A stretch of DNA of 64,000 nucleotides, taken from positions 230,338-294,337 of the forward strand of contig NZ_LMQL01000013.1 in assembly GCF_001424545.1 (NCBI RefSeq), in the 5' to 3' direction. Below the pieces are notes generated by a model. That model had not been told where the DNA came from. It saw only the letters and a list, made by a program, of their open reading frames with translations, and made no database searches. The translations under genes were made by a program, and so were the position numbers. Source of the DNA: Ramlibacter sp. Leaf400 (GTDB lineage Bacteria; Pseudomonadota; Gammaproteobacteria; Burkholderiales; Burkholderiaceae_C). Below, piece after piece: positions 1 through 64,000 of the stretch (within the stretch, counting starts at the first letter, position 1; the number at the start of each line of letters is the position of its first letter).

Positions 1-185
1 TCAACCTCTGACTCGCGGCAGCTGTCTGAGCGGAGCGGTGCGAAGCAGCGCGCAGCGAGTTCTGCCGCGCAGGCCGGGCCGCGGAATGCCCTGCGAGTTT
101 GCGAGTGAAGCGAGCCAACCGGCCCACCATGAGCCCGGGCCAGGCACCGCCTGCCGCGCGGGCGCCCGGCTCAAACACGCACACC
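1..185. other. Non-coding left edge of window
   Basis: No convincing gene is seen here. Reading frames through this stretch are rich in Arg, Ser and Ala with no recognisable domain, and look like chance open frames of GC-rich DNA. The sequence alternates short GCGAG/GAGCG motifs, a low-complexity composition often seen between genes in Comamonadaceae. The gene to the left lies outside the window. Confidence 0.4.
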
Positions 186-1007
186 TCACCGCCTCCCAAA
201 CGTCTGCGCCCAATAAATGCCCCCCTCACTCGCCGCATTCACAGCGAACGCCACCCCCATTTCCACAAACCTCGGCTCCATGATGTTGGCGCAATGCTCC
301 GGGCTGCGCAGCCACTCCTGCACCACCCGCTCGGGCGTGGTCTGGCCCATGGCCACGTTCTCGCCGATGCTGCGCCAGCGGTAGCCCGCGCGGCTGGCGC
401 GGTCGGCCGGCGAGCTGCCGTCGCGGCCCTCGTGTTCCAGGTAGCTGAAGCGCGCCATCGATTGCGCATGCACCGCGGCCGCCTGCGTGAGCTGGGCGTC
501 GAGCGCCAGCGGCCGGGCCGGTCCGAAGTCCTGGCCACCGCAGCGGCGCGGCTGACCGCGCGCCTGGTTCACCAGCGCGAGCACCTTGCCGGCCACGCCA
601 TTGGCCTGCGCGGCCGCTGGCGGATCGAAAGGCAGGGCCGCGATGATCCAGTACGAGTTGCCCGAGCGCTGCACGCCGACCTCGCGCAACGCCGGATCGC
701 CGAGCGCCTGGCATTGCGAAGGCACCAGCGCCTCTCCCACGGCCTGCGGCGAGCGGTAGCCGCGCATGCTCCACTGGAAACTGCGCTGCGCCCGGTAGCC
801 GCTGCCCTGCAGCGCCCGCTCCAGCGTCTCGCCCTGCGAGAGCCGGCGCGCCGCATCGTCCAGCCGCGCGTCGGGCTGCAGCGCGCCGCTGGCGCCGCAT
901 TGCTGCCGGGCACGCGCCAGGGCGGCCAGCACGTCGGCCTGCTGCGCGCACGCGGCGCAGGCCACGAGGCCCAGCGGCAGGCCGGCGAGAAGGGCTCGCA
1001 GGATCAT
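186..1007 (-). CDS. CAP-domain (SCP/PR1-like) secreted protein or lipoprotein
   Basis: 273 residues from an ATG that opens directly into a hydrophobic signal sequence; a longer frame upstream adds only unlike, charged sequence. The leader ends LVACAACAQ, which contains a lipobox-like L-V-A-C as well as a signal peptidase I-like Ala-x-Ala, so it could be lipidated or freely periplasmic. The C-terminal half (about residues 140-270) is a CAP/SCP domain: an HAQSMA helix, the HEGRDG segment, GENVAMG, and WLRSPEHCANIM followed by EMGVAFA. The N-terminal half resembles no family I recognise. CAP proteins of bacteria are extracytoplasmic and mostly of unknown role. It is divergent from the lipid gene pair to its right. 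Confidence 0.8.
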   Translation of the reverse strand: MILRALLAGLPLGLVACAACAQQADVLAALARARQQCGASGALQPDARLDDAARRLSQGETLERALQGSGYRAQRSFQWSMRGYRSPQAVGEALVPSQCQALGDPALREVGVQRSGNSYWIIAALPFDPPAAAQANGVAGKVLALVNQARGQPRRCGGQDFGPARPLALDAQLTQAAAVHAQSMARFSYLEHEGRDGSSPADRASRAGYRWRSIGENVAMGQTTPERVVQEWLRSPEHCANIMEPRFVEMGVAFAVNAASEGGIYWAQTFGRR

Positions 1008-1106
1008 CGGTCCAGCATAGCGACAGCGTCCTGCCGGCCCGTGTCGGCCGCCTGCGCATCCGCGTGCAGGCACTGTGGCTCAGCCGTGCCGCTTATCATC
1101 GGCCGC

Positions 1107-1718
1107 ATGCTTGCCAAGGCCGTGAGCCTGTTCCTGCTGGGCCTGGCGCGGCTGCTCACCGGGGCCCAGGCCCGCTGGCAGGGCTGCCCGCCCAAGGCCG
1201 AGCAGCGCATCTACTTCGCCAACCACCAGAGCCACGCCGACCTGGTGATGATCTGGGCGGCGCTGCCCCGGGAGCTGCGCAGCATCACCCGGCCGGTGGC
1301 CGCGCGCGACTACTGGACCCGCGGCCGCCTGCGCGAGTGGATCACCACCGCCGTCTTCAACGCCGTCTACGTGGACCGCGCGCGCACCGGCGACCAGGAC
1401 CCGCTGGAGCCGCTGGCGCAGGCCCTGGAGAACGGCGACTCCATCGTGCTGTTCCCCGAGGGCACGCGCGGCCACGCCGAGGAGCCGCAGCCGTTCAAGG
1501 CCGGCCTCTACAACCTGGCGCTGCGCTTCCCGCACGTGGTGCTGGTGCCGGCCTGGATCGCCAACGTGCAGCGCGTGATGCCCAAGGGCGAGGTGGTGCC
1601 GGTGCCGGTGCTGTGCTCGGTCACCTTCGGCGCGCCGGTCGCACTGCAGCCCGGCGAGGACCGCCATGCCTTCCTGGCCCGCGCCCGCGAAGCCGTGATC
1701 GGGCTGAGGGACTCGTGA
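1107..1718 (+). CDS. 1-acyl-sn-glycerol-3-phosphate acyltransferase (PlsC-like)
   Basis: 203 residues. It carries the acyltransferase catalytic motif HX4D (in NHQSHAD, about residue 35) and the substrate-binding FPEGTRG (about residue 125), so it belongs to the LPLAT/PlsC family that acylates lysophosphatidate to phosphatidate at the membrane. The ATG at 1107 is chosen because the open frame continues far upstream only through antisense of the CAP gene. Its stop codon overlaps the start of the next gene (GTGA), so the two are translationally coupled and act in sequence: acylation to phosphatidate, then activation to CDP-diacylglycerol. It is shorter than typical PlsC (about 240), with only a short N-terminal hydrophobic helix. 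Confidence 0.87.
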   Translation: MLAKAVSLFLLGLARLLTGAQARWQGCPPKAEQRIYFANHQSHADLVMIWAALPRELRSITRPVAARDYWTRGRLREWITTAVFNAVYVDRARTGDQDPLEPLAQALENGDSIVLFPEGTRGHAEEPQPFKAGLYNLALRFPHVVLVPAWIANVQRVMPKGEVVPVPVLCSVTFGAPVALQPGEDRHAFLARAREAVIGLRDS

Positions 1719-2707
1719 GGGACGCCTACCGCTTCCTGCGCGACCTGCCGCCCCCGCAGCAGGTGGGCGCGCTGTTCATCGGCGTCTTCGGCCTGCTGGT
1801 GCTGGTGAGCGTGACCGCCTTCCTCCTGAGCCTGCGCACGCCGCGCGACGGGCAGGACGAGGCCTGGCACGAGTCGCTGGCCGACTTCCGCAAGCTGCTC
1901 TCCACCTCCTGGCTGATGGTGGTGCTGTTCTGGGTCGGCTGGATCTCCGGCGACACCGGGGCCACGGTGCTGTTCGCGCTGATCGCCTTCTTCGCGCTGC
2001 GCGAGTTCATCACGCTGACGCCCACGCGACGCGGCGACCACCGCAGCCTGGTGCTGGCCTTCTTCGTGGTGCTGCCGGTGCAGTTCTGGCTTGCGGCGAC
2101 GAGGCGCTTCGACCTGTTCACCGTGTTCATCCCGGTCTACGTGTTCTTCGCCCTGCCGCTGGCCAGCGCGCTGGCGGGCGACACGCAGCGGTTCCTGGAG
2201 CGCAACGCCAAGCTGCAGTGGGGCATCCTGGTCTGCGTCTACGGCATGAGCCACGTGCCCGCGCTGTTGCTGCTGGAGTTCCGCGACTCCGAGGGCAAGG
2301 GCGCGTTCCTGGTCTTCTTCCTGGTGTTCGTGGTGCAGACCTGCATGGTGGTGCAGCACCTGCTCGCGCGGCGGCTGGCGCGGCCGGCCAGCGTCCCGGA
2401 GGTCAGCCGCAGCTTCAACTGGGTGAGCTGGGCCCTGGGCATGGCGGTGGGCAGCCTGCTGGGTGGGGTGCTGTCGTTCATCACGCCGTTCCGTCCGGGA
2501 CAGGCCGTGGCGATGGCTTTCATCGCCTGCGCCGCCGGCTCACTGGGTCACCTGGTGATGAAGGCGATCAAGCGCGATCGCGGCGTCCCCGCCTGGGGAC
2601 ACCGCGCATCGGTCACGGGAGCCAATGGCTTGCTGGACCGGGTGGACGCGCTGTGTTTCGGCGCGCCCCTCTTCTTCCACTCGGTCCGCTGGTACTTGGG
2701 GGTCTGA
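1715..2707 (+). CDS. Phosphatidate cytidylyltransferase (CDP-diglyceride synthase), CdsA/YnbB-like
   Basis: 330 residues starting at GTG 1715 inside the stop of the acyltransferase gene. At least seven hydrophobic segments indicate an integral membrane enzyme. The C-terminal family signature is present in modified form: KRDRGVPAWGHRASVTGANG followed by GLLDRVDAL, with the catalytic Asp-Arg-x-Asp retained. The family makes CDP-diacylglycerol from phosphatidate and CTP. Pairing with a PlsC-like gene is typical of the accessory (YnbB-type) form rather than the main housekeeping cdsA, which usually sits with uppS and dxr, so this may be a second copy. Confidence 0.85.
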   Translation: MRDAYRFLRDLPPPQQVGALFIGVFGLLVLVSVTAFLLSLRTPRDGQDEAWHESLADFRKLLSTSWLMVVLFWVGWISGDTGATVLFALIAFFALREFITLTPTRRGDHRSLVLAFFVVLPVQFWLAATRRFDLFTVFIPVYVFFALPLASALAGDTQRFLERNAKLQWGILVCVYGMSHVPALLLLEFRDSEGKGAFLVFFLVFVVQTCMVVQHLLARRLARPASVPEVSRSFNWVSWALGMAVGSLLGGVLSFITPFRPGQAVAMAFIACAAGSLGHLVMKAIKRDRGVPAWGHRASVTGANGLLDRVDALCFGAPLFFHSVRWYLGV

Positions 2708-2726
2708 AAGACCCCGCAAGCGGCGA

Positions 2727-3047
2727 TCAGCCGCCGGTGATCACCAGCTGGTTGTCGACCGACTTCACGCCATCGACCTTGCGGGCGGTGTCACCGGCCT
2801 TGCGCCACAGGGTCATGTTCTTCACTTCACCGCGCAGGCGCACGTTGCCCTGGGTGGTGTCGACGTTGATCTTCAGGGCGCTGAGCTCGGGGTCGCCGGC
2901 GTAGGCGGCCTTCAGCTTGGTGCCGATGGTGGCGTCGTCGACCGCCTGGCCCGCGGTGCGGGTGCCGGTGGACGTGTTGCCCGAGCCCATGGCGCCGCAA
3001 CCGGCCAGGCCGAAGGCGATCATGCAGGCGATGAGGATGTTCTTCAT
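2727..3047 (-). CDS. BON-domain lipoprotein
   Basis: 106 residues. The start at 3047 follows a good ribosome site (AAGGAG, about 7 bases upstream); the longer upstream frame is unlike a leader. Residues 1-18 form a lipoprotein signal ending LAGC, and the mature protein begins with a Gly/Ser/Thr-rich linker. The remainder is one BON domain (DDATIGTKLKAAY, INVDTTQGNVRLRGEV, VKSVDNQLVI). BON proteins are periplasmic or outer-membrane anchored and are linked to envelope stress and phospholipid binding (OsmY/DolP type). It is a single-domain member, convergent with the CDP-diglyceride synthase gene. Confidence 0.88.
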   Translation of the reverse strand: MKNILIACMIAFGLAGCGAMGSGNTSTGTRTAGQAVDDATIGTKLKAAYAGDPELSALKINVDTTQGNVRLRGEVKNMTLWRKAGDTARKVDGVKSVDNQLVITGG

Positions 3048-3219
3048 GAGGTTTCTCCTTTTGTTGGAACAGGCCGTACTTTGCAGCGCGGCGTGGATGG
3101 GTCCTGTAGGACTCCACCGCCAGCACGGCTGGCGGCCGCGCCACTGTACGCGCAAACTCGACCTTCGCCGTGGATGGGCAGGCCGAACCGCCGACCCCGG
3201 GGGTTAGACTCGGCAGGCC

Positions 3220-3768
3220 ATGCGCATCCTCGGCATCGACCCCGGCCTGCAGACCACCGGCTTCGGCGTGGTCGACGTGGCGGGCCATGCGCTGCAGTAC
3301 GTGGCCAGCGGCACCATCAGCACCACGCACCTGGCCCGCGGCGACCTGCCCGCGCGGCTGAAGGTGCTGTTCGACGGCATCACGCAGGTGCGCGAGCGCT
3401 ACAAGCCCGATTCGGCCGCAGTGGAAATCGTCTTCGTCAATGCCAACCCGCAGTCCACGCTGCTGCTCGGCCAGGCGCGCGGCGCCTGCGTGACGGCGCT
3501 CGTGTCGTGCGACCTGCCGGTCGGCGAGTACACGGCCGTGCAGATGAAGCAGGCCATCGCCGGCCACGGCAAGGCGGCCAAGGCCCAGGTGCAGGAGATG
3601 GTCAAGCGCCTCTTGAACCTGCCCGGCCTGCCGGGCGAGGATGCCGCCGATGCGCTGGGACTGGCGATCACGCATGCCCATGCGGGCCAGTCGATGGCGC
3701 GGCTGGCGGACGCCACCTCGACGGCGCGCCGCACCAGCGCCATGTACCGCGCCGGCCGCACCTACTGA
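3220..3768 (+). CDS. ruvC: Holliday junction endodeoxyribonuclease RuvC
   Basis: 182 residues, the normal family length (E. coli 173). It begins [16 protein letters not shown], carrying the first catalytic Asp at residue 7. [21 protein letters not shown] supplies the catalytic Glu and the DNA-binding loop, and the C-terminal [15 protein letters not shown] gives the last two acidic residues. RuvC resolves Holliday junctions with RuvAB in recombination repair. In many betaproteobacteria ruvC is next to ruvAB; here it stands alone with a convergent small membrane gene and lpxC to the right. Confidence 0.97.
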
Positions 3769-3781
3769 AGAAGCGAAACGC

Positions 3782-3961
3782 TCAGTCGATCAGGCGGTCG
3801 GCGATGAGCACGGCGAAGAAGCCCAGCGCCGCGATGATCGTCCACTTGAGCGTGGCCAGGCCCATGCGCTTGTAGCGCGGCTGGCCGGTGTAGGCGTACA
3901 GGGCGAACTGCACGGCCGCCGCCAGCAGGAGCAGCAGGACCGCAACGCGGACGAAGGCCAT
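3782..3961 (-). CDS. Small two-helix membrane protein
   Basis: 59 residues from ATG 3961, which lies 10 bases after the lpxC stop; a longer frame would overlap lpxC. There are two predicted membrane helices (about residues 4-22 and 36-55) separated by a short Gly-Gln-Pro-Arg-Tyr-Lys-Arg loop. I do not recognise a named family. Its position as the last gene after lpxC on the same strand suggests co-transcription with lpxC, but nothing in the sequence shows its function. Confidence 0.65.
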   Translation of the reverse strand: MAFVRVAVLLLLLAAAVQFALYAYTGQPRYKRMGLATLKWTIIAALGFFAVLIADRLID

Positions 3962-3971
3962 CGGGCGGCGA

Positions 3972-4895
3972 CTACCAGGCGCGGGCAAGCTGCCCGAAGC
4001 CGGCCGGCGCCTGCCGCTCGTCCTCGAACGTCACCACTTCCCAGGCGTCGCGCTGGGCCAGGAGGGCGCGCAGCAGCTTGTTGTTCATCGCGTGACCGGA
4101 GCGGAACGCGTTGTAGGCCGCCAGCATCGGCTTGCCCAGCAGGTACAGGTCGCCCATGGCGTCGAGGATCTTGTGCTTGACGAACTCGTCCTCGTAGCGC
4201 AGGCCCTCGGTGTTGAGGACGCGGTAGTCGTCCATCACGATGGCGTTGTCCATGCCACCGCCCAGGGCCAGGCCGTTGGCCCGCATCATCTCCACGTCCT
4301 TGGTGAAGCCGAACGTGCGGGCGCGGGCGATGTCGCGCTGGTAGTTGTCCTGGCCCAGGTCGAACACCACGCGCTGGCCGGTGGAATCGACCACCCGGTG
4401 GGAAAAGACGATCTCGAAGCTGAGCTTGTAGCCGTGGTAGGGCTCCAGTCGCGCCCACTTGAGCGCCTCGCCCTCGCCTTCGCGCACCTCGACCGGCTTG
4501 AGCACGCGGATGAAGCGCCGCGGCGCCTTCTGCACCTCGATGCCCGCGCTCTGCAGCAGGAACACGAACGAGGACGACGAGCCGTCCAGGATCGGCACTT
4601 CCTCGGCGGTGATGTCGATGTAGAGGTTGTCCAGGCCGAGGCCGGCGCAGGCCGACATCAGGTGTTCGACCGTGTGCACCTTCACCGCGCCGTTGGAGAC
4701 CGTGGAGGCCAGGCGCGTGTCGGTCACCGCTTCGGCGGACACCGGGATGTCCACCGGCTGGGGCAGGTCGACGCGGCGGAACACGATGCCGGTGTCCGGC
4801 CGTGCGGGCCGCAGGGTGAGTTCCACCCGCTGGCCGCCGTGCAGCCCCACGCCCACCGCGCGGGTGAGGGTCTTGAGCGTTCGCTGGGCCAGCAT
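3972..4895 (-). CDS. lpxC: UDP-3-O-acyl-N-acetylglucosamine deacetylase LpxC
   Basis: 307 residues (E. coli 305) from ATG 4895, beginning [21 protein letters not shown] as in other LpxC proteins; the extra upstream frame lacks family similarity. Zinc ligands are visible: His in HTVEHLMSA, and His and Asp in [10 protein letters not shown]. The C-terminal GHAMNNKLL helix is also present. LpxC performs the first committed step of lipid A synthesis in the cytosol. It closes the dcw cluster as in most gammaproteobacteria and betaproteobacteria. A hairpin separates it from ftsZ, so it probably also has its own promoter in the 87 bases upstream (an A/T-rich TTAAAA lies just before the start). Confidence 0.97.
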
Positions 4896-4982
4896 GGGAC
4901 CGATTTTAAGACCGCGTCCCTGTTGGGCCGTCCCGTGCGCGCCTATTCCCGCGATAGCCGCGGTCCGGCGCCAGGCCGATGA

Positions 4983-5006
4983 GAAAGGGCCCTTGCGGGC
5001 CCTTTC
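4983..5006 (-). terminator. Stem-loop after ftsZ
   Basis: Perfect 10-bp stem GAAAGGGCCC / GGGCCCTTTC with a four-base loop, lying 25 bases after the ftsZ stop and before lpxC. On the minus strand the descending arm ends TTTCTC, only a short T-rich tail, so it is likely an intrinsic terminator or attenuator of moderate strength that sets lpxC expression apart from ftsZ. Confidence 0.7.
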
Positions 5007-5030
5007 CTTGCTCGACGTGTCCAAGGGGGC

Positions 5031-6278
5031 TCAGTCCGCCTGCTTGCGCAGGAAGGCCGGGATCTCGAAGTCGTCCATCCCGCCGGAGCTCAGCGCGTCG
5101 ACCTTGGCCGCCGCCTGCGTGCGGTTGGTTCGCCACACGCTGGGCACCGTCAGGCCGCCGTAGTCCGGCTGCTGGGGCGCGGACACGCCCTGCATCTCGC
5201 GGGTGACGATGCCGGCCGAGCTGGCCACGGCCTGGTTGAGCGTCGGCACGTTGAACGGCACGTTGTCGGTGCCGGTGCGCAGCACCTGCAGCGGGGGCGC
5301 CGTGCGGCGCTGCTGGCCCTGGCGCGACAGGCCGGTGGCCACCACCGTGACGCGCACCTCGTCGCCGAGGTTGTCGTCGTAGGCCGTGCCGTAGATGACG
5401 TGGGCATCGGGCGAAGCGTAGGCGCGGATGGTGTTCATCGCCAGCTTGGACTCGGCCAGCTTCAGGCTGCCCTTGGCCGCGGTGATCAGCACCAGCACGC
5501 CCTTGGCCCCCGACAGGTCGATGCCGTCCAGCAGCGGGCAGGCCACGGCCTGCTCGGCGGCGATGCGCGCGCGGTCCGGGCCCTCGGCGACCGCCGTGCC
5601 CATCATGGCCTTGCCCGGCTCGCCCATCACGGTGCGCACGTCCTCGAAGTCCACATTGACGTGGCCGGGGACGTTGATGATCTCCGCGATGCCGCCCACG
5701 GCGTTCTTGAGCACGTCGTTGGCGTGCGCGAACGCCTCGTCCTGGGTGATGTCGTCGCCCAGCACCTCGAGCAGCTTCTCGTTGAGCACCACGATCAGCG
5801 AATCGACGTTGGCCTCCAGCTCCATCAGGCCCTGGTCGGCGTTGGTCATGCGACGGCCGCCCTCCCAGTCGAACGGCTTGGTCACCACGCCCACGGTGAG
5901 GATGCCCATCTCCTTGGCGATGCGCGCGATGACCGGCGCCGCGCCGGTGCCGGTGCCGCCGCCCATGCCGGCGGTGATGAACAGCATGTGCGCGCCGTCG
6001 ATCGCCTCGCGGATGCTCTCGGTCGCCGCCTCGGCCGCGTCACGCCCGCGATCGGGCTTGCCGCCGGCGCCCAGGCCGTTGTTGCCCAGCTGGATCGTCT
6101 TGTGCGCCGGGCTGCGCGCGAGGGCCTGCGCATCGGTGTTGGCGCAGATGAACTCCACGCCCTGCACCGAGCGGAAGATCATGTGCTCCACCGCGTTGCC
6201 ACCACCGCCACCCACGCCGATCACCTTGATCTGGGTGCCCAGGTGGAACTCTTCCACTTCGATCATTTCGATGCTCAT
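5031..6278 (-). CDS. ftsZ: Cell division protein FtsZ
   Basis: 415 residues, slightly longer than E. coli FtsZ (383), mainly in the variable C-terminal linker. GTP-binding elements are clear: IGVGGGGGNAV near residue 20 and the tubulin signature GGGTGTGAAPV near residue 110, followed by the T7 region with NVDFEDVRTVM. The extreme C terminus DDFEIPAFLRKQ is the conserved peptide that binds FtsA and ZipA. FtsZ polymerises into the cytokinetic ring. A strong ribosome site (AGAAGGAG) precedes the ATG. The 150-base gap to ftsA is the longest within the ftsQAZ segment and may hold an extra ftsZ promoter. Confidence 0.99.
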   Translation of the reverse strand: MSIEMIEVEEFHLGTQIKVIGVGGGGGNAVEHMIFRSVQGVEFICANTDAQALARSPAHKTIQLGNNGLGAGGKPDRGRDAAEAATESIREAIDGAHMLFITAGMGGGTGTGAAPVIARIAKEMGILTVGVVTKPFDWEGGRRMTNADQGLMELEANVDSLIVVLNEKLLEVLGDDITQDEAFAHANDVLKNAVGGIAEIINVPGHVNVDFEDVRTVMGEPGKAMMGTAVAEGPDRARIAAEQAVACPLLDGIDLSGAKGVLVLITAAKGSLKLAESKLAMNTIRAYASPDAHVIYGTAYDDNLGDEVRVTVVATGLSRQGQQRRTAPPLQVLRTGTDNVPFNVPTLNQAVASSAGIVTREMQGVSAPQQPDYGGLTVPSVWRTNRTQAAAKVDALSSGGMDDFEIPAFLRKQAD

Positions 6279-6428
6279 TTGGAACTCCTTCTATCTCTCT
6301 GCAGTTGCCACTTGCGAATATGTTTGGATTGAAGCTGAACGCTCACGAAGGCGGATCGGTGCACCGCCATCGCTCCTTTCTTCGCAGAGGGGGACTGCCC
6401 CGGGCGAGCCAGCGTTTCATGGGGTGCA

Positions 6429-7658
6429 TCAGAAGTTCCCCACGATGAAGTCCTTGAAGCGCGAGAAGGCCGTCTTCATCGAGCCGTTCTTCTGCGCCAC
6501 CTTCTGTCCGCGCACGCGCGCCAGGCGCGCTTCCTCGAGCAGGCCCATGACCGTGGCCGCGCGGGGCTGCGCCACCATGTCGGCCAGCGCACCGGTGTAC
6601 TGCGGCACGCCGCGGCGCACCGGCTTGAGGAAGATGTCCTCGCCCAGCTCCACCATGCCGGGCATCACCGCGCTGCCGCCGGTGATCACGATGCCGGAGG
6701 ACAGCACTTCCTCGTAGCCGGACTCGCGCACCACCTGCTGCACCAGCGAGAAGATCTCCTCGACCCGCGGCTCGATCACGCCGGCCAGCGCCTGGCGCGA
6801 CAGCATGCGCGGCCCGCGGTCGCCCAGCCCGGGCACCTCGACCTGCTGCTCGGGGTCGGCCAGCAGCTGCTTGGCGTAGCCGCTCTCGACCTTGATGTCC
6901 TCGGCGTCCTTGGTGGGCGTGCGCAGCGCCATCGCGATGTCGCTGGTGATCAGGTCGCCCGCGATCGGGATCACCGAGGTGTGGCGGATCGCCCCGCCGG
7001 TGAAGATGGCCACGTCGGTGGTGCCGGCGCCGATGTCCACCAGCGCCACGCCCAGCTCCTTCTCGTCCTGCGTCAGCACCGACTGGCTGGTGGCCAGCGG
7101 GTTGAGCAGCAGCTGCTCGACCTCCAGGCCGCAGCGGCGCACGCACTTGATGATGTTCTCGGCCGCGCTCTGGGCGCCGGTCACGATGTGGACCTTGGCC
7201 TCCAGCCGGATGCCGCTCATGCCGATCGGCTCGCGCACGTCCTGGCCGTCGATCACGAACTCCTGCGGCTCCACCAGCAGCAGCCGCTGGTCGGTGGAGA
7301 TGTTGATCGCGCGCGCCGTCTCGACCACGCGCGCCACGTCGGCCGGGGTCACCTCGCGGTCCTTCACCGCCACCATGCCGCTGGAGTTGATGCCGCGGAT
7401 GTGGCTGCCCGTGATGCCGGTGTAGACCCGGGTGATCTTGCAGTCGGCCATCAGCTCGGCTTCCTTGAGCGCCTGCTGGATGCTCTGCACCGTCGCGTCG
7501 ATGTTCACCACCACGCCGCGCTTGAGGCCGTTGGACGGGGCCACGCCCAGTCCCGCCAGCTTCAGCTCGCCGCCCGGCAGGACCTCGGCCACCACCGCCA
7601 TCACCTTGGCGGTGCCGATGTCCAGGCCGACGACGAGGTCCTTGTATTCCTTCGCCAT
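6429..7658 (-). CDS. ftsA: Cell division protein FtsA
   Basis: 409 residues, of actin/HSP70 fold. The phosphate loops are DIGTAKVMAVVAE (N-terminal) and VDIGAGTTDVAIF (middle), with the 1C domain between and GIVITGGSAVMPGM near residue 335. The last 15 residues form the amphipathic membrane-targeting helix (FSRFKDFIVGNF). FtsA tethers FtsZ filaments to the membrane and recruits later division proteins. It is 11 bases downstream of ftsQ in the same operon. Confidence 0.98.
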   Translation of the reverse strand: MAKEYKDLVVGLDIGTAKVMAVVAEVLPGGELKLAGLGVAPSNGLKRGVVVNIDATVQSIQQALKEAELMADCKITRVYTGITGSHIRGINSSGMVAVKDREVTPADVARVVETARAINISTDQRLLLVEPQEFVIDGQDVREPIGMSGIRLEAKVHIVTGAQSAAENIIKCVRRCGLEVEQLLLNPLATSQSVLTQDEKELGVALVDIGAGTTDVAIFTGGAIRHTSVIPIAGDLITSDIAMALRTPTKDAEDIKVESGYAKQLLADPEQQVEVPGLGDRGPRMLSRQALAGVIEPRVEEIFSLVQQVVRESGYEEVLSSGIVITGGSAVMPGMVELGEDIFLKPVRRGVPQYTGALADMVAQPRAATVMGLLEEARLARVRGQKVAQKNGSMKTAFSRFKDFIVGNF

Positions 7659-7669
7659 GTCTTTCCCTC

Positions 7670-8460
7670 TTACCCCTTCTTCGGCTCGGCCGTCACCGTG
7701 CCGACGCCCCTCAACCGGATCGCAAACCCGTCCCCGTAGCGCAGGTCGGCCGAGACCAGCGCCTCCGGCCGGCGGCCGTAGCGCGAGGACACCTGCGTCA
7801 GCGTCTGCACGAAGCGCTGCACCCGCGGCAGCACCTCGGCGATGTCGCCGCGTCCCAGCTCCACCGTGGCGCCGGTGTCCAGCGCCAGCTGCCAGCTGCC
7901 GCGCCCGGTCAGCTGCAGCTCCTCGGCCACCAGCTCCAGCGGCTCGAACATCGGCGCCAGCGCGCGGTACATCGCCAGCACCTGGGCCGCCTGGCCATCG
8001 GGCCCGGCCAGCCGCGGCAGGCCGTCGGCGTCCACTTCGCCGTCGTTGGCCTCGAACAGTTCGCCGTGGCTGTTGACCATGCGCGAGCCGCCCTCCTCGC
8101 CCCAGTACGCCACCGCCTGGTGCTCCTGCAGCACCACGCGCAGGCGGTTGGGGAATTCACGGCGCACGATCGCCCGGCGCACCCAGGGCACGCCCTCGAA
8201 GGCGCGGCGCGTGGCCGCCAGGTCCACCGTGAAGAAGTTGCCGGACAGCTGCGGTGCCACGTTGGCGCGCAGGGTGGCGGCGCTGGAGTGCGTGACGTCG
8301 CCCTGCACCGTGATCCCGCCAAGCGCGAACACCGGGTGCCGCAGCGCCCACCAGCACAGCGCGGCGAGCAGCAGCACCCCGAACGCCGCGAACAGCACCA
8401 GCGCGGTGCCGTTCATCAGGCGCACTTCCAGGGGCGGCGGCGTGCCGGCTTTCTTCTTCT

Positions 8461-8464
<4 letters not shown>
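7670..8464 (-). CDS. ftsQ: Cell division protein FtsQ
   Basis: 264 residues from the ATG that overlaps the ddlB stop (ATGA). It has a short basic cytoplasmic tail (MKKKKAG), one membrane helix (about residues 20-42), then a POTRA domain ([16 protein letters not shown] onward) and the FtsQ/DivIB beta domain ([21 protein letters not shown]). FtsQ is a bitopic scaffold linking FtsL/FtsB and FtsW/FtsI in the divisome. Length and topology are normal. Confidence 0.96.
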
Positions 8465-9474
<1,010 letters not shown>

Positions 9475-9508
9475 GCGGTCCTCGCCTTCATCCCCGCGAC
9501 GGGTTCAC

Positions 9509-9604
9509 AACAGAACACAGAGGCACAGAGGCACGGAGGGAAGAGGAGTGAACCATTCAGAAAACCCTGAATTTCTCTGTGCCTCTGTGCCTCTGTGTTC
9601 TGTT
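9509..9604. repeat. Long inverted repeat between murC and ddlB
   Basis: Two perfectly complementary 26-bp arms (9509-9534 and 9579-9604) enclose a 44-base loop; each arm contains two tandem copies of the 8-mer ACAGAGGC. The loop itself holds a small TTCAG/CTGAA stem. Composition is lower in GC than the neighbouring genes. It fills most of the 148 bases between murC and ddlB. In RNA it would form a very stable hairpin. There is no T tract, so it is a REP/MITE-like element rather than a standard terminator. Confidence 0.85.
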
Positions 9605-9622
9605 CACCGACGAAGCAGCCCG

Positions 9623-11035
9623 TCATGCGGCACCTCCCGTTTCGACCAGCCTGGCCGGCACGCCACCGATCGAGCCGGCGCCCATGCACATCACCACGTC
9701 GCCGTCGCGCGACAGGTCCAGGATCGCCTGCGGCATGGCGCCGATCTCGTCGACGAACACCGGCTCCACCTTGCCGGCCACGCGCATGGCGCGGGCCAGC
9801 GAGCGGCCGTCGGCCGCCACGATGGGGGCCTCGCCGGCGGCATAGACCTCGGCCAGCAGCACCGCGTCGGCCTGGCCCATCACCTTGACGAAGTCCTCGA
9901 AGCAGTCGCGCGTGCGGGTGTAGCGGTGCGGCTGGAAGGCCAGCACCAGGCGCCGGCCGGGAAAGGCGCCGCGCGCGGCCGCCAGCGTGGCGGCGATCTC
10001 CACCGGGTGGTGTCCGTAGTCCTCGATCACCGTGAAGCGCCCGCCGCCATTGGCCGCCGGCACCTGCACGTCGCCGTAGCCCTGGAAGCGGCGGCCCACG
10101 CCGTGGAATTCGGCCAGCGCCTTCTGCACGGCGGCGTCGGGCACGTTCAGTTCCACCGCCACCGCGATCGCCGACAGGGCGTTGAGCACGTTGTGGTGGC
10201 CGGCCAGGTTGAGCTTGATCGGCAGGTCGGGCAGCGTCACGCCGTTGCGGCGGCGCGCCGTGAAGTGCATCTGCGGACCGACCGCGCGGATGTCGACGGC
10301 GCGCACCTGCGCGTCCTCGCTCACGCCGTAGCTGGTGACCGGGCACTGCACGTCGGGCACGATGGCCCGCACCGCCGGATCGTCCACGCACAGGATGGCG
10401 GTGCCGTAGAACGGCATGCGGTGCAGGAAGTCGAGGAAGGCGCCCTGCAGCCGGCCGAAGTCGTGCCCGTAGGTCTCCATGTGGTCGGCGTCGATGTTGG
10501 TCACCACCGCCATCACCGGCATCAGGTTGAGGAAGGACGCGTCGGATTCGTCGGCCTCCACCACGATGTAGTCGCCCGCGCCCAGCTTGGCGTTGGCGCC
10601 CGCGCTGTTCAGGCGGCCGCCGATCACGAAGGTGGGATCGAGCCCGCCCTCGGCCAGCACGCTGGCCACCAGGCTGGTGGTGGTGGTCTTGCCGTGGGTG
10701 CCGGCGATGGCGATGCCCTGCTTCAGGCGCATCAGTTCGGCCAGCATCATGGCGCGCGGCACCACCGGGATCTTCTTCTCGCGCGCTGCGACCACCTCGG
10801 GGTTGTCGGCCTGCACGGCGGTGGACGTGACCACCGCGTCGGCGCCCGCGATGTGGGCGGCCTGGTGGCCGATGCAGGTCCTGATGCCCAGGCCCTGCAG
10901 GCGGCGCAGCGTGGCGCTGTCCGAGAGGTCCGAACCGGAGACGGTGTAGCCCAGGTTGCGCAGCACTTCGGCGATGCCGGACATGCCGGCGCCGCCCAGG
11001 CCCACGAAATGAATGTGTTTGACAGCGTGTTTCAT
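9623..11035 (-). CDS. murC: UDP-N-acetylmuramate--L-alanine ligase
   Basis: 470 residues. The start ATG overlaps the murG stop (ATGA). An N-terminal Rossmann domain ([19 protein letters not shown]) is followed by the Mur ligase ATP loop [12 protein letters not shown] near residue 113, the central [14 protein letters not shown], and the C-terminal [14 protein letters not shown]. It adds L-Ala to UDP-MurNAc, the first step of the stem peptide, in the cytoplasm. Family length is normal (E. coli 491). Confidence 0.98.
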
Positions 11036-12096
11036 GCCCTGGCGAGCTCCTCGCAGGCTTGCACCATGTCGGCCGTGGCGCTGGTGCGCGCCACCTTCTG
11101 CGCCGCCTGCGCCTTGCGCAGCAGCTCGGACCGGTCGGTGCCTTGGATCAGTCGGGCCAGGCCCTCGGGCGTGAGGTCGCGTTGCTGGACCAGCCAGCCG
11201 CCCCCCGCGTCGACGATGAACCTGGCGTTGGTGGTCTGGTGGTCGTCCACCGCGTGGGGGAACGGCACGTACACCGCCGCGGCGCCGACGGCCGCGATCT
11301 CGGTGACGGTGCTCGCGCCGGCGCGGCAGACCACCAGGTCGGCTTCGGCAAAGGCCTGCGCCGTCTCTTCGATGAAGGGGGTGAGCTCCGCTTGCACGCC
11401 AGCGGCGGCGTAGTTCGCGCGAAGTTCGTCGATCTGTTTCGAGCCGCTCTGGTGCAGCACGTGCGGGCGCTCGGCGGCCGGCATGAGCGCCAGCGCCTTG
11501 GGCACGATCTCGTTGAGCGCCTTGGCGCCCAGGCTGCCGCCGACGACCAGCACGCGCAGCGGACCGCTGCGGCCCGCGAAGCGCTGCTCGGGCGAAGGCT
11601 GCTGCAGGAAGCCCGCGCGCAGCGGGTTGCCGATCCAGCGCGCCTTGCGCAGCACGTCGGGGAAGGCGGTGAAGACCCGGTCGGCCACTTCGGCCAGCAC
11701 GCGGTTGGCCATGCCCGCCACCGAGTTCTGCTCGTGCAGCACCAGCGGCTTGCCCAGCAGCACGCCCATCATCCCGCCGGGGAAGGTGATGTAGCCGCCC
11801 AGGCCGATGACCACGTCGGGCTTCACCCGGCGGACCACGCGGATGCTTTGCCAGAACGCGCGCAAGAGGCGCAGCGGCAGCAGCGCGAGCGTGAGGGGGC
11901 CCTTGCCGCGCACCCCGCCGAAATCGATGGTCTCGAGCGCGAACCCGTGCGGCGGCACCAGCCGGCTTTCCATGCTGCCCGGCGCGCCCAGCCAGTGCAC
12001 CTGCCACGAGCGGTCGCGCAGCGCCTCGGCCACGGCAAGGCCCGGGAAGATGTGGCCTCCCGTGCCGCCGGCCATGACGAGGGCGCGTTTGCTCAC
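11032..12096 (-). CDS. murG: Lipid II synthase MurG (UDP-GlcNAc transferase)
   Basis: 354 residues (E. coli 355). The best start is GTG 12096, overlapping the ftsW stop (GTGA), giving [20 protein letters not shown]; the Gly-rich loop GGTGGHI binds undecaprenyl-pyrophosphoryl-MurNAc-pentapeptide. A second Gly-rich stretch ([14 protein letters not shown]) and the nucleotide-sugar site ([22 protein letters not shown]) follow. MurG is a peripheral membrane GT-B glycosyltransferase that makes lipid II from lipid I. ATG codons further in (MAGGTGG) would remove the first strand. Confidence 0.97.
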
Positions 12097-13307
12097 GAGC
12101 GGCCTCCCCGCATCAGGACGCGGTTCTCGTAGTCGATCCGAAGGACCACGGCGAGGGCCACCAGGTTCATCAGGATGGCCGAGCCGCCGTAGCTCATGAG
12201 CGGCAGCGTCAGGCCCTTGGTGGGCAGCGCGCCAAGGTTCACGCCCATGTTGATGAAGGCCTGGAAACCGATCCACAGGCCCACGCCCTGCGCCACCAGC
12301 CCCGCGAACACGCGGTCCAGCGCCACGGCCTGGCGGCCGATGTGCATGATCCGGCGCGTCATCCAGAGGAAGCAGCCGATCACCACCAGCACGCCGACGA
12401 GCCCGAACTCCTCGCCGATCACGGCCAGCAGGAAGTCGGTGTGGGCCTCGGGCAGCCAGTGCAGCTTCTCCACGCTGCCGCCCAGGCCGACGCCGAAGAT
12501 CTCGCCGCGGCCGATGGCGATCAGCGAGTGCGACAGCTGGTAGCCCTTGCCCAGGGCGTGCGCTTCGCTGAACGGATCGAGGTACGCGAAGATGCGCTCG
12601 CGCCGCCACTCGGACAGGGCGATCATCAGCATGAAGGCCACCACCATCACGGCGGCGATCAGGAAGAACATGCGGGCGTTGACGCCGCCCAGGAACAGGA
12701 TGCCCATGGCGATGACGGCGATCACCATGAAGGCGCCCATGTCGGGTTCGGCCAGCAGCAGCACGCCGACCACCGCGACCGCCACCGCCATCGGCAGCAC
12801 CGCGCGGAAGAACCGCTCCTTCACGTCCATCTTGCGGACCATGTAGTCGGACGCGTAGAGCAGCACCGCGAACTTGGCCAGCTCCGACGGCTGGAAACTC
12901 ATCGCCCCCAGGCCGATCCAGCGGCGCGCGCCGTTGACGCCCTTGCCCACGTGCGGGATCAGCACCACCACCAGCAACAGCAGGGACACCACGAACAGCC
13001 AGGGCGCCGCCTTCTCCCAGGTGGCCACCGGCACCTGGAAGGCCAGCAGCGCGACCACGAAGCCCAGCCCCAGCGACAGCAGGTGGCGGGCCAGGAAGTG
13101 CGTGTGCGCGTAGCGCGCGAAGCGGGGGTTGTCCGGCAGCGCGATCGAGGCCGAATACACCATCACCAGCCCGAAAGCGAGCAGGGCCACGGTGACCCAG
13201 AGCAGCGGCTGGTCGAAGCCCTGCACGCGCGCCGGCGCGGCGCGGCCGGCGTAGTCGCCGCGTCCGCCGCCGAACCAGCCGCCCAGGCGGGTCACCAGCG
13301 CGTTCAT
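12093..13307 (-). CDS. ftsW: Peptidoglycan glycosyltransferase FtsW
   Basis: 404 residues from ATG 13307, overlapping the murD stop (ATGA); the longer open frame upstream is antisense-like. About ten membrane helices of the SEDS family. Diagnostic loops are [20 protein letters not shown] and [16 protein letters not shown]. FtsW is the septal glycan polymerase that works with the transpeptidase FtsI, encoded in the same cluster. Confidence 0.97.
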
Positions 13308-14968
13308 GCCGTGCCTCCCAGGGGCGCGCCGGCCTCGTCGGCCAACGCCTGCACCGCGGCGCGGAACACTTCGGCGCGGTGCGGGTAGTTGCGGAACATG
13401 TCGAAGCTGGCGCAGGCCGGCGACATCAGCACCGCGTCGCCGGCGTGGACGCGCTCGCTGCACAGGCGCACCGCCTGCTCCATCGTCGGGGCGTCGTGCA
13501 GCGGCACGCCGGTGTTCTCCAGCGCCGCGCGGATGCGCGGGGCGTCGCGGCCGATCAGCACCACGGCGCGCGCGAAGCGGGCCACCGGGTCGGCCAGCGG
13601 CGAGAAGTCCTGGCCCTTGCCGTCGCCGCCGAGGATGACGACCAGCTTGCGGTCGGCGCCCAGGCCGGCCAGCGCGGCCACCGTGGCGCCCACGTTGGTG
13701 CCCTTGCTGTCGTCGAAGTACTCGACGTCGTGGAGCACGCCGACCGATTCCACCCGGTGCGGCTCGCCGCGGTATTCGCGCAGGCCGTACAGCATGGGCC
13801 CGAGCTGCGCACCCGCGGCGCTGGCCAGCGCCAGCGCGGCCAGCGCGTTGACCGCGTTGTGGCGGCCACGGATGCGCAGCGCATCGGCGGGCATCAGGCG
13901 CTGGATGTGCAGCTCCTCTTGTGCGTCGCGGCGGCGCTTCTGCGTCTCGTCCGCCTCCAGCGCCCGCACCAGCCAGGCCATGCCGTTGACGACCTCGATG
14001 CCGAAGTCGCCCGGCCGCTGCGGCATGTCACCACCGAAGGTGAGGTACTCCCGCTGCTCCATGCGGCCGCCCTTGAGCCGCACCGGCGCGGGCAGCATGC
14101 GCATCACGGCCGGGTCCTCGCGGTTGAGCACCATGAGCGCGCGGGCACCGAAGATGCGGGCCTTGGCCGCGGCATACGCCTCCATGCTGCCGTGCCAGTC
14201 CAGGTGGTCCTGGGTGATGTTGAGCACTGCGGCGGCGGTGGGCTCGAAGCCTTCCAGGCCCTCCAGCTGGAAGCTGGAAAGCTCCAGCACCCAGACCTGC
14301 GGCAGCGACTGGGCCTGCGTGCGCGCGGCCAGCGTGTCCAGCAGCGTGGGGCCGATGTTGCCGGCCACGGCCACGGTGCGGCCCGAGCGCTCGACCAGCT
14401 GGCCGGCCAGGGACGTCACGGTCGTCTTGCCGTTGGTGCCGGTGACGGCCAGGACCGCGGGCGCGTAGCCCTGTTCGTGGCGCAGCTGCGCGAGGCCGCG
14501 CATGAAGAGTCCGAGCTCGCCGGCCAGCGGCAGGCCGCGCTCGGCCGCGGCTGCGGCGACGGGCTCCACCTGCGCCGGCGACAGGCCGGGGCTGCGGTAC
14601 ACCGCCTCGACACCGTCGAGCAGGGATCCGGCGAACGGGCCGGCGACGAAGCGCGCCTCGGGCATTTCCCTGCGCAGCGCCTCCAGGCCAGGGGGCTGAT
14701 CGCGCGTGTCGGCCACGGTCAGCTGCGCGCCGTCGCGTGCGCACCAGCGCGCCATCGCCAGGCCCGATTCGCCCAGGCCCAGCACGAGCACCGAGCGAGG
14801 GCCGGGCGGGAAAGGCGTCGGCGCCGCGGCCGGTTCGGCCTGCGGCGCCGGGGGCTGCTGCTCGCCGGTGGCCTGCACCGGCGGCGGTCCCTCGAACGCA
14901 TCGTCCGGCGGCGAGCCGGAGGGATCGTCCGGGGGAATGAGGTCGTCGTGTTCGGTTGCCACGGTCAC
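13304..14968 (-). CDS. murD: UDP-N-acetylmuramoylalanine--D-glutamate ligase with N-terminal extension
   Basis: 554 residues from GTG 14968, which overlaps the mraY stop (GTGA); a second in-frame GTG two codons on is an alternative. The first ~57 residues are a Pro/Ala/Asp/Glu-rich, probably disordered tail. The normal Rossmann start follows ([19 protein letters not shown]). Next come the ATP loop [26 protein letters not shown], and the D-Glu-end region [15 protein letters not shown]. MurD adds D-Glu to UDP-MurNAc-L-Ala. Most MurD proteins are 440-460 residues, so the extension and a ~30-residue insert ([18 protein letters not shown]) make this one clearly longer. Confidence 0.95.
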
Positions 14969-16143
14969 CTCAGCTTCAGCGTCGACAGGCCCACCAGGCA
15001 CAGCAGCATGGTGATGATCCAGAAGCGGACCACGACCTGGGTCTCGGTCCAGCCGCTCTTCTCGAAGTGGTGGTGCAGCGGCGCCATCTTCAGGATGCGC
15101 CGGCCCTCGCCGTACTTCCTGCGCGTGTACTTGAAGTACATCACCTGGGCCATCACCGACAGCGCTTCCACCACGAAGATGCCGCCCATGATGGCCAGCA
15201 CGATCTCCTGGCGCACGATCACGGCGATGGTGCCGAGCGCGCCGCCCAGCGCCAGCGCGCCGACGTCGCCCATGAACACCTGGGCCGGATGCGTGTTGAA
15301 CCACAGGAAGGCCAGGCCCGCGCCGGCCATGGCCGCGCAGAAGATCAGCAGTTCGCCCGAGCCCGGGATGTGAGGGAAGAACAGGTAGCGCGAGTACATG
15401 GCGCTGCCGGTGACGTAGGCGAACACGCCCAGCGCCGAGCCCACCATCACCACCGGCATGATGGCCAGGCCGTCCAGGCCGTCGGTGAGGTTGACCGCGT
15501 TGCTCGCGCCCACGATCACCACGTAGGTGAGGAACACGAAGCCGAACACGCCCAGCGGGTAGCTCACCTCCTTGAAGAAGGGCACCAGCAGGCCGGCCTT
15601 GGGCGGCAGGTTGACGTCGAACCCCGAGCTCACCCAGGCAAAGAACAGCTCGACCACCCGGACGTTGTTGCTCTCCGAGATGCTGAACACCAGGTACAGC
15701 GCCGCGATCAGGCCGATCACCGACTGCCAGAAGTACTTCTCGCGCGAGCGCATGCCTTCCGGGTCCTTGTTGACCACCTTTCGCCAGTCGTCGGCCCAGC
15801 CGATCATCCCGAAGCCCAGGGTGACCACCAGCACGATCCACACGAAGCGGTTGGACAGGTCGAACCACAGCACCGTGGCGACCGCGATCGACATCAGCAC
15901 CAGCACGCCGCCCATGGTGGGCGTGCCCCGCTTGGACAGGTGCGTCTGCATCGCGTAGTCGCGGATCGGCTGGCCGATCTTCAGCTCGGTGAGCCGGCGG
16001 ATCACCCACGGGCCGGCCACCAGGCCGATCAGCAGGGCGGTCATCGCCGCCATCACCGCGCGGAAGGTGATGTACTGGAACACGCGCAGGAAACCGAACT
16101 CCGGTCCCAGTCCCTGCAGCCATACGGCCAGGCTAAGCAGCAT
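14965..16143 (-). CDS. mraY: Phospho-N-acetylmuramoyl-pentapeptide-transferase
   Basis: 392 residues with about ten membrane helices. It carries the family loops [12 protein letters not shown] (near residue 68), [11 protein letters not shown] and [13 protein letters not shown], which contain the Mg-binding and catalytic Asp residues, and the late HHHFEKSGW motif. MraY transfers phospho-MurNAc-pentapeptide to undecaprenyl phosphate to make lipid I. It overlaps murF upstream by 11 bases and murD downstream by 4, so all three are probably translationally coupled. Confidence 0.98.
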
Positions 16144-17521
16144 CGCCGTCCTTCCCCTCTTGTTGTTGTTGCGAGTGCGCGCGGATGGCCTCCACCACCC
16201 TTTCCATCTTCATGAAGCGCGAGCCCTTGACCAGCACGCTGGCGGCCTGCGGCAGCGCCTGGAGCACGGCGGCGTTGAGCGCCTCGATGCCGTCGAAGTG
16301 GTGCCCGCCCATGGCGCCCGACTGCTCGCCCAGGGTGTACAGCCGCTCGATGCCGCGGTCGCGGGCGTAGCGCCCGACTTCGGCATGGAACTGCGGCCCC
16401 TGGTCGCCGACCTCCCCCATGTCGCCCAGCACCAGCAGGCGCGGGCCGGGCAGTTCGGCCAGCACGTCGACGGCGGCGCGCGCCGAATCCGGGTTGGCGT
16501 TGTAGGTGTCGTCGACCAGCGTGAGCATGCGGCCTGCCAGCGGCACGGCCAGGGCGCGCGAGCGGCCCTTGACCGGCTCGAAGGCTTCCAGGCCGGCCTG
16601 GATCGAGGCCAGCGGAACGCCCGCGGCGAGAGCGCAGGCGGCCGCGGCCAGCGCGTTGCGCACGTTATGGCGGCCGGCGATATGGAGTCGGAAGTCCAGG
16701 GGCCCGGCGGGCGTCGAAGCCCGTACCGTCCACCGGCCCTCAAGCCATTCAGACCCGGCCAGAACGAGGTCGGCGCCGCTGCCCGCGTCGCCGAAAGTGA
16801 GGCAGGCGCGGCCGCCTGCGATCTGGGTCCACAGGGCGCTGTAGTCGTCGCCTGCGGGGAAAACGGCGGTGCCGTGGCGGTCCAGGGCGCCGAACACCGA
16901 GCCGTTCTCGCGCGCCACGGCTTCCACCGTGGCCATGAATTCCTGGTGCTCGCGCTGGGCGTTGTTGACCAGCGCGACCGTGGGCCGGGCGACGTCGGCG
17001 AGGTAGGCGATCTCGCCGGGATGGTTCATGCCCAGCTCCACCACCGCCACCCGATGCTCGGCCCGCAGCCGCAGCAGCGTGAGCGGCAGGCCGATGTCGT
17101 TGTTGAAGTTGCCCTGCGTCGCCAGGTGGTTCTGCGGCTGCCAGGCGCGCAGGATGGACGCCACCATCTGCGTCACCGTGGTCTTGCCGTTGCTGCCGGT
17201 GACGGCCACCAGCGGCAGGCGGAACTGCTGGCGCCAGGCGTGCGCGAGTTGTCCGAGTGCCGCCTTGCTGTCGTCCACTTCGACGCCGGGCATGCCGGCC
17301 GGCAGCCGGCCCGGCTGCGCGATCGCGGCCACGGCGCCCCGGGCGCGGGCATCGGCCAGGAAGTCGTTGGCGTCGAAGCGTTCGCCGCGGATGGCGACAA
17401 ACAGGTCGCCGGCCTGCAGCGTGCGAGTGTCGGAGTGCACGCGCCCGAACGGCACGGCGCCGTCGCCGACCAGGTTGCCACCGGACCACTGCGCGACCTG
17501 GGTGAGCGTCGTCATCGTCAT
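16133..17521 (-). CDS. murF: UDP-MurNAc-tripeptide--D-alanyl-D-alanine ligase
   Basis: 462 residues starting at ATG 17521, inside the murE stop (ATGA); a second ATG two codons later is possible. Mur ligase ATP loop [15 protein letters not shown], the central [14 protein letters not shown], and C-terminal [18 protein letters not shown] are all typical. It attaches D-Ala-D-Ala, the product of DdlB in the same cluster, to the stem peptide. Length matches E. coli MurF (452). Confidence 0.97.
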
Positions 17522-18993
17522 GCCCGCGCCTCCAGCGCGCGCCGCGCATGGACCCGGTCGTCGAACGGGTGCTTCACGCCGGCGATCTCCTGGTAGGCCT
17601 CGTGGCCCTTTCCGGCCAGAAGGATCACGTCCTGCGGGGCGGCGGCCGCGACGGTCTCGGCGATCGCGCGTGCGCGGTCGGCCTGAACTTCCACGCTTTC
17701 GCGGTGGGTCAGGCCGAGCAGGATCTGGCTGACGATCACTTCGGGCTTCTCGCTGCGCGGGTTGTCGCTGGTGACCACGACGCGGTCGGCGTTCTTCTCG
17801 GCCACGGCCGCCATCAACGGGCGCTTGGTCTGATCGCGGTCGCCGCCACAGCCGAACACGCACCACAGGCGGCCGCCGCGCTGCCCGGCCAGCGGGCGCA
17901 GCGCGAGCAGCGCCTTGTCCAGCGCATCCGGCGTGTGCGCGTAGTCCACGGCCACCAGGGGCTGGCGGGGCTGCTGCAGGCACTCCATGCGGCCGGGGAC
18001 CGGCAGCAGGCCGCAGCAGGCGCGCGCCGCGTCGGCCAGCGGCACGCCCAGGGCGCGCATGGCGGCGATGACACCCAGCAGGTTGGCCACGTTGTACTGG
18101 CCGATCAGGGCCGTCGTCACGTCGTGCCGATCTGCGCCTTCAGCGACCGTGAAGCGCAAGCCCTGCGCGCTGTAGCCGACGTCCAGGGCCTGCAGGCGGG
18201 CCGGCCGCTCGCAGGAGACCGGCCACAGGTCCAGGCCGCTGTCCTGCATCTCGGCGAGCAGCTCGGCGCCCTTGAGGTCGTCGATGTTCACCACCGCGGC
18301 ACGCAGGCCGGGCCAACGGAACAGATCCGCCTTGGCGGCCCAGTACGAGTCCATGGAGCCGTGGTAGTCCAGGTGGTCCTGGGTGAAGTTGGTGAACACC
18401 GCAGCGGCGATGCGAGTGCCGTCCAGCCGGCGCTCCACCAGGCCGATGGAGGAGGCCTCGATCGCGCAGGCCTTCAGGCCCTGGTCGGCGAAGCGGCGGA
18501 ATTCGGACTGCAGCAGCACCGGGTCGGGCGTGGTCAGGCCGTTGGATTCGAGCTGTGGCGGGCGGCCCGTGCCCAGCGTGCCGATCACGGCGCAGGGCCA
18601 GGGATCGCCTTCGAGGCGGGAGAGAGCCTGGGCGAGCCACCACGCGGTGGAGGTCTTGCCGTTGGTACCCGTCACCGCCAGCACCTGAAGGCGCCGGCTC
18701 GGGTGCCCGTAATACTCGGCGGCGATCGGGCCGGTGGCGGCCTTGAGCTGTGGGTAGGCGGCGATCGCTTCGCCTTCGAACGCGAACGCCTCGACGCCCT
18801 CCTGCTCCACCAGGCTGGCGGTGGCACCCTGCTCGAGGGCCGAGGGCACGTGCCGGCGTCCGTCGGTGGCGGCGCCCGGCCAGGCGATGAAGCCGTCGCC
18901 CGCGCGCACGCGGCGGCTGTCGCAGTGCAGCGCGCCGCGCACACGGCCGCGCAGCCAGCGGGCCGCTTCTTCGGGCGTGTGCAGCTGCTGCAT
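17518..18993 (-). CDS. murE: UDP-MurNAc-L-Ala-D-Glu:meso-diaminopimelate ligase
   Basis: 491 residues; the ATG shares a base with the ftsI stop (TGATG). ATP loop [13 protein letters not shown], the carbamylated-Lys region with NFTQDHLDYHGSM, and the specificity motif DNPRSEKPE. The DNPR sequence is the known determinant for meso-diaminopimelate rather than lysine, consistent with a Gram-negative wall and with the dapF gene elsewhere in the window. Length is normal (E. coli 495). Confidence 0.97.
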   Translation of the reverse strand: MQQLHTPEEAARWLRGRVRGALHCDSRRVRAGDGFIAWPGAATDGRRHVPSALEQGATASLVEQEGVEAFAFEGEAIAAYPQLKAATGPIAAEYYGHPSRRLQVLAVTGTNGKTSTAWWLAQALSRLEGDPWPCAVIGTLGTGRPPQLESNGLTTPDPVLLQSEFRRFADQGLKACAIEASSIGLVERRLDGTRIAAAVFTNFTQDHLDYHGSMDSYWAAKADLFRWPGLRAAVVNIDDLKGAELLAEMQDSGLDLWPVSCERPARLQALDVGYSAQGLRFTVAEGADRHDVTTALIGQYNVANLLGVIAAMRALGVPLADAARACCGLLPVPGRMECLQQPRQPLVAVDYAHTPDALDKALLALRPLAGQRGGRLWCVFGCGGDRDQTKRPLMAAVAEKNADRVVVTSDNPRSEKPEVIVSQILLGLTHRESVEVQADRARAIAETVAAAAPQDVILLAGKGHEAYQEIAGVKHPFDDRVHARRALEARA

Positions 18994-20726
18994 CAGAACG
19001 ACTCCTCGACGGCGTCGACCACGACCTGCGGCTTGACGTTCATGTCCGGCTGCACGCCCAGCATGCGCAGCGTCTGCTGCACGGTGGCGCTGAACACCGG
19101 CGCGGCGACGTCGCCGCCGAAGTACTTGCCCGCGCTGGGCTCGTCGATCATCACGGCCACCACGATGCGCGGCTGCTCGATCGGCGCCATGCCGACGAAG
19201 AAGCCGCGGTACTTCTTGTCGGCGTAGCCGCGGCCTTCCTGCTTGTGTGCCGTACCGGTCTTGCCGCCCACCGAGTAGCCCATGGTCTGGGCCTTCTGCG
19301 CGGTGCCGCCGGGGCCGGCGGCCATGTGCAGCATCTTGCGGACGTCCTGCGCATGGCCGGCCTCGAACACCCGGACGCCGGGTGCGGGGGCTTGCGCCTT
19401 GAGCATCGTGACCGGCACCAGCTCGCCGTCGCGCGCGAACACGCTGTAGGCACGCGCCAGCTGGAACAGGCTGGCCGACAGGCCGTAGCCATAGCTCATG
19501 GTCGCCTGCTCGATCGGCTTCCAGGTCTTGTGCGGACGCAGCCGGCCGCTCACCGCGCCGGGGAAGGGCACCTGCGGCTTGTGGCCGAAGCCGACCTCGG
19601 TGTACAGATCCCACATGTCGCGCGGCGCCATCTGCATGGCCATCTTCACCGTGCCGACGTTGCTCGACTTCTGGATCACCTGGGCGACCGTCAGCACGCC
19701 GTGCGGGTGGGCATCGGTGATGGTGGAGCCGCCGATCGCGATGCGGCCGGGGGCGGTCTGGATGGGCGTGTCGGCGTGCACAAGGCCCTTCTGCAGGGCG
19801 AGCGCGGCGATGAAGGGCTTCATCGTCGAGCCCGGCTCGAAGGTGTCGGTGAGCGCCCGATTGCGAAGCTGCGCGCCCGTGAGGTTCTGCCGCCGGGCGG
19901 GCGAGTAGCTCGGGTAGTTGGCCAGGGCCAGCACCTCGCCGGTCTGCGCGTCCAGCACCACCACGCTCCCGGCCTTGGCCTTGTGCTCGGCGACCGCGTC
20001 GCGCAGCTTCTGCCAGGCGAAGAACTGCACCTTGCTGTCGATCGACAGTTGCAGGTCGTGGCCGTCCACCGGCGGCACCTGCGTGCCCACGTCCTCGACG
20101 ATGCGGCCCAGGCGGTCCTTGATCACGCGGCGCGAACCTGGCCGGCCGGCCAGGTCCTGCTGGAACGCGAGCTCCACGCCTTCCTGGCCGCGGTCCTCGA
20201 CGTTGGTGAAGCCCACCACATGCGCCGCGGCCTCGCCTTCCGGGTACTGGCGCTTGTATTCCTTGCGCTGGTAGATGCCCTTGAGGCCCAGCGCGGCCAC
20301 CTGCTGGGCCACCGGCTCGTCGACCTGGCGCTTGAGCCAGACGAACGTCTTGTCCTCGTCCTCCAGCTTCTTGCCGAGTTCGGCGGGCGTCATCTCCAGC
20401 AGCTTCGCGAGTTGGGCGAGCTTGACCTTGTCGCGCTCCACGTCCTCGGGGATGGCCCAGATGCTGGGCGAGGGGACGCTGGTGGCCAGCAGGAGCCCGT
20501 TGCGGTCGAGGATGCGGCCGCGGTTGGCCGGCAGCTCCAGCGTGCGGGCGAACCGCACCTCGCCCTGGCGGCGGAAGAAATCGTTGCCGAACACCTGCAC
20601 CCAGGCCGCGCGGCCGGCCAGCACCGCGAAGCCGAGCGCCAGCCCGGCCACGATGAACTTGCTGCGCCAGACCGGCGTCTTGCTCGCGAGCAGCGGGCTG
20701 GAGGTGTAGAGGACGCTGCGCGGCAT
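18993..20726 (-). CDS. ftsI: Peptidoglycan D,D-transpeptidase FtsI (PBP3)
   Basis: 577 residues. One N-terminal membrane helix (about residues 25-45) is followed by the PBP dimerisation domain (ANRGRILDRNGLLLATS), then the transpeptidase domain. The active-site motifs are SxxK in EPGSTMKPF, SxN in KSSNVGTV and KTGT in GGKTGTAHK. FtsI crosslinks septal peptidoglycan and is the target of several beta-lactams. It lies 55 bases after ftsL, the only noticeable gap in the first part of the cluster. Confidence 0.98.
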   Translation of the reverse strand: MPRSVLYTSSPLLASKTPVWRSKFIVAGLALGFAVLAGRAAWVQVFGNDFFRRQGEVRFARTLELPANRGRILDRNGLLLATSVPSPSIWAIPEDVERDKVKLAQLAKLLEMTPAELGKKLEDEDKTFVWLKRQVDEPVAQQVAALGLKGIYQRKEYKRQYPEGEAAAHVVGFTNVEDRGQEGVELAFQQDLAGRPGSRRVIKDRLGRIVEDVGTQVPPVDGHDLQLSIDSKVQFFAWQKLRDAVAEHKAKAGSVVVLDAQTGEVLALANYPSYSPARRQNLTGAQLRNRALTDTFEPGSTMKPFIAALALQKGLVHADTPIQTAPGRIAIGGSTITDAHPHGVLTVAQVIQKSSNVGTVKMAMQMAPRDMWDLYTEVGFGHKPQVPFPGAVSGRLRPHKTWKPIEQATMSYGYGLSASLFQLARAYSVFARDGELVPVTMLKAQAPAPGVRVFEAGHAQDVRKMLHMAAGPGGTAQKAQTMGYSVGGKTGTAHKQEGRGYADKKYRGFFVGMAPIEQPRIVVAVMIDEPSAGKYFGGDVAAPVFSATVQQTLRMLGVQPDMNVKPQVVVDAVEESF

Positions 20727-20781
20727 CAGCAGGCCTGCGCGCTTCGCGCTGCGGTATTCACGTTGGGGGCGGGGCAGCGGC

Positions 20782-21060
20782 TCATGGCTGCGGCCTCCGG
20801 TCGGTCGTCACGTACTGCGTGATGGCGGGCGTGGCCGGCCGCATCTGCAGCTGGTCCTTGGCCAGGCGCTCGACCCGCAGCGGCGTGGCCTGCGCGCGCT
20901 TTTCCACCTGCAGGCGCTCGTGCTCGATCTCCAGCCGACGGGCTTCGCCCTGCGCGCGCTCGATCTCCGCGTAGAGGCGGCGCGAGTCGTACTGCACCTG
21001 CACCAGGTACATGGCGCTGAGCATCACGCCCAGGAGGAGCACGAGGTTCAGGCGCATCAT
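20782..21060 (-). CDS. ftsL: Cell division protein FtsL
   Basis: 92 residues: one membrane helix near the N terminus ([17 protein letters not shown]) and then a heptad-patterned coiled coil ([20 protein letters not shown]). FtsL pairs with FtsB through such a coil and bridges FtsQ to FtsWI. The start overlaps the rsmH stop (ATGA). Sequence conservation in this family is low, so size, topology and position carry the identification. Confidence 0.93.
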
Positions 21061-21968
21061 GCGTCCGTCCTCTCGGCCACGCGCAGGATGGCGCTGCGAG
21101 CACGGGGGTTGGCCGCCACTTCGGCGGCCGACGGCTTGATGCGGTCCAGGGCGCGTAGCTTCATGGCGCGCGGCGCGGCGAACGGCACGCGGCGGTCGAC
21201 GACCTCGCGCGAATGCTTCACGACGAACTGCTTGACGATGCGGTCTTCCAGCGAATGGAAGCTGATCACCACCAGTCGTCCTTGCGGCTGCAGGATCTCC
21301 AAGGCGGCCTCTAGCGCTTCCTGCAGCTCTTCAAGCTCGGCGTTGATGAAAATCCGAAGAGCCTGAAATGTGCGCGTTGCAGGATCCTGGCCCGGCTCGC
21401 GGGTTTTGACCGCGCCAGCCACGAGCTGGGCCAGCTCGGCGGTGGTTGCAAGAGGGCCCCGTTCCTGTCGGCGAGCCACAACCGCCTTTGCAATCTGAAC
21501 AGCAAACCGTTCTTCGCCGTAGTCACGAATCACCTCCGCGATCCGGCCCTGCTCGGCCGTTGCAAGCCAGTCGGCCACGCTCTGTCCACGCGTGGGGTCC
21601 ATGCGCATGTCCAGCGGTCCGTCGTTGCGGAACGAGAAGCCGCGCGACGGGTTGTCGATCTGCGGCGAGCTCACGCCCAGGTCCAGCAGCACGCCCGCCA
21701 CGCTCGCCGGCGCGAGCTCGCCGATTTCGCGAAAGCCCTGGTGCCGGATGGAAAAGCGCGGGTCGGCGATGCGCGCGGCCTCGGCCACCGCCTCGGGGTC
21801 CTTGTCGAACGCGATCAGGCGTCCCTGCGCCGCCAGCTTCGACAGCAGCAGGCGCGAGTGCCCGCCCCGGCCGAACGTTGCGTCGACGTAGGTTGCATCC
21901 GGCCTGGTGATGAGCGCTTCGATCGCTTCGTTCAACAGGACGGTGGTGTGTTGCCATGTGGTTTCCAC
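21057..21968 (-). CDS. rsmH: 16S rRNA (cytosine-1402-N4)-methyltransferase
   Basis: 303 residues. SAM-binding motif [12 protein letters not shown], the motif-IV-like [12 protein letters not shown], and the C-terminal [14 protein letters not shown] are diagnostic for RsmH (MraW). It N4-methylates C1402 in the ribosomal P site with RsmI. The gene is the second of the dcw cluster, 9 bases after mraZ. Confidence 0.98.
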
Positions 21969-21977
21969 CGCCTGCGA

Positions 21978-22406
21978 TCAGAAAGAGAAATCCTTGAAGA
22001 CGTCGGGCATCTGTCCGCGCATCGCTTCGGCCTCCTTGGCCTCGTACGTGGCCTTGTCCCAGAGTTCGAAGTGGTTGCCCATGCCCAGCAGCATGGTCTC
22101 GCGCTCGATGCCGGCGGCGGCGCGCAGTTCAGGAGAGACGAGAACGCGGCCGGTGCCATCGAGCTCGACGTCCATCGCGTTGCCCATGAAGATTCTCTTC
22201 CACCACTGGGCGTCCATCGGTAACGCTGCGATACGGTCGCGAAATTTTTCCCATTCGGGTCGCGGGAAGATCATCAGGCAGCCGTGTGGATGGCGCGTGA
22301 TCGTGATCTGGTTGTTCGCCGTCGCCGAGATGACGTCGCGGTGCCGGGTCGGCACGGACAGCCGACCTTTGGCATCGAGACTGACGGACGAAGCGCCCTG
22401 GAACAC
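21978..22406 (-). CDS. mraZ: Transcriptional regulator MraZ
   Basis: 142 residues when read from GTG 22406, which aligns [19 protein letters not shown] with the family start MFRGA..NLDSKGRLSVP. An ATG 12 codons upstream (22442) is possible but has no ribosome site and adds unlike sequence. Two SpoVT/AbrB-type repeats are visible, each with a D-x-K/G-R core (DAKGRLSVP and [15 protein letters not shown]). MraZ forms a ring oligomer that binds tandem repeats before its own gene and represses the dcw operon; matching repeats are present just upstream. Confidence 0.94.
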
Positions 22407-22458
22407 CGTTGGACCTGCTGGGTTGTGGACCGGTGCAAACATGGGCTGCGAAGGCAGC

Positions 22459-22490
22459 TTTCACCACTTAATTGCACTTTTTTGCACTGT
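22459..22490 (-). promoter_or_regulatory. MraZ operator: three AGTG repeats at 10-bp spacing
   Basis: On the minus strand AGTG(C/G) occurs at 22488, 22478 and 22468, exactly one helical turn apart (AGTGCAAAAA, AGTGCAATTA, AGTGGTGAAA). Tandem short repeats of this sort before mraZ are the known binding sites of MraZ, whose ring-shaped oligomer contacts successive repeats. The array begins inside the proposed -10 element, a placement suited to repression. Confidence 0.8.
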
Positions 22491-22513
22491 AGCAGGAATC
22501 GCTTGGAGCGCAA
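22486..22513 (-). promoter_or_regulatory. Candidate promoter of the dcw cluster
   Basis: Minus-strand TTGCGC (22513-22508), a 16-base spacer and TACAGT (22491-22486) resemble a weak sigma-70 promoter, with the -10 element touching the first MraZ repeat. The match to consensus is only 3/6 and 4/6, so the position is an inference mainly supported by its relation to the operator. Confidence 0.4.
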
Positions 22514-22684
22514 GCTGGCGGCTGTGCGAAATTCCCAATGAAATCAATCACTTACAGCAGTTTTTTGAGCTCTTCGGCAACCAAAACCGCCTTAAATCAA
22601 CGACTTAGCTGAGCCTATGAAAGTGGTGCATGAAGCCCAGCGGAGCTTTTGTCAGGGGATGTAGCCCAATCAGTCGACCTCGAT

Positions 22685-24094
22685 TCACTGCGGCCGGCCC
22701 GCGTCGATCCAGGACTGGGTGTCGCGCATCGCCAGCCGGTAGCGCGCGCAGTTGAACGCCGCAAGGGCCTTCAGTTCGGCTTCCAGGAGGCGGCGAAACT
22801 TCTCCCTGTCGGGGTCCGGCAGAGCCAGGCCGGCGATGGCGTCCGCGACGGATCCGCGGTCCCGCACGATCTTCTGCACGGCCTCGTTCAGGGTTTCGCG
22901 ATTGCGGATCCTGAATGGATCGGGCGATCCCATCGCCTCGAGCACGACCTTGTACCTGGCCTGCGAACGGCGGTAGGTCCAGCTGAACAGGTCGACCGCC
23001 ATCGAGACGTCGCGGAACTCGTACACGCCCATCATGGCCAGCGCGTAGTCTTCCCGCTCGACGCCGAGGAAGGACAGCGGCGCGTGGTTGTGGAGCATCA
23101 GCGGGACGTTGGCCGCCAGGCGACTGACGCGCTTGTTGCCATCCTCGAAAGGCTGCAGGTACGCGAGGTTGACCCAGAGGAAAAAGGCCGCCTCCACCGG
23201 GTTCCGGATGTGCCTGGCCGTCTCGATGATGCGGACGAACATTTCCTCCAGCAGTTGCGGGGACTGCGTGGGCACGTATGCGGTGCCGCTGATGTTCACC
23301 ACCTTTTCGCGGATCGCGCCCAGTGCATTGGCGTCCATCAGCAGGTCCTGCATCAGGACCGCGTGCAGGTTGCGAAGCAGGCCGCTGCTGAGGCCTTGCG
23401 TGGGTGCCGCATCGACCAGGAATTCGATGGCCGCCTTGTGGTTGAGCAGCATGACGGCATCCGCGTCGGTGGCGGGCTCGCCGCTCTTGAACAGCTGCTC
23501 GGTGTCCAGCAGGGTGTAGCGGTTGCCCTCCAGGTGCGAGGACGACCAGGACAGGTCGATGAGCAACTGCTCCAGGACCTTGCGCGCATAGGTTCCCGCG
23601 GGCATCTGCTCGGGCAGCCGGCCGATGTCGGCCAGTTCATCCGCGAGATCGCGAGGCAGCAGGAAGCTTTCGTTGGGCCTGTAGTCGTCGACGAAAGCGC
23701 GCCGGTAGGTGACGGGGTCGCGTGCGGTGAGAGGGACCACCAGGCGCTGCCTGAGAGCGAGAGCGGCCTGACTCCAGGGCGGACTCACCCGCTCCTGCCG
23801 CACCGGCGTCAGGGCCGCGGCGGGGATGGGCTCCCCCGCCCGGTGCGGCGCAGGCAAGCTCGCCACCTCTGCAGCGTGTGCCGTACGCAGGCGGTACCTC
23901 GTGGCCCTCGCCTGCCCGAACTGCTCGACCGCTCCGCTTTCAACGATCCGCGGGAGCACCCGCTTCATCGCCGAAGCGCTCGCCCCGGTCTCCTTCACGA
24001 GCTCAGCCGCCGTGAAGTCGGGCAGCCCCCGTCCGGCCAAGGCGGAAGCGGCCTCGAGCAGACGGGTTTCGGTGAGAAGGGGCGGACGGGGCAT
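22685..24094 (-). CDS. Fic-family protein with winged-helix domain; catalytic His replaced by Gln
   Basis: 469 residues. Residues ~1-70 form a helix-turn-helix/winged-helix (FTAAELVKETGASASAMKRV). Residues ~165-345 are a Fic domain with an N-terminal inhibitory-helix motif S-x-x-x-E-G-N (residues 185-191, SHLEGN). The Fic core, normally HxFx(D/E)GNGRxxR, reads QPFEDGNKRVSR (residues 314-325): Asn, Lys/Arg and the final Arg are kept but the catalytic His is Gln. Fic enzymes transfer AMP or other groups to protein hydroxyls, and His is the base. This protein may be inactive, use different chemistry, or act as a DNA-binding regulator; I recall related Fic proteins that share the Gln. It is a lone gene between mraZ and hslU, with palindromes in its promoter, suggesting acquisition and self-regulation. 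Confidence 0.88.
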   Translation of the reverse strand: MPRPPLLTETRLLEAASALAGRGLPDFTAAELVKETGASASAMKRVLPRIVESGAVEQFGQARATRYRLRTAHAAEVASLPAPHRAGEPIPAAALTPVRQERVSPPWSQAALALRQRLVVPLTARDPVTYRRAFVDDYRPNESFLLPRDLADELADIGRLPEQMPAGTYARKVLEQLLIDLSWSSSHLEGNRYTLLDTEQLFKSGEPATDADAVMLLNHKAAIEFLVDAAPTQGLSSGLLRNLHAVLMQDLLMDANALGAIREKVVNISGTAYVPTQSPQLLEEMFVRIIETARHIRNPVEAAFFLWVNLAYLQPFEDGNKRVSRLAANVPLMLHNHAPLSFLGVEREDYALAMMGVYEFRDVSMAVDLFSWTYRRSQARYKVVLEAMGSPDPFRIRNRETLNEAVQKIVRDRGSVADAIAGLALPDPDREKFRRLLEAELKALAAFNCARYRLAMRDTQSWIDAGRPQ

Positions 24095-24205
24095 ATCGGC
24101 TCGCGTATCGAACCGATTTTAACAAGTTTCGATCCGATATCAAATATCAGATCGAATTACTTTGAACTGATCCGAACTGATATCCGATTTCGAACCGATA
24201 TTCAG
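24095..24205 (-). promoter_or_regulatory. Palindrome-rich operator region of the Fic gene
   Basis: This AT-rich stretch between the Fic gene and hslU stands out from ~67% GC surroundings. It contains ATCGG-N13-CCGAT (24095-24117), a 10-3-10 palindrome GATCCGATAT/ATATCAGATC with one mismatch (24131-24153), two direct copies of GAACTGAT (24164 and 24175), and ATATC-N12-GATAT near 24181-24202. The recurring unit is ATATCGG or GATCCGA. Several copies of one half-site before a gene with a winged-helix domain suggest autoregulation. Confidence 0.65.
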
Positions 24206-24211
24206 CAGGCG

Positions 24212-25513
24212 CTAGAGGATGTACCGGGACAAGTCTTCGTCGCGGCTGAGCGCGCCAAGCCGCGCGTCGACGTACGCGGCATCGATGGTGACGGTCTGCC
24301 CGTCCAGCCGGGTGGCCTCGAAACTCACCTCGTCCAGTAGCCGCTCCATCACGGTGGCGAGGCGGCGGGCACCGATGTTCTCGGTGCGCTCGTTCACCTC
24401 GTAGGCGATGTGGGCCAGCCGTGTGATGCCCTCGGGCGTGAATGCCAGCTGCACGTTCTCGGTGGCAAGCAGTGCCTGGTATTGCTTGACCAGCGAGGCG
24501 TGGGTGCTCGTGAGGATGGCCTCGAAGTCCTGCACCGACAGCGACTGCAGTTCCACGCGGATCGGCAGGCGGCCCTGCAGCTCGGGGATGAGGTCACTGG
24601 GCCGGGACAGGTGGAAGGCGCCGCTGGCGATGAACAGGATGTGGTCGGTGCGCACCGGCCCGTACTTGGTCGACACGGTGGTGCCCTCCACCAGCGGCAG
24701 CAGGTCGCGCTGCACGCCCTGGCGCGAGACGTCGGCCCCGGCGTGCTCGGCGCGCGAGGCCACCTTGTCGATCTCGTCGATGAAGACGATGCCGTTCTGC
24801 TCGGCGCTCTGGATCGCCTGAGCCTTGATCTCGTCCTCGTTGACCAGGCGGCCCGCCTCCTCCTCGACCAGCAGCTTCATCGCTTCAGCGATCTTGAGCT
24901 TGCGCGTCCTGCGGCGCTGGCCGCCGAACTGGGAGAACAGGCCGCGCAGCTGCTCGGTCATCTCCTCCATGCCGGCCGGCCCCATCACCTCCAGCTGCGG
25001 GCGCGCCTCGGCGACGTCGATGTCGATCTCCTTGTCGTCGAGCTGGCCCTCGCGCAGCTTCTTGCGGAACGACTGCCGGGCCGTGCTGTCGGCGGCCACG
25101 CCGGGCACCAGCACGTCGAGGATGCGGTCCTCCGCGGCGTCCTCGGCGCGGGAGCGCACCTTGCGCATCTCGGCCACGCGGGTCTGCTTGACGGCGATCT
25201 CGGCCAGGTCGCGGACGATCGAGTCCACGTCCTTGCCGACGTAGCCGACCTCGGTGAACTTGGTCGCCTCCACCTTGATGAAGGGCGCGTCCGCCAGGCG
25301 AGCCAGCCGGCGCGCGATCTCGGTCTTGCCTACGCCGGTGGGCCCGATCATCAGGATGTTCTTGGGCGTGATCTCGGGACGCAGCTTCTCGTCCACCTGC
25401 TGGCGGCGCCAGCGGTTGCGCAGGGCGATGGCCACGGCCCGCTTGGCATCGGCCTGGCCGACGATGTGGCGGTCCAGTTCGGACACGATCTCCTGGGGGG
25501 TCATGCTGCTCAC
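24212..25513 (-). CDS. hslU: ATP-dependent protease ATPase subunit HslU
   Basis: 433 residues (E. coli 443). The frame starts at GTG 25513, overlapping the hslV stop and giving [20 protein letters not shown] like the E. coli start; ATG 25504 is an alternative. Walker A is [15 protein letters not shown] and Walker [11 protein letters not shown]; the pore motif is GYVGKDV. The I domain follows (about residues 110-220), and the protein ends SRYIL, the C-terminal tail that docks on HslV. HslUV is a proteasome-like quality-control protease. Confidence 0.98.
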
Positions 25514-26061
25514 TCCAGCACCTCGATCGTGTGGTTCATGTTGGTGTAGATGCAGAGTTCGCCGGCGATCTCCAGCGATTTCTTGACGATGTCGCGCGCG
25601 CCCAGCTCGGTGTTGTCGAGCATCGCGCGGGCTGCGGCCTGGGCGTAGGCGCCGCCGGAGCCGATGGCGACGACGCCCAGCTCGGGCTCCAGCACGTCGC
25701 CGTTGCCGGTGATGATGAGCGAGGAGTCGCGGTCGGCCACGGCCAGCATGGCTTCCAGGCGGCGCAGCACGCGGTCGGTGCGCCAGTCCTTGGTGAGCTC
25801 GATGGCCGAGCGCACGAGGTGGCCCTGGTGCTTCTCGAGCTTGGCCTCGAAGCGCTCGAAGAGGGTGAAGGCGTCGGCGGTGGCGCCGGCAAAGCCCGCC
25901 AGCACCTTGTCGTGGTAGAGCTTGCGCACCTTGCGGGCCGAGCCCTTGATGACGACGTTGCCCAGGGTCACCTGGCCGTCGCCCCCGATCGCCACCTGCC
26001 AGCGGCCGTCAGCGGCCTGGCGCCGCACGCTGATGATGGTCGTGCCGTGAAATGATTCCAT
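25510..26061 (-). CDS. hslV: ATP-dependent protease subunit HslV
   Basis: 183 residues, starting [14 protein letters not shown]. The catalytic nucleophile is the first Thr of TTI, so a six-residue propeptide (MESFHG) must be removed; enterobacterial HslV has only Met before it. Conserved [29 protein letters not shown] and the [14 protein letters not shown] segment complete the 20S-beta-like fold. It forms the double-hexamer peptidase that HslU feeds. Confidence 0.98.
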
Positions 26062-26105
26062 CGGCGGCAAATGGGGCCGCGGGTGCCGAATGCAAGCGCG
26101 GGGCT

Positions 26106-27965
26106 TCAGTCCCGCCGGGCGATCACCCGGGCATGCTCGCTGATGCCGATGACGTTGTAGAACGCCGCCACCAGGCGGTGCACGTCGACGAACTGCAGCT
26201 GCCGGCCCTCGGCCTCGCGCGCGCTCGCCCAGTTGAGCAGGGTGCCGGCCGCGGTGAAGTCGATGCGGATGAGCCGGGCGCAGTTGATCACCATGATGTC
26301 GGCGCCGGCCAGCTTGCCATCGAGCAGGTCGATGGCGTCCTTGGCCTCGCCCAGGATCTGTCCGGCCAGCTCGACCGACGCCACATGGGCCATCTGCGAG
26401 GACAGCCCGGCGGCCATCGTGTCGCCGTAGCCGAGGTTGGAGGTCAGCGAATCGTGGAAGGCGTCGCCGATGATGGTGTGGCCAGCGATAGCCGTGCCGT
26501 CGGCCTGCAGCGGCTTGTACTCGCAGCGGCTGCTTTCCCACGACGGCGGCGAGACCTCGTAGGTCACGCAGTAGTCCAGCGCAACGAGTTCGAACTCGTC
26601 GGGACGGTGCATGACGCGCAGCAGTTCCATGCGCAGCTTCCACCACGCCGGATCGACGCCCTTGTCGCCCGAGGGGGTGGCGGCGCGCAGCAGGTTCTCC
26701 AGGCTCTCGGCACCGACGAAGCGCAGCTGCACCGGCTGCGAAGCCCACTGGTTGAACAGCCGGGCCAGGCCTTCGATCGCCGGCTCCTCGATGTTCGCCA
26801 GGCGCGTCCAGGCGAGCCGCCAGGGCTGCGGGAAGCGAGCCAGGGCGGCATTCAGCGCCGCCAGCGTCTGCGTGCCCAGGCTGGAGGGGCAGGTCCAGTC
26901 GGCCGCGAAGGCGCCGCCCGCCGCTGGGGCGGCAGTGCCCATCTTGCCCACCGCCTCCGGCAGGGAAATCCACTGCGGCGCCGAGCGGTCGAAGCGGCTC
27001 GCGAAGTCGATGGCCGCGCTCTCGAAGCGGTCCTGCTGGCCGGTGGCCCGGTACAGGTCGAACAGGGCCAGCCAGGTCTCGTCGTGGTCGATGCGCGAGC
27101 CCCCGGGGCGCAGCACCTCCATCAGGCCGGCTTCGGCACCGGCATCGTCGCCGTTGGCGAAGCGGATCGCGGCCTCTTCCAGTTCCGGGTCATGGGCGAA
27201 TTCCTCCACGTCGATCGCTATCAATTTGGAGGTGGAGAAGCCGCTGCTGGGCGTGATGGAGTCCGGCACGGCGCCGACGCGCGCGGTGGCCGGCGCCGGG
27301 GTTGCAGGCGCAGGAGCCGGCGCGCGCGCGGCCACGGCGGGCGCCGGGGTGGCATCCCACTCCAATGGCGCGAGGTCCGGCGCCTTCTCGGGCGCGGGCG
27401 ACGGCGTCGCCGCCGGCAGCGGAGAAGCCGGCGTGTTCAGCGGCGCCGGTGTCGTGCGAAGGTAGGTCGTGGCCTGCGCAGGGCGGGCGGGGGCCAGGGG
27501 CGGAGCGGCACGCACGGCACCCTGCTCGCTTCCCACCGGCGGCCGGATGGACTCCGGCGGCACGCTGGAGGTGGGGAAGGTGCTGCTGCCGGTGCGCATG
27601 CCGTCGGTGCCATGCTTGGTCTTCCACCACTGCATGGACATCTGCGCCTCGATCTCGTCGATCTTCTTGAGCGTGCTGGCGCGGTCGTCGGGCTTGGACG
27701 GCATGGAGCTCTGGAAGAACGAGGGGCGCGCCGCCGGGTCCTGGCCCGCCATCACCTCGCTGCGGCGCATCTTGCGCAGCATGTCGAACTCGCGCTTGCG
27801 GACGAAGTCGTTGCGCCGCTTGCGTTCGATCATCTCCTTGAGCATCTGCTTGGAGTAGGAGCTCTCCTGCTCCGAATCCGGCCCGCCCTCGGACCAGCTC
27901 GAGGCCGGGTTGCGGACGAACTTGACGACCTTGGAGAAAAGACCGGAGCTCTCGTCCTTGGGCAT
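26106..27965 (-). CDS. STAS-domain protein with long Pro/Ala linker
   Basis: 619 residues. The N-terminal 110 are charged and helical ([20 protein letters not shown]), followed by a ~110-residue Ala/Pro-rich linker. From about residue 235 there is an alpha-helical region that reads like TPR-type repeats ([40 protein letters not shown]). The C-terminal ~90 residues form a STAS domain ([41 protein letters not shown]). STAS domains act in anti-sigma antagonists and transporters. The domain's usual phosphorylated Ser is not obvious (Asp-Phe-Thr there). I recall related genes next to hslVU or dksA in this bacterial family; the function is unknown to me. Confidence 0.75.
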
Positions 27966-28013
27966 GTGCTCGGGGGCTCGGCGGGTACTGCTGCGGCGGA
28001 AAGGAAAGCGGCG

Positions 28014-29018
28014 TCAGTCGCCGAACATCTTCTGCTTGAGCTCGCGGCGCTGCTGCGCCTCCAGCGAGAGCGTGGCCGTCGGGCGCGCCAGCAGGCGGCC
28101 CACGCCGATCGGCTCGCCGGTCTCGTCGCAGTAGCCGTAGTCGCCCGCGTCGATGCGCCCGATGGACTGCTCGATCTTCTTGAGCAGCTTGCGTTCGCGG
28201 TCGCGCGTGCGCAGTTCGAGGGCGTGTTCCTCCTCGATGGTGGCGCGGTCGGCCGGGTCCGGCACGATGACGGTGTCCTCGCGCAGGTGCTCGGTGGTTT
28301 CACCGGCGTTGTTCAGGATGTCCTGCTTCAACTGCACCAGCTTGCTTCGGAAGAACGCCATCTGCTTGTCGTTCATGTATTCCGAATCGGGCATCGCCAG
28401 CACCTCGGCATCGGTCATTTCCTCGGCCGGCTTGGTTTTCCAGTTGTTGGCGAGCTTCGGGTCTCTCTTGACGTTGACGAGGGGGGGAGGTGTGAGCACG
28501 GCTGAAGAGGGGGTCTGGATGTAGCTCGCCTTGGGCGCGGTGGACGCGACCGACTGCGCCATCGAGGGCACGGTGATCTGCGCCAGCCGGGCCGACGGCT
28601 TGGTGGCTCGCACGGGCGTGGCCTGGGCCTGCGCCGCGGTGGGACGCGGCGGCATTGCCGAAGTGGGCGCCGGCGCCGGAACTACGGGGGTTGGTCGGGT
28701 GTTCGCCCGGGGGGCCGCGACGGGTGCGGCGACCTTGGGGGCGGCGATCGTGTTTTTCTTGGCAGTCGCCTTGGCTGGCGCGGCCGCCTTTTTGACGGGT
28801 GCCGCCTTCTTGGGCGCGGCTTTCGCGGGCGCCGCCTTCTTGGCAGTCGCCGCCTTCTTCGGGACCGCCGCCTTGGCGGGGGCCTTGGTGGTCTTGGCCG
28901 GTGAAACCTTCTTCGCGGGCGCCTTGGCGGCCGGCTTGGCGGTCTTGGCCGGGCTCTTGGCCTTGGCCTTGGGAGCCGCCTTCGCGGTCTTTGCCGGCGC
29001 CTTGGGTTGGGGTTTCAC
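28014..29018 (-). CDS. dksA: DksA-type RNA polymerase-binding protein with histone H1-like N-terminal tail
   Basis: 334 residues from GTG 29018, which has AGGAG 8 bases upstream; E. coli DksA has 151. Residues ~1-90 are repeats of Lys, Ala and Pro (AKAPAKK, AAPAKAAPKKAAP) like histone H1 tails; residues 91-200 are Pro/Ala/Thr-rich. The DksA core runs from ~203: EYMNDKQMAFFRSKL, the coiled-coil tip PDPADRA that keeps the functional Asp-x-x-Asp-x-Ala, and ERKLLKKIEQSI. The zinc finger is degraded: only Cys297 remains of four (CDETG, then LSLEA where two Cys are expected). DksA works with ppGpp on rRNA and amino-acid promoters. The tail may add DNA binding. Confidence 0.92.
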   Translation of the reverse strand: MKPQPKAPAKTAKAAPKAKAKSPAKTAKPAAKAPAKKVSPAKTTKAPAKAAVPKKAATAKKAAPAKAAPKKAAPVKKAAAPAKATAKKNTIAAPKVAAPVAAPRANTRPTPVVPAPAPTSAMPPRPTAAQAQATPVRATKPSARLAQITVPSMAQSVASTAPKASYIQTPSSAVLTPPPLVNVKRDPKLANNWKTKPAEEMTDAEVLAMPDSEYMNDKQMAFFRSKLVQLKQDILNNAGETTEHLREDTVIVPDPADRATIEEEHALELRTRDRERKLLKKIEQSIGRIDAGDYGYCDETGEPIGVGRLLARPTATLSLEAQQRRELKQKMFGD

Positions 29019-29311
29019 GTCCTGTCTCCTCGCAGCGCCGGCTCGGGGATGCGTACTCCCGGCAAGCGTCGTTTGTCTGGGGTGGCCTTCATCGGAGCGA
29101 GTTATACCCTGATTGTCGGGCTCGACACGCCGTGATTTCGCGTTCGCACGCCCTGCGTGGGGCGTGCTTTCGCCCGTGGACAGCGGCCTGTCGAGGGGAA
29201 ACCCCATCATTTGCAAAAGCGAGACAATCATGTGGCCGGTTTCCTCTTCCCTGGACCGCGCGAGCCTAACTCAAGCGCGGGGGAGCCCCGCGACGCGCGG
29301 CTCGGAGGCGA
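29019..29311. promoter_or_regulatory. dksA upstream region with candidate -10 element
   Basis: No gene is seen in these 293 bases. On the minus strand TATAAC at 29106-29101 is a near-consensus -10 element about 85 bases before the dksA start; no good -35 lies 16-18 bases upstream. Two short hairpins (CACGCCCTGCGTGGGGCGTG near 29140 and an inverted repeat near 29280) have no T tract. The cobW-type gene ends at the right border, so it may have its own terminator here, but I cannot identify one. Confidence 0.4.
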
Positions 29312-30364
29312 TCAGGCCAGGCACTGCTCCAGCCCCTGGAGGAAGATGTCGCGCGGCAGGTCGATGCCGATGAACACCATCTTGCTCATACGCTGCTCGC
29401 CCTCGGCCCAGTTGGGCCCCAGGTCGCTGCCCATCAGCTGGTGCACGCCCTGGAAGATCACCTTGCGCTCGGTGCCGTTCATGTTCAGCACGCCCTTGTA
29501 GCGCAGCATCCGCGGGCCGTAGATGTTCACCACGGCACCCAGGAAATCCTCGAGCTTGGCAGGGTCGAAAGGCCGCTCGGACCTGAAGACGAAGCTCTTG
29601 ACGTCGTCGTCGATGTGATGGTGGTGGCCATGGCCTTCGTGCGCGTGCGAGGGATGGTCGCAGTGCTCGCCGTGCTCATGGTCGTGGTGGTCATGACCCT
29701 CCTCTTCCTCCTTGAGGAAGTCCGGATCGATGTCCAGCTTGGCGTTCAGGTTGAAGCCGCGCAGGTCGAACACCTCCTTGATCGTCACGTCGCCGAAATG
29801 CACCGCCTTCTGCGGCGCACGCGGGTTCATGTGCTTCAGGCGATGCATCAGCGCGTCGGTCTCGTCCTGGGCCACCAGGTCGGTCTTGCTGATGAAGATC
29901 TGGTCGGCGAAGCCCACCTGCCGGCGCGCCTCCTGGCGGTCGTTCAGCTGCTGGGCCGCGTGCTTGGCATCCACCAGCGTCAGGATGGAGTCCAGCAGGT
30001 AGGTCTCGGCGATCTCGTCGTCCATGAAGAACGTCTGGGCCACCGGGCCGGGATCGGCCAGGCCGGTGGTCTCGATCACCACGCGGTCGAAATCCAGCAG
30101 CCCCTTGCGCTTCTTGGCAGCCAGCAGCTGCAGCGTGGCGCGCAGGTCCTCGCGGATGGTGCAGCAGATGCAGCCGTTGCTCATCTGGACGATCTGCTCC
30201 TTGGTCTCGGTGACCAGGATGTCGCCGTCGATGTTCTCTTCGCCGAACTCGTTCTCGATGATGGCGATCTTGTGGCCGTGGGCCTCGTTGAGCACGCGCT
30301 TGAGCAGCGTGGTTTTGCCGGACCCGAGGAAGCCGGTGAGGATGGTGGCGGGGATGAGGCTCAT
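29312..30364 (-). CDS. CobW/YjiA-family zinc-type GTPase chaperone
   Basis: 350 residues. A G1 loop (TGFLGSGKTTLL), the metal-binding C-x-C-C motif (GCICCTIREDL), the switch ETTGLADPGPV and the base-recognising SKTDL define the COG0523 GTPases. A His/Asp/Glu-rich stretch at residues ~222-255 (alternating HDHH, HGEHCDH and HGHHHH) is inserted before the C-terminal CobW_C domain. Members deliver metals, often zinc, to enzymes under limitation. No Zur box is evident upstream. It lies just upstream of dksA on the same strand, an arrangement of interest because some COG0523 proteins co-occur with zinc-free DksA variants. Confidence 0.92.
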   Translation of the reverse strand: MSLIPATILTGFLGSGKTTLLKRVLNEAHGHKIAIIENEFGEENIDGDILVTETKEQIVQMSNGCICCTIREDLRATLQLLAAKKRKGLLDFDRVVIETTGLADPGPVAQTFFMDDEIAETYLLDSILTLVDAKHAAQQLNDRQEARRQVGFADQIFISKTDLVAQDETDALMHRLKHMNPRAPQKAVHFGDVTIKEVFDLRGFNLNAKLDIDPDFLKEEEEGHDHHDHEHGEHCDHPSHAHEGHGHHHHIDDDVKSFVFRSERPFDPAKLEDFLGAVVNIYGPRMLRYKGVLNMNGTERKVIFQGVHQLMGSDLGPNWAEGEQRMSKMVFIGIDLPRDIFLQGLEQCLA

Positions 30365-30437
30365 GGCGTGGGTCTTTCGCGGGAGGCGGGAGTTTAGCGG
30401 TCATCGGCCGGCCCTGCCGGCTGCGCAGGAAGCCAGC

Positions 30438-31619
30438 TCATCGGCGGACGACCACCAGCCCCTTCAGGTACTCGCCCTCGGGGAACACCAGGGTCATCGG
30501 GTGGTCGGGCGCGCCGCCCAGGCGCTGGGTGACGAAGCCGTCCACGCCCGCGTCGATGCCTGCCGACGCCACGATCTTGTGGAACAGGTCGGCGCTGATG
30601 CCGCCCGAGCACGAGTAGGTGAAAAGCACTCCCCCCGGCTCCAGCAGCTTGAAGGCCAGGCGGTTGATGTCCTTGTAGGCCCGTGCGGCGCGCTCGGCGT
30701 GCGCCACCGTGGGCGCCAGCTTGGGCGGGTCCAGCACGATGGCATCGAAGCGCCGGCCCTCGTCGGCGAAGCGGCGCAGGCTGGCATTGACATCGGCGTC
30801 CAGGAACTGCGCGCGTTCCGCGTCGAAGCCATTCAGGGCCAGGTTGGCGCGGGCGCGCTCCAGCGCCGGACCGGACGAATCGATCGACGCCACCTCGGCC
30901 GCCCCGCCGGCCAGCGCCGCCACCGTAAAGCCGCCGGTGTAGCAGTAGCAGTTCAGCACCCGCTGCAGCCCCAGGCGGCGGACGTGCTCGGAGAACAGCC
31001 GCCGGCTGTCCCGCTGGTCCAGGTAGTAGCCGGTCTTGTGCCCGGTGGCGATGTCCAGGCCCAGTCGCCAGCCGTGTTCGCGCAGCACCAGCTCGGTCGG
31101 CCCCTCGCCCCGCAGCCAGCCCGCCTCCATCGGCAGGCCCTCCAGCGCCCGCGAGCTGGTGTCCGAGCGCTCGTAGAGGCGCGACAGGCCCGTGGCCCGC
31201 AGCAGCGCGTCGGCCAGCACCGGCTTCCAGCGCTGGGCGCCGGCCGAGAGGAACTGCGCCACCATGGTGTCGCCGTAGCGGTCGACGATCAGGCCCGGCA
31301 GGCCATCGGACTCTCCGTGCACCAGGCGCACGCCGTCGCTGTCGATGGCGAAACGTTCGCGCGCCCGCACGGCGGCCGCGACCGCCGCCTCGAAGAACGC
31401 CGGCTCGATGCGCTGGTCGGCGTCGAAGCTCCAGCAGCGCGCCCGGATCCGCGACGCGGGGCTGAAGGCGGCCCAGGCCAGGAAGCTGCCGTCGTGCGCC
31501 TCGACGCGCACCGTTTCCCCGGCATCGGCGCCCCCCTTGGCGATGGCCGATTCGAAGACCCAGGGATGGCGCCGCAGCAACGAACGCTCCTTGCCGGGCC
31601 GCAAGCGGATGGATTTCAT
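30438..31619 (-). CDS. rlmI: 23S rRNA (cytosine-1962-C5)-methyltransferase RlmI-type
   Basis: 393 residues (E. coli 396). The N-terminal PUA domain (RLRPGKERSLLRRHPWVFES) is followed by an EEHEE-type domain and a Rossmann methyltransferase. Its motifs include NCYCYTGGFTVAALAGG (SAM loop), DAIVLDPPKLAPT (catalytic motif IV) and FTYSCSGGI with the motif VI Cys. RlmI methylates C1962 of 23S rRNA. It is divergent from the 7TM signalling gene, with about 60 bases between. Confidence 0.9.
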   Translation of the reverse strand: MKSIRLRPGKERSLLRRHPWVFESAIAKGGADAGETVRVEAHDGSFLAWAAFSPASRIRARCWSFDADQRIEPAFFEAAVAAAVRARERFAIDSDGVRLVHGESDGLPGLIVDRYGDTMVAQFLSAGAQRWKPVLADALLRATGLSRLYERSDTSSRALEGLPMEAGWLRGEGPTELVLREHGWRLGLDIATGHKTGYYLDQRDSRRLFSEHVRRLGLQRVLNCYCYTGGFTVAALAGGAAEVASIDSSGPALERARANLALNGFDAERAQFLDADVNASLRRFADEGRRFDAIVLDPPKLAPTVAHAERAARAYKDINRLAFKLLEPGGVLFTYSCSGGISADLFHKIVASAGIDAGVDGFVTQRLGGAPDHPMTLVFPEGEYLKGLVVVRR

Positions 31620-31678
31620 GGCCGCGATTGTCCAACCCCGCGCACAATCGGCATGGAATGGATGAGTTGGTGTACGGA

Positions 31679-33397
31679 ATGAGGTTCCGCCGCTGGCGCG
31701 GCTGGTGGGCGCTTGCGGCGTTCGTCGTGGCCCTTCTGCTGGCCGCCCTGCCAGGGCTGGCGCGGGCCGAAGGCACGGTCGTGACCCTGCAGGGGCCCAG
31801 CGCCCAGGCTTCGCTCGACTCGGCCGGCCAGTACTGGCTCGATGGGAGCGGAAAGTTCGAGATCGACGCCGTCGCCGGGGACGCGCCCATCGAGTGGGCC
31901 GCCACCCGGCCGGGCAACATCTACCCGGTGCGCGCCGGCCAGGCGCTCTGGATCCGCTTCACGCTGGCGGAGCTGGACGACAGCGAGCGCTGGTACCTGG
32001 AGATCCCCTACCCCGCCGTGAACCGGGTGACGCTCTTCACGCGGGACCGCCTGGGCCAGTGGACGTCGCGGTCCGCGGGTGACGTGCTGCCAGTCGCGGA
32101 CTGGCCGCTGCCGCACCGCCACCCCCTGCTGCCGCTGGTGCTCACGCCGGGCCAGCCGCAGCAGTTCTACCTGCAGGTCCAGAACCCCCAGAGCTTCAGT
32201 GCGCCGCTGCTCTTCACCAGCGAGCGGCAGCTGATGCTGCAGGAACAGCGCACCGCGCTGGTGCTGGGCCTCTACTTCGGCCTGGCGGGCCTGTCGGTGG
32301 TGCTGGGCGGGGCCGTGGCGCTGGTGCTGCGCGACGCCGCGTTCGGCCTGTACGCGCTCGCGGTGGTGATGCTCGCCCTGACGCAGGCCTCGATCACCGG
32401 CGTGGCCGGCCTGCACCTGTGGCCCCGGCTGCCCTGGTGGAACGACGTGTCGGTCATGGTGCTGCCCATGGTGGGCATGGCCGCCCTGCTCTGCTTCTTC
32501 ACGGCCGCGGTCTCCATCGCGCAGCGCTCGCCGCGCGTGAACCGCGCGATGCTCGCCCTGGCCGCGACCAACGTGCTGGCGGCCGCCGCGCTGATGGCGG
32601 CCGATCCCTCCTGGCGCTACCGCGTCATGGTGGCGTCCATCGTGCCGGGCATGGCGGTCGGGATCAGCGTGCTGCTGTGGGCGGCGCGGCGCGGCGACCG
32701 GCACGCGCTCTGGCTGCTGGTCGGGCTGGCCCCGGTGGCGGTCTGCTCGATGTTCCCGATGGCACGCTCGGCCGGCCTGATCCCCGTGAGCTTCTGGACC
32801 ACGCACGCCATGCAGATCGCCATCGCGATCGAGCTGCCGCTGCTGCTGGCCGTGCTGGTGGTGCGCAGCCAGGACCGGCGCGAACACCGGCGGCGCCTCC
32901 ACGGGCTGGAGCGCACCGACCCCGCCACCGGGCTGATCAACGGGCAGGTGTTCCGCGACCGGCTCGCCGGGCTGGTGGCGCGCAGCCAGCGGCTCAAACA
33001 CCAGGGCGTGGTGCTGCTGGTGGACATCGTCAACATCGAGCAGATCCGGCGCGACTTCGACCGCCGATCGGCCGAGGAGATGCCGCTGCAGGTGGCCGGC
33101 CGCCTGCTGTCGGTGGCGCGCGACATCGACAGCGTGGCCCGCCTGTCGGAGCACCGGTTCGGCATGCTGCTGGAGGGGCCGCTCACCGAGGAGGAAGCGG
33201 CCGGCACCGGCCCCAAGGTGGTGGCGCGCTGCCTGATGCCGTTCAAGGGCAAGCCGCTCGAATGGGTGGCCCAGGTGCGGGTCGCGCAATCGATCGTGCC
33301 CAGCGGCGGCGATGCGCGGACCCTGGTGGGGCGCCTGGAAGCGGCGCTGGCCGCGGTGCCCGCGCAGAGCCGCCGGGCGGTGTTCACGGTCCGCTGA
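31679..33397 (+). CDS. 7TMR-DISM membrane protein with degenerate GGDEF domain
   Basis: 572 residues from ATG 31679, which gives a classic leader (MRFRRWRGWW, hydrophobic core, GLARA cleavage site); ATG 31658 and TTG 31628 are alternatives without ribosome sites. After a periplasmic DISMED2-like beta domain (VLPVADWPLPHRHPLLPL) come seven hydrophobic helices (residues ~195-400), then a GGDEF-like domain starting LERTDPATGLING. The active-site loop that should read GG(D/E)EF is LSEHRFGML, so cyclase activity is unlikely. It may bind GTP or c-di-GMP as a sensor, or work through protein contacts. The stop lies only 6 bases from the convergent xerC stop. Confidence 0.82.
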   Translation: MRFRRWRGWWALAAFVVALLLAALPGLARAEGTVVTLQGPSAQASLDSAGQYWLDGSGKFEIDAVAGDAPIEWAATRPGNIYPVRAGQALWIRFTLAELDDSERWYLEIPYPAVNRVTLFTRDRLGQWTSRSAGDVLPVADWPLPHRHPLLPLVLTPGQPQQFYLQVQNPQSFSAPLLFTSERQLMLQEQRTALVLGLYFGLAGLSVVLGGAVALVLRDAAFGLYALAVVMLALTQASITGVAGLHLWPRLPWWNDVSVMVLPMVGMAALLCFFTAAVSIAQRSPRVNRAMLALAATNVLAAAALMAADPSWRYRVMVASIVPGMAVGISVLLWAARRGDRHALWLLVGLAPVAVCSMFPMARSAGLIPVSFWTTHAMQIAIAIELPLLLAVLVVRSQDRREHRRRLHGLERTDPATGLINGQVFRDRLAGLVARSQRLKHQGVVLLVDIVNIEQIRRDFDRRSAEEMPLQVAGRLLSVARDIDSVARLSEHRFGMLLEGPLTEEEAAGTGPKVVARCLMPFKGKPLEWVAQVRVAQSIVPSGGDARTLVGRLEAALAAVPAQSRRAVFTVR

Positions 33398-33403
33398 ACA
33401 GCT

Positions 33404-34333
33404 TCAGCCGCGCTTGCGCTGCGCGCGCGGATGCGCCGCGTCGTAGGCCTTGGCCAGGTGCTGGAAGTCCAGGCGCGTGTAGACCTGCGTGGTCGCGATG
33501 TTCGCGTGCCCCAGGAGCTCCTGCACCGCGCGCAGGTCGCCGCTGGACTGCAGCACGTGGCTGGCGAACGAGTGGCGCAGCATGTGCGGGTGCACCGGCA
33601 CGGCCAGCCCGGCGCGCAGGCTGCGCTGCTTGAGCCGCAGCCAGACCGACTGCGCGCTCAGGCGCCGGCCCCTCGCGCCTAGGAACAGCGCCGTATCTTC
33701 GCCGGCCAGCAGTCCGCGCACCGCCATCCAGCGCTGCAGCGCTTCGATGGCCTTGCGCCCCACCGGCACCGTGCGGCGCTTGCTGCCCTTGCCCAGCACG
33801 TGCGCCTCGCCCGATTCCAGGTCGACCCAGCCGCGTGCAGCGTTGCTGGCCACCGCGTCCAGCCCGACCAGCTCGCCCACCCGCAGCCCGCAGCCGTACA
33901 GCAGCTCCACCATCGCCACGTCGCGGGTCTCCAGCACCGGATCGGCCTCGGCATCCTGGTGCTCGGCCAGCTGCACCGCGTCGTCCACGCCCAGGGCCTT
34001 GGGCAGGGGCCGCGGCGAACGCGGCGCGCGCACGTCCTGCACGGGGTTGCTGGGCACCTGCCCATGGCGGCCCAGCCAGGCGTAGAAGCCGCGCCAGCCG
34101 GAGAGGATGAGGGCGATGCCGCGGCCGCTGCGGCCGGCGCCGTGCATCTGCGCGACCCAGCGGCGCACATGCGCGTTCTGCACCTGCAGCAGGGGAATGC
34201 CGGCGGCCTGCGCATGCTCCTGCAGCCGGGCCAGGTCGAGCGAATAGAGCTCGACGGTGCGTTGCGCGAGCCGCTTCTCGACCCGGACGTGCTCCAGGTA
34301 TTTCTCGACCAGGGCCTGGTCGGCGGCCTGCAT
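33404..34333 (-). CDS. xerC: Tyrosine recombinase XerC
   Basis: 309 residues with the SAM-like N-terminal domain (VEKRLAQRTVELYSLDLARL) and catalytic core. Catalytic residues are visible: Arg in GCGLRVGEL, Lys in GKGSKRRTVP, His-x-x-Arg in HMLRHSFASHVL, His in LLGHANIATTQ and the nucleophile in VYTRLD. With XerD it resolves chromosome dimers at dif. Its placement after dapF and a DUF484 gene is the conserved proteobacterial order, marking it as the housekeeping recombinase and not an integrase. Confidence 0.95.
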   Translation of the reverse strand: MQAADQALVEKYLEHVRVEKRLAQRTVELYSLDLARLQEHAQAAGIPLLQVQNAHVRRWVAQMHGAGRSGRGIALILSGWRGFYAWLGRHGQVPSNPVQDVRAPRSPRPLPKALGVDDAVQLAEHQDAEADPVLETRDVAMVELLYGCGLRVGELVGLDAVASNAARGWVDLESGEAHVLGKGSKRRTVPVGRKAIEALQRWMAVRGLLAGEDTALFLGARGRRLSAQSVWLRLKQRSLRAGLAVPVHPHMLRHSFASHVLQSSGDLRAVQELLGHANIATTQVYTRLDFQHLAKAYDAAHPRAQRKRG

Positions 34334-34335
34334 CG

Positions 34336-35028
34336 CTACTCGTCGCGAAGGCGGGTGAGCGCGGCGGAGGCGAGTTCCGCGATGCGTTCGAGGAAGTCGG
34401 TGCCCATGCCGGCGGAAAAGCGCTGCGGGTCGGGCGAGGCCAGCACCAGCATGCCGAACGCCCTGGAGGCGTTCTGCAGCGCGCCCGCGCGCAGCGGCAG
34501 CAGCGCCACCGACATGGCCATCGCCGTGTCTTCCAGCCAGTTGACCGCCTCGAAACCGGAGTTCACGCCGCAGTAAGGCTGGGTGAGCGACGAGGCGAAG
34601 CTCTTCGCATCCTCGCTGACGCCGGTGGCGAATGCCTCGTCGGCGAAGTGCGGCGCCACCTCCCAGACCTTGATGCCGACCTGCGGCACCATGAACTGCG
34701 ACTGGATCTCCGCGGCGATGGTGGCCGGCAGCGCCTGCTGCGAGCGCACCAGCATGATGTTGCGGGCCCAGCGGTGCAGGCGGTCTGCGATGACCACGTT
34801 CTCGTTGCCGTAGCGCACCATCTCCATGATGCGGTGCTCCAGCGCCTTGATCTTCTCGCGCAGCATCTCGGCCTGCCGCTCCTGCAGGCTCACCGCGCGG
34901 TGGCCGTGCGGGCTGGTCAGCTGCACGGTGGCCAGCATCTGCGCATGGCGCTCGAAGAACTCGGGCGTGTTCGCCAGGTAGTCGGCGATGTCGTCTTCGG
35001 TGATGGGGGGGATGCTGGTGGGGTTCAT
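34336..35028 (-). CDS. DUF484 family protein
   Basis: 230 residues. The N-terminal [20 protein letters not shown] and [18 protein letters not shown] coiled segment followed by a GAF-like domain is the DUF484 pattern. These proteins are always next to xerC and dapF in proteobacteria; the biochemical role is not known. The gene ends 2 bases before the xerC start, and its own start overlaps the dapF stop (ATGA), so the three form one coupled unit. Confidence 0.9.
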
Positions 35029-35981
35029 TCTTCGGGTATCTCGATCTCGCCTTCGAACACGGTGACGGCCGGTCCGGTCATGAAGACCGGCGGAACAACG
35101 CCCCCACGCTCCTCACTTCGTGTAGGTCGCTGCCCCCCAAGGGGGCTGATGTCGCCTAGGGACGGCCCGGCGGCAACATCGCCGCCGGCCCACTCGATCG
35201 TCAGCAGGCCGCCGCGGGTCTGCACGTCCACGCGTGCATCGAGGCGGCCGAGCCGGATGCCGGCCACCACGGCCGCGCAGGCGCCGGTGCCGCACGCCAG
35301 CGTCTCGCCGGCGCCGCGCTCCCATACGCGCAGGCGCACGTGGGCGCGGTCGACCACCTGCAGGAAGCCGGCGTTCACGCGGCGCGGAAAGCGCGGGTGG
35401 TTCTCGATCTTCGGGCCCTGCGTCGCCACCGGCGCGGTGTCGACGTCGTCGACCTCCTGCACGGCGTGCGGGTTGCCCATCGAGAGTACGGCGACCGGCA
35501 CGATGGGCGCGTCGGCGCGCGTGTCCAGGGCCAGCTTCCACTTCTGCCAGCCGCCTTCGGGCACCGGATCGAGGCCGGCGGCGTCGAACGGGATGTCGGC
35601 CAGCTGGAAGACCGGCGGACCCATGTCCACCGTGACGCGGCCGTCCGGATTGAGCCGGGGCTCGATCACGCCCGAGAGCGTCCTCACCCGCACCGTGTCG
35701 CTTGCGATCAGCCCCTTGTCGCGCACGTAGCGCGCGAAGCAGCGCGCGCCATTGCCGCACTGCTCGACCTCGCCGCCGTCGGCGTTGTGGATCACGTACT
35801 CGAAGTCGATGCCGGGAGCGGGCGAAGGCCGCACCGACAGCACCTGGTCGGCGCCGACGCCGAAATGGCGGTCGGCCAGCCAGCGGTACTGTGCGGGCGC
35901 GAGGTTCAGGCGCTGGCGGGTTTCGTCGAGCACAACGAAGTCGTTGCCCGCGCCCTGCATCTTGGTGAACCGGATCCGCAT
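35025..35981 (-). CDS. dapF: Diaminopimelate epimerase with in-frame repeat insertion
   Basis: 318 residues; family members have about 275-290. [20 protein letters not shown], the first catalytic Cys in [14 protein letters not shown], and the second in [15 protein letters not shown] are intact, so it should make meso-diaminopimelate for lysine and for the MurE reaction. Near residues 269-294 the reading frame passes through a GC-rich repeat with a palindromic core (Gly-Asp-Ile-Ser-Pro-Leu-Gly-Gly), between LLTIEWAGG and the normal end [15 protein letters not shown]. The insert sits before the last beta strands, in what should be a surface loop. Confidence 0.95.
35100..35175. repeat. GC-rich repeat element inside dapF
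   Basis: About 75 bases with a central 6-3-6 palindrome (GCCCCC-CAA-GGGGGC, 35132-35146) and a CTCACTTCGTGTAGGTCGCT flank. I recall this sequence type as a frequent intergenic repeat in Comamonadaceae genomes. Here it is in frame within dapF and explains the extra ~26 residues. Exact borders are uncertain. Confidence 0.6.
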
Positions 35982-36082
35982 GGACGGATTATCGGCGCTG
36001 CGGGGTCCTTGTCACCCGCCGGTGTGGGCCGGCCGCACCGTTGCACGCGATCCGGCGCGGCGGGAAGTGCTGTAATCCTTCG

Positions 36083-37717
36083 ATGGTCAGAGCCACCCAA
36101 CTGCTGCATGCCCAGCGCGAGCCGGTGCCCACCCGGCCGGCCGCCACCGTGATCCTGATGCGCGACTCGCCCCAGGGCCCGGAACTGCTGATGACGCGCC
36201 GTTCGCCCAAGGCCAGCTTCGCCCCCGGCGCCTACGTCTTCCCCGGTGGCGGCATCGACGCCGCCGACGCCGCCGCCCATGCCGTGGCCGCGCGCCGGCC
36301 GGGCCAGGTCGACCTCCATCTCACCCAGGCCATCGCCGCCATCCGCGAGAGCTTCGAGGAACTGGGCGTGCTGCTCGCGCGCCATGCCGACGGCCGCTTC
36401 GCCGACCGTGACGACATCGCCGCGCTCGACCGCCACGCGCCGTTCGCACCGCAGTGCCAGGAACGCGGCCTCACGCTCGCCGCCGACCGCGTCTTCCTGC
36501 TGGCCCACTGGATCACCGACCGCGACCTGCCGCGCCGCTTCGACGTGCCCTTCCTCGTGGCTCGCATGCCCGACGGCCAGGAGCCGGTGGCCGACGAAGC
36601 CGAGCAGTTCGAACCGGTGTGGGTGCGTCCGGCCGACGCGCTGGCGCGCCATAAGGCGGGCCAGTTCTTCATGATCTTCCCGACCATCCGGACGCTGGAG
36701 CGCCTGCAGGCCTTCGCCAGCGTGCAGCAGGTGCTGGACGCCTGCGCCGGCGAGCAGCCCCTGTGGACCAGCTGCCCGCGCGCCGGCCTGCTCTCGGGGC
36801 AGGAATCGCGCCACATGGAGCACGAGATGCCGTTCGGCGAGCTGGAGCTGGTCTCGCCCGACGGGCAGATCGTCCATGCCCTCGACTGGCAGTGCGAGCG
36901 GGCGGTGCCGCTGCTGCGCAACGTGATGCGCCTGACCGCCGGCAATCCGGGCGTGATGACCGGGCCGGGCACCAACAGCTACATCGTGGGCGATGCCGGC
37001 ACGGGCTACCTGGTCATCGATCCGGGCCCGAACGACCCGCAGCACCTGCGGCGCCTGTACGACGCCACCGGCGGCGACATCCGCACCATCGTCTGCACGC
37101 ACTCGCATCCCGACCATTCGCCCGGCGCGCGCCCGCTGCAGGCCATGTGCGCGCGCAAGCCCGCGATCCTGGGCCTGCCCTCGCGGCCGACGGCGCGGCC
37201 GGGCAGCGTCTTCACCCCGGACCGCGCGCTGGACGACGGCGAAGTGCTGGCCCTGTCCGGCGGCGGCCAGGGGCACCACCTGAAGGTGATCCACACCCCG
37301 GGCCACGCGGCCAACCACCTGTGCCTGGTGCTGGTGGAGGACGGCCTGCTGTTCTCGGGCGACCACATCCTCAACGGCAGCACCACGGTGGTCGATCCGC
37401 CGGACGGCGACATGACGGCCTACCTCGATTCGCTGGACCGCCTGCGGGCGGCCTGCGCGGAGCACGGCATCGATTTCATCCTGCCGGCCCACGGCCACGT
37501 GCTGGGCTCGGCCGCCCAGGCGATCGCGCGCCTGAAGCAGCACCGGCTGCAGCGCGAAGCCAAGGTGATCGCCGCGATGCGCGCCCGGCCCGATGCCACG
37601 CCCGACGACTGGGTGCCGCTGGCCTACGACGACGTGCCGCCGCGGATGTGGCCGGTGGCGCAGCGCTCGCTGATCGCGCATGTGCAGCGCATCCAGGCGC
37701 TGGGCCTGGTCCGCTGA
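36083..37717 (+). CDS. Nudix-like and metallo-beta-lactamase fusion hydrolase
   Basis: 544 residues from ATG 36083. Residues ~15-200 resemble a Nudix domain (VILMRDSPQGPELLMTRRS, FPGGGIDAADA, IRESFEELGVLLAR, a Nudix-box-like REx2FEELG). Residues ~270-520 are a metallo-beta-lactamase fold with THSHPDHSPGA (zinc ligands), HTPGHAANHLCL, SGDHILNGS and LPAHGHVLGS, close to the LACTB2/YmaD-like group. The combination suggests a two-step hydrolase of nucleotide or acyl-CoA-type substrates, but the substrate is unknown. The start has TGTAAT 9 bases before it and no ribosome site, so translation may be leaderless. It is divergent from dapF. Confidence 0.85.
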   Translation: MVRATQLLHAQREPVPTRPAATVILMRDSPQGPELLMTRRSPKASFAPGAYVFPGGGIDAADAAAHAVAARRPGQVDLHLTQAIAAIRESFEELGVLLARHADGRFADRDDIAALDRHAPFAPQCQERGLTLAADRVFLLAHWITDRDLPRRFDVPFLVARMPDGQEPVADEAEQFEPVWVRPADALARHKAGQFFMIFPTIRTLERLQAFASVQQVLDACAGEQPLWTSCPRAGLLSGQESRHMEHEMPFGELELVSPDGQIVHALDWQCERAVPLLRNVMRLTAGNPGVMTGPGTNSYIVGDAGTGYLVIDPGPNDPQHLRRLYDATGGDIRTIVCTHSHPDHSPGARPLQAMCARKPAILGLPSRPTARPGSVFTPDRALDDGEVLALSGGGQGHHLKVIHTPGHAANHLCLVLVEDGLLFSGDHILNGSTTVVDPPDGDMTAYLDSLDRLRAACAEHGIDFILPAHGHVLGSAAQAIARLKQHRLQREAKVIAAMRARPDATPDDWVPLAYDDVPPRMWPVAQRSLIAHVQRIQALGLVR

Positions 37718-37728
37718 ACGAAATTAGT

Positions 37729-38064
37729 GTGAAGCGCGCCGATAGGCCGGATTCTGTGCGGCGCGGTTGCCCGCGCCGTGACCGCCATTCCTCTGGGCCG
37801 GGGGTCGCCCCACCGGCTCGGTGCTACCTACCCGCCGGCTCCGCGGAGCCACATCGATGCCGGCCTATTTGGTATTGCTGCGCGTAGAGATTGCCCGTTT
37901 CACCCGGCAAGCCCCCTTTCGGAAACCCACCGACTCGTCTCTGTTGCTCTGATCCTCACCTCGCGGTGGACAGGTGTTGCCTGCTACGCTGCCCTGTGCA
38001 GTCCGGACCTTCCTCCAGTGCCACCTTTCGGTGATCGCACCAGCGGCGGTCTGGCGTGCTTCAC
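37729..38064 (-). ncRNA. rnpB: RNase P RNA (class A)
   Basis: The minus strand contains the conserved elements in order. A 5' GAGGAAGGTCCGGAC with CACAGGGCAGCG comes first, then a central GCCGGGTGAAACG and GAGGAATGGC, and a 3' ACAGAATCCGGCCTAT. The ends pair as helix P1: GTGAAGCACGCC at the 5' end with GGCGCGCTTCAC at the 3' end, giving about 336 nt. RNase P RNA is the ribozyme that matures tRNA 5' ends. A GATAAT -10-like element lies about 10 bases upstream (near 38075). Any open frame crossing this stretch is spurious. Confidence 0.95.
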
Positions 38065-38128
38065 GTTGCGTATTATCCCGGACCCGGCCCGCAACCCTGC
38101 GGGCCGCCTGCTTGATCGACACAAGCCC

Positions 38129-39784
38129 GTGATCCGAATCTCCGAACTCAAGCTTCCCCTCTCGCAGGCGGAGCAGCCCGAAACGCCCCTGCGCACCGCC
38201 GCCGCGGCCGTGCTGGGCGTGCCCGACGCCGCCATCGCCCGCCTGGAGGTGTTCAAGCGCAGCTTCGACGCCCGCAAGGCCGACCTGCTGGCGGTGTACA
38301 TCGTGGACCTCGCGCTGGCCGACCCGGCAGCCGAACCGGCATTGCTGCAGCGTCTGGCCAAACACCCGCACGTGGCGCCCACGCCGGACATGGCCTGGCG
38401 CCCGCCCGTCACCGCGGCATCGGCGCCGGATCCCCGCCCGGTGGTGATCGGCTTCGGCCCCTGCGGCATCTTCGCGGCGCTGGTGCTGGCCCAGATGGGC
38501 CTCAAGCCCATCGTGCTGGAGCGCGGCAAGCCGGTGCGCGAGCGCACCAAGGACACCTGGGGCCTGTGGCGCAAGCGTGAGCTGCACCCGGAGAGCAACG
38601 TGCAGTTCGGCGAGGGCGGCGCCGGCACCTTCTCGGACGGCAAGCTCTACAGCCAGATCAAGGACCCGCGGTACCTCGGCCGCAAGGTGATGCGCGAATT
38701 CGTCCAGGCGGGCGCACCCGAGGACATCCTGTACGTCGCCCACCCGCACATCGGCACCTTCAAGCTGGTGAAGGTGGTGGAGCGCCTGCGCGAGCAGATC
38801 CTGGCCCTGGGCGGCGAGATCCGCTTCCAGCAGCGGGTGATGGACTTCCACATCGAGGACGGCCAGGTGCGCGGCCTCACGGTGCTGCACCAGGACAGCG
38901 GCGCCACCTCCGAGCTGCGCGCCGACCACGTGGTGCTGGCTTTGGGCCACAGCTCGCGCGACACCTTCGAGGCACTGCACCAGCGTGGCGTGCACCTGGA
39001 GGCGAAGCCTTTCTCCATCGGCTTTCGCATCGAGCACCCGCAGGGGATGATCGACCGCGCCCGCTGGGGCCGGCATGCCGGCCATCCGCTGCTGGGCGCG
39101 GCCGACTACAAGCTGGTCCACCACGCGAGCAACGGCCGCGCGGTCTACAGCTTCTGCATGTGCCCGGGCGGCACGGTGGTGGCCGCCACTTCGGAGCCGC
39201 AGCGCGTGGTCACCAACGGCATGAGCCAGTATTCGCGCAACGAGCGCAACGCCAACGCCGGTGTGGTGGTGTCCATCGAACCGGCCGATTACCCCGGCGG
39301 CCCGCTGGCCGGCGTGGCGCTGCAGCGCGAGCTGGAGTCCCGCGCCTTCGTGCTGGGCGGCGGTACCTACGAGGCGCCCGGGCAGCTGGTGGGCGACTTC
39401 ATCGCCGGGCGGCCGTCCACCCAGTTCGGCGACGTGCAGCCCTCCTACAAGCCGGGCGTGAAGCTGGGCGACCTGCATCCCTCGCTGCCGCCCTACGCCA
39501 TCGAGGCCATGCGCGAGGCGCTGCCGGCGTTCGGCCGCAAGATCCAGGGCTTCGACCGGCCCGATGCGGTGCTGACCGGCGTGGAGACCCGCACCTCCTC
39601 GCCGGTGCGCATCACGCGCGGCGACGATTTCCAGAGCCTGAACGTGCGGGGCCTCTACCCCGCCGGTGAAGGCGCCGGCTACGCGGGCGGCATCCTGTCC
39701 GCCGGCGTGGACGGCATCAAGGTCGGTGAGGCGGTAGCGCGCAGCATCGCCGGCACCCACCAGATCGCAGAACTGACGACATGA
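38129..39784 (+). CDS. FAD-dependent oxidoreductase (COG2509 type)
   Basis: 551 residues from GTG 38129 (VIRISELKLPL); a longer open frame runs back through rnpB and is rejected. FAD-binding GxGxxG is replaced by the family's PVVIGFGPCGIFAALVLAQMG near residue 105, followed by ERGKPVRERTKDTWG, NVQFGEGGAGTFSDGKLYS and a C-terminal GLYPAGEGAGYAGGILSAG that binds FAD. COG2509 dehydrogenases are cytosolic flavoproteins of unknown substrate. Its stop overlaps the start of the ProQ-like gene (ATGA), implying coupled translation. Confidence 0.88.
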   Translation: MIRISELKLPLSQAEQPETPLRTAAAAVLGVPDAAIARLEVFKRSFDARKADLLAVYIVDLALADPAAEPALLQRLAKHPHVAPTPDMAWRPPVTAASAPDPRPVVIGFGPCGIFAALVLAQMGLKPIVLERGKPVRERTKDTWGLWRKRELHPESNVQFGEGGAGTFSDGKLYSQIKDPRYLGRKVMREFVQAGAPEDILYVAHPHIGTFKLVKVVERLREQILALGGEIRFQQRVMDFHIEDGQVRGLTVLHQDSGATSELRADHVVLALGHSSRDTFEALHQRGVHLEAKPFSIGFRIEHPQGMIDRARWGRHAGHPLLGAADYKLVHHASNGRAVYSFCMCPGGTVVAATSEPQRVVTNGMSQYSRNERNANAGVVVSIEPADYPGGPLAGVALQRELESRAFVLGGGTYEAPGQLVGDFIAGRPSTQFGDVQPSYKPGVKLGDLHPSLPPYAIEAMREALPAFGRKIQGFDRPDAVLTGVETRTSSPVRITRGDDFQSLNVRGLYPAGEGAGYAGGILSAGVDGIKVGEAVARSIAGTHQIAELTT

Positions 39785-40440
39785 ACGACGAAACCCCCAC
39801 CGCCGCCCCCGCGGCCCCCGCCGAGGGCGGCGCTGCACGGCAGCAGAAGAAGCGAAAGGCGGCGCGGCCGCTGCATCCGGTGCTGCACACGCTCTTCGAG
39901 CTGTACCCGCGCCTGTTCGGCGCGCGCTTCCTGCCGCTCAAGCTGGGCGTGTTCGAGGAGATGGTGGCCGCCCACCCCGACCGCCTGAAGGCCGAGGAGC
40001 TGAAGGTGGCGCTGGGCCTGCACACGCGGTCCACCCGCTACCTGGAGGCCGTGGCCGCCGGCGTGCCGCGGCACGACCTGCAGGCGCAGCCGGTGGAGCC
40101 GGTGGCGCCGGAACACGTGCACCACGCCATCCTGGAGCTCTACCGCCGCAAGAGCGCGACGCCGCAGGAGCCGCTGGCGCGCGAGCGCGCCGTCAAGCAG
40201 CTCGTCGAAGCGGTCGGCCGTTCCGGCCTGGGCCGCGACGGCTACCGCGAGCGCTTCGGGGCCGGCCCGGACTTCGCGGTCGCGCTGCTGGACGAGGCGC
40301 TGATGGCGATCGGCCAGAAGTCGGCCCGGCAGGAGGCGCTGCAGCGGGCATTCCAGGCCAGCGGCAAGAGCGTGGAGGACTTCGCGGAGATGTACGGGCT
40401 GAGCACGGCCGAGGTAAAGGCGCTGGGCGCCGCCGCCTAG
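39781..40440 (+). CDS. ProQ/FinO-domain RNA-binding protein
   Basis: 219 residues. A short Pro/Ala, Lys-rich N-terminal tail (RQQKKRKAARPL) leads into a FinO/ProQ domain: LHTLFELYPRLFGARFLPLKLGVFEEM, then ALGLHTRSTRYLEAVAAG. The C-terminal half is helical and less conserved. Family members are RNA chaperones that bind small RNAs and structured mRNA ends. Its partner RNAs cannot be seen. It overlaps the flavoprotein gene and is followed by a repeat pair and a shared terminator before htpX. Confidence 0.88.
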   Translation: MNDETPTAAPAAPAEGGAARQQKKRKAARPLHPVLHTLFELYPRLFGARFLPLKLGVFEEMVAAHPDRLKAEELKVALGLHTRSTRYLEAVAAGVPRHDLQAQPVEPVAPEHVHHAILELYRRKSATPQEPLARERAVKQLVEAVGRSGLGRDGYRERFGAGPDFAVALLDEALMAIGQKSARQEALQRAFQASGKSVEDFAEMYGLSTAEVKALGAAA

Positions 40441-40450
40441 TCCAGCAGTC

Positions 40451-40545
40451 CGTCATTCCCGCGAAGGCGGGAATCCAGGGCTTCCGGCTTCTTGAAGGGC
40501 ATCCGGGGCGCGCTGCGCTGGATTCCCGCCTCCGCGGGAATGACG
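40451..40545. repeat. Paired palindromic (REP-like) element after the ProQ-like gene
   Basis: Two 28-base arms in inverted orientation (40451-40478 and 40518-40545), each itself an imperfect palindrome with core ATTCCCGCG / CGCGGGAAT and ending CCAG or CTGG. This is a common betaproteobacterial intergenic repeat. A second pair occurs at 46541-46629. Confidence 0.88.
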
Positions 40546-40580
40546 GGGACGAGGACAGGTGCCCGGGTGTGAATAGCAAG

Positions 40581-40610
40581 AAAAAAGCCGCCAGAAGGCG
40601 GCTTTTCTTT
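40581..40610. terminator. Bidirectional terminator between ProQ-like gene and htpX
   Basis: Stem GCCGCC (40587-40592), loop AGAA, GGCGGC (40597-40602), with A6 on the left and TTTTCTTT on the right. It therefore has a T-rich tail in both directions and ends transcription of the two convergent genes. Confidence 0.9.
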
Positions 40611-40626
40611 TGCGAGCGGAGTGCCC

Positions 40627-41499
40627 TCAGCCCTGCGCCGACTGCAGCGCCGCGATGCGCTCCTCGATCGGCGGGTGCGTGGAGAACAGCTTGCCCACGC
40701 CCGAGGTGATGCCCATCGACTGCAGGCCCTTGGGCAGCTCGCCCGGGACCATGCCGCCCAGGCGGGCCAGCGCGTTGATCATCGGCTGGCGGCGACCCAT
40801 CAGCTGGGCCGAGCCGCTGTCGGCGCGGAACTCGCGCTGGCGCGAGAACCAGGCCACGATGATGGCGGCCAGGAAGCCCAGCAGGATGTCCAGCACGATG
40901 GTGGTGATCATGTAGCCGATGCCCGGGCCCGAGCGCTGCTCGCCGCGGCTGAGCCAGCCGTCCACCAGGTAGCCGATCACCCGCGACAGGAACACGACGA
41001 AGGTGTTCATCACGCCCTGGATCAGCGTCATGGTGACCATGTCGCCGTTGGCGATGTGCGCGACCTCGTGGCCGATGACCGCCTCGACCTCCTCGCGCGT
41101 CATGCCCTGCAGCAGGCCGGTGGACACCGCGACCAGCGCGCTGTTCTTGAAGGCACCCGTGGCGAAGGCGTTGGGCTCGCCCGGGAAGATGCCGACCTCG
41201 GGCATGCCGATGCCGGCCTTGTCGGCGAAGCCGCGCACCGTCTCGACGATCCAGCGCTCGTCCGGGCCTTCGGCGCCGGTGATCAGCTGCACGCCCGAGC
41301 TCCACTTGGCGATCGTCTTGGACAGCAGCAGCGAGATGATGGCGCCGCCGAAGCCCATGATGAAGGCGAAGCCCAGCAGTGCGCCCAGGTTCAGGCCGTT
41401 GGCGGTCAGGTACCGGTTGACGCCCAGCAGGTTGGCCACGATTCCCAGCACCACCACGACCGCGAGGTTGGTGGCCAGGAACAGGAAGATGCGTTTCAT
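40627..41499 (-). CDS. htpX: Membrane zinc metalloprotease HtpX
   Basis: 290 residues (E. coli 293). Two N-terminal membrane helices, then the zinc motif [11 protein letters not shown] near residue 143, two more helices, and the downstream Glu ligand in [14 protein letters not shown]. The conserved [12 protein letters not shown] ends the protein. HtpX degrades damaged membrane proteins together with FtsH. It has its own start region and converges on the ProQ-like gene. Confidence 0.97.
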
Positions 41500-41604
41500 A
41501 AGGCTCCGAAAAGTGAAGTCCGGGGATTCCAGCGCCCAGATGAGGTGATGGCACCGGGTTTCAAGGGCCGCGCCCCCTGGCGCGCGCCGAATTCTGCCCT
41601 GCCT

Positions 41605-42336
41605 TCACCGCCTGCGCGGCCGGAAAACCACAGAGTCGTCGTAGAACGAAAAGTTCAGGTTCCCCGCGTCCCAGCCCGGGATGCCCGCCAAGGGCAAGGG
41701 CGTGAACGGCTTGCCGGCCAGCCGCTGCGGCGTGCAACGCTGCGCCAGCCAGGTGTCCGCGGCCTCGAATTCCGGGAGGGGGCAGGTCTCGTGCCAGACG
41801 TGCGCCGTCAGGTCCTTGCGCGGCGCCGCCAGTTTTTCCAGCAGCGCGTGGCCGAACACCACCACGCGGGCCTCCTGCCAGCGGGGCCGCAGGTCGATGA
41901 ACAGGCGCTTCCAGTTCCGCGCCAGCAAGGCGTCCCACACCGGCGGCGGCGCGTCTAGCAGCGCGCCGTTCTCGTCGAACAGGGTGATGGCGTCGCGCAC
42001 CGGCCCGCGCCGGCCGCCGATGCCGTGCGCGGCGATCTCGCCGGCCTGCAACGCGTTCAGCCTCGCCTTGCTGCGCGGCAGGCGGTGCCAGACCAGGCCG
42101 TTGAAGAAGTCGTGCAGGTTGTCGCGGGTCGGGCACTCGCGGCGCTCGAAGATGAACTGCTCGTAGGGCATGCCCTCCGGCAGCGCGTCCTGCGCGACGA
42201 AGCGCACGGGCGACGGGGCCTGTGCGTTCAGCGTTTCGTGGAGGGGACTGGCGGCGGCCACAAGCTGCTCGACCGCCTGCCCCGGCTCGCGCCAGGGCGC
42301 GTACCAGGGCGCTTCCCAGTCCAGGCGCTCAGTCAA
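41605..42336 (-). CDS. DUF3025 family protein
   Basis: 243 residues. The conserved DNLHDFFNGLVWHRLPRSKARLN, AITLFDENGALL and VVFGHALLEKL segments identify DUF3025, a proteobacterial family of unknown function. It overlaps the NYN gene by 8 bases and is probably co-translated with it. No membrane segment or signal peptide is seen. A 105-base gap separates it from htpX. Confidence 0.88.
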   Translation of the reverse strand: MTERLDWEAPWYAPWREPGQAVEQLVAAASPLHETLNAQAPSPVRFVAQDALPEGMPYEQFIFERRECPTRDNLHDFFNGLVWHRLPRSKARLNALQAGEIAAHGIGGRRGPVRDAITLFDENGALLDAPPPVWDALLARNWKRLFIDLRPRWQEARVVVFGHALLEKLAAPRKDLTAHVWHETCPLPEFEAADTWLAQRCTPQRLAGKPFTPLPLAGIPGWDAGNLNFSFYDDSVVFRPRRR

Positions 42337-43105
42337 CGCCGTCCAGGCGCCGGAGCTTGTTGGGCGCGCGTGCCGGCGACAGTTCGATGGGCAGGTCCAG
42401 CTTCCTGAAGAAGCTGGGGGCGCTGGTGCTCTTCGTCATCACCTTGGCGTCGCGCAGCATCTTGACCACGGTGTTGAGTTCCAGGGACTCGCCTTCGAGG
42501 AACCCGGGCATGTCCTCCAGCAGCGACCAGACGATGGACGCGGGGTCGGAAGCGGGCGCGGGCGCCGGCGGCGGCGGCGGTGCCTTGCGGGCCGTCGTCT
42601 TGCGGGCCGACTTGCGGGCGGGGCTCGGGGGCGCCTGCAGCGCAGCGATCGGGGCCGCGACCGGTGCCGCCGCCCGAGCCGAACCCCGGGGCGACAAGGA
42701 GACCACTTCGGCGTACACGCGCTGAAGCACGTCGAGGTCGGCCTTGTGCCCCTGCGCGTAGCACAGCACCTCGCGCCCGGATTCCCGCAACCGGACCGCC
42801 AGCGGGGCGAAGTCGCCGTCGCTCGAACCGATGGCGACGGTGGGCGGCAGGCCCCCGGCATGCAGCAGGTCCATCGCATCGATGACCAGCGCCGCGTCGG
42901 TCGTTCCCCTGCCCTGGTTCACCACCACCCGCGCCGCATGCTTTTGCAGCACGTCGCGGGCCGCCGACAGCGTCTCGGGGCTGCCGTAGGCGCGCAGCAC
43001 GGTGATCAGGAAGCCGCGAGCGAGGAGGTCGGCGATCGCCTTGTCCGCGACTTCGGGCGACAGGTTGTCGGCGTCGATCAGCAGCGCCGCGGCGGGACGG
43101 GCCAT
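42329..43105 (-). CDS. NYN-domain putative ribonuclease with C-terminal helical domain
   Basis: 258 residues from ATG 43105; an in-frame GTG at 43114 overlapping the pyrC stop is an alternative. The N-terminal ~140 residues are a NYN (PIN-like) domain: ALLIDADNLSP with the first acidic pair, VVNQGRGTTDAALVIDAMDL and VAIGSSDGDFAPLAVRLRESG. After a Lys/Pro-rich linker, the last ~70 residues (IVWSLLEDMPGFLEGESLEL and following) resemble an OST-HTH/LOTUS domain, a common partner of NYN nucleases. The family is likely RNA-directed. It is between pyrC and DUF3025 on one strand. Confidence 0.83.
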   Translation of the reverse strand: MARPAAALLIDADNLSPEVADKAIADLLARGFLITVLRAYGSPETLSAARDVLQKHAARVVVNQGRGTTDAALVIDAMDLLHAGGLPPTVAIGSSDGDFAPLAVRLRESGREVLCYAQGHKADLDVLQRVYAEVVSLSPRGSARAAAPVAAPIAALQAPPSPARKSARKTTARKAPPPPPAPAPASDPASIVWSLLEDMPGFLEGESLELNTVVKMLRDAKVMTKSTSAPSFFRKLDLPIELSPARAPNKLRRLDGVD

Positions 43106-43110
43106 CGTGC

Positions 43111-44151
43111 TCACGCGGACGCGACCGATTGCCATCGCAGCGTCTCGCCTGCCCGCAGCGGCTTGAGCTGGGCCTCGCCGAAGGGATAGGCCTCGGGCAC
43201 GGTCCAGTCGCGGCGCTGCAGGGTGAGCCGGCCGCGGTTGCGCGGCAGGCCGTAGAAGTCGGCGCCCCAGAAGCTGGCGAAGCCTTCCAGGCGGTCGAGC
43301 GCGCCGGCGGCGTCGAAGGCCTCGGCGTAGAGCTCCATCGCGGCATGCCCGGTGTAGCAGCCGGCGCAGCCCAGGGCGTGTTCCTTCAGCTGCGCGGCGT
43401 GCGGTGCGCTGTCGGTGCCCAGGAAGAACTTGGGGCTGCCGGAGGTGGCCGCTTCCACCAGCGCGACGCGGTGCGTTTCGCGCTTGAGCACCGGCAGGCA
43501 GTAGAAGTGCGGGCGGATGCCGCCGGTGAAGATCGCGTTGCGGTTGTAGAGCAGGTGGTGCGCGGTGATCGTGGCCGCGGTGAAGTCATCGGCGTCGCGG
43601 ATGTACTGCGCGGCCTCGCGGGTGGTGATGTGCTCCATCACGATCTTCAGGCCGGGGAAGTCGCGGCGCAGCGGGATCAGCTGCTGGTCGATGAAGACCG
43701 CCTCACGGTCGAACAGGTCCACCTCCGGCGACGTGACCTCGCCGTGAACCAGCAGCGGCAGGCCTTCCTTCTGCATCGCCTCCAGCGTGCGGGCGGTCTT
43801 GCGGATGTCGGTCACGCCGAAGTCGCTGTTGGTGGTGGCGCCGGCCGGATAGAGCTTCACGGCCGCCACGCCCGCCTCGCGCGCGCGGCGGATCTCGTCG
43901 GGCGGCAGGTTGTCGGTGAGGTAGAGCGTCATCAGCGGCTCGAAGTCGGCACCGGCCGGCAGCGCCGCGAGGATCCGCTCGCGGTAGGCCTGGGCCAGGG
44001 CCGCCGTGGTGATCGGCGGCTTGAGGTTGGGCATGATGATCGCGCGCGCGAACTGCGCCGCCGAATGCGGCAGCACGGCCGCCAGGGCGGCGCCGTCGCG
44101 CAGGTGCAGGTGCCAGTCGTCGGGTCGGGTGATCGTGAGGGAGTCGGCCAT
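43111..44151 (-). CDS. pyrC: Dihydroorotase (class II)
   Basis: 346 residues (E. coli 348). The zinc-binding [12 protein letters not shown] (H-x-H) near residue 11, the carbamylated Lys in [25 protein letters not shown], and [10 protein letters not shown] with the catalytic Asp are present. It closes N-carbamoyl-aspartate to dihydroorotate, the third step of pyrimidine synthesis. It is the first gene of a strand-wise set with the NYN and DUF3025 genes. Confidence 0.97.
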
Positions 44152-44188
44152 ACAGGCCCGATTGTCCCAGAGCGCGGCGCGGCGCGGC

Positions 44189-45139
44189 TCAGCGGCCAGG
44201 GCCGTGGCGGAAAGCGGAGGGCGTCATCCCGGTGTGGTCGCGGAACACCCGGCTGAAATGGGAAGGGTTGCCGAAGCCCCAGGACAGGGCGATGTCGGTG
44301 ATCGGCCGGGCGTTGGGGCCTGCGTGCTGCAGTTCCCGCACGCAGGCCTCCAGCCGCAGGCGCTGCATGTGGGCGGCGATGGATTCGCCCTCGCCCGCGA
44401 AGGCGTTGTACAGGTGGCGGCGGCTGCAATTGAGCGCGCGGGCGATGGTGTCCACCGACAGCTCGGGGTCGCGCAGGTGCTGCTGCACGTAGGTGCGGAT
44501 CCGGTCGCGCAGCGCCTCGCGCTGGGTGACGGCCGTCTCCAGCCCGGCCAGCTCCATCAGCGAGAGCTGCACCAGCTGCTTGATCATCTCGCCCGCCCCG
44601 CGCGCTGCCGCCTCGCTCATGTGCGGCAGCTCCTGGTAGGTGTTGCGCATGGTCTCCAGCGCCACGCGCGAGATGCCGCTGGCGCCCAGGCGCCGCGCCA
44701 TCACGCCTTCGACCCGCAGCGCCCGCTCGGTGACCGCGTCCTTGGGCACCATCACGATGAGGTGGTCGACGCGCTCGGGGTTGGCGATCTCGTACGCGGC
44801 GGTGGTGTCGTAGATGACCCAGGCGCCCTCGCGAGCACAGGCCTCGCGCCCCTGCTGCTGCACGGTGGCGCTGCCCTGCCAGGGCGCGACGATCTTCAGG
44901 TAGGCGGTGTCGCTGGTGCGCGCCATGCCCGGCGTGCGCAGCACGCGGTGGCGGTTCGCCTCCAGCCGCGTGAGGATGACGTCGCCGGCATGCGAGGCGA
45001 CCAGCTGGCCGTCGAATGCCGTGTCGCCGTACAGGTCGGATTCGAGCCCGCCGAAATGGCGCCAGACCCACTCGCACCACTGGGGCGCCCGCTCGCGCGG
45101 AGCGACCACGTCGGTGGTGAAGCTCAGGGACTCGGCCAT
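44189..45139 (-). CDS. AraC-family transcriptional regulator
   Basis: 316 residues from ATG 45139; upstream frame is not conserved-looking. The N-terminal AraC-binding-like domain (residues ~1-190; [17 protein letters not shown]) is of the type found in regulators of aromatic or quaternary-amine catabolism (like NahS/AlkS-related FeaR-type). The C-terminal double helix-turn-helix ([20 protein letters not shown] and [20 protein letters not shown]) is complete. It is divergent, 160 bases from the transporter operon, so it most likely controls that operon and the aldehyde dehydrogenase. Confidence 0.9.
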
Positions 45140-45299
45140 GCGCGGGATTATCCGCGCCGCCTCTCGGGTCGGCCTTGCGACGGTTGAGGGAAAACCCGCC
45201 CCCTGGTGCACGCGCAGTACAGCGCATAGTGCCCGCGCAGCAAAGCAGCGCCGCTGCCCGCTTCGTACGATCCGCCGACCACCTTCCGAGGAGACCGCG

Positions 45300-46517
45300 A
45301 TGTCGCACCCGATGCGCCCGAATCCCAGCAACCGCCGCCAGTTCATCCGTGGCGCTGCCGCCACCGTCGGCGCGATGTCGGTGGCGCCCCACCTGATCGC
45401 CCAGTCCGGCCCGGTGCGGGTGGGCTACGCGATCGCGCGCACGGGCCCCTGGACCGGCGGCGCGCAGGTCAGCCAGGAGCCCAACTACCTGCTGTGGGCC
45501 GAGCAGCAGAACGCCGCCGGTGGTTTGGACATCAAGGGCGTCAAGCGGCCGATCGAGCTGATCAGCAGCGACGACCGCAGCGAGGTCGAGACCGTGGTGC
45601 GCACCTACGAGAAGCTGATGGGCAGCGACAAGGTCGACCTGGTGCTGCCGCCCTGGGGCAGCAACGCCAACTTCGCCGTCGCGCCGCTGGCCAACCGCTT
45701 CGGCTATCCCTTCCTCGCCCCCACCGCGCTCTCGCGCCGGCTGGTGGAGATGAAGCTGCCCTACTTCTTCCTGCTGCTGCAGCAGCCCAAGCCGATGTGC
45801 GACGCGATCGTCGACATGCTCAAGGCCAACGGCGCGAAGACGGCCGCCTGCATCTACGTGGACGACCTGTTCGGGCTGGAGAACTACGCGGCGCTCAAGG
45901 TGGCGCTGGCCGGCAGCGGCATCCAGCTGGTGCAGGACACCAGCTACCCGGGCGGCGTGAAGGACCTGTCGCCCACGCTTCGCTCCATCAAGGACAAGAA
46001 CCCGGACGCCTTCATCGGCTTCACCTACCCGCCCGACACCATCCTGGCCAGCCGCCAGGCCAAGGAGGTCGGCTTCAACCCGAAGTTCTTCTACGCCTCG
46101 GTGGGCACCGCCTTCCAGCTTTATCGCAACGTGATGACGTCCGCCGGCGCCGAAGGCGTGCTGGGCATGGGTTCGTGGAACGCCAAGACCAGCCCCGGCG
46201 CCAAGGCGTACTTCGACGCGCACACGAAGAAGTTCGGCGGCAAGGAGCCGGACCGCTGGGCCAGCGGGCATTGCTGGGCGGGGCTGGAAATCCTGACCCA
46301 GGGTGTCAAGCAGGTGGGCCTGGACCGCAAGGCGCTGCGCGACTACATCGCCAACACCACGCACAAGACCATCATCGGCGACGTGAAGTTCACCGGCAGC
46401 GAGAACACCGCCACGCCGGGCACCGTCGGCCAGTGGCAGAACGGCGAGATGGAGGTGGTGTGGCCGCAGAAGGTGGCCACGGCCAAGCTCAACCCGAACA
46501 AGCCGGCCTGGAAGTAG
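45300..46517 (+). CDS. livK: Branched-chain amino acid-type ABC transporter, substrate-binding protein
   Basis: 405 residues; GAGGAGA lies 7 bases before the ATG. The leader is a Tat signal (NRRQFIRGAAATVGA), so the protein is exported folded. The mature part is a type I periplasmic-binding (Leu/Ile/Val) fold: VRVGYAIARTGPWTGGAQVS, KVDLVLPPWGSNANFAVAPL, and DAFIGFTYPPDTILASRQAK. Such proteins in Comamonadaceae often bind aromatic acids or amides rather than branched amino acids; the ligand cannot be read from sequence. It is the first gene of the operon. Confidence 0.9.
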   Translation: MSHPMRPNPSNRRQFIRGAAATVGAMSVAPHLIAQSGPVRVGYAIARTGPWTGGAQVSQEPNYLLWAEQQNAAGGLDIKGVKRPIELISSDDRSEVETVVRTYEKLMGSDKVDLVLPPWGSNANFAVAPLANRFGYPFLAPTALSRRLVEMKLPYFFLLLQQPKPMCDAIVDMLKANGAKTAACIYVDDLFGLENYAALKVALAGSGIQLVQDTSYPGGVKDLSPTLRSIKDKNPDAFIGFTYPPDTILASRQAKEVGFNPKFFYASVGTAFQLYRNVMTSAGAEGVLGMGSWNAKTSPGAKAYFDAHTKKFGGKEPDRWASGHCWAGLEILTQGVKQVGLDRKALRDYIANTTHKTIIGDVKFTGSENTATPGTVGQWQNGEMEVVWPQKVATAKLNPNKPAWK

Positions 46518-46540
46518 GCACGGAACCCGCGCCGATCCCC

Positions 46541-46629
46541 CGTCATTCCCGCGCAGGCGGGAATCCAGTGCGTCCGCCTCCTTCCTCTCCTGTTGAATGC
46601 ACGGAATCCCCGCCTCCGCGGGGATGACG
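46541..46629. repeat. Paired palindromic (REP-like) element between livK and livH
   Basis: Inverted 28-base arms at 46541-46568 and 46602-46629, the same family as at 40451. The right arm ends 8 bases before the livH ATG and replaces the position where a ribosome site would be. In RNA the pair would form a strong structure that could separate expression of the binding protein from the membrane genes. Confidence 0.88.
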
Positions 46630-46637
46630 ACCACCTC

Positions 46638-47528
46638 ATGTCCCTCGGCGCCTGGCTCGAACTCCTGACCTCCGGCTTGATCACCGGGGGCATCTACGCG
46701 CTCGTCGCGCTCGGGCTGAACCTGCAGTACGGGCTGATGCGCATCCTGAACATCGCGCACGGCGAGTTCCTGATGGTGGGCGCCTATCTCACCTGGATGG
46801 TGCAGACCTCGTTCGGCGTCCATCCGCTCGTGATGGTGCCGGTGTCCTTCGCGCTGCTGATGGCACTGGGCCTGGCCATCCACTTCCTCTGCTTCCGGCG
46901 GCTGACGGCCACCTCGGCCAACCTGGACATCTTCGAGGCGCGCGGGCTGATGGTCGCCTTCGGCCTGATGTTCCTGGTGCAGAACTTCGTCAACTGGATC
47001 TGGGGCGGCGACCTGCGCGGCTACGAGTTCCTCACCGATCCCGTTCGCTTCGGAGGCGCCCAGTTCGCGGCCAACAAGCTGCTGGTGTTCGCGCTCGCCC
47101 TGCTGTTCGCCGGCGCCATGATCGTGCTGCTGCGCATGACGCTGCTGGGCAAGGGCGTGCGGGCGCTGATGCAGTCGCCGGTCGGCGCGCAGCTGGTGGG
47201 CATCAACACGCGGATGCTGCATCCGCTGATGTTCGGCATCGGCCTCGGACTGTCGGGCGTGGCCGGCTGCCTGCTGTCGATGGCCTACACGATCTCGCCT
47301 TCCATGGGCGAGCCCTACACCGTGACCGCGCTGATCGTCATCACGCTGGGCGGCTTCGGCAGCATGTCGGGCGCGCTGGCGGGCGGCCTCCTGCTGGGCG
47401 TGGTGGAAGCCCTGGGCATGCACTTCACCAATCCCTCGCTCAAGGCGCTGCTGTCGTACACGGTGTTCATCGCCGTGCTGCTGCTGCGGCCCGAAGGCCT
47501 GTTCACGCGAAAGAGCCGCAAGGCATGA
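46638..47528 (+). CDS. livH: Branched-chain amino acid-type ABC permease LivH
   Basis: 296 residues from ATG 46638; a longer frame begins in the repeat element and is rejected. About eight hydrophobic segments; LVALGLNLQYGLMRILNIAHGEF is the family N-terminal motif and VIVITLGGFGSMSGALAGGLLLG-like sequence (with ITLGGFGSMSGAL) marks the EAA-type contact loop for the ATPases. It forms the membrane channel with LivM. Its stop overlaps the livM start (ATGA). Confidence 0.94.
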   Translation: MSLGAWLELLTSGLITGGIYALVALGLNLQYGLMRILNIAHGEFLMVGAYLTWMVQTSFGVHPLVMVPVSFALLMALGLAIHFLCFRRLTATSANLDIFEARGLMVAFGLMFLVQNFVNWIWGGDLRGYEFLTDPVRFGGAQFAANKLLVFALALLFAGAMIVLLRMTLLGKGVRALMQSPVGAQLVGINTRMLHPLMFGIGLGLSGVAGCLLSMAYTISPSMGEPYTVTALIVITLGGFGSMSGALAGGLLLGVVEALGMHFTNPSLKALLSYTVFIAVLLLRPEGLFTRKSRKA

Positions 47529-48541
47529 CCTCACGCCAACTGCTCGTTCGCGACCTGCTGGTGCTGCTCGGCCTGACCGGCTGGGCGCTCGCCCTGCCCT
47601 ACTGGGGCTCGGACTTCATCGTCTCGCTGGCGCTGACCTGCCTGATGTACATCGCCCTGTCCTCCAGCTGGGCGCTGTTCTGCGGCTTCACCCGCTACCT
47701 GTCCCTGGCGACCTCGGCCTTCTTCGGCATCGGGGCCTACGCCTGCGCGCTGTCGCTGGAGACGATGCCCTGGTGGCAGGCCATCGCGCTGGGCGCCGGA
47801 CTGGCGGCGCTGGTCGCGGTGGCGATGGGCGCCGCGGTGCTGCACCTGCGCGGCACCTACTTCGCGGTGCTCACGTTCGGCATGACGGAGCTGATCCGCC
47901 ATGGCGTCACCTACTTCGAGAAGAGCGTCACCGGCACCGTGGGCCGGGTGCTCACCGTGGTGCCCGAGCGCGACACCGTCTACCTCACGGTGCTGGCGCT
48001 CGCCATGGCGGTGGTGGCGGTCTCCATCGGGGTCCGCCGGACGCGATTCGGCCTCGCCCTGGCCGGCATCGGCGCGGACGAGCAGCGCGCGCAGACGCTG
48101 GGCGTCAACACCCGCTGGGTCAAACTGGCCGGCTTCGCCATGACGGCGGCCTTCGCCGGCGCGGTGGGTGCGGCCATGTCGGTGCGCTGGACCTACATCG
48201 ACCCGGTGACCGTGTTCAACCCGTTCATCGGCTTCCAGACCGTGCTGATCGCGCTGATCGGCGGCGCGCTCACGCTCTGGGGCCCGCTGATCGCGGCCAT
48301 CGTGTTCAGCCTCCTGGCCGAGACGCTGCGGCTGCAGGCGCCGCAGGTCTACATGATGACGCTGGGCCTGCTGCTGATCCTGTCGGTGCTCTACCTGCCC
48401 GGCGGCCTGGCCTCGCTGCGCTGGAACACGCTGCGCGGCTGGTGGCGCGATGCCCGGGCGTGGGGCAAGGAGCGTCGCCACGAGTGGAGCGGCGACAAGG
48501 CGCGCGAGAAACAGCGCGCCCGGGAGCGCCGCCTTGTCTGA
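47525..48541 (+). CDS. livM: Branched-chain amino acid-type ABC permease LivM
   Basis: 338 residues with about ten hydrophobic segments. Family motifs are FTRYLSLATSAFFGIGAYA, LRGTYFAVLTFGMTELIR and LIGGALTLWGPLIAAIVF. The last ~35 residues form an unusual basic, charged tail (KERRHEWSGDKAREKQRARE) not needed for the core fold. It is coupled to livH and overlaps livG by 8 bases. Confidence 0.94.
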   Translation: MTSRQLLVRDLLVLLGLTGWALALPYWGSDFIVSLALTCLMYIALSSSWALFCGFTRYLSLATSAFFGIGAYACALSLETMPWWQAIALGAGLAALVAVAMGAAVLHLRGTYFAVLTFGMTELIRHGVTYFEKSVTGTVGRVLTVVPERDTVYLTVLALAMAVVAVSIGVRRTRFGLALAGIGADEQRAQTLGVNTRWVKLAGFAMTAAFAGAVGAAMSVRWTYIDPVTVFNPFIGFQTVLIALIGGALTLWGPLIAAIVFSLLAETLRLQAPQVYMMTLGLLLILSVLYLPGGLASLRWNTLRGWWRDARAWGKERRHEWSGDKAREKQRARERRLV

Positions 48542-49319
48542 ACCCAGAGTCGTTCTCGACGCCCGTGACGTCACCGTGCGCTTCGGCGGCCTGGTGGCGG
48601 TCGATTCGGTGAGCGCCACCTTCCGCGCCGGTGAACTGGTCGGGATCATCGGCCCCAACGGCGCGGGCAAGACCACGTTCTTCAACGCGATCTCGGGCGT
48701 ACAGGCCCCCACCGCCGGGCGCATGGTGGTGCTGGGCGACGACCTCACCGGCAAGGGCCCGCACCGCTTTGCCGCGCATGGCCTGGCGCGCACCTTCCAG
48801 ACTCCCCGCGTGTTCGCCGACATGACGGTGGCCGCCAACATCGCCTTCGGCCTCAAGTTCGCCGGCCGCCGCCCCCGCAGGTACTGGCTGTGGGGCGAAG
48901 AGGCGCAGGTGCCGTGGACGCTGCGCGACGCGCCCCGCATCCTGCAGCTGATCGGCCTGTCGCAGCAGGCCGACCTGCCGGCCGGCTCGATCACGCCTTC
49001 GCAGCAGCGCCTGCTGGAGATCGGCATGGCGCTGGCGACCCGGCCCAAGCTGCTGCTGCTGGACGAAGTGGCCGCCGGCCTCACCGAGGTGGAGATCGAG
49101 GACATGGCCCGGCTGATCCGGCGCCTGCGCGACGAGCTCGACCTCACCGTGGTCTGGATCGAGCACGCGGTGCGGGTGCTGCTGCGCCACGTGGAGCGCG
49201 TGATCGTGCTGCACCAGGGCCGCAAGATCGCCGACGGCACGCCGCGGGAAGTGGTGCGCGACCCCGATGTGGTCGAGGCCTACCTGGGCGACGAGATGAC
49301 CGAGGAGCAGCCCGCATGA
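48534..49319 (+). CDS. livG: ABC transporter ATPase LivG with degenerate signature motif
   Basis: 261 residues from TTG 48534, which overlaps the livM end and has GGGAG 8 bases upstream; no ATG or GTG fits as well. Walker A is IIGPNGAGKTTFFN and Walker B LLLLDEVAAGLTE, and the switch His is in VVWIEHAV. The signature helix, normally LSYGQQRRLEIA, reads SITPSQQRLLEIGMAL: both the Ser and Gly of the LSxGQ loop are changed. In ABC dimers this loop contacts the ATP held by the partner, so one of the two LivG/LivF sites may be weak or inactive. Confidence 0.92.
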   Translation: MSEPRVVLDARDVTVRFGGLVAVDSVSATFRAGELVGIIGPNGAGKTTFFNAISGVQAPTAGRMVVLGDDLTGKGPHRFAAHGLARTFQTPRVFADMTVAANIAFGLKFAGRRPRRYWLWGEEAQVPWTLRDAPRILQLIGLSQQADLPAGSITPSQQRLLEIGMALATRPKLLLLDEVAAGLTEVEIEDMARLIRRLRDELDLTVVWIEHAVRVLLRHVERVIVLHQGRKIADGTPREVVRDPDVVEAYLGDEMTEEQPA

Positions 49320-50137
49320 TGTGGTGGCGCGAGACGGCCTTCGAGCACGGCGCCGGCGCACGGCGGGCCCATCTCAAGGTGCGCGGGCTCTCGGCGGGCT
49401 ACGGGCCCTTCCTGGTGCTGCGCGACCTGGCCTTCGAGGCCCGGCCGGGCCTCACCGTGATCCTGGGCCCCAACGGCGCGGGCAAGACCACGCTGTTGCG
49501 CGCGCTCAACGGGCTGATCCCCCGCGCCGGCGAGGTGCTGCTGGATGGCGACGACCTGCCGGAGAAGACGCACGAGATCGTGCGTGGCGGCGTGGCCCTG
49601 GTGCCGGAAGGCCGGCAGCTCTTTCCCCAGCTCACCGTGCTGGAGAACCTGGAGCTGGGCGGCTGGCTGGTGCCCAAGGCCGAGCGCGCCGCACGGGTCG
49701 AGCGGGTGCTGGTCGACTTCCCCAAACTGCGCGAACGCTCGGGCCAGCTGGCCGGCACCATGAGCGGCGGCGAGCAGCAGATGGTGGCCGTCGCCCGGGC
49801 GATGGTGAGCGCCCCGCGCCTGCTGATGCTGGACGAGCCCTCGCTGGGGTTGGCGCCGCGGATGGTGGACGAGCTGCTGGCCATCGCCCGCCGCATCGCG
49901 GACGCCGGCACCACCGTGCTCATGGTCGAGCAGAACGTGAAGAAGGCGCTTGCCGTCGCCGACCGCGGCTACGTGCTCGAGCGCGGTACGCTGGTCGCCA
50001 GCGGCCCCGCCCGGCTGCTGGCCCGCTCCACCGTCATCCGCGAAACCTACCTCGGTGCTCAGAGCAGCGAGACCACCACTGCCGCCCGCGCGGCCGAACA
50101 CACGCGATCCGCGCGCCCCGAGCCGGCGCGCGCCTGA
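49316..50137 (+). CDS. livF: ABC transporter ATPase LivF
   Basis: 273 residues starting MMWWRET, overlapping the livG stop (ATGA). Walker A is LGPNGAGKTTLL, the signature TMSGGEQQMVAVARAM is canonical, Walker B is RLLMLDEPSLGLAP, and the switch region is VLMVEQNV. The C-terminal ~30 residues (Thr/Ala/Arg-rich) are an extra tail. With LivG it energises import through LivHM. Confidence 0.94.
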   Translation: MMWWRETAFEHGAGARRAHLKVRGLSAGYGPFLVLRDLAFEARPGLTVILGPNGAGKTTLLRALNGLIPRAGEVLLDGDDLPEKTHEIVRGGVALVPEGRQLFPQLTVLENLELGGWLVPKAERAARVERVLVDFPKLRERSGQLAGTMSGGEQQMVAVARAMVSAPRLLMLDEPSLGLAPRMVDELLAIARRIADAGTTVLMVEQNVKKALAVADRGYVLERGTLVASGPARLLARSTVIRETYLGAQSSETTTAARAAEHTRSARPEPARA

Positions 50138-50161
50138 ATCCCAGACCCAGGAGTCCCCGCC

Positions 50162-51616
50162 ATGTCCGACCTCTCCATGCTGATCAACGGCCTCAAGGTG
50201 ACGGCCGAGAAGAACGCCACCTTCGAGCGCCGCAACCCGCTCGACGGCACCGTGGCCACGCGCGCCCCCGCGGCGTCGGCCGCCGACGCGAAGATGGCCG
50301 CCGACGCCGCCGCCGAGGCCTTCCGCACCTGGAGCGAGACCGGCCCGAGCGAGCGCCGGACCCTGCTGCTCAAGGCCGCCGAGAAGCTGGAAGCCAAGCT
50401 GCCCCAGTTCGTCGAAGCTGTGGCGGCGGAGACGGGCGCCACCGGCATGTGGGCCGGCTTCAACGTGATGCTGGCGGCCGGCATGATCCGCGAGGCGGCG
50501 TCGCTGACCACGCAGATCGCGGGCGAGGTGATCCCTTCCGACGTGCCCGGCTCGCTGGCGATGGGCGTGCGGCAGCCCGCCGGCGTGGTGCTGGGCATCG
50601 CGCCGTGGAACGCGCCCATCATCCTGGGCGTGCGTGCCATCGCCACGCCGCTGGCCTGCGGCAACACCGTCATCCTCAAGGGCAGCGAGAACTGCCCGCG
50701 GACGCACCAGCTGATCATCGAAGCTTTCCAGGACGCGGGCTTCCCGGCGGGCGTCGTCAACTACATCACCAACGCACCGCACGAGGCCGGCCTGGTGGTG
50801 GAGGCGATGGTGTCGCACCCCGCCGTTCGGCGCGTCAACTTCACCGGCTCCACCCGCGTGGGCCGGCTGATCGCGCAGACCTGCGCCAAGTACCTCAAGC
50901 CGGCCGTGCTGGAGCTGGGCGGCAAGGCCCCGCTGGTGCTCCTGGACGACGCCGACATCGACGACGCGGTCAACGCCGCCGCCTTCGGCTGCTTCGCCAA
51001 CAGCGGCCAGATCTGCATGAGCACCGAACGCATCATCGTCGACGAGAAGGTGGCCGACGAGTTCGCGCGCAAGTTCGCGGCCAAGGCCAAGGCCCTGCCG
51101 GTCGGCGATCCACGCAAGCCCGAGCCCGTGGTGCTGGGCAGCGTGATCGGCATGTCCACCGTGGAGCACTGCAACGCGCTGCTGGAAGACGCACTGGCCA
51201 AGGGCGCCCGGCTCCTGTGCGGCGGCAAGGCCGACAGCACGCTGATGCCGGCCACGGTGCTGGACCACGTGACGCCCCAGATGCGCATCTACCACGAGGA
51301 AAGCTTCGGGCCGGTCAAGCCGATCGTGCGGGTGCGGGGCGTGGAGGAAGCGATCGCCTGCGCCAACGACAACGAATACGGCCTGTCCGCCGCGGTGTTC
51401 GGCCGGGACCTGGCGCGGGCGTTCAACGTGGCGCGCCGGATCGACTCCGGCATCTGCCACGTGAACGCGCCGACCGTGCACGACGAGGCGCAGATGCCTT
51501 TCGGCGGCGTGAAGGGCAGCGGCATGGGGCGCTTCGGCGGGCGTGCCGGCGTGGCGGAGTTCACCGAGCTGCGCTGGATCACCCTGCAGACGCAGCCGAG
51601 GCACTACCCGTTCTAG
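50162..51616 (+). CDS. Aldehyde dehydrogenase (benzaldehyde/salicylaldehyde/vanillin type)
   Basis: 484 residues, the normal NAD(P)-dependent ALDH length; CAGGAG lies 8 bases before the ATG. Catalytic Cys is in ANSGQICMSTE, the general-base Glu in LELGGKAPLV, the NAD-binding FTGSTRVGRLIA and APWNAPIILG are present. The pattern GIAPWNAPIILGVRAIA resembles dehydrogenases of aromatic aldehydes such as salicylaldehyde or vanillin. It follows livF by 24 bases on the same strand, so it is likely the last gene of the transporter operon, oxidising an aldehyde made from the imported compound. The exact substrate is inferred. Confidence 0.88.
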   Translation: MSDLSMLINGLKVTAEKNATFERRNPLDGTVATRAPAASAADAKMAADAAAEAFRTWSETGPSERRTLLLKAAEKLEAKLPQFVEAVAAETGATGMWAGFNVMLAAGMIREAASLTTQIAGEVIPSDVPGSLAMGVRQPAGVVLGIAPWNAPIILGVRAIATPLACGNTVILKGSENCPRTHQLIIEAFQDAGFPAGVVNYITNAPHEAGLVVEAMVSHPAVRRVNFTGSTRVGRLIAQTCAKYLKPAVLELGGKAPLVLLDDADIDDAVNAAAFGCFANSGQICMSTERIIVDEKVADEFARKFAAKAKALPVGDPRKPEPVVLGSVIGMSTVEHCNALLEDALAKGARLLCGGKADSTLMPATVLDHVTPQMRIYHEESFGPVKPIVRVRGVEEAIACANDNEYGLSAAVFGRDLARAFNVARRIDSGICHVNAPTVHDEAQMPFGGVKGSGMGRFGGRAGVAEFTELRWITLQTQPRHYPF

Positions 51617-51757
51617 GCACGCGATCCATCCAACTCGACAGGAACAGCTCGACAGTCATCCGGCTGGCAGGTTTGTCCTGCTTCTTGCCCGTATGGCTTT
51701 AGTCGCACGGAGGGTCCCCCCGCAGACTGGCGCCACTCGCTTGTCAAGGAGTTGACC

Positions 51758-52477
51758 ATGGAAGCTGGAGTTGATTTCGGCCAAGTCGCCGCCGTTGCGA
51801 TCGACGCGCTGTCCTGTGGCGCGGCAGATGACCTGATGTCATGGGCGCAGAAGCCCGAAGCGCGGGCTGCCGGTGCCTCTGCCGCGCGGGAGCACCTGCG
51901 CAGGGCCAAGAGCCGCCGGATGACCGAGCCCGAGTCCCAGCAGTTCCGTGCCATCGAAGAGGCCGCCGACGCTTCGGCTTTCCTGTGGCGGCTCGACCTG
52001 ATGGGGGTGGACGTCGGCGTCAAGTGGGACTTCGTCGCGGACCGCTGGGAAACGGCGAGCCCGATGGACGATTTCGCCGCCGACGCCTGGCTCGCCATGA
52101 TGGCCTTCGTCGGCGCCCGACGGGAGCTCTCGCAGCGGCAGACGCTCATCACGCTCAAGGTGACCAGCCTCGGGTGGGGCCGCGCGGCCTACGTCGCCAA
52201 GACCTCCGGCATGGCGGCCGCCCAGGCGATCCTCGCCTTCGGCGCCGGGCGTTACGCCGAGACGGTGGACCTGCTGCGCCCGTTGCGCGACTGCGCACCG
52301 CCCTTCGGCTGGAGCCAGGTGCACCTGGACCTGGCCGACCAGACGCTGATCGAAGCCGCGATCCGTTCAGGACAAGGCGGCCTGGCGTCGGAACTCGTCA
52401 GCGAGCGGGCGGGCCGCAGCCCCTCGAGGTTGGCGGAGCGGGATATCGGGGCCCGGCTCCTGGCTGGACACGCCTGA
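51758..52477 (+). CDS. Uncharacterised cytosolic protein
   Basis: 239 residues from ATG 51758, with AAGGAG 7 bases upstream (TTG 51752 is less likely). I do not recognise a named family with certainty. It is helical with no membrane segment or signal. Conserved-looking stretches are KWDFVADRWETASPMDDFAA and LWRLDLMGVDVG, and the C-terminal ~60 residues (DLLRPLRDCAPPFGWSQVHL) look like a TPR-like helical pair. It lies in the same direction as the GNAT gene, 14 bases apart, and the two probably form an operon after the aldehyde dehydrogenase. Confidence 0.7.
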   Translation: MEAGVDFGQVAAVAIDALSCGAADDLMSWAQKPEARAAGASAAREHLRRAKSRRMTEPESQQFRAIEEAADASAFLWRLDLMGVDVGVKWDFVADRWETASPMDDFAADAWLAMMAFVGARRELSQRQTLITLKVTSLGWGRAAYVAKTSGMAAAQAILAFGAGRYAETVDLLRPLRDCAPPFGWSQVHLDLADQTLIEAAIRSGQGGLASELVSERAGRSPSRLAERDIGARLLAGHA

Positions 52478-52491
52478 AAGCTGGAGCCGAC

Positions 52492-53073
52492 ATGGCCGCT
52501 GCATCGAACAGCCTCTTTCTCCGGCCCGCGCGCAAGTCCGAATGCCGCCGGATCGCGCAGTTCTACCGGATCTCGTCGGACGGTGTCGCCGACTACATCT
52601 GGACCCGGATGGCGCGACCGGGCGAGGACATCCTGGACGTGGGCCGCCGGCGGTACGAGCGCGAGGGCACGCCGTTCAGCTACGAGAACTGCAAGCTGGT
52701 GGAACACGACGGGGACGCCGTCGGGATGCTGGTCGCCTTTCCGATGGAGGTTGATGGCGAGTCCGTGGAGACGGACCCCGTCCTGGTCCCTTACAGCGTC
52801 CTGGAGGAAGACCGGAGCTACTACATCTGCGGCATCGCCGTGGAGGAAACGCATCGGCGCAAGGGCATCGCGACGATGCTGCTGCAAGAGGCCGAGCGCG
52901 ACTGCCGACGCCTCGGCCTGTCCAAGCTGAGCCTGGTCGTGTTCGAGCAGAACGTCCCCGCCGTTCGCCTCTATGAGCAGCACGGCTATCGCGAAACCCG
53001 GCGGCACCCGGTCGTGCCGCATCCCTTGATCCACCACACCGGCGACGCCTTGCTTCTGGTGAAGCACCTCTAG
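52492..53073 (+). CDS. GNAT-family N-acetyltransferase
   Basis: 193 residues. LRPARKSECRRIAQFYRIS starts the fold, and the acetyl-CoA motif A is ICGIAVEETHRRKGIATMLLQ (R-x-x-G-x-A) followed by LSLVVFEQNVPAVRLYEQHGYRE (motif B). It resembles small-molecule or protein N-acetyltransferases of the GNAT superfamily; the substrate is unknown. The start ATG 52492 has GGAG 6 bases upstream. A terminator follows the stop, closing the two-gene unit. Confidence 0.88.
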   Translation: MAAASNSLFLRPARKSECRRIAQFYRISSDGVADYIWTRMARPGEDILDVGRRRYEREGTPFSYENCKLVEHDGDAVGMLVAFPMEVDGESVETDPVLVPYSVLEEDRSYYICGIAVEETHRRKGIATMLLQEAERDCRRLGLSKLSLVVFEQNVPAVRLYEQHGYRETRRHPVVPHPLIHHTGDALLLVKHL

Positions 53074-53089
53074 CGCCAGGCGCCAATGC

Positions 53090-53118
53090 AAAAGGGCAGC
53101 CAGGGCTGCCCTTTTTTT
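53090..53118. terminator. Terminator between GNAT gene and gltL
   Basis: Twelve-base arms AAAAGGGCAGCC and GGCTGCCCTTTT around a two-base loop (53090-53115), continuing into seven T residues on the plus strand and matching A residues on the minus strand. It serves both convergent units. Confidence 0.9.
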
Positions 53119-53158
53119 GTTGGCCCCGCCTCCGTGGAGACGACGGGTGGTGAGTGGC

Positions 53159-53911
53159 TCAGTGCGACAGTATCTTGTTCAGGAAATCCTTGGTCCGCGG
53201 CTGGCGCGCCTCGGGATCGCCGAAGAAGTCTTCCTTGCTGCAGTCCTCCAGGATGCGGCCGCCGACGTCGATGAAGATCACGCGGTTGGCCACCTTGCGG
53301 GCGAAGCCCATCTCGTGCGTGACCACCATCATGGTCATGCCTTCCTTGGCCAGGGTGACCATCACGTCCAGCACCTCGCCCACCATCTCGGGGTCGAGCG
53401 CGGAGGTCGGTTCGTCGAACAGCATCACGATGGGGTCCATCGACAGCGCGCGCGCGATGGCCACGCGCTGCTGCTGGCCGCCGGACAGCTGCCCGGGGAA
53501 CTTGTCCTTGTGGGCCATCAGGCCGACGCGGTCGAGCATCTTCAGGCCGCGTTTCTGCGCCTCGTCGGTGTTGCGGCCGAGCACCTTGATCTGCGCCAGC
53601 GTGAGGTTCTCGGTCACCGACAGGTGCGGGAACAGCTCGAAGTGCTGGAACACCATGCCCACGCGGCTGCGCAGCTTGGACAGATCGGTCTTGGGATCGG
53701 TGACCGGCACGCCGTCCACCGTGATGCTGCCCTTTTGCACCGGCTCCAGCGCATTGACGGCCTTGATCAGCGTGGACTTGCCCGAGCCCGAGGGGCCGCA
53801 GACCACCACCACGTCGCCCTTGTCGATGCGCACGGAGCAGTCCTGCAGCACCTGCACGGGGCCGTACCACTTGGAGATGTTGTTGATTTCGATCATGGGT
53901 TTGTCGCTCAC
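53159..53911 (-). CDS. gltL: Glutamate/aspartate ABC transporter ATPase
   Basis: 250 residues from GTG 53911 ([17 protein letters not shown]). Walker [14 protein letters not shown], signature [15 protein letters not shown] and Walker [16 protein letters not shown] are canonical, with the Q-loop [13 protein letters not shown]. It belongs to the polar amino acid transporters and powers uptake with GltJK. It is the last gene of the gltI-J-K-L unit. Confidence 0.95.
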
Positions 53912-53923
53912 GTTCTGGACCCT

Positions 53924-54595
53924 TCAGCGGATGATCTGCACTTTGTTCTGGATGGCGCGCACGAGCTTGGACAGCGCCAGGCACATCAGGAAATAGAGCA
54001 CTGCGGCCAGCAGGTACGCCTCGATCGGGCGGCCCAGGTTCTTGCCGGCGGTCTCGAAGCCCTTGAGCATGTCGTAGGCGCCGATGGCGTAGACCAGCGA
54101 GGTGTCCTGGAACAGGATGATGGTCTGCGTGAGGAACACCGGCAGCATGTTGCGGAAGGCCTGGGGCAGGATGATCAGCTTCATGTTCTGCTGGTACGTC
54201 ATCCCCAGCGCATAGCCGGCGTTCACCTGGCCGCGCGGGATCGACTGGATGCCCGCGCGCACGATCTCCGAGAAGTAGGCCGCCTCGAAGGCGATGAAGG
54301 TGATCACCGCCGACATCTCGGCGCCGATCGGCCGGCCGATGGCGAACGGGATCAGCAGGAAGAACCACAGCAGCACCATCACCAGCGGGATGGACCGCAT
54401 CGTGTTGACGTAGGCCGCCGCGGGGATCTCCAGCGCCGTCTTGCCCGACAGGCGCATCAGCGCCAGCAGGGTGCCCAGGATGATGCCGCCGATGGTGGCC
54501 ACCACCGTCAGCCAGATGCTGAAGATGAAGCCCTTGATGACGAAGGGCGCCAGCAGTTCCCAGCTGAAGAACGAGAGGTCGAGGGTGCCGAGCAT
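53924..54595 (-). CDS. gltK: Glutamate/aspartate ABC permease GltK
   Basis: 223 residues with five to six hydrophobic helices. The N-terminal WELLAPFVIKGFIFSIWLTV and the EAA loop AGYALGMTYQQNMKLIILPQA are typical of the His/Glu/Gln/Arg permease family. It starts one base after the gltJ stop (TGACATG). Confidence 0.95.
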   Translation of the reverse strand: MLGTLDLSFFSWELLAPFVIKGFIFSIWLTVVATIGGIILGTLLALMRLSGKTALEIPAAAYVNTMRSIPLVMVLLWFFLLIPFAIGRPIGAEMSAVITFIAFEAAYFSEIVRAGIQSIPRGQVNAGYALGMTYQQNMKLIILPQAFRNMLPVFLTQTIILFQDTSLVYAIGAYDMLKGFETAGKNLGRPIEAYLLAAVLYFLMCLALSKLVRAIQNKVQIIR

Positions 54596-54596
54596 G

Positions 54597-55352
54597 TCAG
54601 TGCCCTCCCATGCCGCCGGCGGCCACGAAGCCCGGCACGCGGGTGCGCTTCTCGATGAAGCCCATCACCCGGTTGATGGCGAAGGCGGAGATCGCATACA
54701 GCACGGTGGCCGCGAGGTACATCTCCACCGGCGCCGACGTCTCCTCGCCCGACTGGCGCGCGAAGAAGGTCAGTTCGGCGATCGACACCGCGAAGGCCAC
54801 CGAGGAGTTCTTGACGATGTTCATCGACTCGCTGGTGAGCGGCGGGATCACGATGCGCAGCGCCATCGGCAGCAGCACGTAGCGGTAGGTCTGCCCGGTG
54901 TTCAGCCCCAGCGCCAGGCCGGCATAGCGCTGGCCGCGCGGCAGCGCCTGGATGCCGGCGCGCACCTGCTCGGCCACCCGGGCCGAGGTGAACAGCCCCA
55001 GCGCCAGGATCACCAGCACCACCGAAGGCACGTCCTTCATGGCCGGGAAGATGCCCGGGATGACGAAGTACCAGAGGAAGATCTGCACCAGCAGCGGGAT
55101 GTTGCGGAACAGCTCCACCCACGCATTGCCCAGCCGCACCAGCCAGGGACTGTTGGGCAGCGTCCGTATGGTGCCGATGACCAGCCCGGCGACGAGCGCC
55201 ACCACCAGCGCGCACAGCGCGACGAACAGGGTCCAGCCCCAGGCCGTGACGATCCAGTTCAGGTAGGACTCGTCACCGCCCCTGCCGAAGCAGCCCACCA
55301 CGGTCTCGCCGGTGGTGGTTTCCCTGCAGAACACCTGCCAGTTCCAGGCCAT
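54597..55352 (-). CDS. gltJ: Glutamate/aspartate ABC permease GltJ
   Basis: 251 residues, first permease of the pair. The periplasmic N-terminal part (NWQVFCRETTTGETVVGCF) contains two Cys residues, then the membrane core with LFRNIPLLVQIFLWYFVIPG and the EAA loop YAGLALGLNTGQTYRYVLLP. It is preceded by a stem-loop after gltI, the usual arrangement in which the binding protein is made in excess. Confidence 0.95.
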   Translation of the reverse strand: MAWNWQVFCRETTTGETVVGCFGRGGDESYLNWIVTAWGWTLFVALCALVVALVAGLVIGTIRTLPNSPWLVRLGNAWVELFRNIPLLVQIFLWYFVIPGIFPAMKDVPSVVLVILALGLFTSARVAEQVRAGIQALPRGQRYAGLALGLNTGQTYRYVLLPMALRIVIPPLTSESMNIVKNSSVAFAVSIAELTFFARQSGEETSAPVEMYLAATVLYAISAFAINRVMGFIEKRTRVPGFVAAGGMGGH

Positions 55353-55413
55353 GCACTTCTCCTCTTGGTCTTGGTCTTCTTCGAATCTTCCCGGGCGCCC
55401 CCTCCAAAAGCAA

Positions 55414-55441
55414 GACCCCTGCCCAGATCCGGACAGGGGTC
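55414..55441 (-). terminator. Intercistronic stem-loop between gltI and gltJ
   Basis: GACCCCTG and CAGGGGTC pair around a 12-base loop (55414-55441). On the minus strand the hairpin is followed by TTGCTTTT, a weak T tract, so it can cause partial termination after gltI and lower the permease levels relative to the binding protein. Confidence 0.75.
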
Positions 55442-55462
55442 CCGCGGAGGATCAGCCGCTGC

Positions 55463-56362
55463 TTACTTCTTGGCGTAGTCTTCCATCGGCTTGTCGTTGG
55501 GCGTGGCCCAGGCCTGCTTGGTGCTCTCCGACAGCGCCAGGCCCACCTTGATGTTCTTAGGCGGGATCGGCTGCAGGAACCACTTGTCCCACAGCTTGTT
55601 CATCTCGCCGCTCTTGACCAGGGAGGCGATGACGTCGTTGCCCAGCTTCTTGAGGCCGGCGTCTTCCTTGCGGACCATGATGGCGATGGGCTCGACGTTG
55701 AGCACTTCGCCGACGATGCGGAAGTCGGCCGGGTTCTTGGCGTTGGCGATGTTGCCGGCCAGGATGGAGCCGTCCATCACGAAGGCGTCGGCGCGGCCCG
55801 ACTCCAGCAGCAGGAAGCTGTCGGCGTGGTCCTTGCCGAAGACTTCCTTGAAGTCGACGCCGGCGGCGCGCTCGTGCTTGCGCAGGTGCTGCACCGAGGT
55901 GGTGCCGGTGGTGGTGGCGATCGTCTTGCCATTGAGCTTGGCGATGGTGTCGATGCCGGAGTTGGCCTTGGTCGCGATCCGCACTTCTTCCACGTAGGTG
56001 GTGTTCAGGAAGGAAACGTCCTTCTGGCGGGCGGCGTTGTTGGTGGTGGAGCCGCACTCGATGTCCACGGTGCCGTTCTGCACCAGCGGGATGCGGTTCT
56101 GCGAGGTCACCGGCTGGTACTTCACTTCCAGCTTGCGGCCGGCCTGCTTCTCCAGCTCGGCCAGGATGCGCTGGCAGACCTCGACGTGGAAGCCGGCGAA
56201 CTTGCCGTCACCCAGGGTATAGGACAGCGCACCGGAGGACTCGCGCACGCCCATGGTGACCGCGCCGGACGACTTGGCCTTGGCGATGGTGTCGTTCGCC
56301 TGGGCGAAGGCGGTGCCGGATGCGGCACCGGCGATGGCGGCGGCCAACAGAATCTTCTTCAT
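55463..56362 (-). CDS. gltI: Glutamate/aspartate-binding periplasmic protein
   Basis: 299 residues; GGAG lies 8 bases before the ATG. A Sec signal peptide ends GTAFAQ. The mature protein is a type II periplasmic fold of the polar amino acid family: AVTMGVRESSGALSYTLGDG, FAGFHVEVCQRIL, DIECGSTTNNAARQKDVSFL and ATTTGTTSVQHLRKH bind the ligand's alpha-carboxylate. The set gltI-aspA next to each other suggests aspartate and glutamate as substrates. Confidence 0.94.
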   Translation of the reverse strand: MKKILLAAAIAGAASGTAFAQANDTIAKAKSSGAVTMGVRESSGALSYTLGDGKFAGFHVEVCQRILAELEKQAGRKLEVKYQPVTSQNRIPLVQNGTVDIECGSTTNNAARQKDVSFLNTTYVEEVRIATKANSGIDTIAKLNGKTIATTTGTTSVQHLRKHERAAGVDFKEVFGKDHADSFLLLESGRADAFVMDGSILAGNIANAKNPADFRIVGEVLNVEPIAIMVRKEDAGLKKLGNDVIASLVKSGEMNKLWDKWFLQPIPPKNIKVGLALSESTKQAWATPNDKPMEDYAKK

Positions 56363-56419
56363 GCGGGATCTCCTGAAAACGTTAGGGTGAGCTGAAAACG
56401 AAATTCTAGAGACTCGGCG

Positions 56420-56437
56420 TTCGGGGAATACCCTGAA
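56420..56437. promoter_or_regulatory. Inverted repeat upstream of gltI
   Basis: TTCGGGG (56420-56426), four bases, CCCTGAA (56431-56437): a 7-4-7 inverted repeat with one mismatch, about 58 bases before the gltI start. A TAGAAT -10-like element follows on the minus strand near 56408. The dyad is a candidate activator or repressor site; it is shorter-spaced than the TTCGG-N4-CCGAA box reported for AauR of pseudomonads, so identity is uncertain. Confidence 0.45.
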
Positions 56438-56478
56438 TATCCATTAGCGCCGGTCCTGATCGGTGGGGAAAGCAGGCT

Positions 56479-57906
<1,428 letters not shown>

Positions 57907-57983
57907 GAGGCAAGTCCGTTTTTGAGGTGGCGCGAACTTTAGTCAGCCGTCACCGCGGCCGCCAATGCCGTTTGGGCGCGGCG

Positions 57984-57999
57984 TTATGCAAAACGTTAA
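57984..57999. promoter_or_regulatory. Candidate LysR-type site upstream of aspA
   Basis: TTATGCAAAACGTTAA is a TTA-N10-TAA dyad, AT-rich within GC-rich DNA, and lies about 80 bases before the aspA start, between it and the LysR gene. LysR-type sites contain a T-N11-A core in such a dyad. The assignment rests only on form and position. Confidence 0.4.
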
Positions 58000-58030
58000 T
58001 GACCCGCGCGGGAAGCCGCGCGCGAGCCCA

Positions 58031-58963
58031 TCAGGCGGGCGCGGCGTGACCGGCCAGGAAGGCCCAGAGCGCCTGGGCGTTGCGCTTGGGCGCTTCGCGG
58101 CCGGAGGGCTTCTCGCGGTAGGCGCGGATGTCCATCGCCAGCTCCAGCCCGGCCATGCCGGGGGGCGCGGCGGGCACCAGCCGGCGCGACTTGAGCTCCT
58201 TCTTCACCGCGCTGTGCGGCAGGAAGGCGACGCCGTGCCCTTCCAGCGCCATCACCTTCAGGCCCTCGGCCATGTCGGTCTCGTAGACGCGGTCGAGATG
58301 GATGGCGGTGGGCGATTGCTTGAGGATGAGGTCGGTCACCCGCCCCAGGTAGGCGCCGGGCGCGTAGCCGAGGTAAGGCAGGGGCTGCACCGGGCGGCCC
58401 GGCAGCCGGAACATCGGCTCGCCGTCCGCATCCGGCTTGCAGTACGGCGCCAGCACTTCCTGGCCCAGCGTCACCATCTCGTAGCGCACCGGGTCCAGCT
58501 GCAGCGGCTGCGAGGCGTGGTGGTAGGCGATCAAGAGGTCGCAGCCGCCTTCCACCAGGCGCATCACCGCGTCATGCACGTTCAGTGCGATCAGCCGGCT
58601 CTTGATGGGCCCGAAGCCCTCGCGCAGGCTGGACACCCAGGCCGGGAAGAAGGTGAAGGCCAGCGTGTGCGGCACGGCGAACTCGATCACGTCCTGGCCC
58701 GCCGCCGAGTGGCCGCGCAGCATGGCGCGCGTGCTTTGCAGCGCCTGCAGCATCTCCAGCGACTGGGTGTAGAGCGTCTCGCCGGCCGGCGTGAGCCGGG
58801 TCGGGTAGGAGCTGCGGTCCACCAGGTCGGTGCCGGCCCAGGCCTCCAGCGCCTGGATGCGGCGCGAGAAGGCCGGCTGGGTGACGTGGCGCAGCTGCGC
58901 GGAGCGGCTGAAGCTGCGCGTCTCGGCCAGGCTCACGAAATCTTCCAGCCACTTGGTTTCCAT
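58031..58963 (-). CDS. LysR-family transcriptional regulator
   Basis: 310 residues. The N-terminal winged helix-turn-helix reads WLEDFVSLAETRSFSRSAQL and VTQPAFSRRIQALE; the C-terminal effector domain includes IAYHHASQPLQLDPVRYEM. It is on the same strand as, and upstream of, aspA, with the candidate site between them, so activation of aspA and the glt genes by aspartate or a related ligand is plausible but not shown. Confidence 0.92.
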   Translation of the reverse strand: METKWLEDFVSLAETRSFSRSAQLRHVTQPAFSRRIQALEAWAGTDLVDRSSYPTRLTPAGETLYTQSLEMLQALQSTRAMLRGHSAAGQDVIEFAVPHTLAFTFFPAWVSSLREGFGPIKSRLIALNVHDAVMRLVEGGCDLLIAYHHASQPLQLDPVRYEMVTLGQEVLAPYCKPDADGEPMFRLPGRPVQPLPYLGYAPGAYLGRVTDLILKQSPTAIHLDRVYETDMAEGLKVMALEGHGVAFLPHSAVKKELKSRRLVPAAPPGMAGLELAMDIRAYREKPSGREAPKRNAQALWAFLAGHAAPA

Positions 58964-59002
58964 AGAAGGGCGATTGTCGCGGCAGTCCAGAGCAGCGGCC
59001 CG

Positions 59003-59464
59003 TCAGGCCGCAAACTCGGTGATGCTGGCGCTGACCTGCCCGCCGTCGATGCGAAGTTCCCCGGCGGAGATCGGCAGCTTGAAGCGGCGCGGCCCCGCGC
59101 TGCCCGGATTGACGAACAGCACGCCGTCGCGCTCCTGCACCAGCGGCTTGTGCGAGTGGCCCGTCACCACCACGCGCGCCGCGCGCGCCCTGGCATGCCG
59201 CGGCAGGTGCGAGAGGTCGTGCACCAGGAAGATGGCGACGCCTTCCACGGCGAGCAGCTCGGTTTCGTCGAGCCGATCGGCCCACGGGCCCCAGTCGTTG
59301 TTGCCGCGCACCGCGGTCACCGGCGCGATCTGCGCCAGCTGCTGCAGGATCTCGCCTTCGAGGATGTCGCCGGCGTGCAGGATCAGGTCGCTGCCGCGCA
59401 GGTAGTCCAGCACCGACTGGCGAACCAGGCCGTGCGTATCGGAGATCAGGCCCACGCGCTTCAT
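59003..59464 (-). CDS. Metallophosphoesterase, YfcE-type
   Basis: 153 residues from ATG 59464. It has the calcineurin-like motifs in order: LISDTHG (D-x-H), HAGDI (GD), VRGNND (GNxD), LVHDL and TGHSH. The short single-domain form matches YfcE-like phosphodiesterases that hydrolyse small phosphodiesters with Mn. The native substrate is unknown. The longer frame upstream is antisense to umuC and not real. Confidence 0.92.
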   Translation of the reverse strand: MKRVGLISDTHGLVRQSVLDYLRGSDLILHAGDILEGEILQQLAQIAPVTAVRGNNDWGPWADRLDETELLAVEGVAIFLVHDLSHLPRHARARAARVVVTGHSHKPLVQERDGVLFVNPGSAGPRRFKLPISAGELRIDGGQVSASITEFAA

Positions 59465-59502
59465 CGCCCGCGATTGTGCGGCAGTGCAGCGGCGCGCAAG
59501 CC

Positions 59503-60804
59503 TCAGGCGGCCACCGGCAGGTGCGCCCAGTCGGTCGTGTACTGGGGCGTGCGCCACTGCTGCTTCATGGTCCAGCTCCTGCGGTCGCCGCCCAGGCCGG
59601 CGCTGGCCGGGTGCAGGGTGCCGCGGCCGTAGCGGTCGTTGATGCGGTCCATCGCCGCGGCCAGCCGGCCGGTGCGCGGATCGGCTTCGGCCTCCAGCGA
59701 GAGTTCGCCCTGCTGCACGCGCGCGTCCTGCAGGTCCATCAGGATCACGCCGGCCTTGTGGATGCGGTAGCCGGGCCGGAAGACTTCGTTCAGCCCGCGC
59801 AGGGCCGCCTGCACGATGGGCGCGGTGTCCGCGGTCGGGCGCCGCAGCGGCAGGGTGGCCGAGCGCGAGTACTGCCGCTCCCCCTTGCGGAAGGGATTGG
59901 TGTGGATGAAGGTCAGCACCTGCGAGGCGTGGCTGCCGTCCTCGCGCAGCTTGTACGCGGCGCGGCTGGCGTACTCGCTCACCGCCTCCACCAGTGGCGC
60001 CAGCGTGCCCACCGCATCGCCGAAGGCGCGCGTGCAGGACACCTCCTTGCGGGGCGCCGGGGCGTCCTCGAAACCGATGCAGGGCTGGCCCTGCAACTCG
60101 CGCACCGTGCGCTCGACCACCACGCTCCAGCGGCGGCGCACCGCGGCCGGGTCCAGCCGCACCAGGTCCAGCACGGTGTCCACGCCGTCCGCCTGCAGCT
60201 GCGCCGACAGCCGCGGCCCGATGCCCCATACCTCTCGCACGGCGGTCGCGGCCAGGAGCGCATCGAGGTCGGACGCCGGCAGCAAGGCGAGATCGCAGAC
60301 CTCGGCCAGCTCCGGCGGGTAGGGCTCGCCCGGCCGGCGCATCGCTTCCTTGGCGATGTGGTTGGCCAGCTTGGCCAGCGTCTTGGTGCGCGCGATGCCG
60401 ATGCCGCAGGGGATGCCGATCCACTGCTCGCAGCGGTGCCGCATCGCGTGGGCGCGGGCCACCCGGTCGCCCCCGACGCCGGCCAGGTCCACGAAGCATT
60501 CGTCGATGGAATAGACCTCCTGCCCCGGGCCGAGCCGCGCGGCGATCGCCATCAGGCGGTCGCTCATGTCGCCGTACAGCGTGAAGTTGGCCGACAGGGC
60601 CACCACGCCCGCGTCGGGCAAGCGCGCGCGGATCAGGTGCCAGGGCTCGGCCATCGCGATGCCCAGCGCCTTGGCCTCGTTGCTGCGCGCGATCGCGCAG
60701 CCGTCGTTGTTGGACAGGACGATCACCGGCCGCCCGCGCAGGCTGGGGCGGAACACCCGCTCGCAGCTCACGTAGAAGTTGTGGCCGTCGACCAGCGCGT
60801 ACAT
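59503..60804 (-). CDS. umuC: Translesion DNA polymerase V catalytic subunit UmuC
   Basis: 433 residues (E. coli 422). It begins MYALVDGHNFYVSCERVF, with catalytic Asp in VDGHNFY, and the second acidic pair in SIDECFVDL. Thumb and little-finger regions follow (WGIGPRLSAQL, QVLTFIHTNPFRKG), and the C terminus carries the UmuC-specific region. It extends DNA past lesions with UmuD' as an SOS function. It is 17 bases after umuD. Confidence 0.95.
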   Translation of the reverse strand: MYALVDGHNFYVSCERVFRPSLRGRPVIVLSNNDGCAIARSNEAKALGIAMAEPWHLIRARLPDAGVVALSANFTLYGDMSDRLMAIAARLGPGQEVYSIDECFVDLAGVGGDRVARAHAMRHRCEQWIGIPCGIGIARTKTLAKLANHIAKEAMRRPGEPYPPELAEVCDLALLPASDLDALLAATAVREVWGIGPRLSAQLQADGVDTVLDLVRLDPAAVRRRWSVVVERTVRELQGQPCIGFEDAPAPRKEVSCTRAFGDAVGTLAPLVEAVSEYASRAAYKLREDGSHASQVLTFIHTNPFRKGERQYSRSATLPLRRPTADTAPIVQAALRGLNEVFRPGYRIHKAGVILMDLQDARVQQGELSLEAEADPRTGRLAAAMDRINDRYGRGTLHPASAGLGGDRRSWTMKQQWRTPQYTTDWAHLPVAA

Positions 60805-60821
60805 CCGCGGTTCCCAGGCGG

Positions 60822-61262
60822 TCAGCGGAAGCGCTTGATGGTGCTGGTGACCACGCCCACCACGGTCAGGCGCGAGCCCTCGCCTTCGAAGGTGATGTCC
60901 GGGAAGGTCGGATCGGCCGCCTGCAGCTTCACGCGGCCGTTGCGCCGGAACAGGTACTTCACGGTGAAGTCGTTGTCGACCTCGGCGACCACGATGTCGC
61001 CGTGCCGGGGCGCCAGCGCGCGGTTGACCACCAGGATGTCGCCGTCGGCGATGCCCGCCCCCAGCATGGACGTGCCGCGCACCCGCCAGAAGAAGGTGGC
61101 GGTGGGATGGGTGATCAGCAGGTCGTTGAGGTCGTGCCGCTTGGCGGCGAAGTCGTCGGCCGGCGATGGAAAGCCGGCGCGCACGGTGCCGGGCACCAGC
61201 GGCAGGGGAAGCGGCGGGCCCGCAACGAAAGGCCAGGGGGCGTGAGCGCTACTACTGTTCAC
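60822..61262 (-). CDS. umuD: UmuD, SOS-cleaved polymerase V accessory protein
   Basis: 146 residues from GTG 61262 (MNSSSAHAPW). The RecA-assisted cleavage site lies between Ala and Gly in VRAGFPSPADD; in E. coli it is Cys-Gly. The catalytic Ser is in RGTSMLGAGIADGD and Lys in TVKYLFRR, forming the LexA-like Ser/Lys dyad. The N terminus before the site is ~28 residues, normal for UmuD. The LexA-type box at 61253-61272 overlaps the start codon. Confidence 0.93.
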   Translation of the reverse strand: MNSSSAHAPWPFVAGPPLPLPLVPGTVRAGFPSPADDFAAKRHDLNDLLITHPTATFFWRVRGTSMLGAGIADGDILVVNRALAPRHGDIVVAEVDNDFTVKYLFRRNGRVKLQAADPTFPDITFEGEGSRLTVVGVVTSTIKRFR

Positions 61263-61272
61263 GCATCCAGTG
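61253..61272 (-). promoter_or_regulatory. LexA (SOS) box at the umuD start
   Basis: CTGT-N8-CCAG (61255-61270), extended TACTGT...CCAGTG, differs from the betaproteobacterial CTGT-N8-ACAG consensus at one core base. It overlaps the umuD start codon, which is unusual but is consistent with repression by LexA. Confidence 0.75.
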
Positions 61273-61320
61273 TACTGGCGGAAGTCAGGCCGGACAAGGG
61301 CTGCCGCGCAGCCGACCCGG

Positions 61321-62262
61321 CTATCCCAGGGTCGCCGGGTCGAGGTTGGCGCCGCAGACGATGAGCGCCACCGTCTCGTCCTTCGCCGGCCGGTACAGCC
61401 CGGACTGCAGCGCCGCGAGCGGCAGCGCGGCCGCCGGCTCCACCGCCAGCTTCATTTCCTTCCACAGCCCCAGCTGGGCCTGGCGGATCGCGTCGTCGGG
61501 CAGCAGCAGGGCCTGCGGCACGAAGCGTTGCGTGATCGCCCAGGACAGCGCACCGATGCGTTTGGCGCCCAGCGAATCCGCAGCGATGCCGCTGACCGCG
61601 ACGTCCACCGGCGCCCCCGCTTCGCGGGCGCGGTAAAGGGTGGGCGCAAGTTCCGGCTCCAGCGCCACCACGCGGCTGCGCTGCTCGAACCAGGCGGCGA
61701 CCCCGCCGATCAGCCCGCCACCGCCGACGCTCACCAGCACCGCGTCGGGCACGGCGCCGCCCTGCTCCTCGATCTCGCAGGCCAGGGTGCCGGCGCCGGT
61801 GACCACCTCGGGCTGGTCGTAGGCATGGGTGAGCAGCGCGCCGGTCTGCTGCTGGCGCGCCAGGCAGGCCTCCAGGGCTTCGGCGTACACCGAGCCGGTC
61901 ACCACCACCTGCGCGCCCAGTTCGCGCAGCCTGGCCTGCTTGGCCGGGCTGCTGACGGTGGGGACGAAAACCTCGCAGTGGACGCCGAGTTCGCGCGCCG
62001 CGGCCGCGGTGGCGATCCCGGCATTGCCGCCCGAGGCCACGATCACGCCGCTCTCGGGAATCGGGTTGGACAGCAGCCGGTACAGCATGCCGCGCGCCTT
62101 GAAGCTGCCGCCCGTCTGCAGGTGCTCGAGCTTGAGCCAGACCTCGCGGCAGTCGACGCCCAGCGCGCTGCCGGGCAGCTTCCACAGGGGCGTGCGGCGG
62201 ATGAAATGGGGAAAGCGCTCGCGGAACACCTCCGCGGCGCGGGCGATGTCGCCCCGGTTCAA
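61321..62262 (-). CDS. PLP-dependent serine/threonine dehydratase
   Basis: 313 residues from TTG 62262, whose TTGA overlaps the ispH stop; no ATG or GTG occurs before the PLP site. PLP-binding Lys is in [12 protein letters not shown], the phosphate cup in [11 protein letters not shown] and [12 protein letters not shown]. It is a fold-type II lyase that deaminates threonine or serine, or serves as a threo-3-hydroxyaspartate-like dehydratase; no ACT domain is present, so it is not the feedback-regulated ilvA form. It is translationally coupled to ispH, although their functions are unrelated. Confidence 0.85.
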
Positions 62263-63197
62263 AGCTTCAGTCCCTTGGGCAGCGGGAACTTCATGGTCTC
62301 CTGCACGCCGTCCATCTTCTGCACCGCGACGGCGCCCAGGGACTTGACGCGGTCGACGACCTGCTCGACCAGCAGCTCGGGGGCCGAAGCGCCGGCCGTG
62401 AGGCCCACGCGCGTGGCGCCTTCCAGCCACTGCGGCTGGAGTTCGTCGGCGTTGTCGACCATGTAAGCAGGCACGCCCAGCTTGCGCGCCAGCTCCGCCA
62501 GCCGGTTGCTGTTGCTGCTGGTGGGGCTGCCCACCACGATCACCACGTCCACCTGGCGCGACAGCACCTTCACCGCGTCCTGGCGGTTCTGGGTGGCGTA
62601 GCAGATGTCCTGCTGCTTGGGTTCCTGGATCTTGGGGAAGCGCCGGCGCACCGCTTCCTTGATCTCGGCGGCATCGTCCACCGACAGCGTGGTCTGCGTC
62701 ACGACGGCCAGCTTGTCGGTCTGCCCGGGCTGCACCATCGCCACGTCGGCCACGTCCTCGACCAGGTGGATGCCGTGGTCCAGCTGGCCCATCGTGCCTT
62801 CCACCTCGGGGTGGCCCTTGTGGCCGATCATGATGAACTCGAAGCCCTCGCGCGCGAGCTTGGCCACTTCCACGTGCACCTTGGTCACCAGCGGGCAGGT
62901 GGCGTCGAACACGTCGAAGCCGCGCTGCCGCGCCTCCTCCTGCACCGCCTTGCTCACGCCGTGGGCGGAGAACACCAGGGTGGACCCCGGCGGCACCTCG
63001 GCCAGGTCCTCGATGAAGATGGCGCCCTTGGCCTTGAGGTCGTTTACCACGTACGTGTTGTGCACGATCTCGTGGCGCACGTAGATGGGCGCGCCGAACT
63101 TGGCCAGCGCCCGCTCGACGATCTCGATGGCGCGGTCCACGCCGGCGCAAAAGCCGCGCGGCTCGGCCAGGACGATCTGCTTGGTCGATTCGCTCAC
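62259..63197 (-). CDS. ispH: 4-hydroxy-3-methylbut-2-enyl diphosphate reductase IspH
   Basis: 312 residues (E. coli 316) from GTG 63197, which overlaps the FKBP stop (GTGA). The three Fe-S-ligating Cys are in [25 protein letters not shown] and [11 protein letters not shown]. His residues bind the diphosphate (FSAHGVSK, and [10 protein letters not shown]). It makes IPP and DMAPP in the last step of the non-mevalonate isoprenoid route, feeding undecaprenyl phosphate for the cell-wall genes in this window. Confidence 0.97.
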
Positions 63198-63670
63198 AGC
63201 ACTCCGATCAACTGGACCTCGAAGGTCACGGGCTGGCCCGCCAGGGGGTGGTTGAAGTCGAACAGCACTGCGTCGGCCACGCCGTCGCCATCGCCGTCGT
63301 GGCCCACCTGCTGCACCGCGCCGGCGTAGCTGCCCATGCCGTCGGGCGTGGGGAACTGCACCACGTCGCCGACGTGGTACCGCTCGTCCGGGTCGCCCAG
63401 CTCGCGCAGCAACTTGCGCGCGACCCACTGGACCATCTCCGGGTTGCGGTCGCCGAAAGCTTCGCCGGCCGGGATCTGGAAGGTCGCGCGGGCGCCCTCC
63501 TCCAACCCGAGGAGACGCTGCTCGACGGCCGGCGAGAGTTCGCCGGTGCCCAGTGTCAAAGTCGCGGGCTTGTCCTGGAAGGTGTTGATGATGTCGCCGC
63601 CGGGCCCGGCCAGGCGGTAGTGCAAGGTCAGGAAGGAGCCCGGCTGAACGCGGGGCGGAGAGGAAGACAT
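63194..63670 (-). CDS. FKBP-type peptidyl-prolyl isomerase (SlpA-like)
   Basis: 158 residues from ATG 63670 ([11 protein letters not shown]). FKBP core: [42 protein letters not shown], and the inserted-in-flap region of the SlyD/SlpA subgroup, ending [12 protein letters not shown]. It assists proline-limited folding. SlpA next to ispH is a widely conserved pair (as in E. coli fkpB-ispH). The start codon overlaps the radC start on the opposite strand. Confidence 0.93.
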
Positions 63671-64000
63671 GAGTTCGGTAGCCAAGGGGCAGGATTTTAG
63701 GGCGGCGGCCCCGCCCCGGCCGCCGCAAGGGCCGAGGGCCGGCTCAGCCGGCACCCTGCTGGGGCTGCCCCTGGATGCCCGGCCGCGTGAAAAGCTGCTC
63801 ACCCGCGGCCCCGCCGCCCTGTCCGACACCGAGCTGCTGGCCCTGCTGCTGCGCACCGGCATGGCCGGCAAGGGCGTGTTCGCGCTGGCCCAGGAGCTGG
63901 TCGACGGCTTCGGCGGCCTCGCCGGCCTGCTGCACGCGGGTGCCGAAGAGCTCAAGCGCATCAAGGGCCTGGGCGGCCCGGCCAAGCGCGCCGAGCTGCT
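63669..64000 (+). CDS. radC: RadC-family protein, partial (cut by window edge)
   Basis: Frame from ATG 63669 to the right edge, 110 residues visible. The matching segment begins [20 protein letters not shown] and continues [34 protein letters not shown] and [14 protein letters not shown], the N-terminal helical (HhH) domain of RadC. The JAB/MPN metalloprotease-like domain lies past the window. The ~30 residues before Leu-Pro-Leu-Asp are Pro/Ala-rich, so the true start may be later, but no other ATG or GTG occurs before it. It overlaps the divergent FKBP gene by 2 bases at the start. Confidence 0.85.

What the first reader, a model, noticed from the sequence alone, without database searches (positions are those of the whole stretch)
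22685..24205. Fic-family gene with a lost catalytic histidine and its own operator array, wedged between mraZ and hslU
The Fic core reads QPFEDGNKRVSR, so the catalytic His is Gln while Asn, Lys/Arg and the inhibitory SxxxEGN motif remain. The protein starts with a winged helix and the gene is preceded by a markedly AT-rich block of palindromes. Together these suggest a DNA-binding Fic protein that regulates itself, possibly without AMPylation. Fic proteins are otherwise known as AMP or phosphocholine transferases with a His base. The location next to two conserved operons suggests insertion by horizontal transfer.
Basis: partly seen in the sequence, partly recalled or inferred. Interest (0 to 1): 0.75.

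Follow-up and report, generated by a model that had tools for sequence, protein, structure and literature searches.

The report
Self-silencing His-less Fic gene with operators
A lone, inserted bacterial gene encodes a DNA-binding protein fused to a Fic enzyme domain whose usual catalytic histidine is a glutamine; it and many of its relatives carry a private row of repeated DNA sites before their own start, which suggests a clade of one-gene, self-silencing modules.

Summary
Window 22685-24094 (minus) encodes a 469-aa protein: an ArsR-like winged helix (about 9-70), a linker, and a Fic domain with core QPFEDGNKRVSR and SSHLEGN. The interpretation needs changes. The Gln is not a local loss: 125 of 125 distinct proteins with a readable core, the window's own included, have it. 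In a sampled tree Gln- and His-Fics fall on opposite sides of one branch. A His-to-Gln Fic clade, 'D2', was described in 2015 (PMC4454073). The upstream block is an operator-like array: seven sites, four within one mismatch of the consensus, a closeness found nowhere else in the window; the genome's 3 exact core matches all lie there. It covers the only sigma-70-like promoter in the stretch scanned. Many relatives have arrays with other motifs; same-strand sites are phased at 10-11 or 19-21 bp. No neighbour gene is widely shared, and the hslU-mraZ gap lacks the gene in 18 of 23 same-genus loci. Best reading: a one-gene, self-repressing Fic module whose pocket no longer uses His chemistry. Autorepression is well supported by sequence; the Fic domain's role is inferred. 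A self-repressing His-Fic (CccR) is known. New variant of a known kind.

The parts
22685..24094 (-). Q-Fic gene: N-terminal winged helix (residues about 9-70), low-confidence linker (81-98), Fic domain (about 109-390), C-terminal helices (393-464)
23861..24094 (-). part encoding residues 1-78 with the winged helix; recognition helix 40-52, Lys44
24189..24201 (-). operator-like site ATATCGGTTCGAA (0 mismatches to ATATCRGNTCGAA)
24171..24183 (-). operator-like site ATATCAGTTCGGA (1 mismatch)
24161..24173 (-). operator-like site GGATCAGTTCAAA (3 mismatches), overlaps the one before by 3 bp
24144..24156 (+). operator-like site ATATCAGATCGAA (0 mismatches), opposite orientation
24128..24140 (-). 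operator-like site ATATCGGATCGAA (0 mismatches), overlaps the -35 hexamer and the spacer
24107..24119 (-). operator-like site AAATCGGTTCGAT (2 mismatches), overlaps the -10 hexamer
24093..24105 (+). operator-like site ATATCGGCTCGCG (2 mismatches), overlaps the start codon
24116..24143 (-). sigma-70-like promoter TTGATA-16-TAAAAT, the only one found in 22430-24300 (mean 0.2 in shuffles)
22664..24211 (-). approximate inserted unit of about 1.55 kb; TACATCCYCTRR, the end of hslU, is found at both borders (24212-24223 and 22652-22663)

Best explanation
A one-gene, self-silencing Fic module. Step 1 (strong sequence evidence, not bench-shown): the N-terminal ArsR-like winged helix binds its own array of sites and blocks its only visible promoter by covering -35, -10 and start codon; many sites, phased where they lie on one strand, suggest cooperative, oligomeric binding. 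Step 2 (sequence-shown within limits): the module stands alone, with no widely shared partner gene beside it, and its exact operator core occurs nowhere else in the genome, so the protein appears to control only itself. Step 3 (inferred): the Fic pocket still binds a nucleotide or a related ligand, because Asp318, Asn320, Lys321, Arg322, Arg325 and the inhibitory Ser185/Glu189/Gly190 are invariant in the alignment, but with Gln314 in place of the base it does not use His chemistry. It then acts as a ligand-gated switch, or as an effector by binding rather than AMPylation, and ligand state or a partner (for instance a phage product) releases the repression.
For: Own array above all shuffles and across the only promoter found. 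Arrays in the family: 36 of 45 loci at 50% identity or more and 19 of 57 below exceed all 40 shuffles; all 102 upstream regions against 275 of other ORFs in the same loci, Mann-Whitney p 4e-25 (94 rows without those under 36% identity and one short one, p 8e-29); later-fetched loci 22 of 26, or 15 of 19 after dropping 7 duplicates or near-duplicates. 30 His-Fic upstream regions: counts 2-6, 23 of them 3-4. Same-strand spacings up to 45 bp: 91 of 203 are 10-11 bp and 76 of 203 are 19-21 bp; without eight hand-picked tandem-like arrays 37 and 73 of 143. Motif differs by clade; recognition-helix residue 44 Lys goes with a purine before GCTCA-like cores (22 of 22), Arg with a pyrimidine (8 of 9, 1 tie). 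Private: the 3 exact TCGANCYGATAT matches in 4.59 Mb all lie in the array. Solitary: no neighbour cluster spans more than 9 of 108 loci, at scattered positions. Pocket residues including Q314 invariant in 79 of 79 chosen rows. Gln- and His-Fics separate on one branch, 100/98, in 63 chosen rows. Fold: FICD with ADP, Z 24.1 over 233 residues. Precedent: CccR represses its own promoter (PMC9755527, passages).
Against: No binding, expression or ligand data. 47 of 102 first-set loci do not exceed every shuffle. Neighbouring sites on opposite strands are not phased (108 spacings, R 0.22, 752 of 1000 random sets as high). Helix-operator covariation beyond kinship is absent within the clade at 50% identity or more (partial Mantel 0.004, 470 of 1000 permutations as high); it comes from the more distant rows (0 of 1000) and all rows together (0 of 1000; 1 of 1000). 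The Lys/Arg rule is post hoc, leaves out rows with under 4 cores (among them L032, Arg with 3 purines of 3), and the tree needs only 2 changes. Distant Gln-Fics L101-L103 have a similar winged helix but no array, L104, L107 and L109 have none either, and L041 lacks most of the N terminus while two cores remain upstream. Asp318 is Asn in L065, which was left out of the alignment. Nucleotide binding is inferred from residues and fold only.
Confidence: 0.6

Rival explanations
1. Active single-gene toxin or phage-defence effector: the Q-Fic pocket still catalyses a transfer or removal reaction with Gln or another residue, and autorepression merely keeps the dose low, as in toxin-antitoxin operons.
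For: Profile similarity to phage-defence-candidate PDC-S04 (2.6e-15) and SoFic (3.6e-15) models of PADLOC; Sofic is reported as an abortive-infection AMPylase (PMC12249575, abstract); nearly invariant pocket; plasmid copies and copies on contigs classed as viral (13 loci); sporadic presence (25 of 147 genomes, own included).
Against: The usual base is missing in 125 of 125; EfFIC H111A lost deAMPylation and CccR H192A lost AMPylation. No widely shared neighbour gene, so no sign of a fixed defence context; neighbours were not scanned with a defence library.
Confidence: 0.27
2. Pure transcriptional regulator: the Fic fold is a dead scaffold for oligomerisation and the gene is a self-maintaining, nearly neutral unit.
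For: Private operators, no second target cluster, no shared partner; missing base.
Against: Invariance of Q314, N320, K321, R322, R325, S185 and E189 in 79 of 79 rows points to a used pocket. A Ramlibacter copy that lost both winged helix and array keeps an open Fic domain at 68.5% identity.
Confidence: 0.1
3. The arrays are iteron- or centromere-like sites used for replication control or partition, with autorepression as a by-product.
For: 10-bp direct repeats, some in long rows (L019, L026).
Against: No motor, replication or partition gene is widely shared beside it; the window copy sits between two conserved housekeeping genes and its sites cover promoter elements.
Confidence: 0.03

Closest known systems
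Fic/Doc clade D2 of Khater and Mohanty 2015 (PMC4454073; section 6 read, passages elsewhere)
   Same: Core motif Qx[FY]x[DE][GV]NKR with Gln for the catalytic His; function unknown
   Different: The authors call its 45 members usually single-domain and mention no operators in the section read; here the 79 aligned rows have an N-terminal stretch aligned with the winged helix and arrays are described. Whether the present protein belongs to their clade was not tested by a tree with their sequences
CccR of Yersinia pseudotuberculosis (PMC9755527, abstract and passages read)
   Same: Fic domain and HTH in one chain; represses its own promoter through a palindrome near -35 and -10; class II inhibitory motif
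   Different: HTH is C-terminal, His192 is present and needed, it AMPylates FtsZ and is secreted; no phased multi-site array in the passages seen
SoFic of Shewanella / Sofic defence proteins (PMC12249575 abstract; PDB 3zcn, 3eqx)
   Same: Fic fold, Z 22.4 (3zcn, rmsd 5.5) and 22.2 (3eqx, rmsd 6.2)
   Different: AMPylating toxin by the abstract; winged helix C-terminal in the S. oneidensis structure (PMC2686095 passage); an antitoxin AS1 is reported
HipH/YjjJ kinases (PMC8262856, passages read)
   Same: Solitary gene, toxin-like enzyme domain with an N-terminal HTH that might be a cis-acting antitoxin; weak profile match over residues 26-114 (E 9e-4)
   Different: HipA-type kinase domain, not Fic

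Membership tests
Fic/Doc (Fido) fold family, PF02661 | Fic domain profile and fold | tested here: met
   E 4.1e-12, 47.2 bits over the 24-bit cut-off; 79 of 79 rows match; Z 24.1 to FICD
Canonical AMPylating Fic | Catalytic His at motif position 1, HxFx[DE]GN[GK]R | tested here: not met
   Gln in 125 of 125 distinct readable cores, own included
Canonical AMPylating Fic | AMP transfer to a protein hydroxyl | not testable with these tools
   Needs biochemistry
Class II Fic (inhibitory helix N-terminal to the motif) | [ST]xxxE[GN] before the Fic motif | tested here: met
   SSHLEGN at 185-191; S185, E189, G190, N191 invariant in 79 of 79 rows; SxxxEGN in 113 of 113 distinct proteins of 420-520 aa
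Clade D2 (His-to-Gln Fic) | Qx[FY]x[DE][GV]NKR | tested here: met
   QPFEDGNKR; in relatives the G/V position is also I, C or M in 11 of 125
Clade D2 (His-to-Gln Fic) | Grouping with the published clade in a tree | not tested
Autoregulated HTH-Fic (CccR-like) | HTH in the same chain and operator-like sites over its own promoter | tested here: met
   Model and profiles; array and promoter by sequence; binding not tested
Autoregulated HTH-Fic (CccR-like) | C-terminal HTH and active His | tested here: not met
   HTH N-terminal, Gln314
Type II toxin-antitoxin (phd-doc, FicTA) | Separate antitoxin gene beside it | tested here: not met
   No widely shared neighbour among ORFs of 60 codons or more in 108 loci, flanks of 1.5 to 4 kb where the contig allowed; the three plasmid loci read have different neighbours. 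Very small genes could be missed

The most novel reading that the evidence does not exclude
The His-to-Gln Fic clade is a widespread class of one-gene, one-component modules in which a Fic pocket without the catalytic base has become the ligand sensor (or binding effector) of a repressor that oligomerises on its own rapidly re-coded, helically phased operator array and regulates nothing else. Each copy would then carry its own private regulatory code, much as temperate phages carry private repressor-operator pairs, and could be released by phage or stress signals.
Probability: 0.3. Interest if true: 0.72.

Novelty: new variant of a known kind. Interest (0 to 1): 0.52.

Why it matters
The His-to-Gln Fic clade has been listed since 2015 as possibly active with unknown function. 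Tying it to a DNA-binding domain, an operator-like array that can be read from the sequence, and a solitary gene makes its role directly testable with one protein and one promoter fragment. It would also show how a transferase fold turns into a regulator, and the many natural arrays with different motifs offer a ready data set for winged-helix recognition.

Tried and rejected
Local loss of the catalytic His or a sequencing error: rejected, Gln is found throughout. A hidden antitoxin or partner gene: none widely shared. A regulon: at one mismatch 36 single scattered hits lie outside the array, against 19 for the backward control pattern, and form no second cluster; a weak excess is not excluded, and the arrays of other genomes were not searched for targets. 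Plain tandem-repeat artefact: same-strand phasing remains in 47 arrays after leaving out eight tandem-like ones (R 0.79, null maximum 0.32). Helix-operator covariation as proof of contact: not kept as proof. The top rows (TAL effectors) have no stretch passing alone and look like summed repeats: ignored. Weak XopAC and mob_myst_B profile matches are far below their cut-offs. The phage record matches (29 records, none covering 80% of the query) look like general Fic relatives. The structure rows span mostly residues 120-389, so the winged helix and the C-terminal helices were barely tested by fold comparison. In print: searches listed no title on operator arrays of Gln-Fic proteins; I saw listings only except for the papers named, lists were capped (56: 15 of 666 papers, 57: 15 of 32, 72: 12 of 29, 31: 10 of 70), and the library lacks most subscription papers and preprints.

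Full report
Observation. The CDS at 22685-24094 on the minus strand (469 aa) lies between hslU (24212-25513) and mraZ (21978-22442), all on the same strand. Pfam finds a Fic domain (4e-12), and the core reads QPFEDGNKRVSR with SSHLEGN upstream of it. An AlphaFold2 model on a 79-row alignment has mean pLDDT 92.7 and pTM 0.75: winged helix at 9-70 with recognition helix 40-52, a low-confidence linker at 81-98, the Fic domain, then extra helices at 393-464. Its Fic part matches human FICD (Z 24.1, 233 aligned residues, rmsd 2.9) and SoFic (Z 22.4, 284 aligned, rmsd 5.5). Forty of the N termini as a profile match ArsR-type repressors (2oqg, 2e-5), and single rows match various regulator and HTH Pfam models (at most 19 of 79 rows for any one model).

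The glutamine is a clade trait. Of 131 distinct proteins read, the window's own included, 125 have a readable core and all 125 have Gln; the other 6 are fragments without the core. Two more viral loci, L182 and L183, also have it. The genome-contig search did not use the core as a search word and kept the best 80 of 151 relatives, and the whole-genome searches used the full protein or profile; the viral search did use a word with QPF. In the alignment of 79 rows, chosen from 93 full-length ones, S185, E189, G190, N191, Q314, F316, D318, N320, K321, R322 and R325 are invariant; L065, not in it, has Asn for D318. In a tree of 33 Gln and 30 His Fic domains, picked by me, the two kinds fall on opposite sides of one branch (100/98), with long branches and a warning that some joins may be false. 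The 30 His loci read are HxFxDGN[GK]R, 4 of them NKR. Khater and Mohanty described the substitution as clade D2 in 2015, 45 sequences, function unknown (PMC4454073, section 6). So the 'lost histidine' is a real difference but neither new nor local.

The upstream block is an operator-like array. Seven sites lie within 3 mismatches of ATATCRGNTCGAA, five on the minus and two on the plus strand; the four within 1 mismatch are the only such sites in the 64-kb window, while 30 sites outside have 2 or 3 mismatches. The consensus was drawn from the array itself. In the whole 4.59-Mb genome the exact pattern TCGANCYGATAT occurs 3 times, all in the array; at up to one mismatch there are 42 hits, 6 of them in the array, the other 36 scattered, against 19 for the backward control pattern. 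The only sigma-70-like promoter in 22430-24300, TTGATA-16-TAAAAT, sits at 24143-24116 inside the array, with sites across the -35 and -10 boxes. The scan found no terminator-like site in that stretch.

Arrays in the family. I counted the best 8-mer (at most 1 mismatch, both strands, no overlap) in 200 bp upstream. In the first set 55 of 102 loci exceeded all 40 dinucleotide shuffles: 36 of 45 at 50% identity or more and 19 of 57 below that. Four of the nine failures at 50% or more have a short or misplaced N terminus (L009, L023, L028, L041). Against 275 upstream regions of other ORFs in the same loci, all 102 were richer as a set (p 4e-25; 94 of them p 8e-29); related loci are not independent, so these p are optimistic. 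Thirty His-Fic upstream regions gave 2 to 6. Loci fetched later from viral contigs, a phylum sample and plasmids gave 22 of 26, or 15 of 19 after removing duplicates. Motifs differ by clade: ATCGGCTCA-, ATCAGCTCA- and ATCTGCTCA-like near the window gene, TGGCGCAA- or TTGTCGC-like in the distant clade, TCTCGCCAT-like in Akkermansiaceae. Same-strand neighbours sit 10-11 bp (91 of 203) or 19-21 bp (76 of 203) apart, still so without eight tandem-like arrays (37 and 73 of 143): one or two turns of the helix, as expected for cooperative binding along one face. Neighbours on opposite strands show no such phase (108 spacings, 752 of 1000 random sets as high).

Does the winged helix read the array? 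Operator likeness follows recognition-helix likeness after allowing for Fic-domain identity over 48 loci (partial r 0.20; 1 of 1000 permutations as high, 0 of 1000). This comes from the distant rows (17 loci, 0.47, 0 of 1000) and is absent within the near clade (31 loci, 0.004, 470 of 1000). A finer rule seen afterwards is that Lys44 goes with a purine before GCTCA-like cores (22 of 22) and Arg44 with a pyrimidine (8 of 9, one tie), counting loci with at least 4 cores; L032 (Arg, 3 cores, all purine) goes against it, and L083 and L085 have other residues. The tree needs only two changes of this residue. A Ramlibacter copy (L023, the same as L084) has lost both winged helix and array and keeps its Fic frame, which fits; L041, with a lost N terminus and two cores left, and the array-less distant L101-L104, L107 and L109 do not fit the simple picture.

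Solitary and inserted. Among up to four ORFs on each side in 108 loci no neighbour family is shared by more than 9 loci, and then at scattered positions. Three plasmid copies sit beside different genes, among them integrases and transposases. Homologues occur in 25 of 147 genomes of the relatives search at E 1e-10 and in 14 of 398 of a phylum sample at E 1e-40, the own genome included in both. hslU and mraZ lie 194 to 398 bp apart, without a Fic match, in 18 of 23 same-genus loci; in four no hslU was found in the fetched flank and one is cut at a contig end; in six loci of other genera no hslU was found. The insert is about 1.55 kb, and the end of hslU is echoed at the far border.

Mechanism. 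I take the protein as a repressor of its own gene with probability about 0.85, on the evidence above and on the CccR precedent, a His-Fic with a C-terminal HTH that represses its own promoter (PMC9755527, passages). What the Fic pocket does is inferred. The conserved acidic residue of the motif, Arg325 and the inhibitory Glu speak for a bound ligand. Loss of His abolished deAMPylation in EfFIC (PMC6408439, passages) and AMPylation and toxicity in CccR, so ordinary AMPylation is unlikely. I favour a ligand-gated switch or binding effector (0.6 for the whole reading) over an unusual active enzyme (0.27).

Novelty. Both halves have precedents: the Gln clade (2015) and the self-repressing HTH-Fic (2022); in 2009 HTH-Fic fusions were noted and the HTH was suggested to regulate expression of fic (PMC2686095, passages). 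New here, as far as the listings of searches show, are the private, phased arrays across the Gln clade and its solitary, N-terminal winged-helix plan.

Noticed in passing
24212-24223 and 22652-22663: The hslU 3' end (TACATCCYCTRR) is echoed at the far border of the insert; the two alignments to relatives L142 and L143 overlap by 8 and 10 bp there, like a short target duplication.
   Followed up: partly
22465-22488, minus strand: Three AGTG repeats at exact 10-bp spacing upstream of mraZ, with similar ones in the printed relatives; they resemble the MraZ self-operator as I recall it.
   Followed up: no
L023 (same as L084) 3959-5038: Ramlibacter copy with an open Fic domain (68.5% identity) that has lost both the winged helix and the array.
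   Followed up: partly
L101, L102, L103: Distant Q-Fics with core Q[AV]FANGNKR, no SxxxEGN match and a similar winged-helix N terminus but no array upstream; perhaps a separate subtype.
   Followed up: partly
L019 and L026 upstream regions: Long, nearly perfect 10-bp repeat rows (12 and 13 units counted) just before the gene, which look recently expanded.
   Followed up: no
G000:C10:530669-530953: A second Fic-domain match (open frame 270 aa) in the same genome, outside the window.
   Followed up: no
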